The translations under genes and the position numbers were made by a program. A model generated the notes under the pieces. It ran no database searches. It was given only the letters and a program-made list of their open reading frames with translations, and was not told the DNA's origin. From Chloroflexota bacterium (GTDB taxonomy: Bacteria; Chloroflexota; Dehalococcoidia; Lucifugimonadales; Lucifugimonadaceae), in the NCBI GenBank assembly GCA_002699165.1, contig PABO01000012.1, forward strand, positions 51,692 to 86,776: DNA of 35,085 nucleotides. The letters run 5' to 3'. Below are positions 1-35,085 of this stretch, in pieces (the stretch's first letter is position 1; the number at the start of each line of letters is the position of its first letter).

Positions 1-4
1 AGTT

Positions 5-901
5 TTATGTCTTAGTTCTTATTGAAATATATGAACCAGTTACAACTAAAATTGTAGCAAAAATAAGTTCTATTCCAGGAGTTTCATTTAGTATAAACCA
101 AGCTAGCAAAACACCAAAGACAGGCTGTGAAATAGAAATTATAGTTATTTTAGAAGGTAAATATTTTTTTAATAACCATGTTTGTCCAATAAAACCAAAC
201 CCTGCAATAATAACACCTTGATAAAAAAGAGCAGCTAAAAGACTGAAAGAAAATAAATAATTTTCATTTTCAAGAAATGAAGAAAATAAAAAAAAGGAAA
301 CTATACCTAAAATTGCTTGAGATAGTAAAATATTAATTTGAGAAATGCCTTGTGCTATCTGTGAGATATAAATTTGTCTAGCTCCCAAAAGCATTGCTGA
401 CGTTAGCATCATTAGATCTCCCCATAAATAATCAGTTTTTGAGTTTTGCAAAGACTCCCAAAATAAAATAATGATCCCAGAGTATGCAATAGTCATCCCA
501 AATATTTTTAACTTACTTAATTTATCGTTAGGTATAAAAATATGGGAGAAAATTGATGACCAAAGAGGAAAAGTTGTAATCATAATAACTCCGTGTCCTC
601 CAGATGTGAAATTTTGACCAACATTCATAAATCCAAGTTGAATAGAAAATAATAAACCGACTCCAAGGAGGGGTAAAATCTCTTTTTTGCTTATCTCAAA
701 TTTTTCTTTATTATAAATTGCCCATGCAATGGCTACCAAGCCTCCCAATATAAACCTCATCCACCCAAGTCTTAATGGAGGAGCATCATTTAATCCTATT
801 TTTATAGATATAGGATTTCCTGACCAAAGAACAGATAAAAAAAAGGCTAATATAACCCCCTTTTTATCAGGCTTTACTCTTTTCTCTTTATGTGTATTCA
901 C
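5..901 (-). CDS. EamA/DMT-family transporter, about 10 TM
   Basis: ORF track; hydrophobic two-repeat EamA-like architecture (LSVLWSGNPISIKIGL...; GFIGQTWLLKKYLPS...). GTG start. Confidence 0.85.
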   Translation of the reverse strand: MNTHKEKRVKPDKKGVILAFFLSVLWSGNPISIKIGLNDAPPLRLGWMRFILGGLVAIAWAIYNKEKFEISKKEILPLLGVGLLFSIQLGFMNVGQNFTSGGHGVIMITTFPLWSSIFSHIFIPNDKLSKLKIFGMTIAYSGIIILFWESLQNSKTDYLWGDLMMLTSAMLLGARQIYISQIAQGISQINILLSQAILGIVSFFLFSSFLENENYLFSFSLLAALFYQGVIIAGFGFIGQTWLLKKYLPSKITIISISQPVFGVLLAWFILNETPGIELIFATILVVTGSYISIRTKT

Positions 902-954
902 TAACTTTAAAAATTCAAATTATTATCTGTTTTATTTTCCAAATCATAATTGTA

Positions 955-976
955 TATTTGTATAAATATACAAATA
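955..976. promoter_or_regulatory. Inverted repeat TATTTGTATA-AA-TATACAAATA, putative operator
   Basis: Perfect 10-bp arms with 2-bp spacer, immediately upstream of the AAAAGAGGA Shine-Dalgarno of the KDG-kinase-like gene. Confidence 0.5.
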
Positions 977-996
977 AAAGAGGATTTTTTTCTAAA

Positions 997-1998
997 ATGA
1001 ATAAAATAGTAACATTTGGAGAGATTTTATTAAGATTAACTACACTTAATAAAGAGAGATTCACACAATCAAAAAACTTTGAAATCACTTATGCTGGCTC
1101 CGAGTGTAACGTTGCAGTGTCCCTTTCCCATTTTGGAATGGATACATATTATGTATCTTCTGTTCCTGACAATCCAATAGGTCAAAGTTGTATTAATACT
1201 GTGAGACAATTTGGAGTAAACACTGACTACATGGCAAAACATGGAGAAAGGCTTGCTGTTTACTATTTAGAAAACGGAGCCTCTATGAGACCTTCCAATA
1301 TAGTCTATGATAGAACAGGTTCTTCTTTTTCTCTAATAAAACCAGATCATTTTGATTGGGATCTTATTTTTGATAAATGTGATCTCTTTCATTATTCTGG
1401 TATAACTCCATCTTTATCTAAATCAACCAAAGAACTAACCTTCTATGCCTTAAATGAAGCAAAAAAAAGAAATGTAAAAGTTTCATGTGACCTTAACTAT
1501 AGATCTAATTTATGGTCACCAAAAGAAGCCCAAGATACGATGATACCATTGATGGACTATACAGATATTCTTATCGGGGGGAAAAAAGATCCAGAAATAA
1601 TGTTGGGAGAATACGTAGAAACTGAAGAAGATGATTCATATAAAAAATTATTAGTAGATCTTGCTAAAAAGTATAATTTTTCTCAAGTTGGATTATCTAT
1701 GAGAGAAAGTTTTTCTGCTGATCATAACGATTGGGCAGGCTTTTTTTATAATGACGAAAAAGTTTATGCTTCAAAAAAATATGAAATACAAATAGTTGAT
1801 AGAGTTGGAGCGGGAGATGCTTTTACAGCTGGTTTAATTTATGGATTATTCAATCAATTATCAAATCAAGAAATAGTTGAATTTGGAATTGCAGCCTCAG
1901 CACTAGCTCATACTTTCCAAGGAGATTTTAATCTGGCTACAGTTCAAGAGGTTTTAGATGTTGCATCTGGTGATGTTTCTGGAAGAATTAGAAGATAG
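997..1998 (+). CDS. PfkB-family sugar kinase, 2-keto-3-deoxygluconate kinase-like
   Basis: PfkB motifs (YAGSECNVAVSLSHFG; VDRVGAGDAFTAGLIYG). Start refined to ATG 997 preceded by AAAAGAGGA. Confidence 0.85.
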   Translation: MNKIVTFGEILLRLTTLNKERFTQSKNFEITYAGSECNVAVSLSHFGMDTYYVSSVPDNPIGQSCINTVRQFGVNTDYMAKHGERLAVYYLENGASMRPSNIVYDRTGSSFSLIKPDHFDWDLIFDKCDLFHYSGITPSLSKSTKELTFYALNEAKKRNVKVSCDLNYRSNLWSPKEAQDTMIPLMDYTDILIGGKKDPEIMLGEYVETEEDDSYKKLLVDLAKKYNFSQVGLSMRESFSADHNDWAGFFYNDEKVYASKKYEIQIVDRVGAGDAFTAGLIYGLFNQLSNQEIVEFGIAASALAHTFQGDFNLATVQEVLDVASGDVSGRIRR

Positions 1999-2041
1999 TT
2001 TTATTCTTTTTATACCGCCATGCATAATGTATTATTAAATT

Positions 2042-2602
2042 ATGAAAAAAAATTTAAAATATCTATTTTTTCTTCTCTTAATAATTATATTCCACCATCA
2101 GGAATCCTCTTTTATTTATGCTCAGGGAGAAGGTTATTCACAATATAGACTATTTCATGAAGAAAAAGTAGACGACTATTTTGTTTCTATTTCTATATCT
2201 CCTAAAAATCCTGTAGTTGGCCAACAAATATTTTCTATAAACGTTGTTGATAATTTAACGAAAGAACCAATTGAAGAATTAAAAATAGATGTTTTTGCAA
2301 CGCCTTTATTTGATGACAATAAAAAGAAAGCACCTGCCCTTTCATCAGCAGGAATGAAAGGCTATTATCAAGCAATTCTAAGATTAGAAAAACAGGGTAA
2401 CTGGGTTATGGATTTTGAAATAGATAATGGTAGTAGCGTTTTAGTGGTTTCTGAGCAGATAGAAATATTTGAAAGAAATAGAACATTAAATAGTAGTAGT
2501 TTTTCTTATGGTTTTATAGTTATGCAACTCATTTTTGTATTTGGAATACTATTTGTTTTTTTACGAGCAAGAAAAAAAAGAAAAGAAATATCTAATCTAT
2601 AA
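2042..2602 (+). CDS. Membrane-anchored exported protein, YtkA/FixH-like domain
   Basis: N-terminal signal, beta-rich middle (ISISPKNPVVGQQIFSINVVDNLTKEPI), C-terminal TM and basic tail. Confidence 0.55.
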   Translation: MKKNLKYLFFLLLIIIFHHQESSFIYAQGEGYSQYRLFHEEKVDDYFVSISISPKNPVVGQQIFSINVVDNLTKEPIEELKIDVFATPLFDDNKKKAPALSSAGMKGYYQAILRLEKQGNWVMDFEIDNGSSVLVVSEQIEIFERNRTLNSSSFSYGFIVMQLIFVFGILFVFLRARKKRKEISNL

Positions 2603-2604
2603 AT

Positions 2605-3786
2605 TTATTCTTGCCAAACTTTACCTTTTTTATAAATAATTTCAGGATTTAATGTTGCTCCAATCCCATTTCCTTCAGGAATATGAATTTCACCATTTGT
2701 TATTTTTTCAAAGGGCAGCATAACTTCATGCCTCCAGGGAACTTCTTTAACAGCATGTTCTAATGGTAGTTTTGAAGAAATAGAAGATGTTATATGCGCA
2801 GAAGTAAGCAAAGATACTGGCCCAGAAGGACAGTGCATAGAAATTTTTTCTGAAGGTTCATCAACTATTTTTTCTAGATCTAGGATTTCTGTTGCTCCTC
2901 CACAAAACTTTACATCTGGCATAACTATATCAATAACTCTATTTGTCAGTAGATCATTAAATTTTTTAGCACCGTATATCATTTCTGCTCCGGCAGTTAT
3001 AATTTTTGAATAGTTGTTGATTTTTATCATTTCTTTTTGATTTTTTTCAGGATCTACAGGTTCTTCAAACCAATCAATATCTCGATCAAAAAGTTCATCA
3101 TGTAAATAATAACTTGAATCTAGGTCAAATCTTGAATGACAGTCAACGAACAGTTTAGTTTCTTTAGAAATATTGCTTCTAATTTCGGATATTCTCTCTA
3201 ATCCTAGAATTGCTTCTTCGGGGAGTTTGTTTTTTTCTGTAAAAGGGCTTTTGCACTCATCAAAAGGAGCACATTTAATAGTTAAGAATCCTTCCTGTTC
3301 TAATTCTTTAGCTCTACTTGCAAATGACTCAGGGCTTCTATTTACTGGCCCGTCATCATTTGGAAGAAGAGATCTATTGATATTTGCATACAATGGAACT
3401 TTATAATCATCTTTTACTCTTAATCCTGGGTTCATTTCATTTAAGAATTTATATAGACTCAACTCCATTCTCTTAGACATTAAATCTAAAAATGCAGATC
3501 TTATTCCACTGATAGCAGTAGCAAGTGATAAATTTTTAGATGCTAAATTTTCACTATCAATAATATTAATCAGTTCTTTTTCAGAATATATTTTTTCTCC
3601 CCTTAGTCGATTAGAAATCTTAGATATAGTTTTAGAAACAGGGGAATCTAATTGAGTATCTGTTATTTCAGAAATCCCAGATATATTGTCATCAGAAATA
3701 AATTCCATGAATTTCCACTCTGTATTTCCTCTAACATGAATTGAAAAAAAGTTTAGCTGATTAATTCTAATCCAATCATTTTCCAT
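2605..3786 (-). CDS. Enolase-superfamily (mandelate racemase/muconate lactonizing) protein, probable sugar-acid dehydratase
   Basis: Metal ligands and catalytic motifs: VDCHSRFD, DWFEEPVDP, AGAEMIYG, MPDVKFCGG, MHCPSGPVS. Confidence 0.85.
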   Translation of the reverse strand: MENDWIRINQLNFFSIHVRGNTEWKFMEFISDDNISGISEITDTQLDSPVSKTISKISNRLRGEKIYSEKELINIIDSENLASKNLSLATAISGIRSAFLDLMSKRMELSLYKFLNEMNPGLRVKDDYKVPLYANINRSLLPNDDGPVNRSPESFASRAKELEQEGFLTIKCAPFDECKSPFTEKNKLPEEAILGLERISEIRSNISKETKLFVDCHSRFDLDSSYYLHDELFDRDIDWFEEPVDPEKNQKEMIKINNYSKIITAGAEMIYGAKKFNDLLTNRVIDIVMPDVKFCGGATEILDLEKIVDEPSEKISMHCPSGPVSLLTSAHITSSISSKLPLEHAVKEVPWRHEVMLPFEKITNGEIHIPEGNGIGATLNPEIIYKKGKVWQE

Positions 3787-3787
3787 C

Positions 3788-4756
3788 TCAATAGCCCTTA
3801 CTTAGATCACATTTATGCAATAATTCATTTTTATTTATAAATCTTTTAATATTTTCAGTAAAAATTTTTCTTCTTCCTTCATACATTTCAGGAGATAATG
3901 CTGATGCATGTTGAGAGATAATTAAGTTATCTATATTCCATAAAGGTGAAGATTTTGGAAGAGGTTCTATTTTTGTAGCATCTATTCCTGCGCCAGCTAA
4001 ATGGCCAGAATTTAGAGCTTCATATAAGTCATTTTCATTTATAATTCCCCCTCTTGATATTATGACAACATAACTATTTTTAGGCATTCTTAATAAATTT
4101 TCAATTTTTATAAAGTTTTCAGTTTCTCTAATTAAAGGAGCTGCTATTATTAACCAATTGGAAATTCTTAATATTTCATCTAGTTTATTTGGGTGAGAGA
4201 TACTTTTTTCAAAGCCCATTTTAGTATTATTGACAGGGTCTATTGGAAAAATATTCATTTCAAATGCATTAAGCTTTTTTGCAATAGATTGACCTAATTT
4301 TCCGTAACCGTAAATACATACATTGGATCCTTTTAATTCTACTATTTTTGAGTTCCATTGATCAACATCCCATTTTTTATTGATTTGATCAGCAAATAGT
4401 TTTTTAAAAGAATGCGCTAAGCCCACCATGGTACCAATAACGTGTTCAGCCATTGGTGTTACGTGTGCAAGAGGGGCATTAGTTATAATTGTTTTTGGAT
4501 TTAGTGACTGAGAGTTATTAATGATCTTATCTATACCTGTTCCAGGGCAAGCAATCCACTTGATATTCGATCCTTTTTCGATTATTTCTTTTGAAGGGAA
4601 TCCAAAATAAACATCTGCTTTTTGAATATGATTTAATTGTTCTTTTTCACTAAAAGCTTTAATAAAATTAACTTCCGGAAACAAATCTTGTAATTTTTCT
4701 GGAAAATCTTTTCCTAAGTGATCACTCCCAATTATTATATTCACTTCTTTTCCCAT
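3788..4756 (-). CDS. D-isomer-specific 2-hydroxyacid dehydrogenase
   Basis: NAD-binding YGYGKLGQSIAKKL; SRGGIINENDL and ISQHASA catalytic motifs. Start ambiguous: ATG 4756 or GTG 4744 (GTGA overlap with gcvPB stop). Confidence 0.85.
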   Translation of the reverse strand: MGKEVNIIIGSDHLGKDFPEKLQDLFPEVNFIKAFSEKEQLNHIQKADVYFGFPSKEIIEKGSNIKWIACPGTGIDKIINNSQSLNPKTIITNAPLAHVTPMAEHVIGTMVGLAHSFKKLFADQINKKWDVDQWNSKIVELKGSNVCIYGYGKLGQSIAKKLNAFEMNIFPIDPVNNTKMGFEKSISHPNKLDEILRISNWLIIAAPLIRETENFIKIENLLRMPKNSYVVIISRGGIINENDLYEALNSGHLAGAGIDATKIEPLPKSSPLWNIDNLIISQHASALSPEMYEGRRKIFTENIKRFINKNELLHKCDLSKGY

Positions 4757-6186
4757 GCAAGTACAGGATTTCTTGCAGCTTTAGCTTCATCAAGCCTTTC
4801 AACAGGAAGAAAAATAGGGGCATTAATTATTTCCTTGGGATTGCTTTTTGATAATTCGCTAATTTTTATCATTGATTTTATAAATTTATCAATAGTTTCT
4901 TTTGATTCGCTTTCTGTAGGTTCAATCATTAGTGCTTCTTCTACAATTAGAGGAAAATACATAGTTGGAGCGTGAAATCCTTCGTCAAGTAATTTTTTTG
5001 CTATATCAATTGCTTTTACTCCATCTTCTTTTTGCCTTGATGCGGACAAAACTGTTTCATGCATACATCTTCTAGAGGAAGTTAGTTCATAATGATCTTT
5101 GAGTCTTTCTTGAATATAGTTTGCATTTATTATTGCATTTTCAGAAATTTCTTTTAATCCTTCAGCTCCTAGGGATCTTATGTATGCATAAGCCCTAACT
5201 AAGATTCCGAAAGATCCATAGAATCCATTAAGTCTACCTACGGAATATTCAGGTTTGTAATTTCTAAATTTATTTCCATCTTTTTTTATATGAGGATAAG
5301 GTAAATATTTTTCTAGAAATTTTGCAACCATAACAGGTCCTGATCCAGGCCCACCACCACCATGGGGAGTCGAAAATGTTTTGTGTAAGTTTGAATGACA
5401 GATATCAATACCTAATTCTCCAAATTTTGTTATTCCTAGTAATGCATTTAAGTTTGCACCATCAGCATATACTAAGCCTCCGTTATCATGTATGACTTTT
5501 GTTATTTCTAAAATATTTGGTTCGAATAAACCTAAAGTTGAAGGCAGAGTTAACATTAATACAGCTACGTTCTCGTTAACTTTATTTTTTAGGTCTTCTA
5601 GATCTATATCTCCTTCTTTAGTTGTCTTAATTGTTACAGCTTCTAATCCAGCCATAGAAGCCGAAGCTGGATTGGTTCCATGGGCTGAGTCAGGAATGAG
5701 TGCAATATTTTTATGTTCCTGATTATTTTGAGAATGATATTCTCTAGCGATCAAAAGGCCTGCATATTCTCCTTGAGCACCTGCTAAGGGTGCTAATGAA
5801 ACTGCAGGCAAGCCTGTAATTTCTCCAAGTTCATTTTGCAAATCATACATAATTTCAAGATTACCTTGGATATTATCATCTGATTGATTTGGATGGGATG
5901 ATGCAAATCCATCTATTGCAGCAATTTGCTCATTGATCTTTGGATTGTATTTCATAGTACAAGATCCCAATGGATAAAAGTTTGTATCTATAGAAAAATT
6001 CAAGGATGAAAGATTGGTAAAATATCTTATTAGATCTAATTGAGCAACTTCGGGGAGTTGTATCTCTTTTCTAAGAAACTTAGAATCAGGAAGCTTTGAT
6101 TCGGGTACTCCACTTTTTGGTAGATTGATAGCTTTTCTTCCTTTTTTTGATTGATTCATCAAAAGAGGTTGTTCTTTATTAATCAA
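4741..6186 (-). CDS. gcvPB: Glycine dehydrogenase (decarboxylating) subunit 2
   Basis: PLP-lysine region HSNLHKTFSTPHGGGGPGSGP; SFYPLGSCTMKYNPK-like NFYPLGSCTMKYNPKINE. Confidence 0.97.
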   Translation of the reverse strand: MINKEQPLLMNQSKKGRKAINLPKSGVPESKLPDSKFLRKEIQLPEVAQLDLIRYFTNLSSLNFSIDTNFYPLGSCTMKYNPKINEQIAAIDGFASSHPNQSDDNIQGNLEIMYDLQNELGEITGLPAVSLAPLAGAQGEYAGLLIAREYHSQNNQEHKNIALIPDSAHGTNPASASMAGLEAVTIKTTKEGDIDLEDLKNKVNENVAVLMLTLPSTLGLFEPNILEITKVIHDNGGLVYADGANLNALLGITKFGELGIDICHSNLHKTFSTPHGGGGPGSGPVMVAKFLEKYLPYPHIKKDGNKFRNYKPEYSVGRLNGFYGSFGILVRAYAYIRSLGAEGLKEISENAIINANYIQERLKDHYELTSSRRCMHETVLSASRQKEDGVKAIDIAKKLLDEGFHAPTMYFPLIVEEALMIEPTESESKETIDKFIKSMIKISELSKSNPKEIINAPIFLPVERLDEAKAARNPVLAWEKK

Positions 6187-7486
6187 TTTCTCCTCCTAGG
6201 AGCTCAAGGGTTTTATTAATTATTTCTGGTGAATTTAACTCAGTTACTGCAAACATTATTTTATTACTATTTTGATCTGAAACATCTATTCCACCTTCAA
6301 TCTTATTTTTTAATAAGAATTGATTTATTTTATAAATATCAATATTTGATTCAATAACAAACTCATTAAAGAAGTTTTCTGAAATTAATTTGAAGTTATC
6401 CTTTTTGTCTAATTCATTCGCAAAATAATGAGCTCTTTGATAGCATGTATCGGCAACACTCTTTATACCGTTAGGCCCCATGGTTGCTAAATATACAGCT
6501 ACCATTAGTCCTATCAATTGGGTGCTTGTACAAATATTTGAAGTAGCGCTTTCTCTTCTAATATGTTGTTCCCTTGTTTGAAGAGTGAGTGCATATGATG
6601 TTTTATTATTTTTATCGACAGTTTGGCCAATTATTCTTCCAGGAAGTTGCCTGATATAATCTTTTTTACATGTTAGAAGCCCAATAAAGGGCCCACCAAA
6701 GGAAACAGGAACTCCAAGAGGCTGTCCTTCTCCTGTTGCTATATCAACATTTAGCTGTCCTGGAGGCTTTAATAAACCTAATGAAATAGGATATGTATGC
6801 TGAACGATTAAGCCATTTTTTGAATGAATTTCATCTGCAAGTTTTTCTACATCTTCTATTTCACCATATTGATTTGGAGACTGAACTAATAGGCATCCGT
6901 ATTCTGAATCATCATGATTTATTTCATTGTAATTAATTAAATTAATATTTTGCCATTTTGAATAAGACTTAATAACTTCTAGAGACTTTTCTGAAATACT
7001 ATCGTGAATAACGATAGTATTGTTTCTTTTGATTCTACAAGCCATTAGAGCGGCCTCTGCCAATGCTGTTGGCCCGTCATACATTCCGGCATTACATACT
7101 TCCATATCGAAAAGTTGAGCTATCATAGATTGAAATTCAAAACCTACCTGCAATGTCCCTTGAGAAGCTTCTGGTTGATATGGAGTATAAGAAGTAAGAA
7201 ACTCTCCTCTTTGAATCATGGATTTTACCGTGGATGGAATATAGTGATTGTAAGCCCCTCCACCCATATAACTTCCAATAGAGTTTGCAGAAAAATTATT
7301 ATTTGCCATTAATTGAAAAAATTCAACTAACTCTTGTTCTGATAAAGCTTCTTTGAGATTAAGTGCAGGAAAAAGTTTTTTCTCAGGGACATCATTGAGT
7401 AATGCTTTAAAATTATCTGCTCCAATTATTTTGAGCATATCTTGTTTATCTGAATCTGTACTTGGTATATATGGAGAATTTTTCAT
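6179..7486 (-). CDS. gcvPA: Glycine dehydrogenase (decarboxylating) subunit 1
   Basis: YIPSTDSDKQDMLKIIG..., FLTSYTPYQPEASQGTLQVGFEFQSMI, TREQHIRRESATSNICTSTQ. Confidence 0.97.
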   Translation of the reverse strand: MKNSPYIPSTDSDKQDMLKIIGADNFKALLNDVPEKKLFPALNLKEALSEQELVEFFQLMANNNFSANSIGSYMGGGAYNHYIPSTVKSMIQRGEFLTSYTPYQPEASQGTLQVGFEFQSMIAQLFDMEVCNAGMYDGPTALAEAALMACRIKRNNTIVIHDSISEKSLEVIKSYSKWQNINLINYNEINHDDSEYGCLLVQSPNQYGEIEDVEKLADEIHSKNGLIVQHTYPISLGLLKPPGQLNVDIATGEGQPLGVPVSFGGPFIGLLTCKKDYIRQLPGRIIGQTVDKNNKTSYALTLQTREQHIRRESATSNICTSTQLIGLMVAVYLATMGPNGIKSVADTCYQRAHYFANELDKKDNFKLISENFFNEFVIESNIDIYKINQFLLKNKIEGGIDVSDQNSNKIMFAVTELNSPEIINKTLELLGGEID

Positions 7487-7863
7487 TATGTTATTTTTTT
7501 GTATTCCTCAGAATCTAATAATTCTTCTAAATCATTTTTATCATTTATTTCTACTTTTATTATCCAGCCTTTTTCATAACAATCTTCATTAACAAATTCA
7601 GGATTATTCAAAAGGCTCTCATTTATTTCTACAACTTTGCCTGAAATAGGAACAAACAGATCTGAAACAGCTTTGACCGATTCTATTTCTCCAAATTTTT
7701 CAAACTGGCCTAAATCTTTGTTTAAAGAATTAACATCAACATAAACTATATCTCCGAGAGATTCTGCAGCATGTAATGTGATACCTATTGTGGCAAGGTT
7801 TTCATTTATTTCAACCCACTCATGATCTTTTGAATATTTTAGATTTTCAGGAATATCGCTCAT
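7486..7863 (-). CDS. gcvH: Glycine cleavage system H protein
   Basis: Lipoyl-lysine motif GEIESVKAVSDLFVPISGKV; 125 aa. Confidence 0.97.
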   Translation of the reverse strand: MSDIPENLKYSKDHEWVEINENLATIGITLHAAESLGDIVYVDVNSLNKDLGQFEKFGEIESVKAVSDLFVPISGKVVEINESLLNNPEFVNEDCYEKGWIIKVEINDKNDLEELLDSEEYKKIT

Positions 7864-8937
7864 TTATTTTCTTCTCCTATAAAATGGAAGCTTTACAATC
7901 TCAGCTTCAAGAAATTTTTCTCTTACCTTTATTTTAACCGTATTATTGATAATATTGTAATCTTTTTTTATTATTCCAATTGCTATTCCACTTTTAAGTC
8001 TAGGCGAATGAGTGCCAGAAGTAACAAATCCAATAATTTTGTTATTTATATGTATCTCATTACCTTCTCTAGCAATACCACGATCTTTGATTATTAGCCC
8101 GGCAATAGACTCAGTCCCATTTTTTATTTTTTCTCCTGTTATATATTTATGATTTATATAATGTTTACTCTTTGATTCCAGTAATCTGCCCAATCCAATA
8201 TCAATGGGGTTTGAGTTTTTGTTTATTTCGTGCCCGTATAAATGAAGGCCTGCTTCAATTCTTAGTAAATCTCGTGCACCTAATCCACAGGCCTTAATCT
8301 CTTTTTTTAAAAGAATTTCCCAAATCTTTTCTGCATCGTTATTATTAAAAATTATTTCAACCCCATCTTCTCCTGTGTAACCTGTTCGAGCCGCGAAAAC
8401 ATTGTAGTTTTTTAACTTAATTTCTTTATACTTATATCTGCCTAAATTTTCTAATGAATTATTTGAAAGAGAATTAATTTTGTTTATAGCTTCTGGCCCT
8501 TGAATAGCAATCATTCCAGTACTCGATGTTATATTTTCTAAATTTATACCATCATTCATTTTTTTGAACCAGTTCAAATCCTCGTCTGTATTAGAAGCAT
8601 TTATAACCAATAAGTACTTATCTTCAGATTTCTTATAAATTATTAAGTCATCAAGAATTTCTTTTTTTTCATTCATTAGTAATGTATATTTTGCAGCAGA
8701 TTTTTTTATTGCATTAATATCAATAGGTAATATTTTTTCTATATATCTTTTTACATTCTTTCCAGATATTTCTATTCTTCCCATATGAGATACATCAAAC
8801 ATCCCACAAGATTCCCTTACAAAAGAAGATTCCTTTATTATTCCTGCAGGATAATTTATTGGCATTTCCCAACCTGCAAAATCTACTAGCTTTGCACCTA
8901 ATTCTTTATGCTTAGAATTTAATACTGTTTTCTTCAT
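7864..8937 (-). CDS. gcvT: Aminomethyltransferase (glycine cleavage T protein)
   Basis: VDFAGWEMPINYPAGIIKE, MFDVSHMGRIEI, AARTGYTGEDGVEII, GLGARDLLRIEAGLHLYG. Confidence 0.97.
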   Translation of the reverse strand: MKKTVLNSKHKELGAKLVDFAGWEMPINYPAGIIKESSFVRESCGMFDVSHMGRIEISGKNVKRYIEKILPIDINAIKKSAAKYTLLMNEKKEILDDLIIYKKSEDKYLLVINASNTDEDLNWFKKMNDGINLENITSSTGMIAIQGPEAINKINSLSNNSLENLGRYKYKEIKLKNYNVFAARTGYTGEDGVEIIFNNNDAEKIWEILLKKEIKACGLGARDLLRIEAGLHLYGHEINKNSNPIDIGLGRLLESKSKHYINHKYITGEKIKNGTESIAGLIIKDRGIAREGNEIHINNKIIGFVTSGTHSPRLKSGIAIGIIKKDYNIINNTVKIKVREKFLEAEIVKLPFYRRRK

Positions 8938-10106
8938 TTATTTATTTCCTCATCTATTATCATATTTTGATTATAAATACCCGGCAACTCAAATCTTTGA
9001 GGGAATTGCTCTATTAAGGGGGTCATTTCTATATGTTTTTCATTTATTTCTATTTGGTCAAAAGGAAGATTTTTTTTAAAATTAGAATCTAGTCTTACAA
9101 AGTAGTTACCCATCCCATTTGGCTTTATAAGTTGATTTATAGCATATCTATTTTTTGTTATTTCTTCAGTTTTAAGATTAGATTTTGATAAATAAACTAA
9201 GCTTTCTCCCAGTCCTAAGTCATAGAGAAATTGTCTTTGGCTTGAAATTATCAGATTGTTATAACCTCTTTTAGTTAATTCTTTATTTAAATAATCCATA
9301 TCAACCTGAAAAGTAATATCAGATAATCCTGGTTTATAAAAATATTCATTATAAAAATTATGATTATTTATTACACTCATAAAAGAATTTTTTTTTCCGT
9401 TATAAAACAAATCCTTTTCTCTCATTCCATAATCAAAAGTTAGAATATACCCCTTATCAATGAGTGAATTGAACTTATCCCATATTATATTTTTACAGCA
9501 CATAACTTCGCCTTCGATATTTTCTAGATTTGAAGAAATATCATTTAACCTATCCGTTATGCAATTATCTGAAGGAAGATCAATGGTTTCCTTAAATTCA
9601 TCGTTATGCATTTCTACATATTTTTCAAAAATTATTCCATTCCTAACTGTAAACAAATGATGAGGCATAGCATCAAACAATTCATTTGAAATGATAATAC
9701 CATTTGATTTCTTTAAATTATCAATTTTATTCGTGACAGGAAAAATAGAATTTGATTCAGTTATATCAATTGCAGTATATTCATAATTTTTTTGTCCAAT
9801 TTTTTCGAATCCCCTGGTTATGTCATATGCAAGAGTTCCATTTCCAGCACCAAATTCAAAAATCTTAATCTCTTTATTTATGTTAAATGATTTTATTAAT
9901 TTATCTAAAAAAATTGATATAAGGTAGCCAAATAATGGATGGGAAAGGGGGGATGTAGCAAAGTCCTTTAAGTATGCATTCTTAAAACTTCTAGTATGGG
10001 TATAATAACCATATTCACCATATAGACAAATATTTATGAAATCCTTAGATGAAATTTTTCCTTGTTTTGAAATTAAATTTCTTAGATGTTCTACTAAATT
10101 ATTAAT
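8934..10106 (-). CDS. MidA/NDUFAF7-family SAM-dependent methyltransferase; full reading frame with inferred ATT start
   Basis: Track ORF 8934-9680 is only the C-terminal part. My translation upstream is open to 10106: INNLVEHLRNLISKQGKISSKDFINICLYGEYGYYTHTRSFKNAYLKDFATSPLSHPLFG...KIFEFGAGNGTLAYDI...SNELFDAMPHH, with no ATG/GTG/TTG before the TTG in NEL. 4-bp overlap with gcvT. Confidence 0.8.
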   Translation of the reverse strand: MNNLVEHLRNLISKQGKISSKDFINICLYGEYGYYTHTRSFKNAYLKDFATSPLSHPLFGYLISIFLDKLIKSFNINKEIKIFEFGAGNGTLAYDITRGFEKIGQKNYEYTAIDITESNSIFPVTNKIDNLKKSNGIIISNELFDAMPHHLFTVRNGIIFEKYVEMHNDEFKETIDLPSDNCITDRLNDISSNLENIEGEVMCCKNIIWDKFNSLIDKGYILTFDYGMREKDLFYNGKKNSFMSVINNHNFYNEYFYKPGLSDITFQVDMDYLNKELTKRGYNNLIISSQRQFLYDLGLGESLVYLSKSNLKTEEITKNRYAINQLIKPNGMGNYFVRLDSNFKKNLPFDQIEINEKHIEMTPLIEQFPQRFELPGIYNQNMIIDEEINK

Positions 10107-10107
10107 T

Positions 10108-11247
10108 CTAGTCTCTTTTGTTTATGGGAATATATTCTTTAGAACGCCCACCTGTATATTGTAATAAAGGGCGAATCAAAATATTATGTCTCATCTGTTC
10201 TAAAATCTGTATAGTCCATCCAGGGATTCTTCCAACAGCAAAAATAGGCACGAATAGATCTTTTGGGATTCCAATTAGATAGTAAACTGCGCCTGCAAAG
10301 AAATCTACATTAGCATGAATTCCTCTTCTTGCATAAGGTGTCATAGCTTCTTGAACAGCTAGCAGAATTTCATACCAATCTGTTTCGCCCTTTTCTTCAC
10401 TTAGCTTTTTAACTCCCTCTTTTAAATGCTTTGCTCTGGGATCAGCTGCTTTATAAACTCTATGACCAAATCCCATAACTCTTTCTCTGTTGGCAAGAAG
10501 ATTTTTTACATGATTTGCAGCATTCTCTGGAGTTCCAACATCTTTAGCTAGCTCCATTACTCCTTCTGCTGCTCCTCCATGAGAAGGTCCTGATAATGCA
10601 GCAATTCCTGCAGTTATTGAACCATAGAAATCAGCATTAGTCCCTGTGACTACTCTTGTAGTGAAAGCAGAGGCATTGCACCCGTGGTCTGCATGAACAA
10701 CAAAATCAGTATCCATTAATTTTGCAGTATCTTCAGTTGGCTCATCTCCTTCTAGCATGTACAAAAAGTTTGCTGCATGAGGAAGTGTTTTTGAAGATTC
10801 AATAGGATCCAAGCCTTTTCTCATTCTGTTATGCGCCATAACAATAATTGGAACCTGAGAAGTTAGTCTAATTCCTTTTCTAATAATAGCATCTTCTGAA
10901 AAATCATCCCTGTCATCATCAAAAGATGATAGGGCAGAAATAGTAGTTCTTAGCACATCCATAGGATGAGAATCTTTTACAATATCTATAACGTCATATG
11001 CCTGTTGGGGAAGGACTCTTGCATTTTTGAGTGATTTGTCGAATTCATTTAGTTGATTTTGATTTGGAAGCTCTCCATACATGAGAAGGTAAGAAGTTTC
11101 TTCAAAATTAGAGTTTTCTGCGAGGTCGTGGATATTATATCCGCTATATTCTAATACGCCCTCTTTTCCATCTATAAAAGTTGTATTTGTTCTATCAAGA
11201 TATACACCTTGAAGCCCTCTATTTAATGAAACCTCTTTTTCAGCCAT
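10108..11247 (-). CDS. gltA: Citrate synthase
   Basis: HGCNASAFTTRVV, GPSHGGAAEGVM, GFGHRVYKAADPRAKHL. Start refined to MAEKEV (ATG 11247), preceded by AGAGGAAC. Confidence 0.95.
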   Translation of the reverse strand: MAEKEVSLNRGLQGVYLDRTNTTFIDGKEGVLEYSGYNIHDLAENSNFEETSYLLMYGELPNQNQLNEFDKSLKNARVLPQQAYDVIDIVKDSHPMDVLRTTISALSSFDDDRDDFSEDAIIRKGIRLTSQVPIIVMAHNRMRKGLDPIESSKTLPHAANFLYMLEGDEPTEDTAKLMDTDFVVHADHGCNASAFTTRVVTGTNADFYGSITAGIAALSGPSHGGAAEGVMELAKDVGTPENAANHVKNLLANRERVMGFGHRVYKAADPRAKHLKEGVKKLSEEKGETDWYEILLAVQEAMTPYARRGIHANVDFFAGAVYYLIGIPKDLFVPIFAVGRIPGWTIQILEQMRHNILIRPLLQYTGGRSKEYIPINKRD

Positions 11248-11346
11248 TTTTGTTCCTCTTTGAATCAAATTAAATGGTTTTCGTATTGATTCTATAATCT
11301 TATTTGCTTATATGATAGCGAAAACTGATAAAAATATAAAACTATT

Positions 11347-13071
11347 TTATAGGGTTATTAATTTTTCTATAAATTCTTTTTGAGAAAGGGTTCCAAGGTC
11401 CCCAAGTTTTCTAGTTCGAACTGATAAAGTATTTGATTCCATTTCCTTATCTCCAATTATTAACATAGTAGGGATTTTTTTTAACTCACTGTTTCTTATC
11501 TTTTGTCCAAGTCTTTCATTTGAATCATCTATATTGACTCTATATTTTTTTTCTAAAAGTATATTTTGAACTTTTTTTGAGTATTCTAAGTGTTTATCCG
11601 AAATGGGTATAATATTGATCTGGTTTGGGGCTAACCAAAAAGGGAGATCACCGCCAGTATGCTCTAAAAGAATACCTATAAACCGTTCTATGGATCCCAG
11701 CATTGCTCTATGTATAACTACTGGCTTTTCTTTCTCTCCTTCATTATTTATAAAATCTAAGTTAAATCTTTCAGGTAAAGAAAAGTCCATTTGTGCTGTG
11801 CCTAGTTGCCATTCTCTTCCCATTACATCTGGAATGAAAATATCAATTTTTGGACCATAAAATGCGCCTTCACCTTCAACTTCTTCAAAGTTTGAGTCAA
11901 ATTCTTTTATTACTTTTCTTAATTGCTCTTCAGCTAAATCCCACATTTCATCGCTACCAGCTCTTTTTTCTGGCCTTAAAGATAATGTCATCCTGGGTTT
12001 ATCAAATCCAAATGCTGAGTAACTTTCTTTTAGCATTTCTAAAAATTTTTTTACCTCATTGGCAGCATCTTTTTGATCACAGAAAATATGAGCATCATCT
12101 TGAGAAAAAGATCTAACTCTAGTTAGACCATGAGTAACCCCTGATCTTTCATATCTATGAAGTCTTCCAAAATCAGCAAGTCTTAGCGGAAGGTCCCGAT
12201 AGGATCTTAAAGTTGATTTATAAATAATTGCATGGGCTGGACAATTCATTGGTTTTACACCAACTTCTTTGTCATCAATTTCCATCATGTACATATTATC
12301 TAAATAGAAATCATAATGTCCCGACATTTTCCATAAATCCGTTGAAAAGAGTTGAGGAGTTATTACTTCTTCGTAATCATATTTTTCGTATAACTCTCTT
12401 ACAAATTCAAGTAATTTATTATATATAAAGGCCCCATTTGGTAAAAAAAAGGGGTTAGCAGGACTTATAGGATCCAAAAAAAACAACTCTAAAGATGTTC
12501 CTAGTTTTCTATGATCACTTTCTATTGCTTTTTCTCTTTTATCTAGATAGTCTTTTTGAAGCTCTTCAGACTCCCAGGCAGTACCATAAATTCTTTGAAG
12601 CATTTTATTATTTTCGTCACCTCTCCAATATGCACCTGCTGTTGATAAAAGTTTTAATGCTTTTATTTCGCCTGTTTTTTCAACATGTCCTCCTTCACAT
12701 AGATCCTTAAACTTCCCATCAGAATGACTATATTCTGTGATTATTTCATCTTCAGGCATGCTATTTATAATTTCTATTTTATATGGATTATCTTTATAAA
12801 TTTCTAATGCCTCTTTCTTAGATAATTCATTTCTCTCAAACTTAGTATTTCTTTTTACGGATCTTTTCATGTCTCTTTCGATTGATGCTAAGTCTTGTGG
12901 AGAGAAAGTTATATCAACATCAAAATCATAAAAAAAACCGTCATCTATTGGAGGACCAATTGTCAATTTTGCATCTGGATGTTTCTTTAACACAGCTTCA
13001 GCTAATAAATGAGCAGCTGAATGTCGAATTTTATATCTATACTCTTCAGTATTTTCTGGACTTTCTTTCAT
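11347..13071 (-). CDS. thrS: Threonyl-tRNA synthetase lacking the N-terminal TGS domain
   Basis: RHSAAHLLAEAV editing domain, KPMNCPAHAIIYKS, HRAMLGSIERFIGILLEH, C-terminal anticodon-binding domain; 574 aa. Confidence 0.95.
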   Translation of the reverse strand: MKESPENTEEYRYKIRHSAAHLLAEAVLKKHPDAKLTIGPPIDDGFFYDFDVDITFSPQDLASIERDMKRSVKRNTKFERNELSKKEALEIYKDNPYKIEIINSMPEDEIITEYSHSDGKFKDLCEGGHVEKTGEIKALKLLSTAGAYWRGDENNKMLQRIYGTAWESEELQKDYLDKREKAIESDHRKLGTSLELFFLDPISPANPFFLPNGAFIYNKLLEFVRELYEKYDYEEVITPQLFSTDLWKMSGHYDFYLDNMYMMEIDDKEVGVKPMNCPAHAIIYKSTLRSYRDLPLRLADFGRLHRYERSGVTHGLTRVRSFSQDDAHIFCDQKDAANEVKKFLEMLKESYSAFGFDKPRMTLSLRPEKRAGSDEMWDLAEEQLRKVIKEFDSNFEEVEGEGAFYGPKIDIFIPDVMGREWQLGTAQMDFSLPERFNLDFINNEGEKEKPVVIHRAMLGSIERFIGILLEHTGGDLPFWLAPNQINIIPISDKHLEYSKKVQNILLEKKYRVNIDDSNERLGQKIRNSELKKIPTMLIIGDKEMESNTLSVRTRKLGDLGTLSQKEFIEKLITL

Positions 13072-13998
13072 TTATTTATACCTAGGAACATTATGTTTAT
13101 TTAGAATTTCATCTAGTTCATTTATTAAGTTTTTAGAAGGAGTTTTGGAAGGAGGTCTAGGAGGTCCAGCTTTTAAACCAACTAGTTCCATCGCAACTTT
13201 TATAAACGGACCTTCTCCACCTGTTTCTTGAACTACCTTCCCAACCCATTTCATCCAATCTGACTTAAAGCCAGAAAGAAGCTTTTTAGTTTTATCATAA
13301 TTTTTTTCAATCATTGAATCCCAAATTAATCTTGGATATTCAGGCCAAAAACTACTTAAGTGTGTGATAAATCCAGTAGCGCCATAAATATTGCTAAGAA
13401 TATGGTTTCCTGAGTTATCTATCATTGAAACCTTGCCTGAGTATCTTTCAAGGCCCTCTTTAAATAGCTGTATGTCTTCATGGCTCCACTTAATTGAATT
13501 AACATTGGATATTTCAACTAATTGATCGAGTAAGTCAAAATCCATTATAAATCCATCCCACCAAGTGTGATAAATCATTATATTAACATCAGTCTCACTT
13601 GATACTCTCTTAAATAAATCTAAGACATCGTTAGATGTTGGCATATAATAATAAGTTGGTCCTAATTGGCATCCGTATATTCCTAGTTTGGATGCAGCAA
13701 CAGCCATTCTGACTATTTCTCTCCAATCAGTATGCTGGATTGATGTTAATACAGGAACTTTGCCATCAGTAGAGTCTATAGCAATCTTCATTAAATCAAT
13801 TCTTTCATTCACATTTAATGCAGGATGCTCGCCTCCTGCTCCACCAATTAATAATGTTGAATTCCCGTTTGATAATCCTTTATTAATCATAAAGTTCAGA
13901 TTTGATGCAAATGCATCAAAGTCTACTGAGTAGTCTTCTTTGAACGGAGTTGCTACTGCAACCATCGGCCCAACTATTTTTTTTTCTATTGAAGTCAT
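13072..13998 (-). CDS. Dihydrodipicolinate synthase/N-acetylneuraminate lyase-family aldolase
   Basis: GGAGGEHPALNVNERIDLMKIAID and Schiff-base lysine region NSIKWSHED. Confidence 0.85.
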   Translation of the reverse strand: MTSIEKKIVGPMVAVATPFKEDYSVDFDAFASNLNFMINKGLSNGNSTLLIGGAGGEHPALNVNERIDLMKIAIDSTDGKVPVLTSIQHTDWREIVRMAVAASKLGIYGCQLGPTYYYMPTSNDVLDLFKRVSSETDVNIMIYHTWWDGFIMDFDLLDQLVEISNVNSIKWSHEDIQLFKEGLERYSGKVSMIDNSGNHILSNIYGATGFITHLSSFWPEYPRLIWDSMIEKNYDKTKKLLSGFKSDWMKWVGKVVQETGGEGPFIKVAMELVGLKAGPPRPPSKTPSKNLINELDEILNKHNVPRYK

Positions 13999-14034
13999 AA
14001 TCTTTCCTTATAGCTTTTAAATTAAGGTATTCAT

Positions 14035-14145
14035 TTAGATGTAAGTTTCATTGCATTTATTATTGATGACATCATTACAGTCACAATTTATGCATCTGCA
14101 AGGATTGCATTTACAAAATTTATTTTCACATTCATCCTTTTTCAT
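14035..14145 (-). CDS. 36-aa cysteine-rich small protein, metallothionein-like
   Basis: Manual translation: MKKDECENKFCKCNPCRCINCDCNDVINNKCNETYI; 8 Cys with CxCxxCxCxxCxC. Not in the ORF track, which lists an antisense ORF here. Confidence 0.6.
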   Translation of the reverse strand: MKKDECENKFCKCNPCRCINCDCNDVINNKCNETYI

Positions 14146-14187
14146 AAATTACATTTTATTATTTTATTTTACAAAAAAAATATTATT

Positions 14188-14355
14188 TTATTTTGATTTT
14201 ACTTTTAGAAGAATCCCCATTAATAATAAAACTAAGATTAAAATAATTACTGGAATTATATAAGAGATAATAATTTCAGTAAAAAATAGTAAATATATTG
14301 TTACCAAAAACAAACTTAAGAAACTTATGAATAGGTTGATTTTATATAAATTCAT
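14188..14355 (-). CDS. 55-aa two-TM small membrane protein
   Basis: Manual translation: MNLYKINLFISFLSLFLVTIYLLFFTEIIISYIIPVIILILVLLLMGILLKVKSK. Confidence 0.45.
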   Translation of the reverse strand: MNLYKINLFISFLSLFLVTIYLLFFTEIIISYIIPVIILILVLLLMGILLKVKSK

Positions 14356-14409
14356 TTTTATTATTTTGTTTACCTTTTGAAATTATTATATAAACTTTTT
14401 AAAATCAGC

Positions 14410-15669
14410 TTAGAGTAAATTTTTTGACAGAATATCTCTTACTATAAAATTAGCATCTTCTGCAACCCCTATAAATTGAGCAGATTTTGAAGAATGCATC
14501 CATTGAAGCCCCATAAAATACAAACCTTTATATTTAGTTACTCCTCTTCTTTGTATCGGATGATTATTATCGTCAGTAACATCTAGATCAATCCAGTCAT
14601 AATCATATCGAAATCCTGTAGACCAAATAATACTATCTTCTTCATAGTTTAAGTTTAGTTTGTCAATTGATTTTAATTGATCTGAAATAATCCTTTTATC
14701 AGTGTGTAAATGTTCGGTCTTAGTACTAATATTTTTTTTATTTATATATTTATCTACTTCAATAGACCAGTTTATTGCATATTCATCAGAAAACTTAATA
14801 TTTTCAAATAAATCATCGTTTACTATTAAATTATCTTTTTTACATTCTCTGATTGTTCCACATATATTTAATCCTTTTTCTCTTAAATCTAAGAGATTTA
14901 TATCATGTCCTCCCATGCTGCCAGAAGTATGTGCGCTACATTTCCATCTATTTGCAAAAGGGACTTCATCTATTGTTTTGTTAAATAGGCCCATTTCATA
15001 ATTCCACCAAGAAGAATCTTTACCTCTATATGACCTTGGTCTTCTTCCGCATTTACTAACAGCTAACCAAACTTCCTTTCCTGAAGTTAATAAATCTTCT
15101 GCAATTTGTGCTCCAGATTGTCCAGAGCCAACAACTATAACTTTACCTTTTGGTAATTGAGAGGAGTTCTTATATTGAGATGAGTGTATTTGAAATAGTT
15201 TGCTATTTATTTTTTTACTTATTTCAGGCTTATGTGCGTTTCCAAATGCCCCACTTGCTATAACAGCTATATTACAGTTTATTATTTTCTTAGATGTTAT
15301 TATTTTGTATTGATTTTTTTCTTTAGAAATATTTTCAACTTTTTCATTTTCATAAATTTTACTTCCTATAAATTTAGCAAATGATTGAACATAGTTTATA
15401 ACTTCTTTTTTATTTAAAAATCCGTCAGGATTATCAAAGGGAAAATTATTTGAATCAATGTCAAATTCAGGAATTTTCATTGCCCAGTTTGGGTTTACCA
15501 AATAAAAATTGTCCCATCTTTCATTTACCCAACTATTAGCTATAACTCCTTTTTCTAAAATAATATGATTTATATTTTTTTTAGAAAGAAAATAACTAAT
15601 ACAAAGACCTGCAATCCCAGCTCCTATTATTACTACTGAAGTATTATTTATTTCTTTGTTTGATTGCAT
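14410..15669 (-). CDS. FAD/NAD(P)-dependent monooxygenase (flavin-containing monooxygenase/CzcO-like)
   Basis: Two Rossmann motifs: VVIIGAGIAGLCISYFLS and VIVVGSGQSGAQIAEDLL; SIIWSTGFRYDYDWI. Confidence 0.85.
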   Translation of the reverse strand: MQSNKEINNTSVVIIGAGIAGLCISYFLSKKNINHIILEKGVIANSWVNERWDNFYLVNPNWAMKIPEFDIDSNNFPFDNPDGFLNKKEVINYVQSFAKFIGSKIYENEKVENISKEKNQYKIITSKKIINCNIAVIASGAFGNAHKPEISKKINSKLFQIHSSQYKNSSQLPKGKVIVVGSGQSGAQIAEDLLTSGKEVWLAVSKCGRRPRSYRGKDSSWWNYEMGLFNKTIDEVPFANRWKCSAHTSGSMGGHDINLLDLREKGLNICGTIRECKKDNLIVNDDLFENIKFSDEYAINWSIEVDKYINKKNISTKTEHLHTDKRIISDQLKSIDKLNLNYEEDSIIWSTGFRYDYDWIDLDVTDDNNHPIQRRGVTKYKGLYFMGLQWMHSSKSAQFIGVAEDANFIVRDILSKNLL

Positions 15670-15686
15670 TTACAGATAATATAATT

Positions 15687-16532
15687 TTAATGATTGATAA
15701 CTTTTAGATTCTTTTGATTCTTGAATCTTTCTTTCATGATATTTATAGCCTGATCATAATTATCAATAAGAATAGCGTTTCTTTCATTAATTATTGCAGC
15801 TTCACCTGTAGTTCCTGCTCCAGCAAAAAAATCTAAAACCAAATCATTTTTATTAGAATGTACCTTAATTATTCTATTCATAATTGCTATTGGCTTTTGA
15901 GTTGGATATCCTGTTTTTTCTTTACTATTTGGGCTTACAATAGTATGCCACCAAGAATCTGTAGGAGTTTTACCTTTTGCAGCTTTCTCTGGACCAACAA
16001 GATTAGGGGCTAAGTAAGGGATTCGGTCTATATCTTCATAGTTAAAAGTATATTTCTTTGGATCCATTGCGTACCACAAAATATTATCATGTTTTGCAGA
16101 CCATTTGCTTTTACTCCTTGCTCCATAATCATAAGACCAAATAATCTCATTTATAAATGAGTCACGTCCAAAAATTTCATCACACATTATTTTTGCATAA
16201 TGTATCTCCCTGTAATCTAAATGTAAAAAGAAGCTGCCATTCGGTTTGAGAATTCTTTTGGCTTCTTCGATTCTAGGTTTTAGAAAAACAATATAATCAT
16301 CAAAAATATCAGAATAACTTTGCTTTCCTATTATTTCAGTTTTATAAGATTGACCCTTAAACCCTATTCGATCTCCATCTTCAGATCTTGTAGTTTTTAT
16401 TTGGGTTCTAGATTGTATCTTTCCTGTATTAAATGGAGGGTCTATATAAATTAAATCTATAGAATTCTTTTTAATTTCTTTGAGTATTTTTAGATTGTCA
16501 CCTAAGTGAAGTTCAATGTTATTATCTGTCAT
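15687..16532 (-). CDS. DNA methyltransferase (N4/N6, beta-class motif order)
   Basis: Motif IV DPPFNTG near the N-terminus, AdoMet motif DFFAGAGTTGEAA near the C-terminus, TQKPIAIMNRII. Confidence 0.9.
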   Translation of the reverse strand: MTDNNIELHLGDNLKILKEIKKNSIDLIYIDPPFNTGKIQSRTQIKTTRSEDGDRIGFKGQSYKTEIIGKQSYSDIFDDYIVFLKPRIEEAKRILKPNGSFFLHLDYREIHYAKIMCDEIFGRDSFINEIIWSYDYGARSKSKWSAKHDNILWYAMDPKKYTFNYEDIDRIPYLAPNLVGPEKAAKGKTPTDSWWHTIVSPNSKEKTGYPTQKPIAIMNRIIKVHSNKNDLVLDFFAGAGTTGEAAIINERNAILIDNYDQAINIMKERFKNQKNLKVINH

Positions 16533-16590
16533 ACGAATTAATTATTACATTGAAATGATAGCATAAAAGCTCGTAATTTAAACCACATCT

Positions 16591-16692
16591 TTATAGTAGC
16601 TTACAAAGGCCTATGCCCATCAACGCACCAACTAAAGCCGCAATAATATAAGATACGATATTTGATGCTACTAATTTATTTATATTTTCCAT
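16591..16692 (-). CDS. 33-aa single-TM small protein
   Basis: Manual translation: MENINKLVASNIVSYIIAALVGALMGIGLCKLL; start 1 bp downstream of the preceding stop. Confidence 0.5.
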   Translation of the reverse strand: MENINKLVASNIVSYIIAALVGALMGIGLCKLL

Positions 16693-16693
16693 T

Positions 16694-16861
16694 TTATTTA
16701 TTATTACGTTTTTGTTTAATATTTTCTGAGTAAATAGTTAATATTGAGGTACTGATACCTATTATTATACCTATAAAAAGTCCAAGTCCTAACCATAATC
16801 CAAAAAAACTTCCAATCACAATCCCATATAAAATAGCTAATATATATTTTCTATAACTCAT
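16694..16861 (-). CDS. 55-aa glycine-rich small membrane protein
   Basis: Manual translation: MSYRKYILAILYGIVIGSFFGLWLGLGLFIGIIIGISTSILTIYSENIKQKRNNK; start 2 bp downstream of the preceding stop. Confidence 0.6.
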   Translation of the reverse strand: MSYRKYILAILYGIVIGSFFGLWLGLGLFIGIIIGISTSILTIYSENIKQKRNNK

Positions 16862-16863
16862 TT

Positions 16864-17214
16864 TTATTTATTTTTTCTTGTTTCAATGAAGCTTTTTATA
16901 AATATTATTATAGAAAAAATACATGTTCCAATCATAACAAAAAGTCTGAAGAGTCCCCAGCCGCCTTCATCGATTGATTTAGGAAGCCTTGTTCCTATAA
17001 GTGCAACCAGGATCAATATTGTTAGAAGGACAGCTATATGTGCAAAAATCATATTTAGTTTTTGATTTTTTAGTGACAATAAATAGCATATAAAAATTAG
17101 TACTCCAAATATTGAAGGTATAAATGCAGTAGGTGAAGAAACTTCGAAAAATCCCCAAATTCCCATTATTATTAGCGAGGTTGAATTTATAATATTTGCT
17201 GTCTTTGAATTCAT
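16864..17214 (-). CDS. Small multi-TM membrane protein
   Basis: Start refined to MNSKTANIINS (ATG 17214) preceded by GGAGTTTAC; about 4 hydrophobic segments. Confidence 0.7.
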   Translation of the reverse strand: MNSKTANIINSTSLIIMGIWGFFEVSSPTAFIPSIFGVLIFICYLLSLKNQKLNMIFAHIAVLLTILILVALIGTRLPKSIDEGGWGLFRLFVMIGTCIFSIIIFIKSFIETRKNK

Positions 17215-17242
17215 GTAAACTCCAGTATTAATTTTATAATAT

Positions 17243-18850
17243 TTATTCCTTAAAAAAATCTCTTCCAATTTTTTTGGGTATTTGTATAGGCTTTTTATCT
17301 TCTGTTTCTATCATCCAATCTAACAAATAATCCTTCATTTCTAGGATTATATTTTTATTTTCGCTCTTATTAGAAAGGTTTATTAACTCCCAAGGATCGT
17401 TTTCTAGGTCATAAAGTTCATCCATATCTCCATGCGAATCAGTTATATACTTCCATTTATCTGTTCGAACCATTTTCCTTCTTCCTTCAGCTTCACGAGC
17501 CCATAAAGTTTCTAAAAGTGTTCTATAACCCTTAGAGGGTCTAAATTTTTTAAAATCTTCAAATCTAAATTTTGGTCCCCCAGCACCATACTCAGAAAAA
17601 GCGATATTTTTTCCTTTATTTTTTGTAACTGTTGGCAGTAAATTACCTTGATAACCTCTTATATCATCTTCAGATAAAAAATATTTTTTTGACTCATTCT
17701 TTTTTTTCCAGCCTATCCCTGTTTCACTAAAATTTCCAAGTCCTTGTAGATGTAGAAGTGTTGGAATTATATCAATTGTACTTACTACAGATTTTTCTTT
17801 TATATTTTTTGAAAAATCTCCATTCGGCCAACTAATAATTAAAGGAACCTTAACTAGGCAATCATAAAAAACTCCTCCTTTAACAAACATTCCGTGTTCT
17901 CCCATAAAATCTCCATGATCGGAAGTAAAAATAATAATAGTATTTTTCTTCAAATCTAATTCTTCTAATTTTTCAGTTATTTTTTTTATTCCATCATCTA
18001 TAAATTTACACATTGCTTGATAAACGCTTATTTGTTCTCTGATTTCATATTCTGATTCATTTTTATGTCCCATAATTTCAAACAAGATTTTATTTCTTTC
18101 AGGAGATGAATCATCCTCAAATTCACCAATTCTTTGAGGAGGTAACTTTACTTCTTTTGAAGGAAACATATCCGTATATCTTTTAGGGGCTTCAAATGGT
18201 TCATGAGGATCTGGAAATGATACCCAAAGAGCAAAGGGTTGTTTTTCTTTTGAAAAATCTCCATTTTTATATTTCTCTAAAAACTTTATACTTCTTTCTG
18301 AAATAAGCGAAGTGCTAAATAAATTTTCATCGTTATCTGATGAGGAATAACATATTTTATTTTCTGTTTTAGCCATTGCTAGCCTATTAGCATTAGCTTT
18401 ATCAATTAGATCTTCATTCACACCCCAATCCATTCCTTTTGTTCCAGTATTTGCTCCTAAATAATTTCCTTTCGGTAAACCCTGATGACTTATTTCGAGT
18501 CTAACATCAAAAAGATCCAAGTCAGATTTTTCTACATAGCAATGATTTTTACCAATTAATCCTGTTGTATAATTGGCTTCTTTCCATATTTTAAAAGCAT
18601 GATTTTGATTTTTTGGAAGAAGAGTTTCATTTCTTCTACATCCTGTTGAATGAGGATATTTTCCTGTCATAATTGAAGTTCTTGCTGGAACGCATAATGG
18701 GGATGGAGTAATAGCGTTTTCGAAAATCACTCCTTCTTTTGCCAATCTTTCAATTTCAGGGCATTCAATCCCAATCTCTGAGTAAAGACTTAATATTGAT
18801 GCTTTCATTTGGTCTACCATTATGAAAAGTATATTTGGTTTTTCTGGCAA
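17243..18850 (-). CDS. Sulfatase (type I, formylglycine-dependent)
   Basis: CVPARTS sulfatase signature (CxPxR), NILFIMVDQMKAS metal site, FTSDHGDFMGEHGMF. TTG start with AAAGG 8 nt upstream. Confidence 0.93.
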   Translation of the reverse strand: MPEKPNILFIMVDQMKASILSLYSEIGIECPEIERLAKEGVIFENAITPSPLCVPARTSIMTGKYPHSTGCRRNETLLPKNQNHAFKIWKEANYTTGLIGKNHCYVEKSDLDLFDVRLEISHQGLPKGNYLGANTGTKGMDWGVNEDLIDKANANRLAMAKTENKICYSSSDNDENLFSTSLISERSIKFLEKYKNGDFSKEKQPFALWVSFPDPHEPFEAPKRYTDMFPSKEVKLPPQRIGEFEDDSSPERNKILFEIMGHKNESEYEIREQISVYQAMCKFIDDGIKKITEKLEELDLKKNTIIIFTSDHGDFMGEHGMFVKGGVFYDCLVKVPLIISWPNGDFSKNIKEKSVVSTIDIIPTLLHLQGLGNFSETGIGWKKKNESKKYFLSEDDIRGYQGNLLPTVTKNKGKNIAFSEYGAGGPKFRFEDFKKFRPSKGYRTLLETLWAREAEGRRKMVRTDKWKYITDSHGDMDELYDLENDPWELINLSNKSENKNIILEMKDYLLDWMIETEDKKPIQIPKKIGRDFFKE

Positions 18851-18867
18851 CTTAGAGACCTTTATTT

Positions 18868-19455
18868 TTATTTAGTTTGTGTAAGTAGTTTTGCAATTTT
18901 GTTAATAGTATTCCAATGATTTATATTTAGCATTGTTTGTTTTGTTCTTCTTCCCTTAAACTCAAGTTCTATACTATAACCAGAAAATTTTTCATGTAAA
19001 CTCTGAACCTTTATATCTCCTAGACCCATTGAAAGAGAATTTATTTCAGAATCATTAGTGAATTCTCTTGCTAAAGATTCTCCATTTATATTGAAATCCC
19101 ATTTTATAGACTTCACTTTTCCAAGAATTGGAAAAGACTTAATTCTTTTTGATTTAACTTCTAAATAATCATTTTTATTGTCAGAAGTTTTAGAAGGAAT
19201 TGCAAAATAATACCACCATCTTGGGGGAGTATCTTTACTTCGATCTCTTTTGATTATATTTATATAGCTAATCATAGAATCCGAATTTATTTGGATAACT
19301 CCTAAGCTTCTTCTGTGCCAAGGGTTTAGAAGTTTTTCTTCTATAACCCCTCTTTCAGCTAATGAAGCATTTATTCCTAAAGTTAATAAATGTTTATAAA
19401 AATCATCTCTTGACTTATCTCTAGTATTTTTTTTGAATTTTTCTATCCAATTCAT
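18868..19455 (-). CDS. Hypothetical protein, 195 aa
   Basis: Intact ORF immediately downstream of tRNA-Val; no family recognised. Confidence 0.65.
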   Translation of the reverse strand: MNWIEKFKKNTRDKSRDDFYKHLLTLGINASLAERGVIEEKLLNPWHRRSLGVIQINSDSMISYINIIKRDRSKDTPPRWWYYFAIPSKTSDNKNDYLEVKSKRIKSFPILGKVKSIKWDFNINGESLAREFTNDSEINSLSMGLGDIKVQSLHEKFSGYSIELEFKGRRTKQTMLNINHWNTINKIAKLLTQTK

Positions 19456-19469
19456 AAATTTAATTATAC

Positions 19470-19546
19470 TGGTGGGCGATACAGGACTTGAACCTGTGAC
19501 CTCGTCGATGTCAACGACGCGCTCTAGCCAGCTGAGCTAACCGCCC
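19470..19546 (-). tRNA. tRNA-Val (anticodon GAC), CCA encoded
   Basis: Reverse complement GGGCGGTTAGCTCAGCTGGCTAGAGCGCGTCGTTGACATCGACGAGGTCACAGGTTCAAGTCCTGTATCGCCCACCA folds as a cloverleaf; anticodon loop TTGACAT. Confidence 0.97.
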
Positions 19547-19564
19547 AAAATTTTTTTACTATTA

Positions 19565-22500
19565 TCATTCACTTTTTTCGTCAGAATCTGTTTCTTCATT
19601 AACTTCAGAATCTATATCTTCTTCAATATTTAAAACATTTTCTAAATTTAATTCTTCTGAAGATTCTTTTTCTGCAATATCTTCATTATCATTACTTAGT
19701 AATCCTAATAAATCATCTGAAGAGCCAGGGCCTTTATTGCTACCAGTATCATCATCACTTGCAATTGCAGCTAATGCTTCCTCAAAAGTAGCAGGAGCTT
19801 GAGTCATTCCAGTAAGTCCAGTAACTCCATTAGAGTCTCTTTCTTTATCAATTCCTAATAATGCTAACCCTTCAGGAGATTTATCCATTCTTGCAGGAAT
19901 TAATCTACCAATAATTACATTTTCCTTAAGGCCTGAAAGTTGATCAACGGAACCATTAACAGCTGCTTCTGTAAGAACTCTAGCTGTTTCTTGGAAACTA
20001 GCTGCTGCTAAGAAAGAGTCTGTTACTAATGAGGCTCTAGTAACCCCTAAAAGTACAGGGATTGCCTCTGCAGGTTCTTTATTTTCACTTAGCATCTTTC
20101 CATTTAATTCTTCAAAGTCAAATTTATCTAATAACTCACCTGGTAATAGTCCTGATTCACCAGCATTTTCAATTCTTACTTTTCTAAGCATTTGCTTTAA
20201 TATGACCTCAATATGTTTATCATGAATATGAACTCCTTGAGATCTATAAACTGTTTGAACTTCGTTTACTAAGTAAGTTTGAACCTCTTCAACTCCTTGA
20301 ATTCTAAGTATTTCATGAGGATTTTTTGGTCCAGAAGTAATAGGTTCTCCAGATTCAATTTTTTGTCCGTCTGAAACTAGCAATTCTGAGGCAGCAGGAA
20401 TTGCATATTCCCTCTCATTTTCATCTTCCCAGGTAATAGTAATTTCATTTTTTGCTACTGTTACAATGCCTTCATATGGTGCAACAATATCTTTAGAAAT
20501 TTCTTCAAAATTATCTTCTTTTTTTAATTTTGCTACTAGTGATTTTTTTAGAGAAGTAATGGGTTCACCAACTCCAATTCTTTGACCTGTTTTTACAGCT
20601 GCTCTATGAGAATCTGAGATTTTGGTAGTTACAGAATTTTTTTCTATATTTGAAACTCTTACCACCCTTAATTCTCCTACATTACCCACATTAACAATTC
20701 CAGAAATTTCCGATAATATTGAAACTCCTTTTGGAATCCTTGCTTCAAATAGCTCAATCACTCTAGGTAGACCTGAAGTGATGTCTAGTCCTGCAATTCC
20801 TCCAGTATGGAAAGTTCTCATAGTCAATTGTGTTCCAGGCTCCCCAATTGATTGGGCAGCAATGATTCCTACTGCTTCTCCCATCAGTGCAGGATCACCT
20901 GTTGCTAAAGAGGATCCATAACATTTTTGAGATATTCCTTTCTTTGCAGTAGAAGAAAGTGGTGATAAACACCAAACCTCTTCAATACCTGCAGCTTCTA
21001 TCTCTCTTGCTAAAGCAGGAGAAATTAGAGTATCTGTATCTGCTAATACTTCTCCAGTTTCTGGATGAGTGACAGGAAGAGAAGGATACCTACTAACTAT
21101 TCTTTCAGCAAGACTTGATCCCATATTATTATCTTCTTTTTCAATTTTAATTCCAACTGCATTTTCATCTTCAACTGTATTTATAATCAGGTCCTGAGCT
21201 ACATCAGCTAGACGTCTTGTCAAATATCCAGAGTCAGCAGTTCTTAATGCAGTATCAGCAAGCCCTTTTCTAGCTCCATGCGTAGAAATAAAATATTCCA
21301 TTACTGAAAGACCTTCAGCAAAAGATGATCTGATTGGAAGCTCAATAATTCTTCCTTTAGGATCAGACATTAGTCCTCTCATTCCAGCCATTTGTTTTAT
21401 CTGTGCTAAGTTTCCTTTTGCACCTGAATCCGCCATGGTATAAATTCCAGCATAATTAGGCAATGATTCAGAAACTGCAGATTCCATTTTTTTTGAAACA
21501 TCTTCCCAAACATTTATGGAACTTTGATATCTTTCAATCTGAGTAATCATTCCTTCCATATACTGTTCATCAAGTTTTCTTATTTTTTGATCAGCCGATG
21601 AAAGTAGAGATTGTTTTTGAGGAGGTGTGACAATATCTTTGATAGCTATAGTAGTTCCAGATACAGTTGCATATTTGAATCCTATATCCTTTATATCGTC
21701 TAATACTACAGTTGTTACATCTTTACCAAGAAGATCATAACAATCTGAAACTAAGTTTTCTATCAAAGCCTTTGTGAATTGTTGATTTCTAAATCCTAAT
21801 TCTTCAGGTATTATTTCATGCCAAATCAATCTTCCTACAGTTGTTTCATGATCTTCATCATTTATTTTGATTTTTATTGGTTCTCTTAATGTAAGTTCTT
21901 CTATCTCATGTGCAAAAATAGCAGATTCTCTTGTATTATAAGAAGGCATATTTTCTTTATCTTCAGCTTCTTCCATACCTGTCAAATAATAAATACCTAA
22001 GACCATATCTAGATTTGGAGCAACAATAGGCTCACCAGATCTAGGAGCCAACATATTATTTGTTGATAACATTATTTTTTTTGCTTCAAGAACAGATTCT
22101 TTTGATAAAGGGACATGAACAGCCATTTGATCCCCATCAAAGTCAGCATTAAATGCTGTACAAACTAATGGATGTAGCTGAATTGCAGATCCCTCAACAA
22201 GAACAGGTTGGAATGCTTGTATTCCAAGCCTATGAAGAGTGGGAGCTCTGTTAAGCAATACCGGATGATCTTTGATAACCTCTTCTAAAATATCCCATAT
22301 TTCAGGTTGAGATTTCTCAGCTAATCGTTTAGCTGATTTTATATTATGAGCATACCCTTTAACTACAAGTGAGTTCATTACAAAAGGTTTAAATAGTTCT
22401 AATGCCATTTTTTTTGGTAATCCACATTCATATAATTTTAATTGAGGACCTGAGATTATTACTGACCTACCTGAGTAATCAACTCTCTTTCCTAATAAAT

Positions 22501-23740
22501 TTTGTCTAAATCTACCTTGTTTCCCTCTAAGCAGATCTGTCAAAGATTTTAGTTTATGATTATGAGATCCTAAAATTGGTCTACCTCTTCTACCGTTGTC
22601 TATTAGAGCATCTACTGCTTCCTGTAACATTCTTTTTTCATTTCTTATGATTATTTCTGGGGCTTGTAGATCTAAAAGATGCTTAAGTCTGTTATTTCTA
22701 TTAATAACTCTTCTGTAAAGATCATTTAAGTCGGAAGTTGCAAATCTACCTCCGTCTAATTGAACCATAGGATGAAGCTCTGGGGGTAAAACAGGAAGAA
22801 CGGTTAGAACCATCCACTCAGGTTTATTTCCACTTTGTTTGAAACTTTCTATCACCCTCAATCTTTTTATTGCTTTTTTTCTTCTTTGCCCTGAAGTTTG
22901 TCTAATTTCATCAATTAGTTGATCTGTAGCTTTTTCTAAATCAAATTCTTTTAATATTTTCAATATTGCCTCTGCACCCATTTCAGCAATGAAAACAGGC
23001 CCATACTTATCTCTATATTCTCTATATTTGGCTTCAGTTAGTAGCTGCATTACGTCTAATGCTTCAAGTTCTTCTATTTTTGTTTCTGTAAGATCTTGTT
23101 CTTCTTCAATTAAGTCCTCATATTTACTTTTTAAAATATCTTTAAGTTTTTCAGGATCTTTCAGTTCAGATTTTTTAACTTTAACTTCAAGTCTTTCTAA
23201 TTCTTGTGCTATTTCTTCTGAAGCAAGTATTTCGTCGCGCTTTTTATTTAAATCATCTATTTTTTGCTCTGTATCTTGTCTGAAAAAATTAATAGCATCT
23301 AGTTTTTCATCATTATTAATTGATGTAACTATGTATTGTGCAAAATATAAAACCCTTTCTAGGTTTTTAGGCGATACATCTAATAATAGGCCTAATCTAG
23401 AAGGCGTACTCTTTGAAAACCAAATATGAGCGACAGGAGCAGCAAGTTTAATGTGCCCCATTCTTTCTCTTCTAACTTTTGCCCTAGTTACTTCAACTCC
23501 ACATCTATCACAAATAACACCTTTGTATCTTATCTTTTTATATTTTCCGCAATAACATTCCCAGTCCTTGGTTGGCCCAAATATTTTTTCACAAAACAAG
23601 CCATCTTTTTCAGGCCTTAAAGTTCTATAGTTTATGGTTTCAGGCTTTGTTACCTCTCCATAAGACCAAGCTCTTATTTGCTCGGGTGATGCAAGTGAAA
23701 TTCTTATTGAATTAAAGTCAGATGATGATCTAGTTGTCAT
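19565..23740 (-). CDS. rpoC: DNA-directed RNA polymerase beta' subunit
   Basis: [39 protein letters not shown] zinc site; 1391 aa with acidic C-terminal tail. Confidence 0.98.
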
Positions 23741-23781
23741 TATTTTTCTCCTTAGTTAATTTTTCTAAATTATTTAGAAAA

Positions 23782-26700
23782 TTAATTTTTTTCCTCTTCA
23801 GTTTCCTCTGATTCAGGATTTTCTTCTTCACTTGAACTTTCTGTTTCAGGAAGGCTTATTTCTATTTCTTCTTCTTTATCGTTATCTTCTGTGTCCTCAA
23901 CTTTTGAAACTTCTCCATCAATTACTTTTTCAGATTCATCATCAGTCTCTAAATCGACATCTTCCTCAAAATCTGAAATATCTAACATGTCATTCCAGTC
24001 TATTTCACCTGATCCAGGTCCTGTTCCCTGAGGCAATTCTTCTGCCAAACTCTTATTTAATAGTTCTATTGAAAGACCTAAACCTTGAAGCTCTTTTAAT
24101 AGAACATGGAAAGACTCAGGAACTCCTGGTTGAATAACTTGCTCACCTTTGACAATTGCTTCATAAGTTTTAACTCTTCCCACAACATCATCAGATTTAA
24201 TTGTTAACATCTCTTGGAGAGTATAAGCTGCAGAATATGCTTCTAAGGCCCACACTTCCATCTCACCAAATCTTTGTCCTCCAAACTGAGCTTTACCACC
24301 AAGCGGTTGTTGGGTAATCAAAGAATAGGGGCCAGTAGATCTAGCGTGTATTTTATCTTCAACAAGGTGAATTAATTTCATCATGTAAACACTACCTACT
24401 GTTATTTGATTTTCAAATTCTATTCCAGTTTTTCCATCAAAAACTTTTTGCTTACCAAATATTGGAGCAGACATTTTCTTTTCTCTGGATATTTCTAATG
24501 CTTTTTGCATAAGCCCAGTTGGTTTTAAATTATCAATTTTTTCACCTGCAACTTCTTTTAACCATATGGATAAACAAGCATCTCTTGCAACTCCATTATT
24601 AGAAGCAGCATCACTCCAAAGTTTATCTCGTTGATAACCTCTTTCTTCTAACCATTCATCTACAAGCTCCCAATTAATTTCACTATCATCAGACTTCGTT
24701 TTATCTAGAGCATTTGATTCTGTAACAAACCATGATCTAGCTAAATGGTCTTCTATGATTACATCATTTGCACCGTCGAAAACCGGGGTTCTAGCCTTGA
24801 ATCCTAATGTTTTAGCAGCCCAGCCTAGATGTGTTTCCATTATTTGCCCAAGGTTCATTCTACTAGGAACTCCAATTGGATTTAAAATAATATCTATAGG
24901 GGTTCCATCCTCTAGATAAGGCATATCTTCTCTAGGTAAAACCCTTGAAACAACTCCTTTATTTCCGTGTCTCCCAGCCATTTTGTCACCTTGAGTGATT
25001 TTTCTTGTATGGGCAATCCACACTCTCACAATTTTTTGAACACCAGGTAAAAGTTGATCTCCGTTTTCTTTAGTAAGGATTTTTACATCTATTACTTTTC
25101 CATGTTGACCATGAGGGACTCTAAGTGAACTATCTTTAACATCTCTTGCTTTTTCTCCAAAAATAGCTCGTAATAATTTTTCTTCAGCAGTTAATTCAGT
25201 TTCTCCTTTAGGAGTTATTTTTCCGACCAAAATATCACCTTGATTAACCCTAGCTCCAATTCTTACTATTCCTTCTTGGTCAAGGCTAACGAGAGCTTCC
25301 TCTCCAACGTTAGGAATATCTCTTGTGATTTCTTCTGGCCCTAATTTTGTGTCTCTTGCTTCAATATCATGTTTTTCAATGTGAACCGAAGTGAATCTGT
25401 CATTTCTTACAAGATCTTCATTTAATACGATTGAATCTTCATAATTTAGACCTTCCCAGCTCATAAAGGCTACAGTAAGATTTTGGCCTAAGGATAATTC
25501 TGCTCCATCTGTAGATGTCGAATCTGCAAGAGGTTGCTTAAATTCTACTTTTTGACCTTTTTTTACAACAGGGATTTGATTAATGCATGTTCCTTGGTTT
25601 GACCTTCTATATTTATACATATCATGTACATGGTCATTTCCGTCTAGATCAGTAACTATAACCCTGTCAGCATTTACACTAGAAACGATCCCTTCTGCTC
25701 TTGATTCAATCACCTGACCCGAATCAATAGCAACCCTTCTCTCCATTCCTGTTCCAACAAGCGGAGCTTGTGGTCTAATACATGGAACAGCTTGTCTTTG
25801 CATATTTGATCCCATTAAGGCCCTGTTTGCATCGTCATGCTCCAGAAATGGAATCAATGCTGTAGATACAGACACAATTTGCATGGGAGATACATCCATA
25901 TAGTCAATGTTTTCGGGAGTCTCATGAGCAAAACCTTCTTCTTCTCTTACTTCAACCTGTGAAGAGACAATTTGTCCTTTACTATCCACTTGCGTAGTTG
26001 CTTGACCTATTCTGAAATCTTCTTCAATGTCAGCAGTCATATAAGACACATCTTTAACATCTGATGAAGGGAATGGCACTACTTCTATTTTTCTTTTAGA
26101 AAGTTTAGAAATTTCTTCAAATACTTGCTTACTAATGGCTTTTCCAGATTCAACTAATAACTTTCCGTTATCATCCTTAACATCATCTGCAGGGATCCGT
26201 CCTATAATATCCTCGCTTTTACTATCGCATTCATTTAAAACCTTCCTGTATGGAGTTTCAATAAATCCAAATTCATTTATTCTTCCAAAAGTAGAAAGAG
26301 ATCCTAACAATCCAATATTTGGTCCTTCAGGGGTTTCAATAGGGCAAATTCTACCATAATGAGAATGGTGAACGTCTCTTACATCAAATCCAGCTCGGTC
26401 TCTAGATAATCCTCCAGGACCCAATGCTGATAATCTTCTTTTGTGAGTCAATTCTGCAAGTGGATTTGTTTGATCCATAAACTGTGACAATTGTGATGCT
26501 CCAAAAAATTCTCTCAGCGCTGAAACTATAGGTCTAATATTAATTAATGCTGCGGGAGTAGTATTACTAGGGTCTATTTGAGTAGACATCCTTTCTTTAA
26601 CTACACGTTCCATACGGACTAATCCAACTCTAATTTGGTTTTGAATAAGTTCACCCACACCTCTTACTCTTCGATTTCCTAGATGGTCTATGTCATCTTT

Positions 26701-27675
26701 TCTGACTTGACCATTATTGATTTGAATTAACCTACTGATTATTCCTATGATGTCTTCTTTAGTTAAAGTTCTGTCTACCGCGGTTAAGTCTTGGTCTATT
26801 TTTGCATTTAGAAGCTTTGTGCTTAATTTGTGCCTACCAACTTTTCCAAGATCATATTTCTTGGGATCAAAAAACATACCATCTATAAGATTTTTAGCGT
26901 TTTCAACACTAGGTGGCTCTCCAGGTCTAAGTCTTTTGTAAAATTCAATCAATGCTTCATCTTGAGTTACATCTTTACCTTCTCTTGCTAAGGTTGCTTT
27001 AATGAACTTATGTTGAGAATCTACGTCAACATTTTTAAATTGATTTGCTATTTTTTGGTCAGTGTCCCAGCCTATAGCTCTTAGCAAGGTTGTTATATTT
27101 GCTTTTCTTTTTCTATCTACTTTTACAGAAATAATGTCTTTATTAGATGTTTCTAGTTCTATCCACGCTCCTCTGTAGGGGATAAGCTTAGCAGAACATA
27201 ATTCTCTTCCTGTTGCAGGATCAGTTTCAGTTGTAAAATAAGCTCCAGGTGACCTAACTAATTGAGACACAATGACTCTTTCGGCCCCATTTATTATGAA
27301 TGTTCCTGTTTTTGTCATTAAGGGCAAATGGCCAAAAAATAGTACTTGCTCTTTTATTTCCTGCGTTTCTTTAATTACAAGTTGAACAGTTATATATAAA
27401 GGAGCTTGATATGTAACCTCTCTTTGTCTACATTGCTCCTCTGAAAGTTCAGGATCCCTAATTTCATGATCAATCAGCCTTACTTCAAACCTTCCGCCAG
27501 AAAAATCTTCAATTGGAGAGATTTCTTCAATCAGCTCGAGTATTCCTGGCCCTTTTAGCCAATCGAAAGATTCAGTTTGAATGTCTAAAAGATTAGGGAC
27601 ATCAACTACGTTTTCAATTCGATTAAACCATTTTTTATTATCAATATTTGAAGTATCTCTATCTGCTATTACCAT
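23782..27675 (-). CDS. rpoB: DNA-directed RNA polymerase beta subunit
   Basis: [65 protein letters not shown]; 1297 aa with acidic C-terminal tail. Confidence 0.98.
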
Positions 27676-27700
27676 GTAATTTCTCCAGTTACTTTAAAAC

Positions 27701-27741
27701 AAAAAACCCTCTCAACGATTTAGGTCAGCTCGCAGAGCGGG
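27701..27741 (-). terminator. Attenuator-like hairpin + T6 in the rpoB 5' UTR
   Basis: Minus strand CCCGCTCTGCGA-GCTGACCTAAA-TCGTTGAGAGGG-TTTTTT; 9 Watson-Crick pairs, 1 G-U and 2 mismatches over 12 positions, between promoter and rpoB RBS. Confidence 0.5.
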
Positions 27742-27765
27742 TAATAAAATTTATATTATTCTATT

Positions 27766-27794
27766 ATGATAAGATTTATAAAAAGAATAATCAA
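27766..27794 (-). promoter_or_regulatory. rpoBC promoter TTGATT-N17-TATCAT
   Basis: -35 at 27789-27794, -10 at 27766-27771 on the minus strand, spacer exactly 17. Confidence 0.6.
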
Positions 27795-27826
27795 TAGATT
27801 TTCATGCGTATTTGAAAGGGAAATTA

Positions 27827-28078
27827 TTGAATCAGGCAAATAATATTAGCAAAGCTATAATGTATAGCCATCCCACTTGTGGTTATTGTGATCTTATGAG
27901 GGAAGAATTGCTACAAGAAAAAATTGATTTTGAAGAAATAGATGTATCCAAGCAACCAGAAATGTGGAATGAAGTTGAAAAATTATCTGGAGGAGACAGA
28001 ATAACTCCTGTTTTGGTTAGAAGCAATGGAGAAGTTGAGATTGGTTTTAGAGGAATTGGATGTAACTACAATTCGTAA
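27827..28078 (+). CDS. Glutaredoxin-like protein
   Basis: YSHPTCGYCDLMREEL CxxC site and ITPVLV cis-Pro motif. Start uncertain (TTG 27812 or 27827 after AAAGGGA, or ATG 27860). Confidence 0.8.
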   Translation: MNQANNISKAIMYSHPTCGYCDLMREELLQEKIDFEEIDVSKQPEMWNEVEKLSGGDRITPVLVRSNGEVEIGFRGIGCNYNS

Positions 28079-28086
28079 TTTTTACT

Positions 28087-28986
28087 ATGCTTTCTAAAAA
28101 ACGTGTATTCTTATTTTTTTCTGTTTTTTTATTTCTACTTCTCGCAATCTACATAATACTATCTTTGTACATAACCTCTTTAGCGATAAAAGCAACCAGA
28201 AAAATTCCTGAAAGTGATCCAAGCTCAGTAAATCTTCAATATTCGAATCAAGTTTTTTATACCGAAGATGGGATTAGGTTAAATGGATGGTTTATTGAGA
28301 ATACTAATTTGGAAACTGTCATTATTATCCACGGGGTGGATGCAAATAAGTCTGATGGCTACATTTTAGATCTTATGAAAGATACTTTTGATATGGGCTA
28401 TTCTGTTTTTGTATTTGATTTGAGGGCTCATGGAGAATCTGGAGGTAAAAATTTAGGATTAGCTTATAAAGAAAGAAAAGATTTAGAATCTTCAATTAAA
28501 TTCTTAAAGAATCAATTTAATGTAGAAAAAATTGTTATTTTTGGAATAAGTTATGGAGGTACAATAGCAATTTCTAATTCATCCCTTGATAGTTCTATTA
28601 AAGGTATTGTTGTTGATAGCCCTTTTTATGATTTGCCAGAATTATTATCCTCTGAAGTATCTAACAGAACATTTATACCTGAATTCATAGCTAAGTTACT
28701 AAAATTTGGAATAATTAGAAGTGTTGATTTATTATACGAAATAAAAACCAATGATATTATCTCAGGAATTGATTCAGTGAAGAATTTCAATAGCCCTGTT
28801 TTACTATTTCATTGCAAAGATGATGAACGTATTCCCATTAGTCATTCAACTAGAATTAATAAATTCTTGCCAAATAATAGTAAATTCATTATTTATGATA
28901 ATTGCGATCATGCCAAAGGATATGAAGAAAATACTATTGATTTCAATAAACACCTGAAGGATTATTATGAAAATTCATTCAACTAG
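28087..28986 (+). CDS. Membrane-anchored alpha/beta hydrolase
   Basis: N-terminal TM; GISYGGTIA nucleophile elbow; DLRAHGESGG; CDHAKGYEE. Confidence 0.85.
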   Translation: MLSKKRVFLFFSVFLFLLLAIYIILSLYITSLAIKATRKIPESDPSSVNLQYSNQVFYTEDGIRLNGWFIENTNLETVIIIHGVDANKSDGYILDLMKDTFDMGYSVFVFDLRAHGESGGKNLGLAYKERKDLESSIKFLKNQFNVEKIVIFGISYGGTIAISNSSLDSSIKGIVVDSPFYDLPELLSSEVSNRTFIPEFIAKLLKFGIIRSVDLLYEIKTNDIISGIDSVKNFNSPVLLFHCKDDERIPISHSTRINKFLPNNSKFIIYDNCDHAKGYEENTIDFNKHLKDYYENSFN

Positions 28987-29052
28987 ATAAGATTATTTAC
29001 TTCAATAAGTCCATCAAAATAATATAAATATCTGACAAATTATTTTCGTTTT

Positions 29053-29943
29053 TTATAGATAATCACTTAGGATTATTTCTAATTCATTTTTATCATCATC
29101 ATCCATATTAGGAGTTGGATATCTTACATTTGAATAATTAGTTATTTTTCTTTGCTTCATTATTTCTTTTCTTATTGATAAAGAAATACCAGCTGTATTT
29201 TCATATCTTATTAATGGCAGCCATTTGTAAAATAAATTTTTTGCTTCCTTTTTTTTATTAGTTGAGTATAGGTCATATATTTCAACTAATACTTCCGTGA
29301 AAGCAAAACCTGTCATCGTACCCGATGCTCCCCTCATAAGTTCTTCTAAAAAAAATAATCCTCCAAGTCCACCAAAAATTTTAAGATTTTTATCTTTTAT
29401 TTTTGCTATTTTTGATATTTTTGAAGGTGTGGGAGGGTCTTCTAACTTAATTGAATTTACTTTGTCTAAATTTTTATCAAGCATAACCATAAATTCAGGG
29501 CTCATATTAACACCTGATTGTTCAGGTAAGTCTTGAATTACTATTTTTGTATCTTTTGAAATAATATTATTTACTTCTTCATAGTATCTAAATAAAACCT
29601 TTTCATTTGGCTTTTTCATTATTGGAGGAGCAAGCATAACCTGTTGAGCTCCACTTTCCGAAGCTTTAGAAGCATATTTTGAAGCAAGAAAACCACTTTC
29701 AGCACTAACGCCTACTGTTAAAATCAAAGAAAGCTTTTTGGACAACTTTGAAATTTCATCTATTAATAGATTTCTTTCTGCCTCGGACAGACGATGTGCT
29801 TCGCCCATCACGCCAAGTAAAACTAAGCCTTTGCAACCAGAATTTTTAGCAAAATTACAAATGCTTTCCATAGACTCAAAGTCTATTTCATTGTTGTCAT
29901 TGAAAATAGTTGGCATCATAAAATGCACTCCATTATTTTCCAT
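29053..29943 (-). CDS. Dihydrodipicolinate synthase-family aldolase (second copy, divergent active site)
   Basis: LLGVMGEAHRLSEAERNLLI; Schiff-base lysine SIKLEDPPTP; IQDLP in place of YNxP. RBS GGGAG. Confidence 0.85.
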   Translation of the reverse strand: MENNGVHFMMPTIFNDNNEIDFESMESICNFAKNSGCKGLVLLGVMGEAHRLSEAERNLLIDEISKLSKKLSLILTVGVSAESGFLASKYASKASESGAQQVMLAPPIMKKPNEKVLFRYYEEVNNIISKDTKIVIQDLPEQSGVNMSPEFMVMLDKNLDKVNSIKLEDPPTPSKISKIAKIKDKNLKIFGGLGGLFFLEELMRGASGTMTGFAFTEVLVEIYDLYSTNKKKEAKNLFYKWLPLIRYENTAGISLSIRKEIMKQRKITNYSNVRYPTPNMDDDDKNELEIILSDYL

Positions 29944-29952
29944 TTGATCTCC

Positions 29953-30048
29953 CTATAAATTTTTTCTTAGTAATACTGCAATTATAGAGAAGATAATTAA
30001 TAAGATAGCCCTTGGGACGAGAAATTTTATTTTTTCTTTATAATTCAA
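29953..30048 (-). CDS. Possible 31-aa single-TM small protein (TTG start)
   Basis: Manual translation: MNYKEKIKFLVPRAILLIIFSIIAVLLRKNL, 9 bp upstream of the aldolase start. Confidence 0.35.
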   Translation of the reverse strand: MNYKEKIKFLVPRAILLIIFSIIAVLLRKNL

Positions 30049-30138
30049 TTTATAACCAAGAAGTCTTTTTGTTTAAATTTATTAACTTATGATAATTAAT
30101 ATAATTATTTTCTTAAAATATAAACAATTTGGTGAAAA

Positions 30139-30852
30139 ATGACAGAGCAAATATACAATTCGGACGCCTATATAAAAGAATTAGAATCTAAAATAATTGA
30201 AGTTAATATGGATCACATTGTTTTAGATAAAACTATTTTTTTCCCTGGCGGTGGAGGTCAACCAAATGATCTAGGTTCAATTTACTTAAAAGATAAAGAA
30301 TTCAAGTTAGAAAAAATTTCTTGGAAAGATGGAAAAATTGCACATTTTTTAAATGATAATAATTTGAATGTAGGAGATTTAATAGTTTGTAAATTAGACT
30401 GGAGTAGAAGATTTAAACTAATGAGAACTCATACAGCGATGCATATATTATGTGGTGTAATTTGGAGAGATTATCAAGCAGCTGTAACCGGTGGGAACAT
30501 GGAACCATTAAAAGGTAGAATGGATTTTGAATTCCCTTCATTATCTGCTGAATTAACTGAAGAAATTGAACAAAAACTTAATATTGAAGTACAGAAAAAT
30601 AGAAAAATAACAGTAGATTTTTTACCTAGAGAAGAAGCCTTTAAAATCCCTGACCTAATAAGAACCAAGGTAAATTTACTTCCTGAATCCTTAAAAATTA
30701 TTAGAACAATAAATATCCATGGCCTAGATCTCCAAGCTGATGGAGGGACCCATGTTTCAAGCACTCTTAAAGTGGGTAAAATTAAGATAACGGGTCATCA
30801 AAGCAAAGGAAAAATAAATAAAAGAATTCGTATTGCAGTTTTAGACAATTAA
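30139..30852 (+). CDS. alaX: Alanyl-tRNA editing protein, free-standing AlaX type
   Basis: FFPGGGGQPNDLG, RTHTAMHILCGVI, ADGGTHVSSTLKVG. Confidence 0.88.
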   Translation: MTEQIYNSDAYIKELESKIIEVNMDHIVLDKTIFFPGGGGQPNDLGSIYLKDKEFKLEKISWKDGKIAHFLNDNNLNVGDLIVCKLDWSRRFKLMRTHTAMHILCGVIWRDYQAAVTGGNMEPLKGRMDFEFPSLSAELTEEIEQKLNIEVQKNRKITVDFLPREEAFKIPDLIRTKVNLLPESLKIIRTINIHGLDLQADGGTHVSSTLKVGKIKITGHQSKGKINKRIRIAVLDN

Positions 30853-30854
30853 TC

Positions 30855-30897
30855 ATTTGTGCATTCAAAAATTATGAATGCACAAATATATTTTTTA
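30855..30897 (+). terminator. Rho-independent terminator of alaX
   Basis: Perfect 12-bp stem ATTTGTGCATTC/GAATGCACAAAT with 9-nt loop followed by ATATTTTTT. Confidence 0.85.
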
Positions 30898-31536
30898 TTT
30901 AGATCTTAGAGTTAATATTCCAAGAACTACAATAGCTATTGTACTTCCCAAATATGGGATAATCATAAGATCGTTTGTGTATTCTCCCATTAGGCAAAGA
31001 ATAACACCTACTATTGTTACAACAGTAAGAAATATAGCAATTATTTTATTAAATGAATTTGTAATATAAGCGCTTATTCCTACTAGTGCAAAACCTAGAA
31101 ACAACAATATGCTTCCTCCTGCACCTAAAGCTTGACCACCTGCCCACATAGAAGCTGCAGTTCCCATCCCAGCACCTCCTGCTATAGCAGCGGCATTAGC
31201 ACTAGCTCCGTATAGTAAACCTTCACCAAAAACTAGGGTTACACCAATAACCATTGCCATACCCCCAGTTACAGAATAATTAACTACACTGTCATTAGAA
31301 TTCATAGAATTAACAAAATATCTTATTCCTAGAACCTGCATAACTAAACCAATACTCAAAAACAAGAAATTAATTTGAGCCCAATCTGTATTTGCAGCAG
31401 CAAGCTCGCCAAGTACAGCTTGGGTATCCCCCCATGAAACACCAGCACTAGGACTTATTGGTCCTGTAAAGGCCATAACCAATGTTAAGATTGGTCCAAC
31501 AATCATCATGATTGAAGCAAATTTTTTAGAAATCAT
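30895..31536 (-). CDS. Integral membrane protein of unknown function
   Basis: 213 aa, about 6 hydrophobic segments; strong RBS AGGAAAGAGGG. Confidence 0.75.
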   Translation of the reverse strand: MISKKFASIMMIVGPILTLVMAFTGPISPSAGVSWGDTQAVLGELAAANTDWAQINFLFLSIGLVMQVLGIRYFVNSMNSNDSVVNYSVTGGMAMVIGVTLVFGEGLLYGASANAAAIAGGAGMGTAASMWAGGQALGAGGSILLFLGFALVGISAYITNSFNKIIAIFLTVVTIVGVILCLMGEYTNDLMIIPYLGSTIAIVVLGILTLRSK

Positions 31537-31640
31537 TTTCCCTCTTTCCTAAATTTATATCTTCCAAACATATCTAGAAAAAGAGTCAGTTACAAAGAGA
31601 TTATTGAGCAGATTTATACATTTTACTTAAAAGTTTTTAA

Positions 31641-32633
31641 TTACGGAATAAGATTATCGTTACTTAGCTTTTCCCATAGACTGTCGTCAATTTTATAAGA
31701 TAGCATTTTTAAATTATCTTCAATTTCTAGTGGAGTTCTCGGTCCTGGAATAGTAGAAGCTACGGAAGGATGATTGAGTCCAAATTGTAAAGCAGCAGCT
31801 TTTAAAGGAACGTTAAAATCATCACAAATATTTTTAATTTTTTTTGCTTTATTTATTACATCTGATGGAGAAGGTTCATAGAAATAAGTAGACTTTTTAT
31901 CCAAGTCAGATGCTAGGATGCCGCTATTATATGGTCCTCCAATAATTATACTGATTTCTTTTTTTAAGCATTCAGGTAGTAGTTTATCCAAAGCAGAATA
32001 GTCTAATAATGTGTATCTTCCTGCTAATAAAAAACAATCAAATTCACCCTTTTTTGCAAACTCTAAAAGCATCTCCCATTCATTCATCCCTGCTCCTATA
32101 GCTTTAATAATTCCTTGTTTTTTTAGTTCTAGTAAAGTGGGCAAAGTCTCATTTAATGCAATTTCATAATTATCATCAGGGTCATGAATGAAAATTATAT
32201 CTATATTATCTATTTTTAGTCTACTTAAGCTTTCTTCAATTGATCGAAGAACACCTTCTCTCGAAAAATTAAATACAACATTATTTTTATAATATGATGC
32301 TTTCAAATTTGTTTCTAATGCAGGTGTTATTTTACTACTTGATTTATATTTTAAAGCTTCTTCTTCAGGAAGGATTAGACGGCCAACTTTACTTGATAAT
32401 ACAAAACTATTTCTATCTAAACTAGGTAAAAAATCCCCATAAAGTTTTTCACTATTTCCTGTCCCATATAATGGAGCTGTATCAAAGTAATTAATCCCAG
32501 ATTCGTATGCTTTTTCTAGTGTTTTTCTTGCCGTGTTCTCATCTAAACTTCCTAAAGGTGCCCCACCCATTCCAATTTTAGTTATTTCTAGGGTAGTTTT
32601 ACCAATTATGCTTTTTTCTAATTTTATAGACAA
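31641..32633 (-). CDS. Aldo/keto reductase
   Basis: INYFDTAPLYGTGNSEKLYG, DIIFIHDPD, STIPGPRTP. TTG start with AAAAGGA upstream. Confidence 0.9.
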   Translation of the reverse strand: MSIKLEKSIIGKTTLEITKIGMGGAPLGSLDENTARKTLEKAYESGINYFDTAPLYGTGNSEKLYGDFLPSLDRNSFVLSSKVGRLILPEEEALKYKSSSKITPALETNLKASYYKNNVVFNFSREGVLRSIEESLSRLKIDNIDIIFIHDPDDNYEIALNETLPTLLELKKQGIIKAIGAGMNEWEMLLEFAKKGEFDCFLLAGRYTLLDYSALDKLLPECLKKEISIIIGGPYNSGILASDLDKKSTYFYEPSPSDVINKAKKIKNICDDFNVPLKAAALQFGLNHPSVASTIPGPRTPLEIEDNLKMLSYKIDDSLWEKLSNDNLIP

Positions 32634-32639
32634 TGAAAT

Positions 32640-33728
32640 TTATCCTTTTAGCTTTTTTCCATTTAAAAGAATACCAACGAATGTATTTCTAACAAGATAG
32701 TGATAAGTAATAATAGAAAAAATTGTTGTTAAAAAAATAATAATGATAAATTTTATAAAATTATGAACTTCTAATCTTGAAAGAATTCCTTGAAACAAAA
32801 TTATAAAAGGAATATGAACAATATAAATATAATAAGATGCATTTGATAAATACCTTATTTTTGAGCTAGATTTATTTATAAATTTATAAAAAATAAGAAC
32901 TATTACCAGTATAGAGCTCCATGTATATATAAAGTTAAATAATTCTCCAATTAATAAAATATTACTTTCACTAATAATTAAACAAATTATAAATGAAGCA
33001 AAAGGAACCACATAAAATAATTTTTGTTTTTTGGATAATTTTTCTATAAAACTATGCCCATTATTTTCAAGTTTAAAAAATAATGCACCAAATAAAAAAA
33101 ATGTAAAATAATAACCTAATATTGACCAGTGAGGAAAAAAATTCAAATCAGTAGCAGGCCTAGATATAACTTCTTCTGGTTGAAAAATTAAAAAAAATAA
33201 GCTCATAAATATCATTGCAATTAGGCAGTAAATTGTCTTTATTTTTATATTTATTGCGTTTAAAAAATAAATAATTATTGAATAAATAAATGTAAAAATT
33301 AATAAAAAATACATGAACCAAAGATGTCCATGGTTAAATTCTTCATTATCTTTAGATTCTTTTGCTTCCCTCGTAAGATTTATTGAATCCCAATCAACAA
33401 AAATGCTTCCAATCCAGAATGTAGATATAAATAAAATAGTTATTATTGGTACGAAAACTAAGTATGGTAATCCAATTCTTCTTAATCTGTTATCTATGAA
33501 ATTAATAACACCTCTTTTATTTATTATCATTTCAGCAAAAAAACCACTAATAATCATGAAAAGAGGCATTCTGAATCCGTGTATCAATAATACTAAAATT
33601 CCATAGCCGTCTTTTTCTTCATAATCTCCATACCAGGGTAGGAATGGAATTGTGGAGTGAAGAACTATGCCTAAGTACATAGCAAATGCTCTTAAGGAGT
33701 CTAAATAATTCAATCTTTGAAATATCAT
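32640..33728 (-). CDS. Acyltransferase 3-family membrane protein
   Basis: RLNYLDSLRAFAMYLGIVLHSTIPF, GFRMPLFMIISGFFAE, about 10 TM. Confidence 0.88.
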   Translation of the reverse strand: MIFQRLNYLDSLRAFAMYLGIVLHSTIPFLPWYGDYEEKDGYGILVLLIHGFRMPLFMIISGFFAEMIINKRGVINFIDNRLRRIGLPYLVFVPIITILFISTFWIGSIFVDWDSINLTREAKESKDNEEFNHGHLWFMYFLLIFTFIYSIIIYFLNAINIKIKTIYCLIAMIFMSLFFLIFQPEEVISRPATDLNFFPHWSILGYYFTFFLFGALFFKLENNGHSFIEKLSKKQKLFYVVPFASFIICLIISESNILLIGELFNFIYTWSSILVIVLIFYKFINKSSSKIRYLSNASYYIYIVHIPFIILFQGILSRLEVHNFIKFIIIIFLTTIFSIITYHYLVRNTFVGILLNGKKLKG

Positions 33729-33746
33729 GATTGTATTATATATAAT
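33717..33746 (+). promoter_or_regulatory. Promoter TTGAAA-N18-TATAAT, leaderless geometry
   Basis: -10 at 33741-33746; ATG of the lipoprotein at 33753, 6 nt after the -10. Confidence 0.6.
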
Positions 33747-33752
33747 TCAAAT

Positions 33753-34232
33753 ATGAAAAAAATTCTTTATATCTTTATAGTATTTTTCATGATCTCATGT
33801 TCTGGAGAGAATGTTTCAAATGCAAATAACTCAGATGAAAACTCTGACCTTTCTAATCTCTTAGACATTGCAAATAAAGAAATATCTAAACTAGCCGAAT
33901 CATCTGCTGAGAAAGATGGATTAATTGATAGAATAACTCAAGAATTATCGTCTACTAACAAGAGTATAGATATCTTAAATAATAGCCTGGAAGCATTGAA
34001 GTTGCAGTATAACGATCTTAATAATAAAAACTTGAATCTAAGTAATGAAATCGAAAAACTTTTAGAAGAAAAGTTACTACTCGAAATGAGTATAAAAAAC
34101 TTGAGAACTCAATATGAAGCTTCAACCATAGAAAAAAGTGTTGAAGGTAATAATTCTAAAAATATTCAAAAACAAGAAAAACCAAAAGATCCTAAAATTC
34201 CAACTCCTGTTCCTTCAGGACTTAATAAGTAG
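33753..34232 (+). CDS. Coiled-coil lipoprotein
   Basis: Start refined to MKKILYIFIVFFMISCSG (lipobox-like MISC); long Leu/Asn-rich coiled coil; Pro/Lys-rich C-terminus. Confidence 0.75.
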   Translation: MKKILYIFIVFFMISCSGENVSNANNSDENSDLSNLLDIANKEISKLAESSAEKDGLIDRITQELSSTNKSIDILNNSLEALKLQYNDLNNKNLNLSNEIEKLLEEKLLLEMSIKNLRTQYEASTIEKSVEGNNSKNIQKQEKPKDPKIPTPVPSGLNK

Positions 34233-34244
34233 TTTAGATTTCTA

Positions 34245-34499
34245 TTATTGTTTTTCCAAAGAATAGACTTCATCGACACAATTGAATTTTGCATCCCATG
34301 TTTTCATTTCTTCTGATGACATTGTTTCTTGAAATTTTTCCATATCAATTATGTCAATCATTAAAATAATCTTTCCTTCTCTTATGATTCCTATATCATA
34401 ATCACCGAAAAAACCTGCTCCATTTTCTTTGGTAGTGTTAAACATTTCCATATAGTCATCAGTGGTCCCGTCAAAAGTCGATACGATGCACATTTTCAT
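34245..34499 (-). CDS. Small soluble protein, 84 aa, ferredoxin-like/dimeric-barrel-like
   Basis: Intact ORF with RBS CAGGAG; fold guess from alternating beta/alpha pattern only. Confidence 0.6.
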   Translation of the reverse strand: MKMCIVSTFDGTTDDYMEMFNTTKENGAGFFGDYDIGIIREGKIILMIDIIDMEKFQETMSSEEMKTWDAKFNCVDEVYSLEKQ

Positions 34500-34531
34500 A
34501 ATTTTCTCCTGATTTTTATAGATTAATAAAA

Positions 34532-34560
34532 ATTATGTATTATTCAGACTAATTATTCAA
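34532..34560 (-). promoter_or_regulatory. Repeated promoter module copy 1: TTGAAT-N17-CATAAT
   Basis: -35 at 34555-34560, -10 at 34532-34537; shares CAGACTAATTATTCAAATACAT with copy 2. Confidence 0.6.
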
Positions 34561-34584
34561 ATACATAATGTCAGAGCTAGCAGT

Positions 34585-34689
34585 CTAATTATTTATATCT
34601 CTAAAGATTTGCACAGCATCTAATCCAACAATTGCCAATATACTCGTAATAGCTAATATACCTAAAAAATACTTAATAATTACTTTCAT
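34585..34689 (-). CDS. 34-aa single-TM small protein, apparently leaderless
   Basis: Manual translation: MKVIIKYFLGILAITSILAIVGLDAVQIFRDINN; ATG 6 nt after GATAAT of promoter copy 2. Confidence 0.5.
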   Translation of the reverse strand: MKVIIKYFLGILAITSILAIVGLDAVQIFRDINN

Positions 34690-34695
34690 ACAGAA

Positions 34696-34724
34696 ATTAT
34701 CAATCAATCAGACTAATTATTCAA
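34696..34724 (-). promoter_or_regulatory. Repeated promoter module copy 2: TTGAAT-N17-GATAAT
   Basis: -35 at 34719-34724, -10 at 34696-34701. Confidence 0.6.
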
Positions 34725-34773
34725 ATACATCTAAGGTTTATGGTAGATATCTATATTTTGATAAAGTCTAATT

Positions 34774-35004
34774 CTAATGTTTATATCTATTAAAAAGTTC
34801 TTTAGCCTTTGCAGTTACTTTATCCTTATAATCTAAATCTTTGTTTCCACTATATCCAAAAATCCGATTAATCAAAAAATGTAGAAAGATTGCAACAAGT
34901 AAACTTATACCTAGAATACTCCCAATAATAACAACTATACTACCCAGAGTTGTCCAATTAATTATTAATAAAAATTTTCTTATAATTTTTAAAAGTCTAC
35001 CCAT
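34774..35004 (-). CDS. Small membrane protein, 76 aa
   Basis: MGRLLKIIRKFLLIINWTTLGSIVVIIGSILGISLLVAIFLHFLINRIFGYSG...; hydrophobic with basic tail. Confidence 0.6.
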   Translation of the reverse strand: MGRLLKIIRKFLLIINWTTLGSIVVIIGSILGISLLVAIFLHFLINRIFGYSGNKDLDYKDKVTAKAKELFNRYKH

Positions 35005-35054
35005 ATAATTCTAATCTTTTTATATCAATCTCCTATTTAGTAATGCTAGCAGAA

Positions 35055-35083
35055 ATTATGAATCAATCAGACTAATTATTCAA
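35055..35083 (-). promoter_or_regulatory. Repeated promoter module copy 3: TTGAAT-N17-CATAAT
   Basis: -35 at 35078-35083, -10 at 35055-35060; 35 of 36 nt identical to copy 2; runs to the window edge. Confidence 0.6.
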
Positions 35084-35085
35084 AT

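Follow-up and report, generated by a model that had tools for sequence, protein, structure and literature searches.

A conserved cysteine-rich peptide gene of SAR202 bacteria, shared in pattern with marine phages and probably encoding a minimal metal-thiolate buffer

The minus strand of a 35,085-nucleotide stretch of Chloroflexota DNA (hereafter the window) encodes a cysteine-rich peptide of 36 residues. Comparison with related genomes leads us to conclude that its coding sequence is a real, conserved gene overlooked by annotation and that it is under purifying selection at the protein level. The gene probably encodes a minimal cytosolic metal-thiolate buffer of the Zn/Cu class, metallothionein-like yet outside the SmtA family. 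The peptide family, which has members in SAR202 and on phages, is apparently undescribed: a full-text literature search that covered few subscription journals found neither a phage nor a SAR202 metallothionein. The 16S rRNA of the host genome (L188) contains what we take to be the target of probe SAR202-312R. It also carries the target of probe SAR202-104R, whose sequence is printed in PMC6306507, without a mismatch, which places the organism in the SAR202 clade of the Chloroflexota.

Table 1. Features at and around the cysteine-rich gene, in window coordinates
Feature	Position	Strand	Remarks
DHDPS-family gene (PF00701)	13072..13998	-	Downstream of the Cys gene; adjoins it in five of six carriers in the genus
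Cys-rich 36-aa gene	14035..14145	-	Product MKKDECENKFCKCNPCRCINCDCNDVINNKCNETYI; homologues in five congeners, pN/pS 0.26
Antisense 70-aa ORF	14051..14263	+	Judged a non-gene; interrupted by a stop in G002 and G004, shorter in G007 and G008
Core C-x-N-x2-C-x-C-x2-C-x-C-x2-C-x-C	14077..14130	-	Spans Cys6 to Cys23 with seven Cys, none of which varies among 18 SAR202 sequences; phage peptides share the spacing
Putative -10 box TAAAAT	14153..14158	-	7 nt ahead of the ATG; candidate leaderless start, assigned from consensus
55-aa membrane ORF	14188..14355	-	Upstream; position shared by G007 and G008; the Cys gene of G002, G003 and G004 has no such ORF beside it

The gene and its conservation in the genus

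The original prediction had placed here an unannotated ORF with eight cysteines, six of them in the spacing CxCxxCxCxxCxC. Translation gives exactly the product that it claimed, and the six-cysteine pattern occurs a single time in the window (14077-14115, minus strand) and in none of 100 dinucleotide-preserving shuffles. Both other ORFs that it named, one antisense and one of 55 residues upstream on the same strand, are found in the window; we judge the former not to be a gene (Table 1), and the latter is a neighbour that lies outside the mechanism proposed below.

The original prediction had proposed a search for homologues. Of the eight other genomes in the genus, five carry one of full length (E 1e-10 to 1e-14), with no frameshifts or internal stops, and the full-length form is thus kept in six species. 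Seven cysteines are invariant among the homologues, and Asn8 and Pro15 are likewise invariant when the genus homologues are aligned with two short relatives. The eighth cysteine, Cys31, is variable, being present only in the window genome and G007. Because Cys6 is invariant in addition to the six cysteines of the earlier motif, we count the conserved core as seven; judged by this conservation, the working unit is the seven cysteines, with Cys31 outside the conserved set. For the six long genes taken together, pS amounts to 0.71 and pN to 0.18, a ratio of 0.26, which becomes 0.36 once the invariant Cys codons are excluded; at the Cys codons themselves, TGT and TGC are exchanged freely. With homologues free of frameshifts, conserved cysteines, and a ratio well below 1, the claim of a real gene has held. 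In G005, a congener whose genome is 97% complete, the interval from a conserved hairpin-like region to the DHDPS gene lacks the Cys gene, which is therefore dispensable or accessory.

The observation that no Shine-Dalgarno site precedes the ATG is correct for the window genome. In the two closest relatives, G007 and G008, TAGAAT-N7-ATG stands at the same position, and across the three genomes the arrangement TA[AG]AAT-N7-ATG would fit a leaderless mRNA with this hexamer as its -10 box. A -10-like TANNNT also stands 5-8 nt ahead of the start in several other genes of the window that lack a Shine-Dalgarno site, which suggests that leaderless transcripts are used in this genome. Elsewhere in the window, TATAAT-N7-ATG directly follows a tRNA-like 3′ end at 19455 (18868-19455, minus strand). 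Clear Shine-Dalgarno sites are found ahead of the Cys gene in most of the more distant SAR202 relatives. In family f24, a block AATGGCT...TTTGKATATACT before the gene is conserved in four genomes; as it persists although the upstream gene differs in one of them, the peptide gene there seems to have its own dedicated promoter.

The neighbours in the window are cellular, with DHDPS-family, FAD oxidoreductase, and DNA methylase genes identified by family searches, in addition to genes that we take from their sequences to be thrS and, further away, rpoC and rpoB. The one carrier of the six in which the Cys gene does not precede the DHDPS-family gene is G002, where it is located elsewhere. In G004, the region directly upstream of the Cys gene holds small membrane ORFs that correspond by homology to those of window 16591-17268 (L005/L039 compared with window 14410-16532); in the window, FAD oxidoreductase and N6/N4 DNA methylase genes separate it from those ORFs, and therefore an insertion or rearrangement is indicated.

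Short relatives in SAR202 and on marine phages

Alignment searches in a sample of 250 genomes of the order revealed relatives of 21-26 residues, such as MTKCNNPNCKCDPCNCDPCNC and MSSEKPKCDNPNCTCDPCECDPCEC, in 12 further genomes, from genera g5 and g8 and families f24, f15, and f18. Their core reads CxNPNCxCDPCxCDPCxC, and most of them terminate at the last core cysteine; the 36-residue form is therefore the core plus a genus-specific tail, which ends in NETYI or NDTYI. All seven core cysteines, and with them the CxCxxCxC block, are invariant in 18 SAR202 sequences, which have 7-8 Cys in 21-36 residues (22-33%) and three CxC pairs. The pN/pS ratio is 0.04 within f24 and 0.19 across all short SAR202 relatives. 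In a sample of 400 genomes of the phylum, the sole match was the host's own genome, and samples centred on Bacteroidota and Planctomycetota (395 and 294 genomes, searched without a positive control) gave no match at E <= 1e-5, which is weak evidence of absence.

The neighbours of the peptide gene are diverse across the SAR202 lineages, with a link to metals in some and none in others. In f24, three genomes have it in divergent orientation to FecCD/Peripla_BP_2 uptake genes and upstream of a phosphotriesterase-family gene, and in f18 it comes 1 nt after the genes for ActD and cytochrome c in an alternative complex III operon (L055 6988-7059, G122). G002 carries a second, phage-like member, MCENSECKNESCTCDPCSCTANDQC (L189, G002:C7, 8366-8443), with cellular genes on either side.

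For viruses, we searched with a DNA pattern that demands the exact Cys spacing, and at least 120 viral contigs matched. Some 40% of the 120 matches listed are artefacts (antisense of repetitive coding sequence), and a mirror-image pattern was therefore used as a control. Among the 120 matches listed, 70 fall within short ORFs that have a start close by, and the corresponding figure for the mirror-image pattern is 15 of 120; a Shine-Dalgarno site precedes 50 of those 70, against 2 for the control. After removal of the evident artefacts, the matches listed comprise at least 69 viral loci with 61 distinct peptides of 19-62 residues, for instance MCNNPNCKCNPCNCKDCKC and MCNNPECKCSNCTCDPCECSSENPCGCEFDDEQVAPV. 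At three loci the flanking DNA resembles that of cyanophages, Methylophilales phages, and pelagiphages; the neighbours of the phage members vary. The Cys and Asn residues that phage and SAR202 peptides share were imposed by the search pattern; the preferences for Pro4 and Asp14-Pro15 (numbered within the core), common to both sets, were not. When profiles of the two sets were compared using hhalign, the whole core was aligned with a probability of 98%, a kind of score that Cys composition inflates, and common descent is for this reason likely but not proven.

An iscU-type gene is found within the fetched stretch at 19 of the 69 viral loci (among the matches listed), as compared with 1 of 171 decoy or artefact stretches, and at five loci it is immediately adjacent to the peptide gene; since the decoy contigs are unmatched by phage lineage, this excess may in part be due to the set of phages recovered. 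The gene corresponds to phrog_8429, with the catalytic Cys kept (loci L141, L074, L155, L164, L181, and 14 more). The presence of iscU on marine phages was already known and has been discussed as an auxiliary metabolic gene in PMC5332604, which mentions neither a Cys-rich peptide nor a metallothionein. While the phage peptides are often encoded near such a gene, the SAR202 members read have no iscU or suf genes nearby. When the peptides were used as tblastn queries on plasmid and phage records, for which such short sequences are low in power, nothing usable emerged; a separate search of viral contigs returned 245 pattern stretches, none of which was confirmed by tblastn, and the named phage records nearest to L313 and L314 lack the peptide in the stretch read.

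A probable metal-thiolate buffer outside the known families

The core, with seven Cys in 18 residues and three CxC pairs, has no hydrophobic core, and its spacers are polar, often acidic, and contain Pro. This is most likely the make-up of a metallothionein, in which the chain would fold only around metal. The unit that is kept, seven Cys with Asn and one or more Pro, recurs in the other SAR202 lineages and in marine phages. We propose that the seven cysteines, arranged as a C-x4-C step and then three CxC pairs two residues apart, would wrap a small cluster of a soft metal, most likely Zn(II) or Cu(I), for which Cd or Hg could be toxic substitutes. The peptide would buffer or shuttle soft metal ions in the cytosol, and its thiols could also take up oxidants. 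On phages, it could supply or protect metal during Fe-S assembly, a role that is plausible because the peptide is often encoded near iscU. That the peptide binds metal, which metal this is, and that it acts as a buffer are what we infer from sequence.

The resemblance to bacterial metallothioneins put forward in the original prediction stands for the CxC[NDE]PCxC motif and does not extend beyond it. For 18 SAR202 members, Pfam returned no match at E <= 10 and NCBIfam none, and PF02069, the canonical metallothionein profile, had no match among 18 phage members. PHROGs gave nothing below E 0.19 for the SAR202 members, and one of 18 phage members matched an unnamed family at a marginal E of 0.009. 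The 36-residue peptide had no match in the PDB, and a plant nodule peptide that appeared in a profile search against it (E 0.31) was dismissed as a chance match. Most annotation applies a length cut-off that genes of this size do not reach, and this would account for the absence of a convincing match from the family and structure libraries searched. AlphaFold2 gave no confident fold (pLDDT 53); low confidence is expected in the absence of metal, and therefore this result decides neither way.

Like SmtA, BmtA, and PmtA of PF02069, the peptides are small, Cys-rich, and cytosolic-looking and contain a CxCxxCxC block, and the form CxC[EDN]PCxC resembles what we take to be the N-terminal Cys block of SmtA, a lead only. 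They differ in matching no profile, in measuring 21-36 residues in SAR202, and in having three consecutive CxC pairs after the C-x4-C step. SmtA has His ligands and a zinc-finger-like second half (PMC10612145), neither of which is present in the SAR202 members; that a His-containing second half is lacking had been noted from the window peptide, and His is absent from all SAR202 members. As neither the profile nor the His and second-half features are found, membership in PF02069 was rejected. Metallothioneins are characterised in general by abundant Cys and by CxC pairs (PMC4755600, PMC10612145). The SAR202 members, being small, Cys-rich, and equipped with conserved CxC pairs, share these traits and would be metallothioneins in the broad functional sense if they bind metal ions in thiolate clusters. 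The Cu-metallothioneins of Neurospora crassa and Agaricus bisporus, which have 26 residues with 7 Cys and were once taken as the shortest metallothioneins (PMC4755600), likewise consist of one short seven-Cys unit with three CxC pairs and a single Cys. Their spacing, however, is CxC-x5-CxC-x3-CxC-x2-C (fungal family 8, PMC4755600) as opposed to C-x4-CxC-x2-CxC-x2-CxC here, which led us to reject membership in that family; their spacers are Gly/Ser rather than Asp/Glu/Asn-Pro, and their hosts are fungi rather than bacteria and phages.

In favour of a metal buffer, we counted the conservation and selection described above, the metal-related neighbours in some lineages (the uptake genes in f24, ActD and cytochrome c in f18, iscU at 19 of the 69 viral loci), and that no canonical metallothionein is available to fill the role: PF02069 is absent from 60 relatives, in a search that detected the control, Synechococcus elongatus. 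Against it, we counted the lack of His, of a metallothionein-profile match, and of an identified metal-responsive operator, window neighbours (DHDPS family, FAD oxidoreductase) without a metal theme, and the missing gene in G005. If the peptides do bind metal, those of 21 residues in SAR202 and 19 in phages would be shorter than the 26-residue fungal metallothioneins (PMC4755600). The SAR202 clade, which is abundant in the ocean and has hardly been cultured, would then have a means of buffering metal in genomes where no member of the canonical bacterial family turned up, and marine phages would carry a metal-handling gene close to one for Fe-S assembly that has been treated as an auxiliary metabolic gene (PMC5332604). 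A wider proposal, which we consider doubtful, is that a previously unrecognised class of very short metal-carrier peptides (from 19 residues) is common to SAR202 and marine phages and, on phages, together with phage IscU, sustains Fe-S assembly during infection by supplying metal or by removing poisoning Zn/Cu; it would then be an auxiliary gene whose small size lets it escape annotation pipelines.

Alternative roles for the peptide

Two rivals to a Zn/Cu buffer are the strongest: a peptide related to Fe-S clusters or iron, and a leader peptide that responds to Cys. Metallothioneins typically have CxC pairs, and Fe-S sites are usually spaced more widely, for example as CxxC. The peptide has CxC pairs, which argues against its binding an Fe-S cluster or donating iron or sulphur as a partner of phage IscU. 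The iscU genes at the viral loci do point in that direction, as do a ferredoxin-like ORF beside the peptide gene at phage locus L120 and the FecCD iron-type uptake genes adjoining it in f24; given that the decoys were not lineage-matched and that the SAR202 members read lack iscU and suf neighbours, we regard Fe-S cluster binding or iron/sulphur donation in place of Zn/Cu buffering as unlikely.

A thiol redox buffer or oxidant sponge without any role for metal would account for the high number of cysteines, but would need neither their strict spacing nor the conserved Asn and Pro, and redox partner genes are absent nearby. This role is very unlikely in our estimation, even though one viral ORF couples a related motif with a predicted membrane segment as well as with a CxxC stretch at its C-terminal end. 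That ORF (L121, reverse strand, within 3477-4517) has a hydrophobic N-terminal segment followed by CxNxxCxCxxCxCxxCxC and a CKQC stretch, which looks glutaredoxin-like by eye and has no significant Pfam match.

Translation of a short Cys-rich ORF could also serve as a sensor, its speed attenuating the downstream DHDPS-family gene. The candidate leaderless start, and a position that in five of six carriers immediately precedes the DHDPS-family gene, would suit such a leader peptide, for which mycobacterial polycysteine uORFs (Canestrari et al. 2020, via PMC9031893) provide a precedent: these too are short and Cys-rich and lie upstream of a gene, and their start is leaderless, as the one here may be. 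They differ from the present peptides in having contiguous Cys codons; no two are adjacent in any SAR202 member, and the SAR202 members are conserved as protein and have no single downstream operon. The spaced codons, selection on non-Cys residues too, and a gene position that shifts (away from the DHDPS operon in G002 and other lineages, and among varied neighbours on phages) all weaken this alternative, and the window has no terminator-like hairpin or Rfam element at 13900-14500 and a DHDPS-family gene with its own Shine-Dalgarno site. We give a leader peptide very little credence.

A functionless chance ORF, for which the length of 36 residues and the missing Shine-Dalgarno site in the window genome might speak, is practically negligible given full-length retention in six species, purifying selection, and Shine-Dalgarno sites in relatives.

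Peptides of other kinds came up beside the family for which we favour metal buffering. A pattern with C-x3-C as its first step, run on contigs of named genomes, gave eight matches, to lipoprotein-like proteins of Prevotellaceae/Bacteroidales and to planctomycete Cys-repeat proteins, which we set aside as a different family. Rumen planctomycete genomes (L025, L026, L022, L023, L027) encode secreted-looking proteins with tandem Cys-rich repeats (KCKCEKKCECNPCECEDCKCAE), a metallothionein-like kind of another sort.
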